64,000 nt of DNA, taken from the NCBI GenBank assembly GCA_030141605.1, contig JAQGDQ010000008.1, positions 198,501 to 262,500 of the forward strand, written 5' to 3'. The translations under genes were made by a program, and so were the position numbers. The stretch is from Tubiluchus corallicola (lineage: Eukaryota > Priapulida > Priapulimorpha > Priapulimorphida > Tubiluchidae). Shown one piece after another: positions 1-64,000 of the stretch. Numbering within the stretch: position 1 is the first letter of the stretch; each line of letters begins with the position of its first letter. The notes beneath the pieces are model-generated. The model had not been told where the DNA came from, did not search any database, and saw only the letters and a program-made list of their open reading frames with translations.

Positions 1-149
1 CATCAAATAAAACACATGAAAACTACACAGTCATCAGTTGGTTTTGCACTTTGGTAACAGGAAGTATCCCAGTTACCTTAAATCTTTGCATCAGGTTTGA
101 AAACAATCACTGTAAATCGATGTTAAAATGGAGTCAATTGCAAGCATGA

Positions 150-3100
150 TTAGAATTTTGACACGCTGCCTTTCGATCTGGGATCAGCAGTACCGGATAT
201 TTCATCATCGAGCTTGGTCAGTGCATAGACAACACTGGCCGGATTATTTAATTTCAAGATATTGTGGCCTTTCGTTTGCAGACCATCCACGACATCTTGG
301 GGAACTTTGTCTAAAAAACAAATGCAAGAAATAAGAACAGCTTTAAACCAAAAATTTAAAGAATGTTTTTCATAACCACAAATTCCATATAAAAACTTGA
401 AAAGCATTAATATTTGCTATATTTAGCAGTCGTTGTTTGAAAGATTTGAACCTGCTATTTGTGACAAAATTCACAAAAACAAAAATTGGGATTTTCGTAA
501 CAAAAATACTTGCTTTCTTTACATATCTAGTAAACTTTTAAGTGCACAATGCAACGATTCTCCGATTATACCACAGAATTCTTGGTGTGAACCTCTCTTC
601 ATAATGCAGATTTCTTAAAGCGGTTTGGTTATTTGAGAATACATTCAAATGCTGTAAAAGGTTTATTACAGAAAACGAACCACAAATTGATCGAATCAGT
701 ACATCATACCTTCAATAAACACTTTGTTGCCAGGTAACTGTGGATACAGCCGTGGATAAGCCACTGCATCTGACATTGACAAATTGCCATTCATTACTCC
801 CAACAGGACCTGAAAAGTTCACACTGTGACTTCAATTTTGCTTATGAAATGTCATAACATTGAATAAACAAAATTAAAAAGCATTTCACAATGAACAGAA
901 GAGATTTTAATTTACATATTTTCGTGCTGAATTCGGGACTTCAGAAAGAGTAAGTTGAAACTCGAGTTCACAGACTAGTTAAACCCACGTATTTTCAGTG
1001 ATAATGAACTAGGGCAAAAGGATTATTAACCAATGGATATGTAAAAGGGAAATGTTTGCTGCAGACCCGTTTCATTCGAGGGACTAATAAAAAATTGATA
1101 ATAGGACAAGGGATTTGAGGCTTTTCTAATAACACGGGTAACTCATTCTGTTTGTTGATCAGGCCTTGGTTTATACAAAGCAATTAATTGGCAGTAATCA
1201 AATATGCTCATACCTGTACAATACTGCTGATTGAATTGACGCCTTCTGCAGAACCGAGGGCACCCCTCAATTGGCACGGACGTCCAATTTGCTTAAAGAT
1301 CACAGGCGTAGCATCGGACATTGGTCTTTTACCAGATTCTCGCTGATTATACTGCAATAAGAATTTTTTTCATAAGCATGCTGTCATAAATAATATACCA
1401 AGTGCAACATTTTAGGCAAAATCTGAAGCACTTCAAGCAAAGTGCAATCCTAAAATTGTCTGTATTAAAAAGTGCAAGGAAAAACGTGACTCCCAACTTC
1501 ATCAGGAGGGCTTTAGTCGACATTTCCCTTAACATAAAAAAGACGTTTGTGTAGCACTATTTGAGAGTCTTAGAGTTCTATGGGAAAAAAAGAACTGTGT
1601 TACAAGCCACCATGTACTGCTCTTAAAAAACGCCTCCACTAAGGTGAATGGGGGCAGTTCAGTTCTAAATTTCGTTTTAAAAATTAGCTAAAAAACTACA
1701 GGATTCATTGTTAAGTTATCAGTTATTTTCTGTTTAGCAGACAACTAGCAGGCTGTTGATCAAAACACGCACCATTACCATCTGCTACCAGCAAAACTAC
1801 GTGGAATGTTTTCAATTTCTGATTTTAATAATGAGTTCACGTTATCCTGAATATAAATGAAAAATGTTTAAAAACCTCATTACTGTTGAATGACAAATCC
1901 TGAATATCTAACATTCAACTAGCTATATAAGAAAAACATCACAGACAAGACCACCAATTACATTTTGTTAGGGTATCAGGACCAACAGACATCTACAAAG
2001 CATATTAACAAAATGAATCACTTTTGGGGAGAATATAACATGAGTAATGTATCCCTTTTCCTGCAATTTTCCATGACGATTCCTAACAAGAAAACCTACA
2101 AGATTATGAAATCTTTGAAAGCTGTTTTGATTTTGTGACTGCCAAAAAAACATAACACTAACAAAGTGGTTTCTTATCAATACCTTTACCATCAACAAAT
2201 ATGAACATTGCACGGCATGAGTATAATTAAACACCATGTTATAGGTCACATAAACATCTTATTATAACATACACTCATTATTTGATCTTTGACCGCACTA
2301 TTAAAATATATTGCACCTTAACTTTCCAAACTATTTGTTCAGTGCGAACCCATGCTACTGAAATTCTAATCATGTGGTTTACACGTAAACAATGCATGTA
2401 CAGTGTGGCAAAAGTTCAGAATATACAGGAAGAGAGATGAAACAGGAAAGAATGTGTTTTAAAAACCTTTGGCTAGAGGGTTCGTCAGCATTTCAGAGAA
2501 TTCAAGTTCTTTAAATACAAGTAGCATGAGAAAAGAGGTGCACTGCAGTTTAACAAATTGTAAAAGGAAGCAAAAACGAAAAAATAATACTTTCATTGGC
2601 AAATAATGGCAATTTAGACTTGTTAACAGCTAGTATTGTAAAATGAATAGTGCTGTAAAGTACAAACTGCTGCTACAAGCTAAATGGCTTATTTGAGCAA
2701 ATTTTAAAGATATGTGATATGACAAATAGCTAGCCACAATGACTCGCCGTAAAATAATGAAACTTTTCTACATTGATTACGTGCTCATGGCAGTGCTGTT
2801 CTTCCTAGTTTATTTACTTGGTGATACAATGAGAAAAGAACATATCATTCCACAGCACCAGATGAGACACACGCATCTGGATGAAGTCCAACCAGAATTT
2901 CAACTGACACATGCTACATGGAGAAACTCTCATTCAAAAACAAGTGATTGTGATTGTCTTGCTACAACTGGCTATGATTCTTATGGTGAGAAACGAGACA
3001 CCTGGCAACAGGTAGCTAACAAAGATGTTGTTGTATTCTCTGCATATCATGAAAAGAGAAATGGCAGATTTCCAGTAATTCGCATAATAGGGGTAGTGCC

Positions 3101-6100
3101 ATTTCGAAAAAAATCGGTAAATTTGTACTGTCACCTGATCAACAAAGAAGACACTGTAATACATGTAAGTAAAGTGAAGGTGGTTGTGATTGGAGAGCAT
3201 AAATACAGAAAATATTCAGCAGCATTTCTTCTGTGCAAAACGCCTGCAGATTTAGCGGTTAAATCTATCGGATTGTCGCCGAATCAGTACGACCCACACA
3301 TGGTAATACTAAATGTTCACAGCACAGCAAGTATTAACCAAACAGAGAATAAGATGGCTGTGTGTATATCGCCTTTCCACCAATACAACAACAGCCTCAA
3401 TGTGATAGAAATTGTAGAGATTAGTCAGATTCTAGGTGGTAGTATCATAAACATCTACAATAATTCCTGTTCAGAAGATGTAAGCAAAGTGCTTCAGTTT
3501 TACCAAAACGATGGGATCGTGCGCGTCATCAACTGGCCACTAGCAACAACTTTAAGTACACAAGGTATAAGAAATAAATATGGCAGGGTGTTTGACATTC
3601 ACTATGGTGGTCAATTAGCTGCCCTGCAGGACTGTGTGTATCGGAACATGGCTCAGCACGAGTACGCCGTCTTCACTGACATGGATGAAGTGCTGTTTCC
3701 ACACATGCATGGAAATTGGTCAGCCATGATAGCCAATCTGCATTCACAGCACGAGAAAGGTGGAAGTTTCATTTTTCAAAATGTTTTCTTCAAAATGAAA
3801 AACACCACTAACAACTCCGCCGCAAAAACAAGTGACATAGATGTATTCAATATCACTGTTCTAACAAACTTGCATAGGCACAGATACTTCTATCCACATC
3901 AGAGGCGCTCAAAACTGATCGTAAAAATACGAGCTGTGGAAGAAATGGGCATTCACTATGTGTTAAGCCTCATGCCTGGATACCACGAAGTTAACGTATC
4001 CAGCGAAGTGGGATTGTTACATCACTACAATGAAAAGCACAGTGACAACATTCTTAATTCAGTATATGATGATACGGCATGTAAATATGAAAAAACACTC
4101 AGACATGCAGTGCATTCAACATTGAGTAAAATAAAACAAACAACACCATAAACTTGACGCTCGTTTACATTCATTCTCTGCATGTTTATACCGTTGAATT
4201 AAGTAAACAACAGGTAACTTGAGGTCACAGAACATTTGAGTTTATGTTCCAAATGGTGACAAATTGTCATTTTTTAACTAATTTAAATTGCATTTATTCT
4301 CTAATATAATATCAATTAAACGTTGGATAAAATATGAATCTCCCGGTACCATTGAATACGCGATATTATATTATATTAGTCCAACTAAGACAATGTGAGA
4401 CTAATAGTAGTTACATTAAAATTTAGAAACATGCAGCATGGTAATTTATATGTAATAGTTACATGTACACATAACAAAATATCTAGCTGCACACTGATAC
4501 TACAATTAACATTATTGCCATTAAAAAATGTTTAAAAAATTGATTGCACACTCTAACTGAGCAGCTGCCAATAGAAGCACACACATTATTTGTGGACACA
4601 TAATACACAAAACTCACACTGATCAGGTGAATTCTCGTCGTTACACGACACGCATATGCAATTTTGTGTAGAGGTCTGCAACTACCTGCCCATACCAACG
4701 CAGAGATTGTGGGTTAAAAGCTGAGCTCTCATCCACAGAATATAATTACTTTCATCCATACGAGATTAGTAATTCCAAAAAACTTGTTCCATTAATGTCT
4801 AAATACATTATTTTCCTACCAATCTTTCAGTGATGAAGATCTAATTCCGTGGTTAAGCCAAACATATATTTACTGCCAGCCATTTCCAAACACATTGTTC
4901 AATAAATACAATAAAAAGAAAATCGAAAAAATAAATACTATTACCGATTACACTCTTTCAATATCTTTTTCTATGATATGCTTTGATAATTTTGTACTTT
5001 GTAACCCAACATACAGTATGCTGTTGCAGCAGGACTGGAATCCAGATATTATCAAACAGAGCTAATTAAGATGACATGTATTTGATGAACCAGCTGAGGT
5101 GTCTTAATCACACCCATTCCGATGAATGTACATCCCCCCCACCGAGAAAATTAGCAGCAAAAGTACAGAGCTGAAGCTACCCAAAAAAGCCATTTTCAAA
5201 AAATGGATAACCTTATTGAACTTATACACACGCACATTCAACCAGCAAAGACAGCCACAATATCAGCATGTCTGTCAGGAATCTTTTCTTAACAACTTCT
5301 AATCTTAAAGCTCTCACATTTCAAAAGACTTTTCCAAAGCTGTTGAAGACCCATCTGTATAATGAATGGAGCTCATGGTGCCACCACATAATCTCAAGTG
5401 ACACCTGTCAAGCGACAAGTGACACCACAATAAAGTACATTTGAAAATGTTAACTGATAAGGAGTGTTAGCAAAAAAACCTTCTTAATTAACAATGTCAA
5501 AATAAAAAAAATCTTTAGAGCTTATATACATGTATGAAAGAGCTCACCAGTCTGGTAATAAAGGGAAGTACTGGTACTTCTACTACTAATGGTGCTACCT
5601 AGGAATTTTCTTACCGGATATGGTGAAGAATCAGTGAAATCTTTCAGAGCATCATTTAGTAAAATCCCAGAATCGGTCATTACTCTCGATCCAAATTCTG
5701 AACCAAGAGTACTAAAAAAGCAATAAAAAAATTCATTTATATTAACGTAAGAAATGCAAAAGCTAAGTTTGCGTTTAAAAAAATGAGTCATTATAGACTA
5801 CTGAAATTGTACCCAAAAATGTGACTGTGTCGACGTCCAAAAGTTTCCACATTTCTTTTGCTATAAACTTACACATCTAAGCTCTAACAATGTAAGTGCT
5901 ATAAGCAGTTTTAATATGAGTTAGAACAAAAGAGATGCAAAATCAACTATAAACAGCCAACCTACACTATGGGATTACACACCAAGAAGTTAAGGCACAA
6001 AATCGAAAATGAAATTACTGACCTTGTGACAGAAACCATCAGGTCATTTTTGTCGATAATAGACACGTGCGTACCGCCTCTGTCAAATGAACTGTACTCG

Positions 6101-9100
6101 CTAAGCTTATCGGAATCCACAGATGCATTGTCATCGTCAATTTTGTTTCTCCAATTTTCTGCCTCCGTTTTGCTATAAAAACATCGGCTTTTGCTCTTAA
6201 ACTAGTTAAAATTTAACATTAAACATATTGTAACGTCTGTTTTAGCACTTATTTCAACCATTTTAGCACCATATGAGTAAACAGTGCTAGCGATAGTATA
6301 GCACACATAACATTGTGGCACAACCAGCAAAGAGTTTTTTATGCAAAATAATTAGTTTTCCTGCACCTATTAATATATCACCAAAACAGGAGGAATATCA
6401 TCCATTTTGTTCTCCCTAATATTACACACTGAAAATAACATATTGTGTACCAAGAAAGGCAATACATACATACAGACTGTACATGATAAATGCAAATTAC
6501 ATGTAACTTAATACAGATCGAGTTTTTCCACATAACCAGCACACATACCACAAACAATTTTCAACAGTACACAATCTATAAATTGTTACCCCACTGTTAC
6601 AACCCTGATAATGGCCTCTGACCTTGAATGAAGTGAGATGGAACTCGTCTGACAAGATCAACTATTTCCACATCCATTTTCATGTGCATCTATTTCAAGA
6701 GCATCTAACACTACAGAGACCTAATTTTTTGTTGAGTACTTCGGAGGTGGCTGTTTATGAGTCATATGTTGGATTCATTAATTGATAATATCAAAATCAT
6801 TATTGTTATTATTATTGCTATTATTATTATTGTTATTATTATTGACTCAATATTTTTTCGCAATACTTAGATAAAATTATGCTAACATTAAGGATGTGAA
6901 ACAAGAATTGGAGTTTGAAGTTGGAGTTGCAAAATGAGCCATTTTTTCTGACTGCAGCATAAAACAATGCATTTTTAAGACAATGTAGTATTACTACAGG
7001 CAAAAACTGAAATTTTTTTCCTTCAAATAATGAAAAGTCACAACTCCTGCCTAAACCTCCTAAATACCGAGGAAAAAAGTTAAGGCCCCATTGCTTTTTA
7101 CAGTAGTGCTTGGTTAAATTAATTTTTTAGGTAGTATTGTATTTTCAAATAATTAATTATTAAGCAATTGTCTAGATTTGGGTCACAAAAAAGGAAATAC
7201 TTTATAAACTTCACTTTTATTTTTTACTGTAATAATACTAATAATCATACTATGCCAAATACTGAATGAAGTAAAGAAAAGACAAGCATCACTGACCTGA
7301 ATGAAGCAATAATTATGAAAAAAGTAATTCACAGATATTTCACAAATAAAGTAGCTTAAAAAATTCTTTCAAAGAATTAATAGATTATTAGGTTATTATG
7401 TGTACCAGTCACCAAACTGCCATTACTTGACACACCGCAGCTAAGCCCACAATACTGATGCTAAATTTTTTATAGTGATGCTGGCTGCCTATTGTATTTT
7501 CTGGAAATTTTTAAGAAACATCCCAACAACAGGAAAAGTTGCAAAAAAGGATTAACTTCTGAATATTCTAAAAAGTTCCACGTATATGCTTTGCAGTTTA
7601 TTCTTTCTACAAATTTCAACATATTCTTGTTCGGCAAAGTATTCCCATTATGATGTCAGTTAAAACAGTAGTGGTGAAAAAGCCGGTTTCGTATAATTGG
7701 CCTGGCATTATCAATTGGTGTTTCAAAAAACTAAAAATATATTTCTTTCCAAAAAATTAGTCTCCGATTAAAGAAATGTATCAGGTAATTGGATAAAGGC
7801 ATTTGGAAATTTACCCTTTCAAAGCTGCTAATTACATTCCAAGTACAAAAGCATGTCAATGAGCGATGCTGGAGCATCTTAATTGCATGTTACTGTCTGT
7901 TATCAAGTCCCTACTAACTGACTCAAATTTATTGAGCTGCAACAATGTCAAAACCTGCTTACTGTTCAAGACAAGCAATGCATTCTATAAAAATTTCTTG
8001 TGTTTGACCATGGTACTTAGAAGGTTAAACAAAACACTAAATAGTACTTTAAGTTACCCCAGGAGGTGCACACTTAATGCCACCATTTGTCTTAAGAAAT
8101 TTGTTTCAACAATAGCAAGAGGATTTTCAACTATTCTAAAAGCTTGTTCCACTAAGTTGTCAGACAATTTGATCAAAAAAGTCTTCAGGCTTTCATGTTT
8201 CCGCTACAAATAAATGCAGAACTATCATTTTATATAAGATGAGCTTTACACAGCAGATAAATGATCATACTAAAATAACGAGCGTCTCTCATTGAAAAAG
8301 GCTTTTCTGCATATCCCATGCACTCCCTAATGTTGGGAATCGGTCTCCTTTCTATTGCCGATCAGTGACTTTCAAACAACTATCGATCCTAATATTTGTA
8401 GTGTTGCATCAGTATAAACACAACATTAAACTTTTGACTGTTGTTTACCTTTTATGTTTAAATTCCAGGCTGTTTCAGTTGTCACCTGCATATAATTGCC
8501 TTTTAAGCATTAATAAAATTTTAATAAACGATGCCTTTAGATTCACTATGAACACTAGACAAAAATTGCAAAAGCTTTTTTCACTATCTTGTGCACCAAT
8601 GAGAGAAATCAGTCAGAATGTCAACCAAGTGGCAAGCGCCGTGCACAGATATCCAATATGATGCCTTGCTGTAAGCTGCTATCACTGTTTTGGCTTTGTT
8701 GGCAGTTTCTTTTGTTAAGTTTCTGTTCTATTCTTTTTATAAGTTTTCACACATATTTGTTGAAAGATATTGCTAACAACATTTGTTCTTAATTGCTGCT
8801 GCAATTAAACAGCAGAAAGGTGTGTCAAAGTGAGCAAAATCTTACACTTATTGTATTAAGCAAGCATCAATTACGTTAATTTATGATCAAGCACTTTTTC
8901 CAACATGGTGGACAACTCTACTGTTGTGAGACAAAATTTGGTAAATCGATACAACACTAACCCTCCCAACAATCAGAATGTCCAATTGGTTTTTGGTCTT
9001 CAAAATCCTAAAGACATCAAAATACTTACGAAATCAGTTTTTCAGACAGGTTTTTAAAATCATTCACAAAATCTGGATCGCCAATGAAATGTCGCTGGCT

Positions 9101-12100
9101 AAATGCTAGTTTTAATGCCTGTAAAATAACAAATAAAAATCAGCCTTAATGTCAAAACCACAAAAATAATTTCGCATTACATTTGAAAATAAACCAGAAA
9201 ATATAGACACTTAAAAAACTAAATGATTTTCCGTGTTACCCATTGTGATATCAGTGGTATGGTACCTAAAAACAATTTTTTTGTTCACAAGATAGTTTTC
9301 ACAATTTTACAATTGATGCACAACAAAAATTATAAAAAAGAAATTAAAAAAATGGCAACCAAAGAAAAACACCCTCACAAATAAAACTTCCTAAGTCAGT
9401 ATCAGAAGTCGTAGGCAGAGAATTGACAGGCAACACGAGCAAAGCTCACCTCAACAATGCGATGGTACGTAAGGTTATTACGTAGATTGCCACCATGAAT
9501 CTTGTAACCTTCCAAAATATTCATTGTTGCAAGGAGCAATACCCCAGCCGAGGGGGCATCGGAGGTGATAATTTCATTGTTACCTAAATACACTTAATCA
9601 TCAGGCACAGCTCCAACTGAAGTTCTAAGCAAGCATGTCATATTCAAGCAAAAGTGCATTTATGAAAAATGATACAGCACTCACATTTTCTAAAATGGTA
9701 AAATATGCCCTGCACGAACATTTTGTCATATAACTTTGCAAAATAAGAAATAAAAATCATAATACTTTCATTCGAGTGTTATTTTTGACACATTTTATTA
9801 ATTTTAATGACATTTTTAGTTAAACTTGGTTTTCAAACTAGCAGACTTCATTCAAACCCTGAAAGTGTACTCGAGGATGATTATAAGAGTGTTTCATCTT
9901 TTTAAGTTTTTTTATAAATGTAATACGGTAATCGGCAACCCAATATGCAGTAGTCAGTGAGTGCCCTTACTTATCAGCTGTGACAAGAGCCAGAACATAT
10001 ATCTCAGCACTAAAGACCAGCCATTAATCAAGATTAGTCACTGATCTAGCAGAGGATTCTTAGCTTTGTTCAGACGTATACACATCCTGAGCTGTGAAAT
10101 CTCAAAAACGTTTGCATGATAATAAAATATAGCTAACAGGGCAAAATGCCACTACATGAAACCCAACTCAACTAGAACAACTCTTTCTGCAGTAATTCAA
10201 CATTTTTTCCTTTTGCTGTAAAACTATAGCATCACTTGTTTCGCAAAATATTTGAAAAATGATTTACCGGTATATGTCACTTTAACAGCATCCCTCTGAA
10301 CCGCATGATACTTTATCAGATCCATTGGCATCATCAATCCACCAGCATTATTAACCTGAATAATAATTAAAACCTGTTTCTCACAGTTATACTGCAAGTT
10401 CACTTAGCAAAAAGGATAAAATTGGCAGACCACAGTTATCACTTCAATATATCACTTAAAGTAGAAGTGACCCCTAAGACCTAGTATATCGACAGTACAC
10501 TATACATTACTTTCATCAAATTTAAAAATTAAAGTGAATGCAACCAGATTGCAGTCAGGCAAGCAACATTAAGAAAAATAATAATCTGCTACCCTATTTT
10601 CTTCAACAAAATTCATTAATATTCCTACTTACAGACTAAAAAAACAAAAATTATCATTTCAATATATCACTTAAAGTAAAAGTGACCCTTAAGACCTACT
10701 ATATCGACAGTACACTACACAATATTTTCGTCAAATTTAAAAATTAAAGCAAATGCAACCAGATTGCAGTCAAGCAAAAGTAATAATCTGCTACCCTATT
10801 TTCTTCAACAAAAATCGTTAATATTCCCACTTACAGACTAAAAAAACAAAAGTTCTAATCTAATTCAAAAGTAAGCCACCTTTAAGAGAATTTTATGCTC
10901 TCAAAACGGTGTGTGGTTTCCTAAAAAGAGCTAGCAATGCGATTAATCATGTTCACTTAAAAAGTCTAGGTCTCACTTGAATTTTGTTTTCAGTTCACAG
11001 CTTGCCATAAATGTTTGTACGAACAGTAAAAACTTACAGAAGTTAGAATGCCCTTCGACAAATACCCATCATAAAAGGCAGCAGCACCATAGTTTGCAAT
11101 AATTCTCAATGCTGCTGCGAGGTCGGGTCTAAATACAATTGTGCCAGGTTTTTTCCAAGAGTTCTTGTCATAGTAGAACAACGAGAGGTTACCTAGTTCC
11201 GTACTTGTGAATTTGCTCAGTGCCTTTCCTGCAATGAAAGATGCAGATGCAGTGAGCTCATACATTTATGTGCTGATATCAAGCTTTGAAAATTATGCCT
11301 AAAAAGATGCTAAGAGTAGAAGACTTGGAAGAACATTATATGCTACAAGCTCCACTCTTTGGAATCTAGACTACTAGAAATATGATAACAGACGATGCAT
11401 ACATTGTTTGCTTTTTTAGGCAAACTGAAAATGCCTTTATATAATAACATCTGTTATGTAACATATGATCATTATATATTGCATATTATATAATTATCTA
11501 ATATATATACATATTAGATAATAAGTTATATAACAACTTGAGATGTATCAACAATTATTACTAAACCATTTTGCTATTTACTCAGAAACTTCAAAAAGCT
11601 ATGAGTAGGCCAGCGAGTAGTTGTAAGCACAAAATGTGTTTTTGCAGTACTCTGAGGTTTAGTCATGCGGAAAATTTTTCATTAACTTTTTCTGGGTAAT
11701 TGATCAGTGAAACAAGCTGTGTCCGTAAAAGTATGGAGAAAAAGGTGCAAAATGAGCTGATTATATACCGTGTACATGACTAAATGTGCTATTAAAACAA
11801 CAGTTGAAAAGTTTTATACTGAAGACGAAATTACTGAGACCAAAACTGTGCTATGAGAAACAATTGATAAAGCACCAGTAAGCATATTCAAAGCAGGAGA
11901 AATTCCAACCTCAAATCAGCTAATAGAGCTAATACAGATAATATTCTGACTGCATTGCATAAGCCTGGTGACGAAATGCTATACCAACATTCTGCTATAA
12001 ATTTTGAAAGGACTCCAAAATTTCCACGTTTAGAACCCGATGTGCTAGGCAAACTCAATAAAACTGAAGCAGCATTACCTGAATGTGTCAAAAATACAAG

Positions 12101-15100
12101 TAATAACTTTGAAACTTTTGAAAACTATAGAGCAAGTACAACACCTTCGTATGTGCAAAAATGAACATATTTATAAATATGAATGTCAAATTTGATGTAC
12201 AACGCCGAAATGTCAAAGAACTGTAGTCAAAACATACAATGTGTCAGACTTCTCGCCACTGCCTGAAAAGATGCAAATTAAGCCTTCAAAGAATGCAACA
12301 GGAAATGGTAAATCTGCAAATTGAAATAGTAGCACTGTGTGCCTTATGAGGGCCGAACTAACATAATTATATAAATACTTTTGCTCTCAGAAATGAAAAT
12401 GACATACTTATGATATCTTTAAACAAGATAAAAGAAACAAGAAATGATCAAACGCAGCAAAAAAGAAGGCTCTGCACGTTTAGAAAGTGACTATATCATT
12501 AAGGGATCCCTGTTACTATTTTGACACTTGACTTTCTTAATAAATAAAAGGATTGATTATTGCCATAACATGTGCATTCTTTGCAAAAGTTGAAAAATTC
12601 AAACTGCAAAAAATCCATACATTAGCTAAAACATCAAGTCTAATTACAGAGGGATTGCTTTAACCGTTTGTCTAGTTCAACTGGCAGACTATGTTATCAT
12701 GAATAAATTTTGTCATCAATTAACAACTTCGGATCTGCTTACAAAAAGCAATATTCTCCCAGGTTGAACCACCTACTTCAAAAAGACCTATAAAATTACA
12801 TCTAAATAAAGGCAATCCAGAGCACAACTACTTTTTAGACTTGCCAAATTGGAACATTAATGCGAATTACCATACTCAGTATTAGTTCTTCTATTAGATT
12901 CATACCTAAATTCACGCTACAGGTATTGTGTTTGTAATTAAGATTATTAACGAAGTGATGCCTTGAATGTTGATTACTAAATTATTAACACGAGTAATTA
13001 CAATGTAATTATTATTTAGTTCACTAGAAATCTTAAACTTCATTGCAGAAAGCTCATTTGAAATTATAGATAAAATAACAATAATATAAGAGGAATAACA
13101 TGTTAATTTAAAAACACTTGGATTTTTTTATTCCCCGGATAATATTATTGTTCAGCGGTCATTGTAATTTTGGCAATCAACAAGGCACTTGGAACTTGTG
13201 GACTAATAAAATTAACCTAAACACTCTGACATGACAGTGATAGAGCAGAGACAACTAATTGTCTTAAGCAAGACTAAATCACTCATACGCACAAAGCGTG
13301 TGCTCAGCACGGCATGTGAATCCATGGTGCAGGCCATTAGTAAACCAAATAGTCAGAAATTAACAGAAATTTCCACTGTAACAGGTAAATTAGAACGTTT
13401 ATAACATTGACTGACAGTAATATCTACTTGACATGGAAGTGAAAACGTGACTCTTCAACAACTTAACATCACAAAAAATACTAAAAAACACACACTTCTA
13501 AAGTTCTTAAGCTATGTGTCCAAGAATTCCAAACAGATCCATGAGAATATACATGTTTTCATACAAAAAAACTTCCATTCAAAGGACAATGCACAAAATC
13601 AACAAATTCGCACTTTCTGTCCACTGCTTCTGCACATAGTGATCCATATTTGTCTGTTTATACAAGCAGAAAAACAGCTTTTTGGTTTTGACGGAATGTT
13701 TAAGTACATTACATACAAACCGTCCATGTGTTTTGTCTGGTGAATATTATTTTTCATTGCCAACTGGTTTTTGCTGCAATTATTAATCAAATTCAGTACT
13801 ACTCAAGAAACACTTTTTCGTAGAGAAAAATGCATCCATAAAAAGTGCATGTTAGTTTGGAGGAGCTAGGATGTATTACAAATTACTATAGATCACGATT
13901 ATATTTTACTATAGAAATAGAGACAGCGTACCTAAACCAGGTGTCACAACAAAACCTGATTCAGCCAACTCAGCAACAGGTGTAACTACCTTTTCCCATG
14001 ACATCCTGCAATGTGTTATAACTCTTTCAGAACACAATTTATTTCAACACACTGTTCACCAATATATAATAACGTATAAAGATTATTATTATTAAACAAA
14101 AATTTGTAAAATACTGACTTTCCAAATTTGACATGCGCCAATTCCAAACCACGCAAGAATCCAGGTACACCCACATAACTGCCACTCTAAAATTTAATAT
14201 TTTATATCAAAAATTAAATTGTAAGCACAGAAAATTTATCACACACGAGCCTTACAGCATTCAATATGCTCACATAAAAGAAAAGCAAATGCTTCCAAAA
14301 ATGAGTTCTTGTGTAGCGAATGATACAAGCATCTTAACATGCATAATATAAATAACAACAAAGAACTTATATTAGCCAAAGTTAAATAAACCATCTCTTT
14401 AGCCATTTTTGTTTCTGTTGTAGAAACACATAGCTTCAGCAACTACAAAATTAATTTCATTTAACGCGTTTTGCTAAAAAGCACTCACATTCTCTGATTT
14501 GACTCTATGTGATGGCGCAACTTCACGAAAATCGATAACACTGTTTTCTTCCGATTTGTGGTCGTGTACCAACATAAATCCACCCCTAAACAAGATGAAA
14601 CAACACACTTTGCGCAAAACTTCCACGAAATATTTTAGATTAAAAGCTTAACAGTAAAATGGCGAACAAAGGAAGATAAGGAGCAAAAGTAAAACAGGCA
14701 CAAGGTCACCCCAGGATGATATTTGGTTCCCATCATTCTAGGTTACAAAAATGATTACAGTACTGTATCTCACAGCAGAATCACAGACTAATGCTATAGA
14801 ATTATAACTGACACAAAACAAACAAGGCTATGAGCAGTAAAATAATCTACGTTAACAAAAACATATATCACTCAAATGAAACAAACAACATCATTACACG
14901 ACACAAAAACAAAACTAACAAACAAAATTACAGTTAATGTGGTTATGTAATATCAGTTGCTGCACAAATGGGTTCATTGCAAGAAAGATTCAGATTGTGG
15001 AATGACAATACACTGCTGATAATAATGCACTTTTCCTACCCTTGAAAAATGCCAGAAGGAAATATTCCTACAACTGACATGAAAAACGAACAATGAAAAA

Positions 15101-18100
15101 TTTGCTCTTTGTTTAGGACTGAACACATTTCTCTTTTTCACAATAACTGTAAAGATAAATGTCTCCATCTGCATGCAGAAAAAACTTAATGAGCCACTAA
15201 TATTAATTGGTTTTTAATTTACGGTTTGTTAGTAAAGAATAATCTGATAGTCTTGATATTAACAAACAAGAACACAAAAATAAGTAAACAAAAATTTAAA
15301 AATAAAACATATAAAAAAGTAAAAACAAAAACGAAATATACTGGTGATTGATGCAACAATGTTCATCAAAAATTTACTGAACCAAATGAGGGTAACATCT
15401 CGATTTGCAGAAAAAGCCACAATAGATTTGACCATCATGCTCAAAAAGTCTAGAAAAGATCAGCCACACAAACACTGTGTGGAAATCTGCACCAACTCCC
15501 AGGCTGTTTCAAAAGACCGTTTAACTATGGCTAGCTACCATATAATAAATACTCATAAAACCATAAACATAAGTATACATATACACACAGCACCACTATA
15601 AATACATGAGCATTTATTTAACTGCACTAACCCATTTGAGCACACTTTTCCATATTAGCTAGGGATGATATATACTTACCCGCCCATTCCAGTGTCGTGC
15701 GGGTTCACTAGGCCAAGACACAACAGTGAGGCTATTGCTGCATCTACCGCACTTCCGTCTTGCCGTAACAACTCTTTACCCATATCTGAACAAACTGAAA
15801 CATCAGATACAACTGCTCCATTTGGTCGTACCTGCAAATAATAAAAACAAGAACATAGTGTAATGAGCACCAAAGTACATACGGCTCTGCCACCTCAGTT
15901 TCAAACCCAGCTTGAACTACAACCGCCTCACGTGTTTAGCACTGATTCTTCTAGAAAAATATGAGAAGTGTGGGCATGTTAAGCAAAAAGTGCACTAAAG
16001 TCTTATTGACGTTTGACTACCTTAAATTTCAGAGAGTCTTAATATCAGTCTAGTGTAAGATATGCAGATATTCATTGTTTCATTGTTTTGCCCATGTTTG
16101 TGTTTGGGCACTATTGAGTGATTGAGCAGGTGCATATGTCGTACCACGGCAGAATCATAAGTTAAGCTCATGTTTACTAATAACAGGAAGAATAATGTGG
16201 AGGAACTTTTTACTGTGTACCCAATGCAATTACTTATTACAAAGTAATAATTAAACTTATTTGAGATTTATAATTCACCATATGACAGTGGCACACTTGG
16301 GGGAATAGCCTAAAGTTTACGAGGCGAGAGAGTTTACTTCCTCACCAGTGACCTGCTACATCTGTAGGCTTAACCGGGAACTGGCGAATTCCATGTCATC
16401 TTTGATACAACAAAGAGTAAAGACCTTTGTAATTTTGCATTTAATTTATAACTTTTCTTGTACTACTCTATTGTTAATTGTCAATTTTGTGTTAATGTAG
16501 ATCCAGAATGGAAGACATGACACGGCTTCAAACCGACGGAAAAACAAAATAATTAATATATTAAAAAAAGATTTGTTAAAAGATTAGTATAGAGGACATT
16601 TAAAACTGTCAAATCACTTGACACAAAAGGTATCAGCAGGGTCAGGGAGAAACCAAAGTGTGTGGATAGGTGACCGTCAAGTTCAATATGAGCCCAGAGC
16701 AGTTTCACTTGTTCCATTTTCAATCAGTTGTGGTATCATCTTAGAGGATTTTCTCAATATGACTTACATTTCAATCCTGTCACAACTAACAAGCATTAAG
16801 CACTTGCATTTTCCTTATTGTATTGCTCACACTAGAACACGCACCTGTGGATCTCCCAACACAATTTGCATCACAAGGGCAATGGTTAAGCCAAGAGAGA
16901 AGATTGTGAAGCCGAGTATTAGTGCTCGTAGTCCTTCACCCTTCTGCAAACAATGAGGTTCTGTAAAATAGAAGAAACAAATCTTTAGTTATGTGTGGCG
17001 GTCTTAAGAACACACAATACACATCTTAAACAAAGGCAAAGATACATTAAAGTAGTTTCACAAATGTTCCACAAAATTGTTCTCTTGCTACTCCTCTCAC
17101 TCTCATACTCAGACTTTTGTACAAAGATAATTAAAAAAATTATGACACCGATTAAATCAGATCACAAGGCACAGAAGCCAAACAGGATAACGTGAAAGCG
17201 TAGTGCACAGCTCAACTTGAAAACACCAATATGTGAAAGTGAAGACAAAGCAAACAAAACTTTCCTATTGTTCTGGGGTGAATCTAAGCATACAAAATCC
17301 GCATAACTAATTAACAACTGATTAAACAACTCTTCAATAGACAAAAAAGATATTAAACTAGTATGGCAAAAGTATTAAGTCATAGCAGATTTGTAAGAAA
17401 ACTGAGTCACGGTGCTAGAACAGGGTTGTTAGCGCAGTGGATGCTGTTTCGTTAACCTTTAAATGATCTTCCACACTTTAAAACTGCCTAAACACTTTGT
17501 TTAAAACACTTTGCTGTGGAAAAGATTTCTGACATTCCTACATTTGGCTCAAAGTATGTAGTAATGCTTAACGTGTACATGCACTAAAAGAATGTTCAGT
17601 ACACCACGAATAAGATGAACAACATTGACTATATCAGCATAACTCATTAAGAACTACAATTACAAAATTCTGAATTCAATAAAAAATTAGCCATGCTAAA
17701 GCTGCTCAAGCAGGCATACATAAAGCTGATCAATAATTTACGTGCACAAATTTAGGTTGAAATAATGGAGCATAAACCAAGAAATGTTTTCAAGTAGGCA
17801 AGTTTATAGTACTTCAGAAGGGTATACTACTTACCTGCAATCAGACCTACCAAGTACCCAACTGTGAACTAGAAGATTTAAATAAGTGAAACAATATGTA
17901 AACAGGTACTTCTAGTTAACATACAAAAATTAAAAAATATACTCCCTATAGAATCAAAATAAGTTTATTAAGTTATTAATTTAATAACAGACTTGTAAGG
18001 GGAATAAAATGTTTGGCATACATTTGTAAAATGCTAGCGATAACCAGTAGTATTTCCAAATTTAAAGTTCTAATCATTGTTGAATAAAAAGTTTAGCTTG

Positions 18101-19401
18101 TTTGAAAAAATTGTCATTTTCAGAACAGAAGGTTTTAGATTTGCACTTGATCGTGTGAAAATTTAGTCAGTCACTAACAACCTTTATGGGATTTACATTA
18201 ACACTTTTCTACTTACTACTTTAACTATGTTCTAAACAGTTGGCAAAACTAGAGCTTGATGTACCCGGGGCAGTACTTGAGTTTGCTGCCACCGACACCC
18301 TGATGAAAAATACAACACAGCTAGATTCTTGAGATTTTAGATTAAGTCAAATGTGGTGATCAATAAAATAATGAAACACTACTGAAAGAATTTGTTTGCG
18401 AAGAAGTAAATTCTTCCTATATGTTTCAAAAGTTACGATAGGCATAGAGCTTCTTCAAACGTTAATACGTATAAAAACTCAAGATGTATGCCACTCAGAA
18501 ATTTTGAAAATTGTGTATATATCACTAAGATATTAAACCACTGGCAAACTTTCAACAGTAAATGCTATAAGCAGAAAATATACAAACACGTCAAACAACA
18601 CTTAAATGTTTGATAAAACAATGTTAGGAAAATCACAAGCCGGCATCGAATAGCTGATTCTCAAATTTAACCGATTTCTAAAACTATGAAAGTATAAACG
18701 TCATAATGCCTACAACAATAGATGCACAAATCATGACAAACAAACTACACATCACTATGCCTAAAACGAATACTGATGTGTACATTAGACAATAATATTT
18801 GCCTACTACACCCACGCTCCATAAGTTTCGTAACACATTTCTAATGTACTAACAGAATCAACTTTTTTAATGCACTTGATCAAAGTGCAGCCCGGTGAGT
18901 GCAAGACTGCTCCCTCTGCCCCCCCCCCAACTATGCCACTAGTTGTAAAAGTAAAAGCATTACATATTAGATTGTAAGCTTCTTAAAATTTATCTGTCCA
19001 TCACTATACAAGCACAGAAAGTCAATACTAATAACATGTATTTTACTTATAGACACTTACAGCAAATTTAAATGTACTGTAATTACTAAGCATTTTTGAA
19101 CAATCACAACATAGAAAACTCATTAAAGTAAGCAACTGATGACTTACTTTTCATTTTCCTTATTTGACTTCCGTAAGAATGCAGATTTGGCTGAAATTTA
19201 ATAAAACCTGTTTACGTGGATCAAATGAACTAGAAACTTCATGCAAACACAAATAATGATAGCCAATTTGAAGCACACTATGGCAACAATCATGCAAAGA
19301 CAAAACGCATGCTCACCATTTTTTACTAACAACAAACTTTTATCAGACAACTTCATGGGTGCAACCTCACCAGACTGTTGTTGCTCCAGTTCCATTTCCA
19401 T
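150..19401 (-). CDS. Gamma-glutamyltransferase (GGT), 15-exon gene, 579 aa, type II membrane ectoenzyme
   Basis: Exons on the minus strand, 5' to 3': 19317-19401, 16845-16960, 15680-15831, 14489-14585, 14119-14186, 13932-14005, 11038-11228, 10268-10355, 9450-9583, 9030-9118, 6023-6172, 5615-5711, 1214-1351, 710-809, 150-310. All borders are GT-AG, phases agree throughout and the total is 1740 bases including the stop. The protein has a 40-residue cytosolic tail, one TM segment (about 41-63), then the ectodomain. Family landmarks: GGSAVDAAIA-like DGSAVDAAIAS (about 92-102), REVAP (Arg138), LTYHRIVE (328-335), RGGTHVS with the predicted autocleavage nucleophile Thr399, SGILLND, and GKRPMSDATP. 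GGT enzymes cleave glutathione and other gamma-glutamyl compounds at the cell surface after self-cleavage into two subunits. The start is Met19401, placed by likeness to the start exon at 29433; the open frame extends to 19505, where an acceptor precedes it, so a 5' noncoding exon is likely. Several active-site positions are substituted, so full activity is uncertain. The poly(A) signal lies outside the window. Confidence 0.93.
2739..4151 (+). CDS. Glycosyltransferase family 92 (DUF23-type) protein, single exon, 470 aa
   Basis: An uninterrupted 470-codon frame with an A at -3 of the start codon. Residues about 10-28 form a hydrophobic signal anchor after a short basic tail, giving type II Golgi topology. 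The stem runs to about residue 90. GT92 hallmarks follow: CISPFHQYNN (about 207), a region ending NWPL, GQLAALQDC, and the acidic FTDMDEVLFPH (about 311-321), the likely metal and nucleotide-sugar site. Several N-glycosylation sequons are present (NWSA, NTTN, NITV, NVSS). GT92 members such as the nematode galactosyltransferase GALT-1 add hexose to N-glycans or other acceptors; the donor here cannot be read from sequence. The gene lies antisense inside the GGT intron between exons ending at 5615 and starting at 1351. Absence of introns suggests a retrocopy or an ancestrally intronless family member. Confidence 0.88.
   Translation: MTRRKIMKLFYIDYVLMAVLFFLVYLLGDTMRKEHIIPQHQMRHTHLDEVQPEFQLTHATWRNSHSKTSDCDCLATTGYDSYGEKRDTWQQVANKDVVVFSAYHEKRNGRFPVIRIIGVVPFRKKSVNLYCHLINKEDTVIHVSKVKVVVIGEHKYRKYSAAFLLCKTPADLAVKSIGLSPNQYDPHMVILNVHSTASINQTENKMAVCISPFHQYNNSLNVIEIVEISQILGGSIINIYNNSCSEDVSKVLQFYQNDGIVRVINWPLATTLSTQGIRNKYGRVFDIHYGGQLAALQDCVYRNMAQHEYAVFTDMDEVLFPHMHGNWSAMIANLHSQHEKGGSFIFQNVFFKMKNTTNNSAAKTSDIDVFNITVLTNLHRHRYFYPHQRRSKLIVKIRAVEEMGIHYVLSLMPGYHEVNVSSEVGLLHHYNEKHSDNILNSVYDDTACKYEKTLRHAVHSTLSKIKQTTP
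6783..6845. repeat. (ATT)n microsatellite with interruptions
   Basis: An imperfect run of ATT/TTG triplets in a GGT intron. It is low-complexity sequence with no coding signal. Confidence 0.85.
8055..8170 (-). pseudogene. Possible degraded PIF/Harbinger-type transposase C-terminal fragment
   Basis: Minus-strand translation gives an open run that includes LSDNLVEQAFRIVENPLAI. This resembles the RLS..VENAFGIL motif near the end of PIF/Harbinger DDE transposases. The run reaches a stop soon after, and stops and frame breaks surround it. It sits in the GGT intron 6173-9029 with no visible terminal repeats. Similarity is by eye to a remembered motif, so a chance frame is possible. Confidence 0.3.
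10436..10851. repeat. Tandem duplication, two units of about 215 bp
   Basis: Unit 1 (10436-10650) and unit 2 (10651-10851) share long stretches: the ATATATCACTTAAAGTA start, a segment around CGACAGTACACTA, CCAGATTGCAGTCA, TAATCTGCTACCCTATTTTC, and CTTACAGACTAAAAAAACAA at the end. Differences are scattered substitutions and small indels. The pair lies in the GGT intron between exons at 10355 and 11038 and does not touch coding sequence. Confidence 0.9.
11270..13930. other. Long GGT intron without recognised genes
   Basis: Apart from the AT palindrome, this intron between exons 13932-14005 and 11038-11228 shows only short chance frames. The longest on the plus strand (11955-12164, 69 codons) has no recognisable motif, no supporting splice sites and no neighbour in phase. 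Confidence 0.6.
11460..11535. repeat. AT-rich palindrome in a GGT intron
   Basis: The segment contains ATTATCTAATATATA and its inverse TATATTAGATAAT around a short centre, in otherwise AT-only sequence. It could form a cruciform. No gene signal is seen. Confidence 0.6.
17835..17861 (-). other. Candidate 27-nt cassette microexon of the GGT gene
   Basis: Between GGT exons 1 and 2 there is a 27-base segment with an acceptor (ttcacag) before it and a canonical donor (gtaagt) after it. Exon 1 ends in phase 1 and exon 2 begins in phase 1. The microexon keeps that phase on both sides and would insert nine mostly hydrophobic residues (VGYLVGLIA) just before the EPHCLQ sequence, upstream of the TM segment. 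Both skipped and included forms stay in frame. This is inferred from splice signals and phase only; chance cannot be excluded for so short a segment. Confidence 0.4.
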
Positions 19402-19505
19402 GAGAACGGGTTGTCTTGTCAGAGGAGAAACCTCAGTCTGCGGGCCAGATGATGATGCAGAATCTTGTTTGATGACTAGCTTGGACTTCGCACAATCAAA
19501 ATCAT

Positions 19506-21050
19506 CTGTGAAACATTCAGAAACAAAGACAAGTTAAAGCGAATTCACAGAGCTGCATAAAATTAAAGCAAGTGTCCTGCCTTTTTTAAATGATATTAGC
19601 ATTTGCCCAGAGAATGCAAGCCAATAACATGCATTTCAGACATATCTCACTGTCTTATTTAAGTTATTTTCATTTTTATTTTACTGTGCCCTTAGTTTAA
19701 ATATAGAGGTTCTTAGCACCGTAAATTATTTTAATTATAACATGTCATTTGTGTTAGTGATTAAAAAGACCCACAGAAAGGAAAAATTCATATTATCCAA
19801 CAATTCATAACGCTGGTATATAACATTTCATTTGAATTTCAGTTATTTTAAAAATTTGGCTAGTTAATTGGCTAGTTTAGACAAACTAATCATAAAATAA
19901 TATTATCATAATGCAAGCGGATATCATTGTAATACAAGAAAAAATCATTGGTGATAAATGTTCTATAAAATTTTATAAATTCCAGACAGCAATTGATGGT
20001 GCAATATTTAAAAGTTTAATAGTTTTATATTTTTATACTATAGAAAAATTTGAGTTTGCAAAAAAATTTAATACCAATTTCATTTTAATTATGGGGCAAG
20101 CAGATTTGTCAGGTGAGAATGATTTAGCAACTAAACCAAAATGCCCGTTTTAAATAAAACAGTAATAAATAGTTTCCAATGCATTTTTGACAAGATGTTA
20201 ATAAAAGTTTGTGTTGATTGTTAATTGTTCCAGTTTTCATTATTAAGTATTATTTCTGCATTACTCAATACAGAAGGTATAATACACCAAGGTATTATGC
20301 ATGTATATATGCAAACAGAACAAAATACAACCCTCTTAATCAATTCCTGTCTTTACAAACTGCTATTTTGGGTTTCCTCAGTTCCAACATTTTCACACTT
20401 CCTTTCTTTTAGTTGAAGAGCAGGTTCACAAATTTAATTACTGTGTATATATTCCATTAACATGTGTGGTTTACACTTTATGACTTACCTGAAAAATTGT
20501 GGCCATACGTCCTCCATTGGCACGGCAATAGTTAAAATAGTGAGGAAGATTTTATAGTAACATTATAATGTAATGTTAGTATATTCTTACTGTTTAAGTG
20601 TACAATAAGCAGACTTAACAGTAATTAACTTAATAAAAAATTATAGTAGTTGTTTTTACCTTTTCCTTGACATGATTTAATTTATGTATTACAATTTATG
20701 TATTATGAAATTTAATATGTATTAGAGAACCTTCTTTTGATTTCTGAATTAAATGGTTTAGGTATTTCATAACCATTTTGGCTTAATGGTTCTCCTATTG
20801 AAAGTACAGTTAAAAGAAGGTCTTTATGTAAGGGTAAACACTTTATTGGTTAAGTTCTCTAAATGTTGTGTAAATACAAAAAAAAATGTTCAAATCATAT
20901 CCGTGTCAATTTTACACATGTGTCCTAAGGTACAAGTTTTTCCAGTACAACTACACTTTCTTAAAGGTGGCTAGCAATAACGCATTTCGTAAGCTCTCCA
21001 ACTTTTTTGGAAGATGTAGCATAAGCGAAAAGTTGTAAATTTCAATATTA
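19506..21050. other. Region upstream of the GGT coding start
   Basis: AT-rich sequence that should contain the GGT promoter and any 5' noncoding exon. A donor-like CAG|gtaagtc occurs on the minus strand at 20489, but the phases of the short frames before it do not join usefully to exon 1. No promoter element can be defended by eye. Confidence 0.4.
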
Positions 21051-21059
21051 CTAACTATG

Positions 21060-21325
21060 ATGTTATTACACGAAAGGTAACGGAATCCTTTATATATGGG
21101 CTGGCAGAACTACCTAATGATATAATTGATAAATTGTATGTTTACTCTGCATATCATAATATAATTAGATAGACAAGTTGGTACGAACTATGTTTAGCAC
21201 TATTAAATCAACATTTTTTATCATTTTAAATATAACTTTTACTGAGTTTTATGCATCCGTGTATTGTACTTTTTAATAATCTGTCTAGTGTATTTATGCT
21301 TCGTGTCTCGGTGCATATGTGTGTA
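21060..21325 (+). repeat. Dispersed repeat family R1, copy 1
   Basis: The segment aligns by eye with the reverse complement of about 55790-56085. Shared words include TGATATAATTGATAAA, TTTACTC, ATCAACATTTTTTATC, GTACTTTTTAAT and TCTGTCT. Some frames look like the last residues of a LINE reverse transcriptase, but this is weak. Copy 1 is intergenic. Confidence 0.7.
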
Positions 21326-21354
21326 TATGTTACAGACAATGTGTAAAATTTAGA

Positions 21355-21605
21355 CATTTTATCAAATTTCTAGGTATTTCATATAATACCTATGCATTTC
21401 AGGAAAAATGTGAAATCTTTTTGCTGCAACTTTTTCATGCTTTGCCTAGACATTTTGCATAATAGCTAGGACTTACATAAAATGCATAAACTAACTTAGG
21501 CAACGTGTAAAATGAACATAACTCGTGCTGAATTGAACTTTTCCTAGGTACTTTATACATTACCCAGGCACTGTATGGAATGCATAAAACAACTTAGGCA
21601 ATGAA
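21355..21605. repeat. Array of degenerate TTTTCCTAGGCATTTTATA-like words, left block
   Basis: The sequence repeats a core readable on the minus strand as TATAAAATGCCTAGGAAAA with variants (for example TTTTCCTAGGTACTTTATAC on the plus strand). The same core occurs in the opposite orientation at 22735-22945. The two blocks face each other across a MITE at 21920-22470, as subterminal repeats of a larger element would. Confidence 0.6.
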
Positions 21606-21919
21606 CTAAACTAAGCAAGCTGCACACGTAAGCGGGGGAGTTAATTTTTACTGGTTACAGGTGCAACATCACCATCTCTGACATGCTGCTCAATCAGGTG
21701 GATCACTTTCCGTAGCTAGTAATTAAGACTGCAGTCGGATTCAGTAAAATTCTTACAAACAATTTTCTTCGTAAGTTTATGCATACAAACGTTCTTAACG
21801 CTACGCTCGGAATCATTAAACCAGTTTTCTTAAAAAAATATTCTTAAATGCTATTTTGCATGTTGTGCATAGTTTAAATGGGTATGACTGGTATTGTTAT
21901 GGAAGAAGAAGAGGTTGTT

Positions 21920-22470
21920 TGGAGCAGAGTAGAACACTAGCCACAGTAGGACAATTGGCGAATAGGACATCTGATAAAATAAAATAATATTATTCTGAGG
22001 TAGTAGAACGGCCAATATTAAATCTGGCTTCAATATTAATCTATTTGAAGTGAAATAAGCCCGCTTTTTAGGCGATTCCAACATTTGTTTAAGTTATATC
22101 ATTTTTTACTTGGACAAATAATTGTTTTTATTAAGTATACAGGCTAGCGAGCTATGTATCCTACAAGTTTCTAGTTTCTCTCTTTAAAACGTTAGATACT
22201 CAGTTTAATGTTATTCAGATATTAATGGAGCTAATAATAATGATAATATTATTGTAAAAAATACATTTATTTTGTAAATTGTCAAGAACTATCCATCATT
22301 ATTATAAAGTTACTTTTTTCTAAAAATAAATTTAGTTTTACGTTTTATTATGTCATAATTCTAGATTCTTGACAGAAATCGCCAGTGCCCTACTTGGGCT
22401 GTCCACGTACGACACTGCTCTGCTTTTCCGGAAATGTCCTACTTCGGCTAGTGGCATACTCCGCGCCCTC
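21920..22470. mobile_element. MITE family M1, copy A
   Basis: About 550 bp with imperfect inverted ends. The left end reads ACACTAGCCACAGTAGGACA and the right end, inverted, reads CCACTAGCCGAAGTAGGACA. The interior matches copy B (23332-23772) over most of its length, including GGGCTAGCGAGCTATG-like and CCATCATTATTATAAAGTTA words. There is no coding frame. The target duplication is not clear. Confidence 0.75.
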
Positions 22471-22734
22471 CAGAGGGTACTAATGAAAATTTGATGTGCG
22501 ACTAATGAAAGTATTTTTGCAATAGACCAAAATTAGACTATTTGAATGAAAACGTTTTAGGCACTGTAGTCAGCACAGCAGTCGATAAGGCTTGCTTCTC
22601 TCTCTCTCCAACAGAAGAGGAACGACAAAATTCTCGTACACGAGAAAACAAACAAACAACATATCAACAAATCTGCAAGCACGTTGAAACATAGCTTGGT
22701 TCAATTTTACATATTCCCAAAAATAAAACTGGCA

Positions 22735-22945
22735 ATATATAAAATGCCTAGGAAAATTATATCATAACAAGTGAACATTTGTTTTATTTTTATATTAACT
22801 AGAAATTTTTCGACATTCCATAAAATGCCTAAGAAAAGTATACTTAAAATCTAAGAATTACATACTTTACACAGAATAACTTTTGCATTGTATATAACGC
22901 CTAGGAAAAGCGTAAAAGGAACCGCTATAAAATGCCTTTAGAAGC
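22735..22945. repeat. Array of TATAAAATGCCTAGGAAAA words, right block
   Basis: Four copies of the core begin near 22738, 22820, 22892 and 22926, spaced about 81, 72 and 35 bases apart. They are in opposite orientation to the block at 21355-21605. The copies differ by a few bases each. The pair of blocks suggests the ends of a non-autonomous transposon into which MITE copy A inserted, or which it forms the core of. Confidence 0.6.
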
Positions 22946-23159
22946 ATTCTACAGAATACCCGATTTCACACTGCCTGAACATAAATTATGTAATATTTTA
23001 GTCGTTTCTATTATCATTTTATACTATAGCTGTGTGTTTTAATTTTTATAATTTATAATGCCATGTACTTTTAAATGCATGAAATATATTTAAAATAAAA
23101 AACATAGTACCTTTAGCCACTGTACCCTCAACCGGGCTATCAAGAGAAATATTTGTTAT

Positions 23160-23945
23160 ATTCGCATCCATAACTTTGGGCAAGCACTTTTTGTCTGCAG
23201 TCGAAAAAAATGATAATAATAGTAAAATGGAAAATGTGAAAATTGATCAAATCACCCGTTTCAAAGTGGTTTGTATTCGATAACCGATACTTAATATCGA
23301 ACGTAAAAACAGAAGGAAATAGGTTTATGTTGGGAACAGAATAGAACACTAGCCGAAGTAGGACAATTGGCGTACATGGGCTAATCCAAGTAGGACTCGT
23401 CGTACATGGGCTAGCCCCGTACATGGACAAATAATTATTTTCTACTAAGTAAACGGGCTAGCGAGCTATGCGCCCTACACAATTTTTCTTTTTAAAGCAT
23501 TATATACGTTTAATGTTATGATGATATTAATAATTGGGCTAATAATAATGACATTATTGTAAAAAATACATTTGTAAATTGTCAAGGACAATCCATCATT
23601 ATTATAAAGTTACTTTTTTTTCTAAAACAAATTTAATTTTATGTTTATGATGACATAAATCTCAACAGAAACCGCCTGTGCCCTACTTGGGCTGCCCATG
23701 TACAACACTGCTTTTCCATAATGCGCTTTAGCGGAAGTGTCCTAGTTCGGCTAGTGGCGTACTCCGCGCCCTGCGGTTTGTTATTCGAGACCTTTATTAA
23801 AGGAAACTTTCAAACGCCTCAGTTCACTTCAATTCTAGTTTATTTACGCTGTCTAGTCCAAACACAGTGATACAAAAATAGGAACTAATATCAAAATATA
23901 GAATTTTTTGACTGCAGGCGAAAAGTGCTTGCCCAAAATTAACAA
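23160..23945. mobile_element. Inverted-repeat element carrying MITE M1 copy B (23332-23772)
   Basis: Arms of about 50 bp, at 23162-23215 (with TTTGGGCAAGCACTTTTTGT, CTGCAGTCGAAAAAA) and 23893-23945 (TTTTTTGACTGCAGGCGAAA, AGTGCTTGCCCAAA), are reverse complements with few mismatches. Between them lies MITE copy B, with its own ends ACACTAGCCGAAGTAGGACA and, inverted, CCACTAGCCGAACTAGGACA. Only non-coding DNA is present. Confidence 0.65.
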
Positions 23946-23949
23946 CACA

Positions 23950-25145
23950 AATTATGTTGTCTCGGACACAAATAATTGTCAAAATTGACACCTGGCTAAA
24001 GGCAAACAAATTAACACTCAATTATAAAAAAACTAAGTTTATTCTCTTTACCAATCACAGAACAAATAGTTGTGTAAATAATTTCCGAATTAAACTTAAC
24101 AATATTAACATAGATCGATCAAATGAAATTAAATATTTAGGAATCCACATTGATGACAAGTTAAACTGGAACTCACACATTCAACACTCAACATATAAAA
24201 TAAGTAAATTAAAAATAAATCAATTTATTATCTTATCAGTAAATATAAAGAAAAATTAATATCTCACTATTCATCTTTGTAGATCTATGATATGCTAAAA
24301 GTAGTGTAACTTTTTGCTAAAGTAACTATAATTTATAACTATTATTTTCCTTACTTTCATTTAAGTTGAAATCCTTTTAGTTGAGCTAATTTTGTTATTT
24401 CTAATAAGTTTTCCATTATGTGTAAATTGAATTCACTAATAATCTCAACTGATGCTACTCAAGTTTATATTGCATTTCATTTATTTAAATACTAGATAAA
24501 TTAAATACTAATGAGCAATTCACAGTGAATCCGGTTATTACAATGCCTCACTTATATATATACAGATAATTTGCGTCACGCTCAAATGTATGTTATGGAG
24601 GTAAGGTAACCTTTTGTATATCTTTAATATTATGTAATAATCAACGCTAATTCTAAAGAATTTTAAGATACTTTGGCTTTCAACTCTTTTCTTCATGACT
24701 AAACATACATGTTTATCCACTTTTGCTAGCTACAAGCGAAGAATTAAATTTTTTCTTCCTTTGGCTCTAGATCTTCATAGTATTAATTTTAAATACGTAT
24801 AGGTTAAATTATTATTTAAACATAATCACGTGTGTCTCTTTTTTTCCATTATTTTATTATAAACTAACACATTCGTATAATAATTCAATTTTCATTCGTC
24901 TTAAATGCAAAATCTGATAATTTTTAATTACCTGGTACATGCACATTAATTAACTAATTATATTAGTGACAATTCTGAGAGGGTGGCTGACCTCGATAAC
25001 TTCGCCACTCTTTCAACACTAATCAATAATTACTTTTGCACTTTGTAACATTATTGTATGTTGTACAGATTTATAAATCATTTTGTTATGTATTTTGCTA
25101 TTTTAAAAATGGCGACAAACTAGTAAACTTACTTACTTACTTACT
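23950..25145 (+). mobile_element. 5'-truncated LINE fragment with (TTAC)n tail
   Basis: Frame 23954-24259 encodes WLKANKLTLNYKKTKFI and IKYLGIHIDDKLNWNSHI, which match the region after the YADD box of jockey/CR1-type reverse transcriptases. The sequence then decays. A typical LINE 3' end follows (around 24975-25125), closing in a short (TTAC)n run at 25125-25144. No endonuclease or RT catalytic core is present in this copy, so it is dead. Confidence 0.8.
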
Positions 25146-25329
25146 CGGAAAGACACGGCTGTGGAGAAACACAAAACAAGTCTCGGGGCAATAAATCCCT
25201 TCGAGCTACGATTAACTGCTTCAATGACGTCATTGTTACACGCTACAATAATATCAGCAACCAGACAAATGCATGCATAATAAAGTAGTATTTATTAAAC
25301 TAATTAGGCACTTAAACTAAGAAGATCAG

Positions 25330-26790
25330 AGCAGCATGACAGTCTATCATCATCATCATCATACGCCAGTCTAGAATGCAGAACACTTCTAGCAATCACC
25401 AAGATCTTAGACAATGGCTTATTTTTAGGGCGAAATAGTATAACTTTAGTTTTATTAGGATTTAGGGATAACGTATTCGCTAGAACCAGTCAGAAATTTG
25501 TTGCAGGACAGCATTCATTTGACTTATTAGATGATTTTTCATATCCATAATATAGCTGTATCGTCAGCATACTGGGTTATTTTAATATTATGTTGGAGAG
25601 CGTTAATATCATTTATATAGATGAGAAATAATAAAGGCCCAAGGATCAAACCTTGAGCTACTCTACAACTAACTGTTTGCTCAGAAGAAATGATCTCATT
25701 AAATCTGACAGACTGTCTTCGATTTATTAAGTAGCTTTTAAACCATGAAAGTGCAATCCCCTTAATTCCATAGAATGAAAGTTTATGTAGGAGAATATTA
25801 TGGTCCAATATTATGTTGAACGCTTTTGATAACTCACAAAAGATGCTAGCAGTAATAGAGTTCAATAGCTTTAACTAGTTCATTGTATACATTTATTAAT
25901 GTGAGTTCTGTGGAACATCCGTTACGAAACCGAAACTGGTTATCATTTAATATGTGGTATTTATCTACAAATTTATTTAGTTGACTATGAACACATCTTT
26001 CAAGAAATTTAGAAAAAAAGGGTAGCAAAGACACCGGCCTATAATTATTCACTATGGTTGCATCTCCGGATTTAAATAAAGGCACAACTAAAGTTAATTT
26101 CATCTTATCAGGAACTATACCAGTGCTTGGAGAGATATTGATTAAGTGACATAATGGTAATGAAATTTGGTGAATTACATCTAAAACAATCCTAGGAGAA
26201 AAATTACAAATATCAGAACTTTTATTAGGATTAAAGGTTTTACTGATTTTCATTATATCCTCGGGTGTTACTGGAGTAAAGAGAAATGAATTCCTATAGT
26301 TTCCGTGTAAATAATATTCATAATTTACTGCTATGGGACCGACTTGGTTAGCTAAATTACTAATGTTAGCAAAAGTATCAGCTATTAAAGAATTAGTAGT
26401 TATTATTTTGTTATTTATATTTAATTTGATGTGAGTATTACATTTTTTTCGATTCATCATCTCTTTCATTACAACCCAGGTTCTTTTTATATTGTTAGAA
26501 ACGAACTCTAATTTATTTTTATAGTAAGTATCTTTAGAAATTCTTATTAGTTTATTTAATTCCTTACGATACTTTTTGTATCTGGCAAGTACAAATGGAT
26601 CATTTTCTTTCAAAGTAGATTTATACAGTTTGTTTTTTGTTTAATAGATTTTAATAAACCATAAGTGAGTCAAGGGCTTTTAGGTTCTTTAGATGATCTG
26701 ACGGAATTCTTTTCTTTAACATGCACAAAGTAGACATCGGAAAACTTTTTATAGAATAGTTCCATTGCTGAATTGGAAGAGGGGACTAAG
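25330..26790 (-). pseudogene. LINE (jockey/CR1-like) ORF2 fragment, frameshifted
   Basis: Minus-strand reading begins near 26790 with the linker before the RT (a KSP..T..LLKSIKQKTN-like segment), then KENDPFVLARYKKYRKELNK. RT motifs follow: NNYRPVSLLPFFSKFLE, NDNQFRFRNGCSTELTL, then after a frame break near 25855 DHNILLHKLSFYGIKG, GLILGPLLFLIYINDI and the catalytic QYADDTAIL at about 25545. A further shifted part (LSLNPNKTKVILF) runs to about 25400 and ends in a (TCA)n run near 25350. Frameshifts and stops show that the copy is inactive. It belongs to a different copy from the adjacent plus-strand fragment. Confidence 0.87.
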
Positions 26791-27347
26791 TTTCCTTTTG
26801 CCCTGAGGCCCAAAAATTCTCTTGGTGGCCCTAGATGGGATTGCGCTTACAAGAGCCGATCACAGAGTGCAAACTGGAGTTCTTGAATATAAATATTTGT
26901 CTTTAGGAGTTCGCGAAGCATATTGTTTGAAGCTTTTTAATAAAGTCACACTAATAAGACGCAAAGAACATTCTGAACTTATGTTGTTCTACAGTATTTT
27001 GAAGAAGAATTTAGTTCTAACGAGTTTAGTATCTTGTAGCATTTGCTTTAAATGTTCTTCTTTTTTCCCAAAATCGCATTTACTATTTAGTCAGAGTCAA
27101 TAATTATGTAATTGCTATACTGTGTAAAAGAAACTGAATATGATTCGTAATCAAGTATTGTAGTTCCCCTCATTAGCATGTCTAATTATTATACAGTACG
27201 TAATGGCAGCAAACAAAAAAATTCATGAATGTTAACATTGTTAATTTATTACAGCAAATGTTCTTTGAATTATCACGCATTAATTATGACAACAGTTCAC
27301 TGTGATCAATGTCCCCAAAAGAAAGATACTAGGCAAAATTCACACAT

Positions 27348-27753
27348 TTATTGCTGATCTCTGCTTTTTGTCCCATTTTGTATGCATACTCCACCGGTAG
27401 GCAGAACTCCTGTATGCAACATTACCTGTGATAAAAAATAAAGAAGTATAACATGTCTGAAAACTTCAACAGAATTAAAGTTATAAAGTTAGAGGTGCTA
27501 TCAAGGTGTAGTGACTGCAAAGCGTGCATTAGTGCATTAGGTCGGTGCACTAAAAGATGACACGGCATATAAGTTAAAGACATGTACATCCAATATTTCG
27601 GTTACTAGTTTTGTGTGGCCGTGACTTGCATCCTAGCTAGGACTGTAGAAAAATAAACTTATCGTAAGTATCAAGTCATCGGATAAATAAATGTCCCACA
27701 CATGCACATTTCCACATTCTAAAAATATATATACGTACACCCATATGTGTAAC

Positions 27754-27836
<83 letters not shown>

Positions 27837-29433
27837 CGTTAGCGACGCAATGGGTAACATAATAGCATTTGAATATTAAAACGTTGGCTTTAAATTCTAG
27901 TTTAAACTTCTTTAATGATAATTTTGCTAATCTGCTTGACAGAAAGCTCCTGCATGACATAATTAGACCCACATTATACCTGATAATGTCCAACATATAT
28001 ATGGACAACAAGAGCCGCAGTCAAGCCCAACGAGAAAATCACAAACGCAAAAATAAACCATTTCAGTCCTCCATCATTTTCATCCTTTTGCAAATTTTTG
28101 GGCTCTGTAAATCGTACAAGAATGCATTAAAACCAGCAAAAAAATTATTCGATAAGGGTGCTGTTGAACACGCAAACAGATTAAACACCTACGTCATTAG
28201 TTTAGATATTTGAGGAAATTTGAATTATTGTTAGTAAAATAGGCCTAGTCCTGTTCACATAATTTACCATACAAAAATAGAAGTCATCGAACAATTATTA
28301 CTATACATATTAAGTTGCAAATGCATTTATATTACTACTAACACAATAATTACGTAGTTAAAAAACAACACAAAACAACTCTATTAAAAAAACTTTTACG
28401 TTAAAAAGTTAAAATCAAACCAAACTTTTCGACTAGTTGCTGTTGTCTTCATCAGTGATAAACTTGCAAACATTAAATCAGTTTATATAAGCAGACTACT
28501 GTGCACTAATTAAGCAGTTAACAGAAGCCAAACAAGTAGTTAATAAACAGACCAGTAAAGAAATTGATACAGCAACTTAAGCACTAATTATGTATTTACA
28601 AAAAGCCAAAAAGGCAATGATTAAGCAGCCTGAAGAAAAGAAATTGATACAGAAAGGAATTGAATTGCTTTGTACATTAACAGAAGGCTTATTAGGGAAC
28701 ATAGGTAAACTTTCTTTTATTAATGTCCCAGTTATTTGTAGCTCTTGTCACAATGCTGAAAATATTAAAATCAGCTTTGTGGCCAGAGGCACAAATATGG
28801 TCATTAATGCTGGACTGAAGAGAATTTTTTAATTTTTCGCCAGTTCTAGAGGAATTATTGCCAGATTTTAACACAATATGCAGCTGAATACAGTAAATAA
28901 TTGTGGTGTGTATGTTGTGGTACTTAAGAGTGAGTACTTATAATGTACGGCGCGTTATCCAGTCCTGCCACAACAATTTATGCATGCATTTATAGTGAAA
29001 CATAAAGTTAAATAAAATACGTGTATAAATATTGAAAAGTTCCAGGTTTCAGCTACACAAAGTTTCAGCTGCAGAAGAAATTTTGAACAGGTCAAATCTG
29101 ACGGAATTTTTTTACCAAACAGGAGAAATCACTGTGTAACCAGTCTAACATGGAGAATCATAAACTCAAAAATGAGAAGGCGCTCAGGTGGTTTCAATTG
29201 TACAAGTTTTTGCCACCAAAATTTAAGCCTCACTCAGAAAAATAACATTTCGTTGCGTCCTCTGCTCAATTATATCCGTATCTGTCTATGGCCACTAACT
29301 AATTGAAGGAGGATGCATAATCGATGTATTAACGGCCGCATTAGTGTAGTTGCTTACCTTTTTTTAACAAGACAGCTTTTTCGGAAATTTCTGCAGATGA
29401 CTCTACGACAGACTTTTTCTCCTCCAATACCAT
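27348..29433 (-). CDS. Truncated tandem GGT paralogue or alternative 5' end (three short exons)
   Basis: Exons 29358-29433, 27980-28104 and 27348-27425 join in phases 1 and 0 to 92 codons plus a stop. Exon 1 (MVLEEKKSVVESS..EKAVLLKK) parallels the GGT start exon, and both end in phase 1. Exon 2 (EPKNLQKDENDGG, then FVIFSLGLTAALVV) parallels the GGT TM exon EPHCLQKGEG..FTIFSLGLTIALV. Exon 3 begins V..TGV......VC, loosely like the next GGT exon, but stops after 25 residues; an AATAAA overlaps that stop. The donor of exon 2 (gtataa) is weak. Two readings remain: a decayed paralogue making at most a small TM protein, or an alternative promoter whose exon 2 splices in phase to the GGT exon at 15831. 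No catalytic part is present here. Confidence 0.55.
27757..27833. repeat. (AT)n microsatellite, about 77 bp
   Basis: A pure TA dinucleotide run on both strands, inside the intron between exons 2 and 3 of the truncated GGT-like gene. Frames read across it (YIYIYI) are artefacts. Confidence 0.97.
28358..28465. repeat. Dispersed repeat family R2, copy 1 (single arm)
   Basis: The sequence with AAACAACACAAAACAACTCT, CGTTAAAAAGTTAAAATCA and CCAAACTTTTCGACTAGTTG matches either arm of the hairpin at 61408-61579. It lies within the first intron of the truncated GGT-like gene. Confidence 0.7.
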
Positions 29434-30011
29434 GATGTGAGCAGCCAGCAGTGAAATCTCAGCTGGTTGCCATAGAGACGAAACAAAGGAATCAACAAAG
29501 AAACTTGCACGACCGAATTTAGCTACATATGCTAAACAAAAAGGTTAGATATGATAATTAAGTGAAAAAACTAAACCAATTATATTTTATTTTAGTGTTT
29601 CGACTCCAACAAAAATGTTCTTATTTTGGCTGTAGATTCAGATTCAGACCTATTCTAATTTTTTTTCTATTTTTGTGTGTTAGCTTACAGTTTCGACAGT
29701 TCTTCTATTCCTACAATATTACTAATAGGTGGTCTGTGTCAGTTTCCATTGTTTTCATAGACCTAATAATAAAACTAATTATTATTATTAAACGGCACCA
29801 CTTTACTCCACTTAAAATTGTTAATACTGAGTAGGAACAAATTTGGCATGTTTCTCACACAACATGCTGTGACTGAGTGAAATAATCTACCCTCTGAAGT
29901 TGTAAAAACTAATTAAACATGTAAATCTATAGGCTAATCAAATAGAAGATTTGTAGACAAGGCTGAGGAGATCCCAGGGACCTTAAAACAGGCCAGAGAT
30001 GGTCCCGTTCT

Positions 30012-31018
30012 GAATGAAGGTAAAAATGGCACAGGTAGAACTGGCACAGGAAAAATGGCTCCGTAAAAGTGGCACAGGAAAAAAGACACAAATAGAAAAT
30101 TAGGTAAAAAATGGCACACGTAAAAGTGGCACAGAAAAATTGAAACAGGAAAAAATGGAATGACAAGAATGGCACAGGAATAAATGGCACACTTAGTAAA
30201 ATATGTGCTTAGAGATACAGTGGGGGATAATTTAGGTATTTTTACTTCTACCAAGGAAGTCATCCTTCAAAACAACTTGTTCGTTTGTTTGTTTGCTTGA
30301 CTGCTGGTTCCCTTGGTTTTTTGTCTGTTATGGCAGTAAGGCTATTACGCGAAACCTATCTCATAGATTTTCCAAGAAAATTTATGAAAAAAGGTGCCAA
30401 AATGGCAATCTTTTCCCGGTTCTTTTTTGCAAAACTTGACCGAATACCAAGTACAAAAAAACGGGAAGCATTTCGTGGAGGTCTTGGAGGGAGTGCTTTG
30501 TACTTCTTTTTTGTCATCTCCACCTGGACAAACATTAACGAGTTAGTTCCAGTTCCATTTCGTGACATTCTTGTATGTGTATGTGTTTTTGCTTATTAAT
30601 GTGTATAGCCTCATAAGGTAACTTGGTATGTATATATTTGTCAGTCTATTACCATCGCCAAAATTAATGGTGAAAAGGTACATAAATGCAATGTGCAACA
30701 TTCGTGCATTATTCATTATGAACCCATTTGATTAACTAATAATTTGTGAGTCTTTTGGTAATCTATATAATACCAGTACAGATAAATTTATGTATGTTTG
30801 CTTCTTTATCTTCGTGTTAAAATTTTTGAATCAAATGAATCAGATGAATAAATTTAGGATTGTCTGGCTTTGGCAGAGATCTGCTTCCTACTGAGCACAT
30901 TCTAGTTTTATTATGGAAATCAAATGCATCAAAATAACATATGTGCCATTTTTACTGTGCCATTTTTACCTAGTTTCTCATTTGTGCTATTTTTTCCTTT
31001 GCCATTTTTACATCGCAC
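30012..31018. mobile_element. Array-ended element family E1, copy 1
   Basis: The left end (30012-30195) is a run of degenerate GGCACAGGTAAAAAT words beginning GATGAAGGTAAAAA-like. The right end (30945-31018) carries the same word inverted (GTGCCATTTTTACC). The interior holds a TTTGTTTGTTTGCTTGACTG stretch and no convincing gene; the 104-codon frame at 30285 has no known motif. Copy 2 at 43321-44170 shares ends and architecture. The element looks like a non-autonomous DNA transposon with subterminal minisatellites. Confidence 0.7.
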
Positions 31019-31152
31019 CCCGTTCTTGCTGCTAGTAGATCTAATAGCACTTTGTCGGTGATGACAAATTTAAAATAAATTAATACAAACATAACTTAAA
31101 TCGGCATCATTTTCATCATTGCTCATCACCATCATCGTTAAAATCAGTTTCT

Positions 31153-31288
31153 CAGCCAAGGCATTTTCCAGATACAAAAAAATCTACCATATACTGTATA
31201 AGAGAACTCCGTTGTTTGCTACACAGCCAATGCATTTTCCAGATACAAGAAAATCTACCATATACTGTATAAGAGAACTCTATTGTTT
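31153..31288. repeat. Tandem duplication, two 71-bp units
   Basis: Units begin at 31153 and 31224 (both CAGCCAA.GCATTTTCCAGA) and share CTACCATATACTGTATAAGA. They differ at only a few positions, so the duplication is recent. Confidence 0.92.
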
Positions 31289-32018
31289 TTTTATCTGTAA
31301 TTAATATTTCTAAATACCTGTAACTCAGTTGTTTACTCAGTGCTGCACACCTGCAGATCATCAATTCCTTGTTAGATTGTTAACAGTCATAGTTCTAATT
31401 AAAACAAATAGGTCTCAGATACTCAAACACATCATGGATGATAGACATGAATTGTATTATAGATAATTTTCTGCATAGTGGTAAGACGCATGTTAAAAGT
31501 ACATTTGAAATACCCACTACCTACTAGCCCTATACTCAATAATTAGGCAATATCGCGAATCTTCCATTAGTTTTTGAAATATCAAGTTGCGAAGATTTTT
31601 CAAGGTTGTTTGTTTGATGCAGTGTCACCTTGGACCGCTTCAACCCTGAAACAAAATAATCTTTTTAAAAACAGAGCGGAAATTTGGAAAAAATTAATGT
31701 TGATGGTTCGCCCAGTTAGATCGAAATTTGTGTTTTAACAATTATAATGCTAGGTGTTACGGCGTATACTATAATACTGTTGTGAAGCCGGCCAAGAAGT
31801 CCTGGCCCAGGCCCGGTTTCGCGAAGCCATCACTTAACGCCGTCACTAAAGCTGTCACTAAAGCCGTTTAGTGATCGCTTAGTGACGTTGTCGCTATTGC
31901 GTTTCACAAAACAATATCGTTAGAGCGTCACTAATAATTAGTGATCGTCTTGAGGAAACTGCTACAGGAAGTTCATACTGCACATGCGCGTACGACAGAA
32001 AACAACATAAATAACTAC

Positions 32019-32411
32019 TAGGGTGAGAATTCGATTCAAACGAGTTTTTTAAGTTCGAATTCGATTCGAACCTGAAATTATAGATTCGAATAATTCAGCA
32101 CTCCAGCCACACACGTTCTTTATCATTAAAATATCTGAAACAGTATGCAATTAGCACAATTTAGCTGCAGTTTTTGTGCAAAACTTTTAACAAACTAATG
32201 GCGGTTTTACTGCAGAACAAAATCAAGTGATATGCATGATCTTTGTAAGACCACTTTTTACTAGTGGTTCGAAAACTGGTTCGAAAATCGTTCAAACTCA
32301 ATTCGAACTCGATTCGGATTCGAAATACTGAAATTCGGTTAGATTCGAATTCGAAAGTCACAAATTCGATTCGATTCAAATTCACTTTCTGGTAGAAAAT
32401 GCTCACCCCTA
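32019..32411. mobile_element. TTCGAA-rich hAT-like MITE nested in the Harbinger element
   Basis: The ends are TAGGGTGAG and, at the right, CTCACCCCTA. The interior is packed with degenerate TTCGAATTCGATTCGAA words in both orientations. Flanks TAACTACT and TAACTATG could be a decayed 8-bp target duplication (6 of 8 match), as expected for hAT. No gene is present. Confidence 0.65.
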
Positions 32412-33280
32412 ACTATGCAGAGCCTGACCAAACTGGGAATATGGTTTCGCGGTACTGTTATTAAATACTTACTTCGCCTTGCGTGCATAAAAGCTATAAT
32501 AATCTACATTATAGTACAATAATTTCTGATGTACTACAATCGCATTTGTTCATTAAATAATTTTCTAATATAATTTGACATTAGTGCGTTTATGTTCCCT
32601 GTTTTATCACATTTATTTTGTAACTTACAAACATAATGCCAGGATGATTTGTTGCATAAATTATATTAGGTGGGGCAAATACTTGGGCAAATTCTCGAGT
32701 CTACGAGATTCTCGATTCATTGTAAGTCTGGTTAACTAAGTTTAGCATATGTTAACATGGCTCTGATCGCGATCACGTAGCCTTAGTACATTAACTTCAA
32801 TTTATATTACAGTCACTCCTCCGGTACTTTTTGTTTGCAAGTAACTGTAAGCTATAGATGAATTTAAAACCACCAATTTTCGAGGTTAAGGGACATGTTG
32901 GTTTTAAAATTGTAAATTGTATCGTGTCTTTATCTAAATCAAATAGTATAAATAAATTATCGTGATATTTTAATGACGAGTTTATATCATTAATCTGATT
33001 TCACCTTTAATTATTCTAACTTTCGCAGACAAACAAATCAAGCCTCTCCTACTGCAGTTATTTGCAGCAGGATAAATGATGTTGCTCTGCGCACGCGCCG
33101 AAAAAACGTTGCTTTTTATTGTATTACCTCAGGTTAAATCTGTGCCTCTATAAAAATAAACAGATATGCTGTCATATTTCATTAACAAATAAACAACAAT
33201 GCCGTATAGGCCAAGTTTTCACAAAATAATATTAGGCGGCAGGCCTATATTCTCCTGCCCCATATTAGGCAACAATGCAA

Positions 33281-33529
33281 TTAATTCAATCTAAACTGAA
33301 TAACAGGGGATAGTGCAAAAGAGCGTGACGTAGAATCTGATCTTCCCAAATGATCCGACAGTTGTTGCAGCAAGTTCAAAATGATTTGCCTTAAGAAATA
33401 TGTTGCAATTAGTGCCGTGTATTCAAATGCAAGAGGATCTTGCCTGTCTCTTAGTAAACGTGAACTTAAGATGTCTCTTTCAATTAATAAAAAGTCTGCC
33501 ATATTCTGCCATTCATGGACCATATACAA
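33281..33529 (-). pseudogene. HARBI1-like transposase N-terminal remnant
   Basis: The 82-codon frame contains LLIERDILSSRLLRDRQDPL, then FLRQIILNLLQQL.DHLGRS and SRSFALSP. This fits the N-terminus of Harbinger/HARBI1-type transposases, where an RDR.DP-like segment precedes a helix and a ..SRAISP.. segment before the catalytic domain. The frame stops right after, and the DDE domain is missing. Recognition is from family memory. Confidence 0.6.
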
Positions 33530-35332
33530 TTTTTATACATCGTTAGACTTAAGTGAATGAGCAAACTGTGATTAAATTAAGTTTGACAGAAAAATTGATA
33601 TCAAACAAATTCTAAAAAAGAAAGCTATAAATATTCTATAATGTTCTGGGACGATGAAGCTAAGTGAATTAAATTTACAGGGCGGAAATCATCAAACTCA
33701 GAGTACTATACACGTGTATATTATACTGTTTCAATTATAATGATCATGTTAGTGATCGCTTAATGACTGCTCCCTGTTCGTCACTATTGTTGTCACTAAA
33801 CACATGTGATGACGTCCTTAAAATAGTGACGGCTGCGATGGTCCCCCATCTAGCAGATTACTGCCACTAATTATTTTTCACTTTAAGTATTAACCTAAAC
33901 GGTATCACGAATTGTTTACCTAACGATTGATAATATTGATGTATTGATTTAATGTTTCAAGCTTGTGCTGCCATCTTTAGTCGAAAGTAGCATTATTTTT
34001 GACGAAGTTACCATTAATTGAAGCCATTTTCTGTTAAGCTACCTTAAATATGTAATTAGGCAGAAGAAGATGAAATTCGTTTCGTTTCAACATCACGTTT
34101 ATTTTTCAAAAAAAATATGTTTAGCAACAATTTTTTCCATGACAATATTATGTCCAAGTTTGAACAAATGTCAAAACTTCGTCGCTGCACTATTGAGGTC
34201 ACTTCACCCAGAACTCGTTTCTGATTGGTCGGCTAGCTTTCGAGGCCTGGATATTAGGCATATTGGCCTACGTGGCAGGGTAGAATGAGCGTGTCGGAAA
34301 AATGGTCAGATATAACTATATCATGGTTTCTTTCATATGGTGATTGAACGAAAAATGGATGGTTTGTTCATTATTATGTTCTTCATATTCGTTGGTGAAC
34401 GATGTTCTTCTTTTGCTGGTGAAACCCCGTCAGTTACGCAATTGCTGAGAGACATTTGTTAAATTAGGCATTCATTACACAGCCTAATTACCTTTACGTT
34501 AGATGAAGATACTGTCACCTGTGACGTCACGTTTGATGGTCTAAATCGCTCCCGTTCTGCGTGGGAACCCGGAGGAGATGATCTTCTCATCATCCGATCT
34601 CAAGAGACTCCATTCTGTGTCCTGCCAGTTTGATGGGAAGCTGTGGAGACTTCCTGGAAAAGGTTACCAGCTGCCCACGAAATAGACTGAGAGAGACGCT
34701 AACTTAACCATCTTCCACTGGAGACCGAATTCTGCTGTATTACTACAACGTGCGTGAGGAAGGACCGGTCCTACCCAAGTACTGGAGAAGACCTCGCCTT
34801 GGTAAACTACTATTTTGTTAATGTTGTTTGCTGAAAGACTGTTTTTTTATAATGTCCTGTACAATGTTCGATCTGCAAATTAAAATAACAATTCTGACAC
34901 TTACCTGTAAAAGCATAAATAATTTGCAAACATGTTTTATTGTCACAGGATGTTACAACGGCTTTGTGAAGCGCAAACGCCAACAAGCTCGCTAAAATCG
35001 CTACTAAACTGATAATAACGACGTCCTTAGCTTAGTGACGGCTTTGTGAAACCGGCCCCAGGATTGAAATCTGGAACATTCTCAAACCATGTTACTGATG
35101 CATTTGAGATATGAACTCAGAAATTTAAAAAGTTTCTGCGTTCCTCATGCTAATCATACTTACGGAACATATACTGTCACGCACCTATCAGTCTGTTTAC
35201 TGAACCGACGACGAGGCGACGTGGCCATTCCATACCAGCTTCTTGTACCTGCTACGCAGTGCTGATATGCAATTGTTTCGTATCGTATCGAACCATCACA
35301 AAACAAAAGGGGATTAAAAACAAATAAATATT

Positions 35333-35983
35333 TGTTAATATATATAAGTAAAGAGAATCGGTAAAATGTTAAAAATATATGATTAATGGTTCGGTAATTA
35401 AAGATGTTATACGATTAATGGTTTGATAATTAAATATGTTATATATCTAGAAAGGAAGCCAGACTGCTGAACACGAGATTAAGGTGCGGCAGTCACGTGA
35501 TGGCCTCTCCACTAAGATTCCCGAATATGGAAGTGGCCATTCTACACCGTCAGGCTGGCGCCAGTGCAATGCCCGTTTTCCCCGTGCATGCGCCGCCAGA
35601 CTGACGCCACGGAGGAAGCCAGGAATTCAGGGAAGTCAGCTAGGGAAATCAGATCAGGTCAGGATCTCAGGAGAGGAGGCTGGACAGGTCAGGGGGCTTG
35701 GCAGAGCTATGATATGTGTATTCTTATATAATATGATATTGTGAAATATGTTAGTTGTCATCAATCCAGATCTTATAGCTTTGTCATCACCTCACGCCAA
35801 TAAACAGCTACTGTCACCTTCATAAGTACTATCACTATACAAACAAGACTGTTAATTTTACTTATATATATATATATAAGTTTACTTATATATATATAAT
35901 TTTACTATATATATATATATATATAAGTAAAATTAACAGTGTAATATATATATATATTACAGTGACATTTCGTCTCCGTAACA
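35333..35983. mobile_element. Putative solo LTR containing a large AT palindrome
   Basis: The segment starts TGTTA and ends TAACA, flanked by ATATT and ATACT (4 of 5 identical), as an LTR with a 5-bp duplication would be. Inside are a GC-richer part (35470-35700), a TATA-like CTTATATAATATG near 35723 and a CAATAAACAGC near 35798. Positions 35849-35939 form a near-perfect palindrome with arms CTGTTAATTTTAC..(TA)n. No internal retrotransposon region adjoins it, so it would be a solo LTR. Boundaries are inferred. Confidence 0.45.
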
Positions 35984-36559
35984 ATACTATAATAATTTTC
36001 AAGGTATTTTTACAATTGAAATGGTAAACTAGGCCCTAGCATTTATTCAAAATAAACCTATAAACTTATGCTAATTAGCGCAATACTTGGCAAACTGCCT
36101 AACACAATTAACAACGTTAAACTGCTGAAGCTTCATAAGACCTCTGCTAGCCAGTAGTTACATTAAAGCTGCCAGGAAAAATGCAGTAATGTAGTAATGA
36201 TAATTACATTCACAGAGGATCAGTAGGCATGAGCTTAATCTCCCTAAAGGAAGATAGTGGATTCCAGCTTATATAAAAAATCTGTGTTTAGCACTAATTA
36301 AAAAATACTTAGTGAGCAGTAAGGTCTGCATTCTCTTTCTTGATTTGACCTATATCAACGCATTAGAACTGTGTGTCTTACAATAATTACCAAGACTGAA
36401 ACCTAAATATTTATCGGCATTGTATTGGATGCATATCTAAATATGTGTACTGAAACCTAAATATTTATCGGATACAAACCCTGCATGGAAAAAGGCAGTA
36501 AGTAAATGGTATAAAATTTCGAGACGAATTTTTAAGCTTTATGTAAGTGGAGAGTTTTC

Positions 36560-36913
36560 TTGTGCTTTAACGCTGCTGATAACAGCAATCTTGCCAATAA
36601 ACTACATGAAGCACTGTCTGGAAACGTAAATGAAATTAACAAATTTATGGGAGCTGAGGTACAACATGCCATTAAGAAGCTAGCATTAAATAGGTCAGCT
36701 GGACCAGACAGTCTAAAATCAGAACATTTTAGATATGCATCTCACGTGTTACCAGTTTTGTTCGCATTGTTTTATAACTCTTGTATCACTCATTGTTTCT
36801 TGCCAGACTCACGAATGTTATTAGTAATTGTGCCACTTATTAAAGACAAAAATAGAGATATAACAGGCAGAAATCATTTCAGACCCATCGCTTTATCTTC
36901 TGTCTCTTTTTAG
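36560..36913 (+). pseudogene. LINE reverse transcriptase N-terminal fragment
   Basis: The frame has KKLALNRSAGPDSLKSEHFR, a hydrophobic helix, then IVPLIKDKNRDITGRNHFRP and IALSS. These are RT fingers motifs of LINEs (the .G.D.L..EH and NYRPI..-type boxes). The copy ends abruptly at 36915 where Copia sequence starts, suggesting an insertion or junction break. Confidence 0.75.
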
Positions 36914-36944
36914 AAATTATTTTTAGAAAGTAAATTTTTAGAAA

Positions 36945-38140
36945 TTATTTTATTGACTCGTTATGATGATTGGTTACCTGTCACACCTTCTGGTAAGAAG
37001 CTGAATGAGAAGCATTTACGTGTATTTCGCTGTGTTGCTTATGCCTTAAAACCTGATATCGAACGGAAAAAATGGATGCCAAGTCTGAGAGAATGTGATT
37101 TATTGGATACCGATTACACAAGGAAAAGAAACGTTGTGTGGTTGTAGGACGTGATACTGTATTTAATAAAACTGACTTTGGTCTAAAGCTGTCTGTTGCT
37201 GATCCTGCTGAAAAAGTTGGAAACAATGAAATATCGCAACCCAACAAACAGCAGCATGGCAAACCTAATCTAGAAGTTCAAGAGCCTGTGCCTCATTCTT
37301 CTGCCGAAACAAATGCTCGTCATCGACCTTCGTGTCAAGTTAAAAAGCCTAACCAACTTGGAGAATGAGTTGAAGGAGATGAGTTTGAAAATTTGAATTG
37401 TCTTGGTGCTACTAATTCTGACATAAGACATTTTCTATATTTTCATAACGTTTGTGAACTGAGAATCATCGACGCAGCATTAAAAACACCTGAAGCTGTA
37501 AATGGCAATAAGCAGCTGATGAAGAAATAAAATCACTAGAAACTATGAACACTTGGAAATTAGTAAATTTGCCCTAAGGTAAAAAAAACTGTGGATTGTA
37601 AATGGGTGTTTAAAATTAAATATATACCAGATGGACAAACAGAGAGATATAATGCACGTATAGTAGCCAAGAAGTACTCACAAAAACCTGGAATTGATTT
37701 TAATGAGACTTTTGCACCTGTTATGATACTCAACACTTTGTGTTTACTTCTCGCATATTCTCTGTAGAACATGAAAAATGATACATCAAATGGATATTGT
37801 TACAGCATTTTGAACAGTAAACTAGAAGATCAGATATACATGGAACAACCACCTGAATTCATTAAGAAAGGACAAGAAAATCTATGCCAAATGCAACGAT
37901 CTTTATATGGCTTAAAACAATCTCCCAGCTGCTGGAATACAACATTCTGTAATTACATGAAAAAACTTGGTTTAGTTCAGCTCAAATCAGATAACTGTGT
38001 TTTTAAAAAAGAAGAGCCTTATTTATTTCTCTGTATGGTCTTGTCCTGATCACTGAAAGTGATCAAATTATGAAGCAAACAAAAGAGGACTTGATGAAAC
38101 GTTTTCAAATTGTTGTGGAGATAGCTGGCATCTATTAGAA
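36945..38140 (+). pseudogene. Copia-type retrotransposon relic (integrase C-terminus and RT)
   Basis: LRVFRCVAYALKPDIERKKW and VVGRDTVFNKTDFG match the Copia integrase tail. Then KTVDCKWVFKIKY.PDGQ, ARIVAKKYSQKPGIDFNETF and SLYGLKQSPSCW are the Copia RT boxes. Several stops and frameshifts interrupt it. The catalytic YVDD box is missing: sequence passes from a YLFLC-like strand to LVLITESDQIMKQ with the box lost near 38030-38045. No LTRs are assigned. Confidence 0.85.
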
Positions 38141-38170
38141 TTAAATAGGGAAAGATCCAGTGCTAGAGTC

Positions 38171-38389
38171 ATGCGCTACGTCCGAGAAGGATGGCCGCCC
38201 AAGCACACTGAGATCAACAGAGAAGTCGAAAAGTTCCGGAAGTTGTCGGATTCACTCAGTATCTGCCACGGATGCCTTATCTATGGATCAAGAGTTGTGA
38301 TTCCACAGAGCCTGCAGTCCAAGATGGATCTACTGCATATCGGGCACTTACAGGATCTTGAATCTAGGGCTCATACAGTTTTAACTTAA
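38171..38389 (+). pseudogene. Gypsy-type integrase zinc-binding fragment
   Basis: The 72-codon frame contains YVREGWPPKHTEIN, SICHGCLIYGSRVVIP and LLHIGH, typical of the HHCC region of K02A2.6-like Ty3/Gypsy integrases. It precedes the gag nucleocapsid part of the next element and duplicates a region that element carries at 40184, so it derives from another copy. Confidence 0.75.
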
Positions 38390-38416
38390 AAGGGTTCTAG
38401 ATGTAATACAAATGCA

Positions 38417-41280
38417 GTGGTTACTAAGAAACAACAGTGTGCTAAGACGAGTGCTAGTGGTCACACACCGATAAAGCAATGTACACGGTGCGGTACTAAA
38501 CATGGCAAATTATATCCAGCTTATGGAAAATATTGCAAAAAGTGCCACAAAAGAGGACATTTTGCAAAATGTTGCATTACAGTTATGCCGAAAGTATATA
38601 CAGTCGATGAAGAATTTTTTGTAGGACAATTTCGTCTGATACACCATCCGCTGAGTGGCTAAGGCCGGTAGGAGTGAACAAAACTGTTGTAGTTTTTAAA
38701 TTTGACACGGGTGCAAATGTGAACATAATTACACAAGCAGACTTTCGTACTTTAATAAATAAACCAAAAGTGCACAAAACGAATGTCAAGCTTAGTGGTT
38801 ACTCTGGCGCAACAATCCCAGTGTTTGGAAAATGCATCATGACAGTAACACACAAGAACTGTGAGTTTAAATTGCAGTTTTTAATAGTTTCACATGATAA
38901 TTCTCAGTCGATATTAGATATCGATGCTTGTGAAAAACTGCAGCTTGTTAAGCAAGTCTTGACAGTTAGTCAGCATAAAGATTTTGGTGAATATTCTTCG
39001 TTAATGGATCATTACAGTAATGTATTTCAAGGTATTGGCTGTCTTCCAGGTGAACACACAATTATTATTGATGAATCAGCCCCAAAAATATTTCGGCCGT
39101 GTCGCAAGATACCATTTGCATTAAGAGACTACGTTAGAACAGAACTAGAACGTATGGAGTCGATGGGTGTCATAGCGAAAATAGATGAACCAACAGACTT
39201 CGTAAACAGTATGGTTGTCGCGGTCAAGAAGAATAAAGTAGACATCAAGATATGCCTAGATCCCAGGGATCTCAATCGTGCTATAAAGCGAGAACATTAC
39301 AAATTGCCGACTAGAGAAGAGATTGTGTCACAATTCGCAAATGCCAGAATATTTAGCAAATTGGGTGCTTCATGTGGATTCTGGCAGATGAAACTAGATG
39401 AGGCAAGCTCCAAGTTATGTACGTTCAATACACATTTTGGGAGGTTTCGCTTTCTTAGTTTTGTATATCATCAGCACCAGAGGTATACCATAAAGCAATT
39501 CATATGATTTATGAACACTTGCTTGGTGTTGACTCATCTATGGATGATATAATAACTTGGGGTGCTGACAAAAAGGAACACGATGAAAATTTGATGAAGG
39601 TGCTTGATCAAACAAGACAGGTAAACCTTAAGCTCAACAAAGAAAAGTGTGTGCTTGGTGTAGATAAAGTGACTTTCTTAGGGGAAGTCATTTCAAAGGA
39701 AAGTGTGCAACCTGACCCAACAAAAGTTTAAGCAGTAAAGGAAATTTTACAGCAGGAAGATAAAAAAGAAGTACAGAAGTTTTTGGGCATGATAAATTTT
39801 CTTGGAAAATTTATACCTGATCTGTCAACTAAAACAGCACCATTGCATCAACTGTTGGATAAACAAAGAGTTTCTGTGGTCACATGAATAGCAGCAAGCA
39901 AGGTTACAGTTAAAACAATTACTTTCTGAAGAACCCGTGCTTAGGTTCTACGACACAGAAAAACGTATTAAAATATCTTCAGAGCTGTATTATTACAAAA
40001 GCATGATGATCAGTGGCTTCCCGTGGCATACGCCGGTAGATCGCTTACAGATGCTGAGACTAGGTATGCTCAGATAGAGCCGGAACTTTTATCATAGTTT
40101 TTGCTTGTGAACGTTTTCATTAGTTCATATTTGCTATTGTCTACAGGAAATACAGCAGTATTGGCCTATTCGTAGTAACCATTGTGGGTGGTGTAGTATT
40201 TAAAGGAACCATAGTAGTTATTTCAAGTTCTCTTCACAAAGAGATACTACCGAGAATACATGAAGGCCATCAAGGAATTGAAAAATGCAAACGCAGAGCG
40301 CGTGAAGTGCTTTATTGGCCTAACATAAACCACCATGTTACAGAAATGGTACAGAAATGTGAAACTTGTCAGAGATACCTACCAAGTCAGCAAGTTGAAC
40401 CATTAATATCACACGAAGTTACTAAAAGACCATGGGAAAAGCTTGGCCTGGATTTGTTTTCCTGTAATGGTAAAGAGTTTGTCATACTGACTGACTATTA
40501 CTTGACTTATCCAAAAGTAGCAAAGCTCAAGTCTACCACTAGTGCAGCTGTAATTAACTTCGTTAAATCTGCATGTTCACGACATGGTATTCCGGATGAA
40601 ATCTTCAGTGACAATGGTCCACAGATGTCAAACAAGGAGTTTTCTGATTTTACTAAAGATTGGAACATCAGTCATATGACCTCTAGTCCCGAGTACCCGA
40701 AATCGAATGGAATGATTGAAAAAAACAGTATTAAAAAGACGTCGCGCAGTCATGATGACTTCTATAAAGGTTTGCTTGCATATCGTAGTACACCACTTGA
40801 CATAGGGTTGTTACCAGCTCAACTGTTAATGAACAGAAGAGTGCAGTCTATATTACCAATAACGAGCAAGCTTCTATAAGTTCCAGGAAATAAGATCATT
40901 CTTGACTGGAAATGTAGTCAGAAAATCAAACAGAAAAAGTGCTATGATCGCAAAGCTCGTCCACTTGCTGAACTTAAACCAGATGAGAGAGTCTTAATCA
41001 GAAATCCTGTTAGTAAGATGTGGGACAGGAAAGTTTCCGTGATTACGAAAGTGCAGAAACGTTCATATCTTCTCAGATTGGATAATGGAACTGTTTTGAG
41101 AAGGAATAGATCTGCTATCAGACTGAAACCAGTGACTGTAATTCTGAATTGATTGATTTGCAACCACAGGGAAATGAACACTTTCAGCAACAGCAAGTAA
41201 GACCAAAAGTTGAACAACACAAGATGACTAGATTTGGAAGAGTAGTGAGGTGTCCAGAAAGACTGATTGAAACAACGTGA
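38417..41280 (+). pseudogene. Ty3/Gypsy retrotransposon pol relic (K02A2.6-like)
   Basis: Order: nucleocapsid zinc knuckle CKKCHKRGHFAKCC (38535), aspartic protease FDTGANVNIIT (38700), RT with FRPCRKIPFALRDYV and ICLDPRDLNRAIKREHYKLP, a frame break near 39460, then a SMDD-containing strand in place of the usual Y-DD box (39540). RNase H is next, with stops (DAETRYAQIEPELL, about 40045). Integrase 40184-40879 has a CETCQRY zinc site and core DNGPQMSNKEF and YPKSNGMIE. The C-terminal tail, with MTRFGRVVRCPERL, stops at 41280. Stops and frameshifts make it non-functional. A purine run (AGAAAAAGGGAG, 41757) may be the polypurine tract; a 3' LTR was not delimited. Confidence 0.9.
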
Positions 41281-42600
41281 ATTTCAGTTTTGAATTTCAA
41301 TGCTAATTCTAGTTTCAATGTTCAAGTTTCATTTAAGTTCTTAATGTTTCAAGAATTTGTGCACAAAATAGTTAAGGTGCATTTTTATAGTTTTTACAGA
41401 GCAATGTAACTGACTTGTGGATTAGAAAACTACTAATTCTTAAATCATACTGTTAAATCCATTAGTGATACTGTTACAACAGCTATAATGTTAGAGTTAG
41501 TTAAATAGATCTTTCACTACAATTCAGTTTTAAATGAAACTATAACACTTCTGTGATCGAAATTTATGAGAAACCAGTTTATTGCATGTATAACTAAACA
41601 TTTCATATACTGTGGATGGAGCTCTACTGAAGGCTGTCCAAAAGTTCAAAATTATCTGTAGTGTAAAAGTTAACATGTTCAACTTTAAAGTTCTAGTTTA
41701 AAGCCTATGTAATTGAAGTTTGAAATCTAAATTTGGGTTTGATAAAGTGCTTCTTTTAGAAAAAGGGAGTAACAAATCATAGTTGAATTGAATTAAAAGT
41801 TGATCGTGATTGCGTGTCTAAAAATGATAATGTCGTAACCTGCATTTGTTAAACTAAATTTTGGAGTAAATAATTACTTTAGTCTTACTTAAGTGTTATT
41901 ATATATATATATATATATGGGCCCAAACATTACAGACGAGAGCTGACAGTATTTTGAGCCACGTAAATGTCTGAAGGCTCTACCGCAATATATATTTATA
42001 CACTATGGTTGTAAAATGTGCAACACCACCAGGTTTAAGACTGTAAGTACTCTAAGCCTCACCAAATATGCCGATTTTTCTTTATAAATACAGTTCTCAA
42101 CGCACGCAAAAACTTCGATCACTCTGAAGTTAAAAAAACAATTGAGCATTCTCGATGATAATGAATTTTGTTGTATAGGTTTATTGTCACCTTTTGTAAA
42201 ATTATCTAATAGTACTGCTATATTAGTGTGTCTGAGAGGCATTTATGACAAATTTTCAAAAGTCTCAGTTGAATTTTATGTAACCACTGATCTTTATTTC
42301 TGCAATATTTAAAAACTATAATAGAAAAGCGAAATCGACTGACATTGGCTAATTTTATGAAAAATTACATAGTTTAATTAGATTGACAGTTAATTAATCA
42401 ATCAAAAATATTAATGAATAAATCAAAATCAAAACTAAATAGCAGTAAACTTACATCGTTGCGGCATATATCTAATGATAAATTTCGCTAGCTTGCACAA
42501 GACAGATCGTTCACATATACTACTGAACAACATAACTGTCAATGCCCACACTTTAAAGTTTTCTGGTAGATGGAGCCATCTTGGCTACAAAATTAAAATT
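41281..42600. other. Sequence 3' of the Gypsy relic
   Basis: Probably the 3' untranslated part and perhaps LTR of the Gypsy element, then unassigned AT-rich DNA. It includes a short (AT)n run at 41899-41918. Short frames have no recognisable motif. Confidence 0.4.
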
Positions 42601-42604
42601 CATT

Positions 42605-42752
42605 AAGCCAGGTTCACACTGGCCTTAATACCGCTACAAAACTAAATTGTACAGCACAAAGCTACTAGTGCCGTTGGTGTCACAGACTTACCAATTCAGC
42701 TTCCTGTATGCTTTAGATGCTAAGAAGCCAGTGTGTCTGAAGCCATTTTTAA
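42605..42752. mobile_element. Short MITE-like inverted repeat (PIF-like ends)
   Basis: The left end GCCAGGTTCACACTGGCC and the right end, inverted, GGCTTCAGACACACTGGCTT resemble each other and the CACACTGGCC ends common in PIF/Harbinger MITEs. The element is about 145 bp with no coding capacity. Confidence 0.35.
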
Positions 42753-43111
42753 ATATATCAGCTCCCACAATTTTGTTCCAACAAAGCAATGTCTACCGAA
42801 GGTAATGCGTTTGCTAGCGTAATCCAGAATGCAAATTCACTGTCGGACGCGGGGTACATTTTACAGGACAATATGCTGCCTCGAGGACAACTAATTTTTT
42901 ACGAGAAAAATCTAAGGTGGATTTAATTGGGCATTGTCTTTTACTGAATCAATCGTTTTTGCTACTGGCCAGTATTGCCCCTTGAACGTTTACACCACAA
43001 TTAGATACAGATTCTGGGAGCGGCACGTTTAGAAATTACTACCACTACGTATGTTGTTTTAGACATTAAATCAACATCGAATCTTCCGTAAGTAGACAAC
43101 TTGGTGTAGGC

Positions 43112-45906
43112 CTAGTCCATCTCTTGTTGCCCTGGATAAAATTGTTGTAATACAACGTAATAAGTGATGAACACGCTCATCGCCTAAATATAAAAAATGT
43201 AATTATTATATATTGTCCGCTACAAGCGAAAACATTTTGCTTATCCAACACATTTTAGTGAAAGAGTTGAACTGAAAGACACTGCACAGTCGGGCCTGAT
43301 TTTCTCTTGCCGTGCAATTCGGATGAAGGTAAAAAATGGCATTTCTAAATAGAGTACAAGTGACAGGGATCGGTAAAATTGTACAGGTAAAAATGACACA
43401 GGAAAAAATAGCACAAATGGAAAGTAGAAAAATGACACAATGTAACTTCCATACAAGTAAGTTGCTTAATAAAACTAGAAAGGCACTCAGTAGGAAGAAG
43501 ACATCTGCCAAATCAGAATAATCCTAAATATGTTCGACTGATTCTGTTGATGGAAAAAAAGCAAAGATAAACAGAAGGACGTATAAAAATATACCTAAAT
43601 AAGTAATTAAATATTACATAGCTAGCGAAATAACACACAAAATATATTGTTCCCAAAATAGAATTATAACAACAATGCACCAACAATGCACCACCATTGA
43701 TGATGGTTTTGCAAAAAAAACTAGCAAAAACGCGTCTATTAGCATCAGTACCAAGATGCGTATTCCTTGTCATGCACCCAACTTCTCCTCAGCGTTTCAT
43801 GGAGACCAATTAAGTAGTTTCTGCTTAATCCTGTTAACAAACAAACTAACAAACCAATGGCGATGAAATCATAACCTTATGGAGGTAATCACATAATCGT
43901 AACCGCAATCGCAAATCGTTGTTTTGCGTAATGCCGCCAAGCAAACAGACATACAATGAAAACATGTAACTTCCTTGGCAGAGGCAAAAAGAATTAAAAA
44001 CATTATTTTTAAAAGTAATCCTAACTCTTAATTTTAATTTACTAAGTGTGCTATTTTTTTTCTATTTTCCCACGTGTGCCTTTTTTCTTGTGCCATTTTT
44101 AGCCAATTTTACCGAGCCATTTTACCTGTGCCATTTTTAGCTGAGCTATTTTTACCATGTATCGTGCCATTTGTGTGTTTTCAAAGACGTCAGGATTTTT
44201 TATGTTAATGTCATATCTTCTGAAACAGGGTTTTGCTGCGCAGCCTGCATTGATATTGATAACCCCATGTGGTGTTTTAGTCTCGTTCATACTTACTGTT
44301 AATATAAATCCTCTATCGATAACGAAAAACTTTCCAGCTGTAATTCCTATTCTTTGTCCCACTATTCTTTTTACAAACAAACTTATCTGAAAAATACATT
44401 GGTATATAATTATCACTCTTTGTGTTAGCAATTCATGCCTACCAAATATGATTTAGAACTACATGGCGAATAATCAGTACAAAACTCTAAGAATTTGTCG
44501 GACCTAATTTTATGATGCCAGTTTGCCATACCGAATAATCAACTTCTTAACCTACCAGCTCTATTCAATTATCATTACAGCAAAATTGAACCTGAAATTG
44601 TTCGTCCTTTGATAACCTTGACGCGCACATGTCATGCAATAGCTCTAACGGCTCCCCTGCCTGAAAAAAATAAAAAATTGAAATCTACGCCTATAGTCAG
44701 CATAAAGTATTATTATTTGTCAAAAATTTTTAGACGCTATGCCAGTTATTGTTTCTTTTAACCCATTTGTCATAACTACAAGTTTTGATTAAACTTTTGA
44801 AACTTAGTAGTGGTTGCAAATTTATGAAACAATGAAAGATCAAAAACAAATTTTAAAAGATCCGGTACAGCAACACTTACTTCATCGCTGAGCAATCCAG
44901 AAGCAAAACTCAGTGAAATCAACGAGAGTCCAACCCCTAGCAGACAGACGAGCGTATGAAGACTGTAGAGGGTGTGTGCACTGAAGCTAATGTTTGACAA
45001 CACTTGTAAATCTAACAAAATTATGCTAACCATAGATGTGATTGCAATTGCTGTGAATGGCGCAAAGACCTGATCAGTGTCACACAGAAGTCGACAGACT
45101 TTTTGGTGCCGTTGCCTATGTAATCCAATGTTTCTCACAAGATTTGCATCAGCTAACATCACACTGTATACGGACACAAATTCTTTTCTGAGAACAAGAA
45201 TCATAACGTTTAGCAGAGCTGGGTAACCCCAAGCACATGCGTAGAGAATCTCGTAAAGCAGGAACATTAACGCATACGTAAGAAGGTTGAAAAATCCAGG
45301 GGAAATCCGGGAAATGGGAGGCATTTGCAGTGAAATAATAGCGCCCATGGCCGCAAGTACAGTTATGTCCAGCATAAACGCCACTGATATACACTTGCAG
45401 CATTTATTCACACATGTGAGGGTCCCTCCATCAGCTTCGTTATCCCGTTCCAGAAAATAACGTTCCCATTTCATAAATAATTTCTGAATCTGGTTATGCC
45501 GCAAGAGGATTGCAATAAGATTTGTGATACTTTGAAACGTTATAACAATATTCGGCAGCTGCACCCGAATCAGTAGACTAACATTAGCATCCTTAGTTGC
45601 TAAGATGTAGACACACATTGAAAAACATGTACAAAACCAAGTAATTTCGACAAAAACTAGAATAGCTGCTACTGTCATACCGCAATTACTCCGTTGATAG
45701 ATATTAGAAATGGAGAAAGGCCATGCGCCAAAGGTTTTGAGAATCATAATAAGTGGACGCAAGGCACGCAGAAGTTTTCGCTCTGCAATTATATCCGTCG
45801 GTCTCATTACATGCAAATTCTTGCTGATGTCAGAAACTCCGTCCTCAGAACTTAAGGAAGCAATTAGAACACGATGTCCACGTGAGAGTGACCGCACAAC
45901 CGCCAT
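43112..45906 (-). CDS. Gustatory-receptor-like (GRL) seven-transmembrane protein, 4 exons, 418 aa
   Basis: Exons 44881-45906, 44592-44660, 44297-44386 and 43112-43183 join with every intron in phase 0 (418 codons plus stop). Three phase-0 introns near the 3' end are, to my knowledge, a hallmark of the insect GR/OR and GRL superfamily. The last exon carries ITYYVVLQQF, matching the TM7 signature TYhhhhhQF. The exon before it (RIVGQRIGITAGKFFVIDRG) fits the conserved segment ahead of TM7. TM segments lie at about 77-102, 114-133, 171-192, 206-235, 284-305, 316-340 and 397-411. The N-terminus is long and presumed cytosolic, as in this inverted-topology family of ligand-gated channels. The start at 45906 has G at -3 and +4. 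The donor of exon 2 (gttcaa) is weak. The ligand is unknown. Confidence 0.88.
43321..44170. mobile_element. Array-ended element family E1, copy 2, in the last GRL intron
   Basis: The left end starts GGATGAAGGTAAAAAATGGC and runs as degenerate ACAGGTAAAAATGACACAGG words to about 43440. The right end (44045-44170) has the inverted word GTGCCATTTTTAGC repeated at least four times. The interior contains a minus-strand TTTGTTTGTTAACAGGATTA stretch that recalls a sequence I have seen in many invertebrate repeats. It lies wholly inside the intron between GRL exons 3 and 4, so it need not harm the protein. Confidence 0.7.
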
Positions 45907-45999
45907 CGCTTAAGAGTCATTTAAATTTAAATCAAATTTAATTTAAGCAGGATATCCAGTAATGTCCAGATGGCTATAAATACATAAACTGCACCTTTA

Positions 46000-47275
46000 C
46001 TGAGAAATTACGCACTTCATAAAAAGAAGCTTAGCTAAGTATTCAGATGAAATTCAAGTGATCAATAATTTTGTCAATGGCACGAGGTTTCAGCTTACAG
46101 ATGTTTTTACACTCTATTAATGTTTTTGGTAGATTCGCTAAATAGCTTCTAATAAAATGCTCCAATAATAACGTCTTTTGTAACTGTTAAAGACTTATGT
46201 TAAGTTTACTTAGAGGGACTTGATTAACCGGATTGAAAACTCTTGGTCAGTTCGTCAGAGTGCGCTCCATTTACTTGAGTGTAATAACGCTTTCTTGGTT
46301 CACCTGAATAGCTTCAAATTAGTTTACTTGAATGTCTTACTGAATGTCTTACAGTTTTCTTCATCGCTAGCTTGCTTGAAGTGCTTCAAGCTTGCTAATT
46401 CACGAGCTGAATGCTGCTGAATCACTTCATGCATGTGGTCTCCTCTTTACAACTTCGTCGTTGAATGCCTTATTCAATCGTTCAAGAAGTTCATTCCTTA
46501 GCAAGTAGCTTCAGTTTTTATTAGTTCATTTCAATTATTGCCCTGTTGACTTAATTCACTGTTAGCGGATCAAGTGGCTTTCCTCTGTATTAGTTCACTC
46601 GAATGGCTTCACACGGCACATTTTTTTTCAGCTGAATTGCATAGTTTCATTCGCTTGCAGTTGCTATGAAAGAATGGCTACGCTCTTAAGAACGATTTTG
46701 TAATGTTCTGACGCTAGCTCAGTTGTTTACCTTATAATTAACATGTGCACGCAGGTATAAAAATCAGCTGTTTACTCTATAAAGTATTTGGTCGTCCATC
46801 TCGCAAATGAATGGTAAACAATAATGCAAACACTGAAATTGTTTGACTGTAAGTGAAGCACTTCAGCTATTGATGGCTATTAAGGCAGAAAAGAAGCGCA
46901 ATACCGCAAAACTTGTGTGTATTTTGTTAAAAAAACGATATTAAAGTAATTAACAACCGTGACAACTAATTTAAGAACGGAAATATTGGAAATCATCTAA
47001 TTTACCAAAACGCCAGACAGTTCATGTTGTTCTTCAATGCCTTATTTTCAGTCTCTTACAGCCGAAATTATTTACCAGACAAATGCTTTTCTATTAACTA
47101 ACAAGATCGTTTCATTTCAAGAAGAATGTCACCAAATACCACTGTCGTTAGCAGAGTAGTTACAAGAATCCATTTTCTTACTTATTGTATCTTTACTTTC
47201 TAACTGCAGCCATTTATAGCTTTGTTTGAAGCGGTTTATACAATAATAAAGGTATTGTGAAGTCTAGTATTGTAA
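46000..47275. other. Upstream region of the GRL gene, no gene seen
   Basis: The 46240-46640 part is enriched in degenerate words such as TTCACTTGAATGGCTTCA (GTTCACCTGAATAGCTTC, TAGTTCACTCGAATGGCTTC), suggesting an old minisatellite. No splice-supported frame was found. The GRL promoter should lie at its left edge. Confidence 0.4.
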
Positions 47276-47339
47276 ACGGTATAGGCTATACATATATATC
47301 GCCATAGGCCGTATATAGTTATCGCTATATTATATATAG

Positions 47340-47396
<57 letters not shown>
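47276..47396. repeat. (AT)n microsatellite with a TATAGC-rich palindromic lead-in
   Basis: A TATATAGC/GCTATATA segment runs into a pure TA repeat at 47342-47394. Confidence 0.95.
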
Positions 47397-47397
<1 letters not shown>

Positions 47398-47816
47398 CTA
47401 TTATTTATATGTCATTAAAAGTCAAATGAAATAATATAAAATATGGATTTAAGTATTCCAACGCCAGGCGGCGCGCGATAGTTACTTCAAAGTTTGGCCA
47501 CGAAAATTCACTGTTTAAATAACAGGCAGTCTACAAAACCTATGCCTCATGGTTCACGAAATATTTTCAAAAAGAAATAAAATGCTCGATTTTTTTTCAT
47601 TTCCACATTGTTAGCGTAGAGAGCATCAAATGAAACGCATAAGATATAATACACACCAGTAGGCGGTTGTTTTACTACATGTATTACTTGGTACGACTTT
47701 TTTCCAGTCATCATGTTACGGAGAGAATGATTATTGGTGCACTGGAAAGTATAAGGAAAACTTCATTAAATTAAAATGAAGAAAAGATTGAGAAAGCAGA
47801 TAAGGTTAATGATAAC

Positions 47817-47818
<2 letters not shown>

Positions 47819-47866
<48 letters not shown>
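47819..47866. repeat. (TC)n microsatellite
   Basis: A pure CT/TC dinucleotide run of about 48 bases. Confidence 0.97.
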
Positions 47867-47869
<3 letters not shown>

Positions 47870-47899
47870 ATGTAAAAAAGTTAGTCCATAACAAAGCAT

Positions 47900-49115
47900 G
47901 TTCCTTACTGCTTCATCAGCGACGTCAGGTAAATACAAATAGTAAGTAACATTAACTTGTTTAATACAGATATTTCATTTTTAATGCAACTGATTATCTT
48001 ATAGGCTCAAAATTTCTAACAAGTTTTCAGCAATATTATGGAAAGGTCCTTCGTACTTAGATAGTATGAATGCCAATGCAAGACTGCATTAATACTTCTA
48101 GTTATGAATGAACACAACTCACAAGAGAACAAAGACTCTTAAAAAAGTCAATGAATAGAGTCAGTGACAAAAGAGCGCTGCACAGTAGCGCCACCTGGTT
48201 CAAATCTTGAAAGGTAGTGTGCTGGTGCGACTCTTTATGATAATGACCTTGTGTTTATTGCATGTCGGCATAGCGGCTTTCTACTGTGACTGAGCCAGTC
48301 AATTCACCATCTAGGAACTCCAGTAGATTCACCCAAACAATGATCAAGGCTTGAGGGCTGGCTCGTTAGATTTGCCTAAAGATTTGCTGGCTCCTTTTTG
48401 TCAGTTCTGGCAGTGACTGTAGTGTGGTATAGTCACGTGATTTTGTTTTGCATGACGTATCACACGATGCAGCACAAAGAGTGTGTTCTCGATTACAATT
48501 TCTAACTAAGAATTGCTGTAGCTTTTCTTCGTGTAGTTTAATGTAGTAAGACGCAATTTTGTGATTAACAGCCACATCTTGACGGAAAACCGCTTACGTC
48601 GGTGCCTTATGAGTTTGTTTCAATTATGTTACTGGAAAACTTTGAAGCGCACAGATAACACCGGACAGATTTAATAACCACATTGGCAATGAAGCAGTCT
48701 AATCACGTTATTTGATCAACTCTTTACTCGCGTCTTCTAAGCTGTTCGTTTCGATTTAATTTGCTTGGGATTTTCAACCTAGTTAGGTCATTGTTCGAAC
48801 GGTTGCGTGTGTATTGTGCAAGAACTATCGTCTTACATAACTTGTGCTGTGCACTAACGCGTGACAACAGCAATACTGTATTTCCATAGTTGAAAACACA
48901 AGATTCGGATAATGATATTTGTGTGCTAAAATAAGTGTGTGCGAAGATATAAATCATGTTTAACACCTGGAATACAAAGCCTACAGGTACAATGATTATT
49001 TCCTACTCGTTCCACACAGCAGTGATATTAAATTTGTCTGTTCAATAGTTTAATATCAGTTTCGAGTTGCGTTTTCCTCTCTATTATTAGCATTATATTA
49101 TTATTATTATTATCG

Positions 49116-49150
<35 letters not shown>

Positions 49151-49915
49151 TCTTAAATCGGCAGTTTGCTAATATTTTGTGTATATAACATTACCTACAG
49201 CTTTTTTATTAAAAAATGATATTGCAATTGAATTTGCAAAATAATTATCAAAGGCTTATAATGTAATTAATAGTCATACCATCATTTAAATAACTGTTTA
49301 TTTACTAATAGTACTAACTTTTTGCCGTTACAGCCTGCATGACCTTACTGATAGAAAAAAATTAGCAATATTTTCATTTTATGGAAAAAATGTCACCTTT
49401 GTCTTTCCCTGGTCACAAGTTTATACTCAGCAGCGTTATGATAGGCTTATGCCGCATGCGACATTTGAAAGATTATTAAGATTAACATGTAGCCTTGATT
49501 ACGTACCCTAAATATCTCACAACTTGATAGAATAATCTGAAGACTTCAGTCTTGTGACATTTTCCTAAGCCTTACAACCTTCAAATTGCGGCGTTCCAAA
49601 AGAGTACGCCATATTTTCGAATCGTAATTTACAAACATTTTCTTTGTGTGTCTACTTTACATAACAATTAAAGACATATTACCCGCCATAAAACTAGTCT
49701 GTCGAAGTTAATGTCAAGTCAACATGTTATTCTCAGTTTGACCTTGGAGAAATTAATACCTGTCGTAAAAGTAACAATTAATGCTGTTGTTATATGTTCA
49801 GGTTTTCTTTTAAAAGTAACTACCACGGGCTGTGAATTGCCTTATCTGCAGGTAGCCTGAATATCAACATGTTTTAATGGGGGCGAAACTTCTTCCGATT
49901 TTGCGCAACAAGTAA
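47900..49915. other. Region upstream of the MGN gene
   Basis: No splice-supported coding sequence was found. An (ATT)n microsatellite lies at about 49089-49150. The last 100 bases before 49917 are less AT-rich and include the likely 5' leader and promoter of the MGN gene; no specific motif can be defended. Confidence 0.4.
49089..49150. repeat. (ATT)n microsatellite
   Basis: ATT triplet repeat, interrupted once by TATCGTC. Confidence 0.93.
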
Positions 49916-49916
49916 G

Positions 49917-52900
49917 ATGGGAAACGCCAACGCCCGCCCTTTGGACGCCCTGCAAATGAGAGGTAAGGTCCACGCTTTGATTTTTCTAATTTAGTTCATG
50001 TCAGGGCTTTTTAATCTTTACCCACGTCGACACTATGGCGTTAAGTCGCGTCTGTTTGTTTGTGTGTCTCCACACAATAGAATTAAAACGGGTAACGCTA
50101 TAATCACCAAACGTGGCACAAGAATACATCTGGACAATACATGTAAACCTATTGATATCTGGTTAAAAATGTTAAAACACAAGATTCCAATGTCAAAATA
50201 GTAAATTTTTGCCCGTAGCAACTTCGTGTGAAAGCGTGGCTATATCGAATGCACTTTAGTCTTGTGAACTACAGGCCATTTTGAAATACGCACATAAGCT
50301 CACAAACACAACATTTTCACACACAATAAACGTACGCAAAGAATAAAATAATCTTACGCTTCTCGCTCTTTTCTAACAGAAATTGATGACCACCCCTCAA
50401 CGACTGTGATAATTCAAAACTTTTTAATTTGTTATCTGACCCTTCTATTGAAGCCCCTTTACAGACTTAAGGGATCCACGACCCAATTTAGGAACCTCTG
50501 GCTTAGTTACTTAGTTTGAAGTGGGCTATGATGACTTCACGTCTAATGTGGTGAATATGAAAAACATTCTTTGTTACAGTTATTGAATAGTGACTATTAT
50601 AATTGTTTACTATCTGATCACTGATCATAATTCACACAAAATTTGCCAACACTGCAAAAATATATCTCAGTTTTTCAGCAGATTAGTACAATATGCTAAT
50701 CACTCGGTCGTTATAAGGTTTCATTGGGATATTCATTATACTGAACGATTCAATTTCGTTTTGAATTTATCTGGCAATAAATAAGTTAATCGTTCTTTAA
50801 AGTTATGAGGAAATGTTCATACTACTAACCTTATTAAATATGACTGATGATTAATAGCCATATTTGAAAATTGCATTTCTACTACGTTTCGACTTCCACT
50901 TAGAATCCACTAACTTTTTTAATTTTTTAATTTATATCAGTACACAGTAACTATTTCTGAGCACTGTTTCAGAGCCCAGAATTTATTAGAAAGGCATTTT
51001 TCTTTATAACTTTTGCACTATTATGTTTTTGCTTTGTCGTTCAATCACGATTGTTTTAGTTAAACAAATCTGGCACGACCAGTGCAGGAACAACTGAACT
51101 TTAAGGTTCATTATCCGATGATGTGCGTGATATTGTCAGCATCACCACTAACTCGTAAGTTGTCGTAATAATCATTTTATTATTGTCGATCCGATCTTTA
51201 TTCTGTTTTGAACCGTAATCTTGCTGTTAACCCATAAGTCTTCAGTACTTGTTCCCTGTCAGAGGGTTAACTTGGCAACATCGCACAGACACACACTAGA
51301 AAGCAGTAATTGCAGAGTCAACCGTTGGTCTCTGTGTACATATAAAATATTTTTGTTTAATCTTTTCTAACATCTCCGCAAGAATTATAATCTGGTAAGA
51401 GAGAGAAAGATAAGCCTTATGAACCTACGTGCTTTCTTTATCTATAAGCCAAAGAAGCAACAACATGGCGTAGCAAATCAGGTTTTGAGTATTTGTTGTT
51501 CGGGTTATGTGTGTAGTGTATTGTGTAGAAATACTATAAGAAACTTGTATACCACATAGTTCATTCATTGCTGTAGATCGTCTGCGCAGCGGGGGTCATA
51601 TAATCATCTCAAAATATTCTTATCTTGGCTGATTATGTAACGAGAAACTCATGGTTCTAACTCCATATATTTGCATCAGTTCATTTAGTCCACTGACTCC
51701 ACTCATGCACGGCTTTATCAAGCCGAAACACGTCGTTTCTACAGAGACATTTGACTACTATGTCATCAGAACTGAGTCATCATTTATTCATTGTGTAACA
51801 CCTCATACCTATAAATCTATGTAATAATGTAGTCGAGGCTCGATGCAGCTGATCTCGTCTATTAATTTCATGCCATAAAGTCCAGACAAAATCATTGGCG
51901 AAGGCGAAGAGCAAGCAACACACAGTTAACATAAACCGTATTTATCGCGCAATTCGGCTTTAATTATCAAACCTCACCCTGCTACAGATTTATGCCTTTA
52001 TCTCAAACAAACTAAGTCATATTTTATTATGCACGTAATTTGAATTTAGCCGTTTGAGGCCAAATAACTAAACCAAACTAAATTTAACTAAACTATAAGT
52101 AAACAAACTGAGCTTTTTAAACATGAAATTTATTTATGTAGATTTTATTCTACAATAAAATGTCAATTCAATTTAAATCTCATTTAATTCATAATTGCAG
52201 TCTTCTCTTTATCGTAAAGATAACAATATGATGCCTGTGCTTGTTTATAATTCTAAGTGAGCCAATATAATTAAAACAACATTTGCATAACAACTACTTT
52301 TCTTGCTGAAACTCTGCAGTTTTTAGTCCTTTAAACCAAACGGTTATTTTTTTCTACTTTTAGTTCTAATCATTTAGTTTAGTTAGCGCAAAAGCAGTTT
52401 TTAAGAACCAAAGAATCTAAACCAAAAAGAGTCAATGAGACGTGAAGAATAAATGTTTGAGAATTTGGGATTTAACCAGACAGCTTTCAATATTTCAATT
52501 GCCACTCATTTGTGAAGCAAATAACTGCTCACAAATCATTCCTACATGATCACTGAAAATACTTCCTATTATCTTTTCAGATAGGCAGTTATTATATCAC
52601 GTGGCGCAGAAAAAATGTGCCGAAGTTTAGACTACATAGACTAGATTAATGTGGTACATTAACGTTTTGCTGTGAAAGTTACAAGTTTATGGTTTCAGTA
52701 ATTTTCAAGTTATGCCTGAAAAGTTTTCGCATATTAAAACATCAAATGTCGGAATGTCAGCTATAATCATCAACTGAAAAACAGTCTCGCTGACCTATAA
52801 AACACTCAGTACATGATAGCAAACAATGAAGAAATCAACCAGTTTATATCGTGGTCCTTACCAAAGAAAATAAAGCACCGATAAAGAAAAACGGGACTTA

Positions 52901-55900
52901 ATCCTTTATATTACAGTATCTGGAATTCCCTTCAAGAAAAAGCGCTTGAATGGCCGCACGGAGCCGTTTTGGTGCAAAAAAACTAATAATAAAAATTGTT
53001 GACTGCTGGGACCCCCAATACCTCTTAGAGAAGTAAGAAACTGTATCAGCTATTGAAAAAAATGCTTCAGTGAACATAGTGGAAACACAGAATACTTGCA
53101 GTAAATTTTAGCAATAGTAGCACGATATTTTTCCGGCATTTATTTTTTTGGACTTGTTTTAAAACCTCGTTTTAAGCATCGCATCTCCTCTGCATCAAAC
53201 GGCTCTGTGCGGCCGTCATACACTTTCTATTTAAGGAAATTCTAGACTCCATGATCCAAATAATTAAGTCCCATTTTTTCTTGACAACAAATCTTAATCA
53301 GTGCTTTATTTTCTGTGGTGAAACTATGACGTAAGTTGGTTGATTTCTTTATTGTTTTGCTGCCATATATTGAGTGGTTTATACGTCAACATGGCTGTTT
53401 TTCAATTAGTGATTAGCTAACATTGTTCCAACATTTAAATTTTTAGAATGCAAAACTTTTTCGGCCATAACTTAAAAATTGCTAAAATTATAAACTTGTA
53501 GCTTTCGCAGCCAAAAGCTAACCTATTATAATATCACGCCGCGAAATTTCAACTTTCTAGGACACGCGTTTCTAATATCATTATAGTCTAAAGGTTTGTG
53601 CCATTTAAAGCGCGGAGCTTTGAACGATTCAGTTTTAACACAGCATGGTAAACTAAAATACCCTTTTCTCTAAGCATGAAAATGACGTGACAGTAATAAC
53701 AGAACAATACAAAACTATTTTACTTATAACTGCAGAAACTGGGTTTGTATATTTTTCGAGGCCTCCTGCGTCACCCGCGTTTCAAGGCTCGTTTTTTCTA
53801 TTAATTTAACATATGAACGTCCTTGATAAGAATAGTAAGTACCCAAATTCTCAAGTGCAGAGAGGAGGCTCAAAGTGCTTTTGTATTGTGAAAGTACCAC
53901 CCTCGTATTCCTCAGCAGCCGCTGTACCGTTCCTAATTATCATCGCGCATTGACTTTTCAATTTTTTTCGAAAGTTTAAAAAGTCACATCCACTTTCTGC
54001 ATCCATTCTAGGCTAATCTCTTGGCTCCTTTCACTATTCAGAACCTAAACTAGGTAGCTGGGACAATTATGGCCAGCTTAAGCCCAATATGGAGGGATTT
54101 GTGTGGAGATTAGCTTAAAGTCAGAATTACACAACGCCTTCTATCAAAAGCCAACATGGTAGCTATTCACTGCTTGAAAGCTGAAGTGGAAAAAAAGCAA
54201 AGAAACTTTCACCCATCCACTGCCCGGTAGTAGGTGGACCGAGGAGAGGAATGAGTGTTTGAACAACATGTCTTAAAATTACCCATGCAAGATAATTTAA
54301 TTAACTGATCACTTCCTGATTCAAGCAGTAAACTGACGTTTTAAAGAGTCTTATTTAAGAGAGAAACACCTTTGAGGCTGTGCAAATTTTTCTTACTCTT
54401 AAATCACTAACGACACCATCTATTGGTAATCAATAAAATGTGCACTACCAGAACAACCGATGTATCATATTTTTCATACAGTTTGTCACACTGCAGGCTG
54501 CATACAAGATTTATCGACAGGGCTTTACTACTAATGTTGAGTGGTTTTGACAGAACTGGTATCTAACTAATTATCAAGGACATCCTCTAAAATAAGTCAC
54601 TAATTCAGCAAAAGTATCTCAGCCATGTTTGTACGTAAACACATTATCCCTAACGAAATAAGCCTGGAAGAATCAGTAATGAGCAACGACAAGCTGATCA
54701 CCCCCATTCGTTCACTGACCAGCATGGCTATAGTACTAATGCCCACCGGTAACTGTCACTAAGCACCCATTCGGTCAACTGGGTTATTTCCCTCCCGCAA
54801 CTTTCCACAGTTTTCCAAAACTACATAAAGCAGCATTTCTAACATTTACTTAACCAGCTCTAGCGTTACTTAACTTGTGGAAAGACCACACACGCTATGT
54901 CTGCGTAAAATACTGCCCTCGAAAATTTTACAGAGAAGGCTAAACGAAATGGCTAGGAATAATAAATACAGTGAAATCACATCAAATCAAACTTTATTTG
55001 AAGTCGGGTTTTACATAAACATAAAAAACACTAGCTCCTAAGAGCTATTAAGCAACTCATATAACAAAACTAATCTACTGAAACAAAATAATGTTTAAGT
55101 GGTAAAAAGAGTTTACAATTATAGAATTATACAATTACAGTATATGTACCACACTTAATTATACATGGTGTCATTAACAAACTATCGAAAATCCAAAATC
55201 CAGTCAAAATCAATATCAAAACTTGTATTCTCCTCGAAGCAAGATGTCAAAACATTGTAAAACAGTTAAGTGTTGCATTAAATGTGACTTTGACTTGTTT
55301 CAGTACCTTTATTCCACATGTTCTTCGTGTTTGAAGTTTTAACCTTTGGGCAATTTAACTGTGTTAATATTCAGCTCAGCGTAGAGAGTAAACTTATTAA
55401 TTTGTCCTGACAAGCGATCTTTTATTGAATCTCATTCGCTGTGAAAATTAACGAAAATGTTCTTGAATGGTCTACATGCAATTTGCGCAACGAAATGTAT
55501 TAAAAGTACTATTACAGTTAGCGTGACAGTTCAAGTTACTTTTTGGCAGTTTTCAGTATTTCTGTTATTTCAGAACTGTAAATTTTGATTGCTGAAAACA
55601 TTTCTATTTCGTTGAAACTCTAAAAATATTTTTTTCTTTGCAAGCACGTGCGCATTAGATAAGGCAAGAAGTGAGAGTGCTATTATTTTTTATCACATTT
55701 ATAGAAGTACATATCATTATGGAAAAAAATAGAAACTCCTCTATACTATGAAAATTATAATACAATCTACGAAAAATATTTACATATACATATATACTTT
55801 TTAATGATCTGTCTTTTGTAATTGTTTTGTGTCTGGGCGCAATTATTCATTATGCATATACGCGCCCAGACACAAAACAATTACACAAGACACATCATTA

Positions 55901-58900
55901 AAAAGTACATTACACAGAAGAATAAAACAGAACAGAAGTTACAGACTTAAAAGAGATAAAAAATGTTGATTGCATAATATAAAACATAATCTGTTCCAAT
56001 AGGTCCATATGTACTATGATATGAAGAGTAAATATGCAGTTTATCAATTATATCATTAACAGTGAACTGCTTATTCTATAAAAACAGTATTAAAAAGGAT
56101 TTCCACTTCATGCATCAACTATGGAAACGACTTGTCTTAAGAACTGTTTGGAGATGAGAACTGAACCAATAAAAGTATATGAACTAGTGTCAGACGCTTG
56201 TGTAATCTATAATCAGAATGAAACGACGCCTTACCACGCCTATTTACATTTCATTTAGAAAATTTTCTCTTATGGATTGTACCGCTAACATTAAATGTGT
56301 ATGCTATTCTCTTATTTCTTTCTAAGGAGTCCTTGCTTATGAGAAATAGCCTTCACTTTTATGAACACGCACTTATGAAGCTGTCATTCTGTATTATACA
56401 AAAACTGTAACTGTAGGCCTAACACAATAGCATTATATTTTCATAATATCGCACACACAACTCAAGCTTTCAGCATCTGTGATTCCTCAGTCTATAAAAA
56501 CTCACCACAATGCACTATTGTAGTTTGAGTTTTTGAGAGAAAGTATTGGCGAAAATTTACTATGAATCGTTTTAGGATGAGTTTCACGATTCGGTTATTG
56601 GTAGTGCACACGCCCACTGTACAGACGTTTATCCATAGCGAATGTCTTTACTAGTTTCCAGTACAAATTATTGTTAGAGAGAAAAAGTCACACAAAATGG
56701 TTAAAAAAGAACTCATTGGAATTTGTGGTGTTGTTGTGTACGGCAGGAAACACTAAGGCCTACATGACAAAGAAGCAGGCCATTTAAATACAGTTGCTTC
56801 GTTTCGGTCAATATCGTTAAAAGATCATGTCGCTAGATTTCTCTTCATATGGTTCACCATCTTCCTCATGGACATAACAGTGGATTTTTCGTCAATCTCG
56901 ACCAGTCCTCTATTAACCCAGATTTCTAACCAAGAGTTGTTGTGTTTCTTGGGATCGTTTCATTGTCAAGCGTGTATGCTATGAACTTATGTGTGAACTG
57001 CTTCTAATAATGACAGCAAGACGAAATAAGCACTCATTAGCTAGTCATTGAAACAAGTCTAAAAACACTGTACATGCACCTGTCATGACAAGAAACAACA
57101 GACTAATGCTGTTTTGACTTGTGTTGTTGTTTGGCTAATTATACTAATTATAGTATCTAGAAGGGTGAAAACTAGAGCATTTTGATGTAGTTTGGTCTGC
57201 AGACTGCCTCAAGATGTGATCTTTCTTCAGGTGTGTGTATGGTGTCTACATATTTGGCGCACGTTATTTGTGTCTTGTCTGTAGTAATAACGTAAGTTCG
57301 TGCTACCTTAGAACCTTATCATTGAAAATTGAAAACTGTACATTATCTTGAGTTAACATATTTTTGTATTTTCAAATGTTGTGATTTGCATATGGCCAAT
57401 GTCGTTTAGATGTTCAGCCAGAGATTCTGAAATTGGAAAATTTTTCTATCCTTTGTTCTTGTAGAGGCACTTGTAAGGGAAAGTAAACGCTACTTTTCTA
57501 ATTTTATATATTGCTGTTTGAAGTTTTCTACATTCCTGCTTAGGCAGTTCAAAATTTGGAGGCGAAATTTTAATCGGCAAAATGCAACTGTAAAATCTTG
57601 TAGGGAAAACGGCAGTATTAATCAGTAGGCCTCACGATTATCACCCTTGTAATTGTATATACCGTTAAGCCTAATCCTGCAGCAAATAGTCAAGTTCGTC
57701 AAGCTGCATAGTTCTTCGTTTATAATCCATCGGGTTCTCTTGCATTCGACCTTTAGAAGGTTCAACAATGAGATGTCCGCAAAGTGCACGCAAAATATTA
57801 TCAGAATATAAAATTTATGATGTTAGTGAACGATAATAACAAATCACCCGACAGCAACAACCCGACAAAACAGTCAGAAACAAAAGCATTTTTCAATTTT
57901 AAAAACGGCGACGTACAGCGAAAATGCGAAACAATAATTAACGTACGCATTTTTTCACAACGTGGCCCACGACTCTTGGCCACAGAAAGGCTAGGGACGT
58001 GTCGTAATAGTGCATTGATGTAAGACAGTGCTCGAGGGGTTGACAGAACGTGAGAAAACTTTAACCGCTTGTCAGTTAACAAAGTTAAATGACGCACAAC
58101 TATGAGTTTACTAAAATCAATCTCCCTAGACTCAACAGACAACAGTGATAAACGGAAGGAAAATAGGTTGCTCGACAGACCACCACGCATGCGCTAGGTA
58201 ATTCTTTCACTACTGTTTGCTAAAAATTTTCTATTTGTGGCGAGTCATCTGGGCCAGCAACTACCTGCTAGTTAACCTTGATTTGTTAACAGTGAATATA
58301 ATTAGTAAGTTCTATCATTAGTAATTATACTATTGCGCCACACGCCCATTACTAAACGACTCTAGCTGTTGCTTAACCTTGACGAATGGGGTATTATAAT
58401 AGTAGACAGGTCTCATTACTGCTTGTATTTACTTGACTTGTCAACTTGATTACAAAATATTGCGTACGTTATGAGGTAGTTTATGACACAAACCCTCACT
58501 CTATTAGCATTGAAGGTTTAGATTCACTCTTACTGAAACCACTCATCTTTGTTGTCTCTGTTGTGCATCACGCATTGAATTTTTTGCCGTTTAAATGAAA
58601 AAACTCGGAATTGCGAAGGATTACTACTGACAGTAGCATCATCACGTTTTGTAAGTACAGCATGGTGTACGAGAAGAAACAAAGACTGAGGTGCTGTTGA
58701 AACTGTCATGTTACGAGAGTTAGAGGGGGGAGGAGTAGCTGAGTGTCACTGTATGTGCTCGGCAACCGACGTGAGTAAGTAGGCGAGTGACCACCAGGAA
58801 AACTGTATCTGAGCGCTTTCATTTACTTTGATGATAGTGGATGCATACACATCTGGACATGGCCAAAACACCTCTGTTTGTTCAGTGTCTCAGCTTATCT

Positions 58901-59627
58901 TCGAAGCTTATCCTTAATAATGAGCTAGATTTCAGTTCCGCCACATCCATGTCCGCTAGGTTTACTTAGTCATAAAAAGCTGGATCACAACATGCAAGAT
59001 GTTGAAATTATTTAAAAAGTGTGTTGATTCTATTCAATCAACAGTATTACTGTAATACATTCAGCTAATAGATATGTCTGAAATTGCTATTACTTTAGAT
59101 ATTCTCAGAAAAGCGGGCCTTTAAATCTTAGATTTCACGTCTGTCGGTACAAACTTTTGCCGGCAAATTCTTGTGTATATGTATTCAAGTTTTTAAGCCC
59201 AAAAGTGTTATATCTTTTTAAAAACATTTAAGACTTGTAACAGATTCAGATCAGCAGTATCCATTATCAATGGTGTAAAAAATTAGAATACACTAATCTA
59301 GAACTTTCGAAAAAAAATATAAAACGTTTTATACAAAAGTTTGTCCCGGTAGATATTACCACTTGAGACTTATCAACTGGTGTTTCGTTTACTAACAACA
59401 CCTAAAATTCTTATACACACAAAATGTTATGAAGTCTTTAATTAGTGATTTTATAATGGATTAGAAATTAATTAAACACCTGGGGCATTTTACAGATACG
59501 AAGAACAGCAGTTTTTCTGTTGACTCGGACTACGCTACAAGTGAAGCCAGCACCTGCGTGGAATCAGCTTTCTCTCAGTACAAACCTGTAGTTATCATGA
59601 AAAAGAAGAAGCGAAGTCCTTACACAG
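49917..59627 (+). CDS. 5' part of an unrecognised gene; protein starts MGN (probable N-myristoylation), exons 1-2
   Basis: Exon 1 (49917-49962) encodes MGNANARPLDALQMR, with A at -3 and G at +4 of the start codon and a donor gtaagg in phase 1. Exon 2 (59496-59627) follows acceptor ttttacag in phase 1 and encodes TKNSSFSVDSDYATSEA, then CVESAFSQYKP and VVIMKKKKRSPYTG, ending at donor gtatgc in phase 1. The codon across the junction is GAT (Asp). MGN at the start fits an N-myristoylation signal, and KKKKR could aid membrane binding or nuclear import. The Ser/Thr-rich acidic part looks regulatory and unstructured. Later exons were not found and probably lie beyond 64000. I do not recognise the family. 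Joining the exons across a 9.5-kb intron is inferred from matching phase. Confidence 0.55.
50200..52600. other. First intron of the MGN gene, left part
   Basis: AT-rich sequence with only short chance frames. A stretch near 50040-50130 on the plus strand (GTCTGTTTGTTTGTGTGTCT) resembles the interior of the E1 elements but is too short to assign. Confidence 0.4.
52617..53603. mobile_element. Foldback element with inverted arms of about 380 bp
   Basis: The left arm (about 52617-52980) and the inverted right arm (about 53180-53603) align almost end to end. Shared words: TTTAGACTA at the tips, ACAAGTTTAT, TTCAAGTTATG versus TTTAAGTTATGG, TGAAAAACAG, AAAGAAATCAACC, AAAATAAAGCAC, GGGACTTAAT and GGCCGCACGGAGCCGTTT (right arm GGCCGCACAGAGCCGTTT). 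The spacer is about 200 bp and non-coding. The element lies in the first intron of the MGN gene. Its superfamily is not clear. Confidence 0.8.
53610..55785. other. First intron of the MGN gene, middle part
   Basis: No frame with splice support or known motif was seen. Sequence is mixed AT-rich intronic DNA without clear repeats. Confidence 0.4.
55790..56085 (-). repeat. Dispersed repeat family R1, copy 2, ending in a hairpin
   Basis: Read on the minus strand it matches 21060-21325. At its 55795-55907 end it forms a hairpin: 46-bp arms (55795-55840 and 55862-55907) with two mismatches around a 21-base loop, centred on GTGTCTGGGCGC and its inverse. Copy 1 lacks the second arm. Confidence 0.75.
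56090..59490. other. First intron of the MGN gene, right part
   Basis: The longest frame (57801-58190, minus, 129 codons) has no motif and opposes a 79-codon plus-strand frame. Neither has splice support, so I do not call a gene. Confidence 0.4.
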
Positions 59628-61400
59628 GTATGCCTAGTGGGATTTTAAGACGTCATGACCCTTTGACCCTTAACTTTTCAGATCCTTGTTCATGTCAGCT
59701 AGAAACGACGTTCAAGTAGCAATAGTTTCAGAAAATTTGGCGACATTGATTCTTTTCCAGATATTAATTAAATTAATTTGGCCAGTGTAAAAAAAATCGT
59801 GACCACTTCGTTTGACGTAAGACATTTTTGTTCTGTGACATTTTATTTTGACCTATGATTTTCAATGAGACGAAGAAAATAAACCGAGTGTTCAAGGTGT
59901 ATTTTGCAACCGAAGTTAACGAACGACAAACCTGGTTAATGAACGGATAGAAGGGCACTAGCATTATTGCTTCTAGGCGACTTGCTCTACATTACTACCT
60001 CGTTGAGGGAGGCAAGTCGGAACATGGCTAGTATGAGTCTGCTAGCTCACTGTCTCAGCTTAGAGGATTACCCTTGATAATCAGCTATATTCTGATCTTA
60101 CAGCAACCATTTAGTATTAAATATAAATTTTTCTGTTATTATAGAGTGCCGAACGCCGACTTGCTGTGCTGAGCTTTAAAAATAAAATAAAATAAATAAT
60201 CCTCATTTAAAGTAGTAAGAGGTGTTTCAAGATGTAATAATATAAGTTTGGTACATTTTGTGAAACAAACTTCCGTAAACAGAAAAAATAATTGCATCAA
60301 ACAGGCAAATGGAAAATACCATTATAACAATCCGCCCACACACACATGCACACCTTTGCTAGATTTGTTGGGAATACAAAATACAAAAAATAGCATCTCC
60401 TTTATACTTCCACGTTTTTTTTTCTTTGATGCGGCGTATTTTGCTTTGCTAACTGCTTCTGATGCTCTTTTATATTAACACTTTTCTTTCAATTGGCTTA
60501 ACTCGCCAATTCCATATTTGCATTCGAATTTAAACCTTCTTTACATGAACATCTGTTAATGTACATTTTATTGCCTATTACGGTTTTAAGTTGTTTTTAT
60601 GTCGTTTTTATACTTAATTCTTACAGAAGTTTAGTTTTCAAAGTCACTAAACGAGTTCCTTAAAACGAAGCATCTCTTAACTGTGAAATGATGGCCGTCA
60701 TAAAATTCAGTTCTCTTTGTCGAATAGTCACGTTAACGTGATTATCTCTTTTACAGTCCGCTTTATTGGTTTTTAGTCTGTTAATTGTGGTTTCTGACTT
60801 TTATTTTAGGTAGGTCTATAATCGCCGCCTATATCCTACATTGTGTTTGGTTGCAATCAGAAATTAAAATTCTCTTATAGGTGGTTGCCACCCAAACACT
60901 TATAAAATTATATGAGTGTCTGATTACAAAAAGGAACGTTTTTATATTTTGGGTTCGATGAACTGCAAATCTCCTAAGCTCTTGTCTTTGGGTGTGATCT
61001 ACGGTTTTATGGCATTGCGTGGTATCGAAAGTACTACAGCAAATGCTTTTACACTTTTACTATCACACCCGCTAGACATCAGTTACCTTTCTCTCATTAA
61101 AAAAGTTGGGAGAGATTTCTGCGTGTGTAGCGGTAAAATAGAAAATGTAAGACGACGTCAAAGCGCCCGAAAAACAAAAAATAAATGAAAAACCTTTTCA
61201 AACTTATGTCTGTACGTCTACAAAATCATATAATTAACGTGTGGAATCAGTGAACATTACTGCACTTCTTTTAAAGCATGTCAGGTTATTTTATGTATAT
61301 ATGTTTTATGTTCCAGTAGCTAAGAAACGTTGAAATAAAAATTATAAAACAGCAATTTTATTTCGAAATTGGCAGTCGATGTTTCATTTCTGGGTATAAT
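59628..61400. other. Sequence downstream of MGN exon 2
   Basis: Presumed second intron. A good acceptor (ctcttatag, 60880) is followed by a phase-compatible frame of only about 11 codons before a stop, so I do not call it. Nothing else is recognised. Confidence 0.35.
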
Positions 61401-61407
61401 AATAAAC

Positions 61408-61579
61408 AAAAAAACACAACTTTATTAAAAACGTCTACATTAAAAAGTTAAAATGTTAAAATCATGCCAAACGTTTCGACTAACTGCCGCTATAATCATC
61501 ATAGCAGCAGCTAGTCGAAACGTTTGGCATGATTTTAACTTTATAATGTAAAACTTTTTCATAAAGTTGTGTTGTTTTT
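61408..61579. repeat. Dispersed repeat family R2, copy 2, as a long hairpin
   Basis: Arms 61408-61486 and 61507-61579 are near-perfect reverse complements (AACTTTATTAAAAACGT, GCCAAACGTTTCGACTA and the inverse TAGTCGAAACGTTTGGC), with a spacer of about 20 bases. Each arm matches the single copy at 28358-28465. The structure fits two tail-to-tail copies of a retroelement end, or a small MITE. Confidence 0.8.
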
Positions 61580-61589
61580 AACTATAAAT

Positions 61590-64000
61590 GTTTTTATGTG
61601 CCTGTAATAAATTGGCTTCATATAAAAATGATCTTTAAACTGCTAAATAACTTCAATGAAATTTGGCAAAAACTTTTAAAATAAGCAGTCATTTCTTCCG
61701 ACGTAGACTTACTCAAAATTTTCCCTGAATGAAATTAATTAAAATACGACTATCTTCCGCACTCGTATTTACCCGTTTTGTGACACACCTTAAAGCTAAT
61801 TTAATATTTTTGCCCGTAAGGTTTGACTGATTATTTTTCGTGTAATCCTTAGAGATTTTAGTGTTTATAAAGCTGGCGATGCTGCGTAATAAAGTTTCAT
61901 TTGCAAATGATTTGGCGTCATAGCAAACTTTTTCCACTACTGTCTGTTAATTTAACATGTGACAAAATTCATATTTGCATTATATCAAATTTTGCTTTAC
62001 ATTTTTATGCATGAGGATTTGAAGAGACAGGCAAAAGTGTAATTAGCACCCTATCTATCGTCTAAGTTCTTACAAAGTACTGACTATGACTGATATTATA
62101 ATCTGTACTGTTGAGTGGGTTACTCATTGCCTGACACTTTACTTGTTACCAAACAATACCTTAACCGTAGAACGCACTATCCTGACAACAATTCAATCTG
62201 CAAGCCGGTCTTTTGTACAACCTGTTTCGGTCAACACTAATTATTTTTCTCCCCTGGTTAAGCAAAGTTTGATAAGGGGCCTTTCACACAAGACACTGTA
62301 CTGCGCGTTTCCCAAGGCCGTGGAAAACGTTTACATTGGATACCGGCTTAGAAAAACGGTGTTTTCATATTCGCTTCATAAACACCTTTAAGGAAAAAGT
62401 GGTTTCTGATGAGGCTGCTCTGTAAGTCTTTTGTGAAAAGAACATTGAGGTATGGGAATACTTTTTGCTTTTTAACACATATCCGGTTTGATGAAATGTT
62501 TCAACGGCAGTAGTTAGCATAGCTGGGATAGGCCGAATATTTTTTCTCGCACCTTTGCTCTAACTTCAGGTGTTTGTATATGCGCGCAGTCGTTTATGCT
62601 TCTTGGTTAGCATCAGTTCTGCAACTTTCTGCTTTGTGAGATTTATAAGCTTTAATTTACATAATTTTAGTTTATTATTTGCTGAGAATTTTTGATTCAC
62701 TCTCATTTCATAAAAGCGAAAGAACATAAATTCACCAAACGCTTGCCAAATTATTATTTTAATTCATTTAATTTATTAACTTATTTTCGTTTATTACGTC
62801 TGCGTACAGTACTGCCGTAGAAACTATAATTAATGAATGCCAAAGAAATAATGAGTAATCAATGACAAAATATCGATTCGATTTTCTTTGGCATTTGACA
62901 TTCAATTCTTCAATTTTACACCGTTCTCCAATCTTCAGTAGTTTATGTATAAATCCATTCAGACTTTTCTGCAAATGTCTTTGGAAAAATTTGAGCCAAG
63001 TGAATCCAGCACAAAAGTCTTCTGATAACTCTTGGTATGGGAACAAGACTGTAGATTGCACAATGAATTGACGGTAGACCGTTTTCGTTCTCACTCTCCT
63101 AAGAATAATGTTTTTTACTGCATTTTTGTGATTTTTTAACCGTTATTCCTATAGGCCCCGAAAGCATAAAAAACTAAATTTACATAATTATAGTGTGAGT
63201 AATTGGGTTTAACCACCTCAGAATTGTTAAACGAAACCAATTATACAAAAATTATGTTTATGACCTTTCTGTGCCCAAAACTTAAATGTTTGAGGTTTAA
63301 GATGGCACAGTAATTATACTTAAGACAAGGTTAACTCATTATACATGCGAGTCAGTAAAGTTTAATTAAAGGTGCTGCTGTATTAACTAGAAGCCTTATT
63401 GCCATTATTTCTAACACGCAGTTAAACAAATCGTCCTAAACAAGGCCAGTTGCTATTTGAGGTAAAGCACATCAATGGAAAGATAAAAATAAGAAAGCAA
63501 GTACAGAAAAATAGATTTCTTGTAATTAATTTGTTAGTGATAGAAGGTAACTGCTAACGCTTTTGTCATGGTTAAAAGGCCAAGAATTTTCTGGCCAAAA
63601 TTCCACAGAGCAGAAGCCCGAGGAAAAACGTGGATTTATAAAAAGCGTCTAAGAATGTCGAGATAACGTTCTACAAAGGTGCTGTCTAATAACCGCGGAC
63701 TTAGTGTATTTTATCACTATTTTATCGTTATCACCAGACTTGGACGTTGTCATTTTACCATTCAGATATTGTAGTTTTGTTTTGTAAGCAACAGTTCATT
63801 CATACAACATTCTGCATTTTCACGCTGCCCGCAGGGACGCTGCATTTACCTCTCCGCGCTGTTTATTGCTTACTAAATCAATTTATGGTGGCAAATCACA
63901 ACCCATGTGCCCCACCAAGGAGAGCTTTCACGTAGACCAGTTCTTTGAAAAGTGCCTTTGACGAAACTGGACATTACTCTTTATTGGTGTGTCGATTATA
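61590..64000. other. Right-hand end, no gene recognised
   Basis: Several 60-110 codon frames exist on both strands but overlap one another and lack motifs or splice support. Later exons of the MGN gene could lie here unrecognised. Confidence 0.35.

Follow-up and report, generated by a model that had tools for sequence, protein, structure and literature searches.

Members of the insect gustatory and odorant receptor superfamily carry a motif in their seventh transmembrane helix (TM7), TYhhhhhQF, which is treated as diagnostic, though not definitive, for the superfamily (PMC7746228). For the Grs of Daphnia and for most of those of insects, PMC2680840 describes a last intron placed six codons upstream of this motif, and the rule for Gr intron position is also given in PMC9998090. 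The structure paper for the gustatory receptor (GR) BmGr9 assigns roles to 436-TYLVILIQF-444 and to T429 (PMC11100771). In Drosophila Gr39a, as described in PMC2204066, four large exons are alternatively spliced to three small conserved ones.

We have analyzed a gene of this kind in a window of 64,000 nt, i.e., the whole stretch of DNA under study, which corresponds to C215:198501-262500 in an assembly of 343.5 Mb in 2344 contigs. The window sequence is free of any N. The gene is intact and has not been described before, but is ordinary within a receptor family that is already known. Its product, to judge from the sequence, probably has seven helices and serves as one subunit of a non-selective, ligand-gated cation channel belonging to the insect gustatory/odorant receptor superfamily. 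With a host outside the arthropods, the receptor would be named a GRL.

Structure of the gene

The gene is divided into four exons on the minus strand, with junctions read from the sequence. The features of the locus are listed below.

44881 to 45906, minus strand: exon 1, 1026 nt, 342 codons, placed by its start codon, frame, gtaagt donor and hydropathy; product predicted from hydropathy to be a cytoplasmic N terminus plus TM1-TM6
44592 to 44660, minus strand: exon 2, 69 nt, AGEPLELLHDMCASRLSKDEQFQ, predicted cytoplasmic linker between TM6 and TM7 (leave-one-out 3.1e-5)
44297 to 44386, minus strand: exon 3, 90 nt, ending ...GITAGKFFVIDRGFILT, last residue T395 (leave-one-out 6.7e-17)
43112 to 43183, minus strand: exon 4, 72 nt including the stop codon, TM7 with TYYVVLQQF (leave-one-out 9.3e-6)
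43332 to 44156, no strand assigned: dispersed repeat inside intron 3, ends approximate, its two inverted arms made up of degenerate GGTAAAAATGGCACA-like units

All four exon lengths are divisible by three, and introns 1 to 3 are all in phase 0, with donors gtaagt, gttcaa and gtaagt and acceptors ending in cag, cag and tag. The spliced open reading frame runs for 418 codons to a TAG, with no stop or frameshift inside. An earlier note had proposed this intact four-exon, 418-aa model with three phase-0 introns; every coordinate and all three junctions agree with the sequence, the six splice sites are all GT or AG, and the frame is unbroken. Exon 1 alone is open over 342 codons, for which the chance is ~3e-11 in one given frame at the local base composition. 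An Rfam search of 41000-47000 at gathering scores gave no match.

The same note placed TM7 in the last exon of 72 nt, and this exon is indeed recovered by a profile made from the exons of relatives (9.3e-6). The last intron lies six codons upstream of the TYYVVLQQF motif. The anchors of the claimed signature are kept (T402, Y403, Q409 and F410), although a glutamine occupies the last of the five h positions in TYhhhhhQF. The exon had further been described as lying 1.1 kb away behind a transposon. The intron is indeed 1113 nt long and contains a dispersed repeat, but such a length is ordinary for the family. We therefore reject the view of this intron as unusual, since the last intron ranges from 332 to 1826 nt in the eight relatives measured. 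Because several Daphnia Gr models lack the last exon (Table 1 of PMC2680840), automatic gene finders could plausibly miss the last exon here.

Membership of the receptor superfamily

The spliced protein matches the Pfam model 7tm_7 (PF08395) with 48.9 bits against a cut-off of 26.6 (E = 7.6e-13), over residues 49-410 and positions 1-366 of the 370 in the profile. Superfamily membership had been claimed previously, with a profile search named beforehand as the check, and the match lies above the curated cut-off. The protein of exon 1 alone has no Pfam match at E up to 10. It is thus the small exons that decide recognition, in keeping with the earlier note.

A second model, Trehalose_recp (PF06151), which stands for sugar receptors such as Gr5a and Gr64, also matches (26.9 bits, cut-off 21, E = 2.3e-6), with its best stretch confined to residues 263-414. 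The odorant receptor model 7tm_6 (PF02949) gave no match to the spliced protein at E up to 10; it matches two of nine family members, at best with 3.3e-6. The Pfam search of the spliced protein returned no GPCR family, and on that ground we reject a GPCR.

Comparison with the PDB was made in two ways. A phmmer search with the single spliced protein found no GR or odorant receptor (OR) at E up to 10, and what it did find, ribosomal protein L7 alone (E = 0.045 or worse), was taken as chance. A family profile was made from nine spliced members, i.e., the window gene and eight relatives in the same genome. With E values as high as 10 allowed, this profile matched 27 PDB sequences, 16 of them ORs or GRs; every rank with E below 0.01 was an OR or GR, and the first unrelated match stood at 0.2. 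The best values were those of MhOR5 (2e-16), Orco (3.9e-12), OR28 (1.2e-11) and Gr64a (1.2e-8), together with three chains labelled 'Gustatory receptor' (8.3e-5, 7.4e-4 and 3.2e-3) and Gr43a (1.2e-3 and 4.6e-3). For the three 'Gustatory receptor' chains and both of Gr43a the match is confined to the C-terminal part. Some of the chains labelled only 'Gustatory receptor' are presumably BmGr9. PF08395 is matched by all nine full gene models in the family alignment, a support that is partly circular because PF08395 had itself led to some of these loci.

Relatives in the same genome

A search of the genome with PF08395 scored 63 candidates, and at least 44 of them matched with E no higher than 0.001. 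An identical trio of matches, identically spaced, recurs on five contigs (C1796, C2016, C2136, C2140 and C2209), so that the 44 represent no more than 32 separate places. The window gene is one of several dozen such genes in the genome; it is absent from the PF08395 list, presumably because exon 1 alone scores too low. With the window protein as query there were 15 matches among 47 candidates, four of them at the gene itself; those elsewhere have 23-32% identity, the best relatives being at about 32%. Stretches of 2489 and 1657 nt are shared at ~97% identity between C908 and one C339 gene, so that the two could be allelic.

On C1796, the segment 632572-647403 holds four complete receptor first exons and a partial fifth, and the sole third exon detected among them is likewise partial. 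Three of these first exons recur on four further contigs at the same spacing, perhaps through redundancy of the assembly.

We sought small exons downstream of 22 first exons, the window gene included. A third exon was found for 15 of them, amounting to 12 distinct third exons since four first exons on C162 share one. The first scan gave no third exon for C908, C2218a, C2218c, C821a, C821b, C2009 or C215n. Flanks searched afterwards contained third exons positioned to fit C2218a and C2218c, and a genome-wide exon-3 search provided ones fitting C821 (E = 0.005) and, weakly, C2009 (E = 0.22); C908 and C215n were still without one after all searches. The third exons, with boundaries placed by eye, are 90 nt long with an AG acceptor at 11 of 12 loci, C501 having no AG there.

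The anatomy of the window gene recurs among its relatives. A 69-nt exon 2 of the type A(E/G)(E/K)P... is present in all seven members of its clade in which it was sought (the window gene, C162a, C2279, C2334, C339a, C339b and C719), and the last exons of the six clade relatives begin six codons upstream of (T/S)Y. The first-exon donors are less certain, with none listed in the scanned part of the frame for C339a, and alternatives possible for C2334 and C2218b. In a second clade (C2218b, C2218d, C1387 and C2060) no exon 2 of the A(E/G)(E/K)P type was found; exon 1 runs on. A tree of 20 first exons separates two groups (98/98), with six rows outside both, and places the window gene with C908, C2279 and C339b (96/93). 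A leave-one-out profile control recovered 7/7 second, 11/11 third and 10/10 fourth exons, in small searches with ~600 residues of background and the database size set to six sequences. The exon-4 training peptide of C339b began with V instead of S (one residue in 17), with no visible effect on the exons found.

Topology, pore residues and possible role

Hydropathy analysis gave 11 peaks above 0.8, which we grouped into seven helices by taking 208-252 as one and omitting 48-66. Under this grouping there are 28 lysine and arginine residues in the predicted inside loops and three in the outside loops. The topology would be N inside and C outside, as in ORs and GRs, a prediction that depends on our grouping of the helices. 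Structure prediction of exon 1 alone, without an alignment, gave an unusable fold (pLDDT 37.8, pTM 0.24).

The C-terminal residues can be aligned one by one with those in the BmGr9 paper (PMC11100771): T395 corresponds to T429, T402 to T436, Y403 to Y437, V406 to I440, L407 to L441, Q409 to Q443 and F410 to F444, with Q408 replacing I442 at motif position h5. From this residue-by-residue match it follows that the hydroxyl rings, the gate layers and the pore-turning glutamine are all kept.

A mechanism can be proposed by analogy with those data on BmGr9. Four subunits would assemble around TM7 (S7b), with T395 and T402 forming two hydroxyl rings, as do T429 and T436 in BmGr9. V406 and F410 would provide two hydrophobic gate layers, like I440 and F444, and Q409 would rotate into the pore upon opening, like Q443. 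A small molecule would bind in a pocket among the remaining helices, and its binding would open S7b via S5. Most likely the channel would act in a sensory neuron as a chemosensor, whether external or internal.

The two clades differ at position h5, the neighbor of the gate glutamine. It is polar or charged in six of the seven members of the window gene's clade (Q, R, R, R, R and H; A in C719) and hydrophobic in all eight TM7 exons of the other clade. A polar or charged residue here could tune the outer mouth of the pore.

The gene might instead encode a channel of the superfamily that is not a chemoreceptor, acting in development, in internal metabolite sensing or in some other non-sensory role. 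Non-insect members of the family may serve non-sensory roles, and the host here is probably not an arthropod, to judge from searches for cuticle proteins that came back empty and had no positive control. Reportedly, work by Saina and colleagues in 2015 found a developmental role for a Nematostella GRL. Benton et al. (2020) describe information on the expression and function of GRLs outside arthropods as very sparse. Against such a role, the family of the window gene has diversified, forming tandem arrays, and any two members share little identity, as is usual among sensory receptors. We regard a non-sensory role as unlikely, and a chemosensory one as the preferred reading.

Alternative first exons and a possible shared pore module

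The contiguous stretch C162:411500-432000 contains four first exons, whose phase-0 GTAAG donors are equivalent, and a single set of exons 2-4 above thresholds. The genome search with the exon-3 consensus, in which all but one of the 35 candidates scored gave E values of 1 or lower, listed one match on C162. The locus at 413940-424231 of that contig thus comprises tandem first exons and, downstream of them, the single detected set of small exons, an anatomy like that of Gr39a.

Could the window gene form part of such a complex locus? A second first exon on C215, at 288363-289439, lies on the same strand 44 kb upstream of the window gene, outside the window, and might also be spliced to exons 2-4 of the window gene. 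Its donor, gtgagc, is in phase 0 and equivalent in position; the contiguous stretch C215:198501-290500 has no small exons above thresholds besides those of the window gene; the exon-3 consensus search lists C215 at the window gene only; and the C162 locus is a precedent in the same genome. Yet the two first exons on C215 are not close, with a best local match of 28% over 54 aa (E = 0.007), and the protein of the upstream one finds as a query only itself and one weak match. In the tree its branch is very long, at 2.67 changes per column, so that small exons of its own may escape detection. Moreover, splicing would have to pass over another first exon and remove an intron of 44 kb, far above any intron in the gene models here. 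Since the upstream exon is very divergent, it offers a lead to sharing and no more, and we think it quite unlikely that the two are joined. The window gene itself has a single first exon nearby.

The widest reading would be that a non-arthropod animal has expanded an arthropod-style GR family with Gr39a-like loci, in which first exons encoding the ligand-binding helices are spliced onto a shared pore module, exons 2-4 of the window gene being such a module and serving also the first exon 44 kb upstream. We hold this full combination to be improbable. Among the literature matches listed, we recognized no report of the window gene or of Gr39a-type loci outside arthropods, which leaves their absence from print unproven.

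The host

The gene could be an ordinary arthropod GR in an arthropod host, rather than a non-arthropod GRL, given that the structure of the gene, its motif and the expansion of its family all agree with arthropod GRs. However, the Pfam cuticle domain PF00379 and a typed RR-2 cuticle sequence both gave zero candidates in the 343.5 Mb. The absence of cuticle proteins is itself unproven, because both searches had no positive control. The earlier note had called the gene non-arthropod-looking, and the empty searches, with this qualification, fit that description. An arthropod host seems to us improbable, and a GRL outside the arthropods is the reading that we prefer.

Searches for mollusc haemocyanin, the pattern FMRFGKR and COX1 (one candidate scored) gave no match in the genome, again with no positive control. 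With the Drosophila Ubx homeodomain as query, homeobox exons were found on C2201, C1217 and C412; we take these to be of Hox type, one with a UbdA-like tail. Such a tail points to a protostome. Taken together, we read the host as a protostome that is probably no arthropod and may be neither a mollusc nor an annelid.

The repeat in the last intron and the neighborhood

The inverted arms of the intron-3 repeat, near 43332-43381 and 44104-44153, are 72% complementary. At least 117 matching pieces of the genome, the query included, were found from 40 scored of 752 candidates. The one frame scanned in the repeat, 43516-43788, gave no Pfam match. It is reasonable to regard the repeat as a transposon. 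A second copy of the repeat family lies at window positions 30018-31011, with arrays of GGTAAAAATGGCACA-like units.

That the gene is a non-expressed relic which has kept an open frame by chance would fit the one repeat insertion in its last intron, but is very hard to credit with 418 codons unbroken, all six splice sites GT or AG and the pore residues kept.

Elsewhere in the window, a 473-codon frame at 2730-4148 (plus strand) matches glycosyltransferase family 92 (5.9e-40), and a frame at 10993-11265 (minus strand), perhaps an exon, matches gamma-glutamyltranspeptidase over part of its length, a short stretch (5.1e-8). Frames of LTR-retrotransposon type, with aspartyl protease, integrase zinc finger and integrase core, lie at 38611-40876 (plus strand). 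Reverse transcriptase frames, in pieces, lie at 25542-26640 (minus strand) and 23912-24256 (plus strand), and may be of LINE-like origin.

Significance

The analysis provides a complete, checkable gene model in a family where annotation can easily lose the last exon, together with relatives of matching anatomy. The gain from the single gene is modest, and the question of shared pore modules, which its surroundings raise, is of more interest than the gene itself. Should the host indeed lie outside the arthropods, the C162 locus together with the expansion of the family would make the age of first-exon swapping onto a common pore module testable, the question being whether such swapping is an old trick of the superfamily or an invention of insects.

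Comparison with known systems

Among the insect ORs, MhOR5 and Orco are aligned by the family profile over most of their length; unlike ORs, the window protein has no 7tm_6 match. The likeness to Drosophila Gr39a, as described in PMC2204066, lies in the C162 locus, where the four first exons are large and a single set of small exons, three in number, was detected. There the sharing is deduced from anatomy alone, and the window gene differs in having a single first exon nearby.

The resemblance to arthropod GRs (BmGr9, Gr43a and Gr64a) extends to a 7tm_7 match over nearly the whole window protein, three C-terminal phase-0 introns, the T-Y-Q-F anchors, and the gate and hydroxyl-ring residues. 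In contrast to those receptors, the window protein has Q instead of a hydrophobic residue at h5, as a single query matches none of them in the PDB, and comes from a host that is probably not an arthropod. With the animal GRLs, as presented by Benton et al. (2020), it shares membership of the superfamily, the TM7 motif, the 3′ introns and, apparently, a place outside the arthropods.
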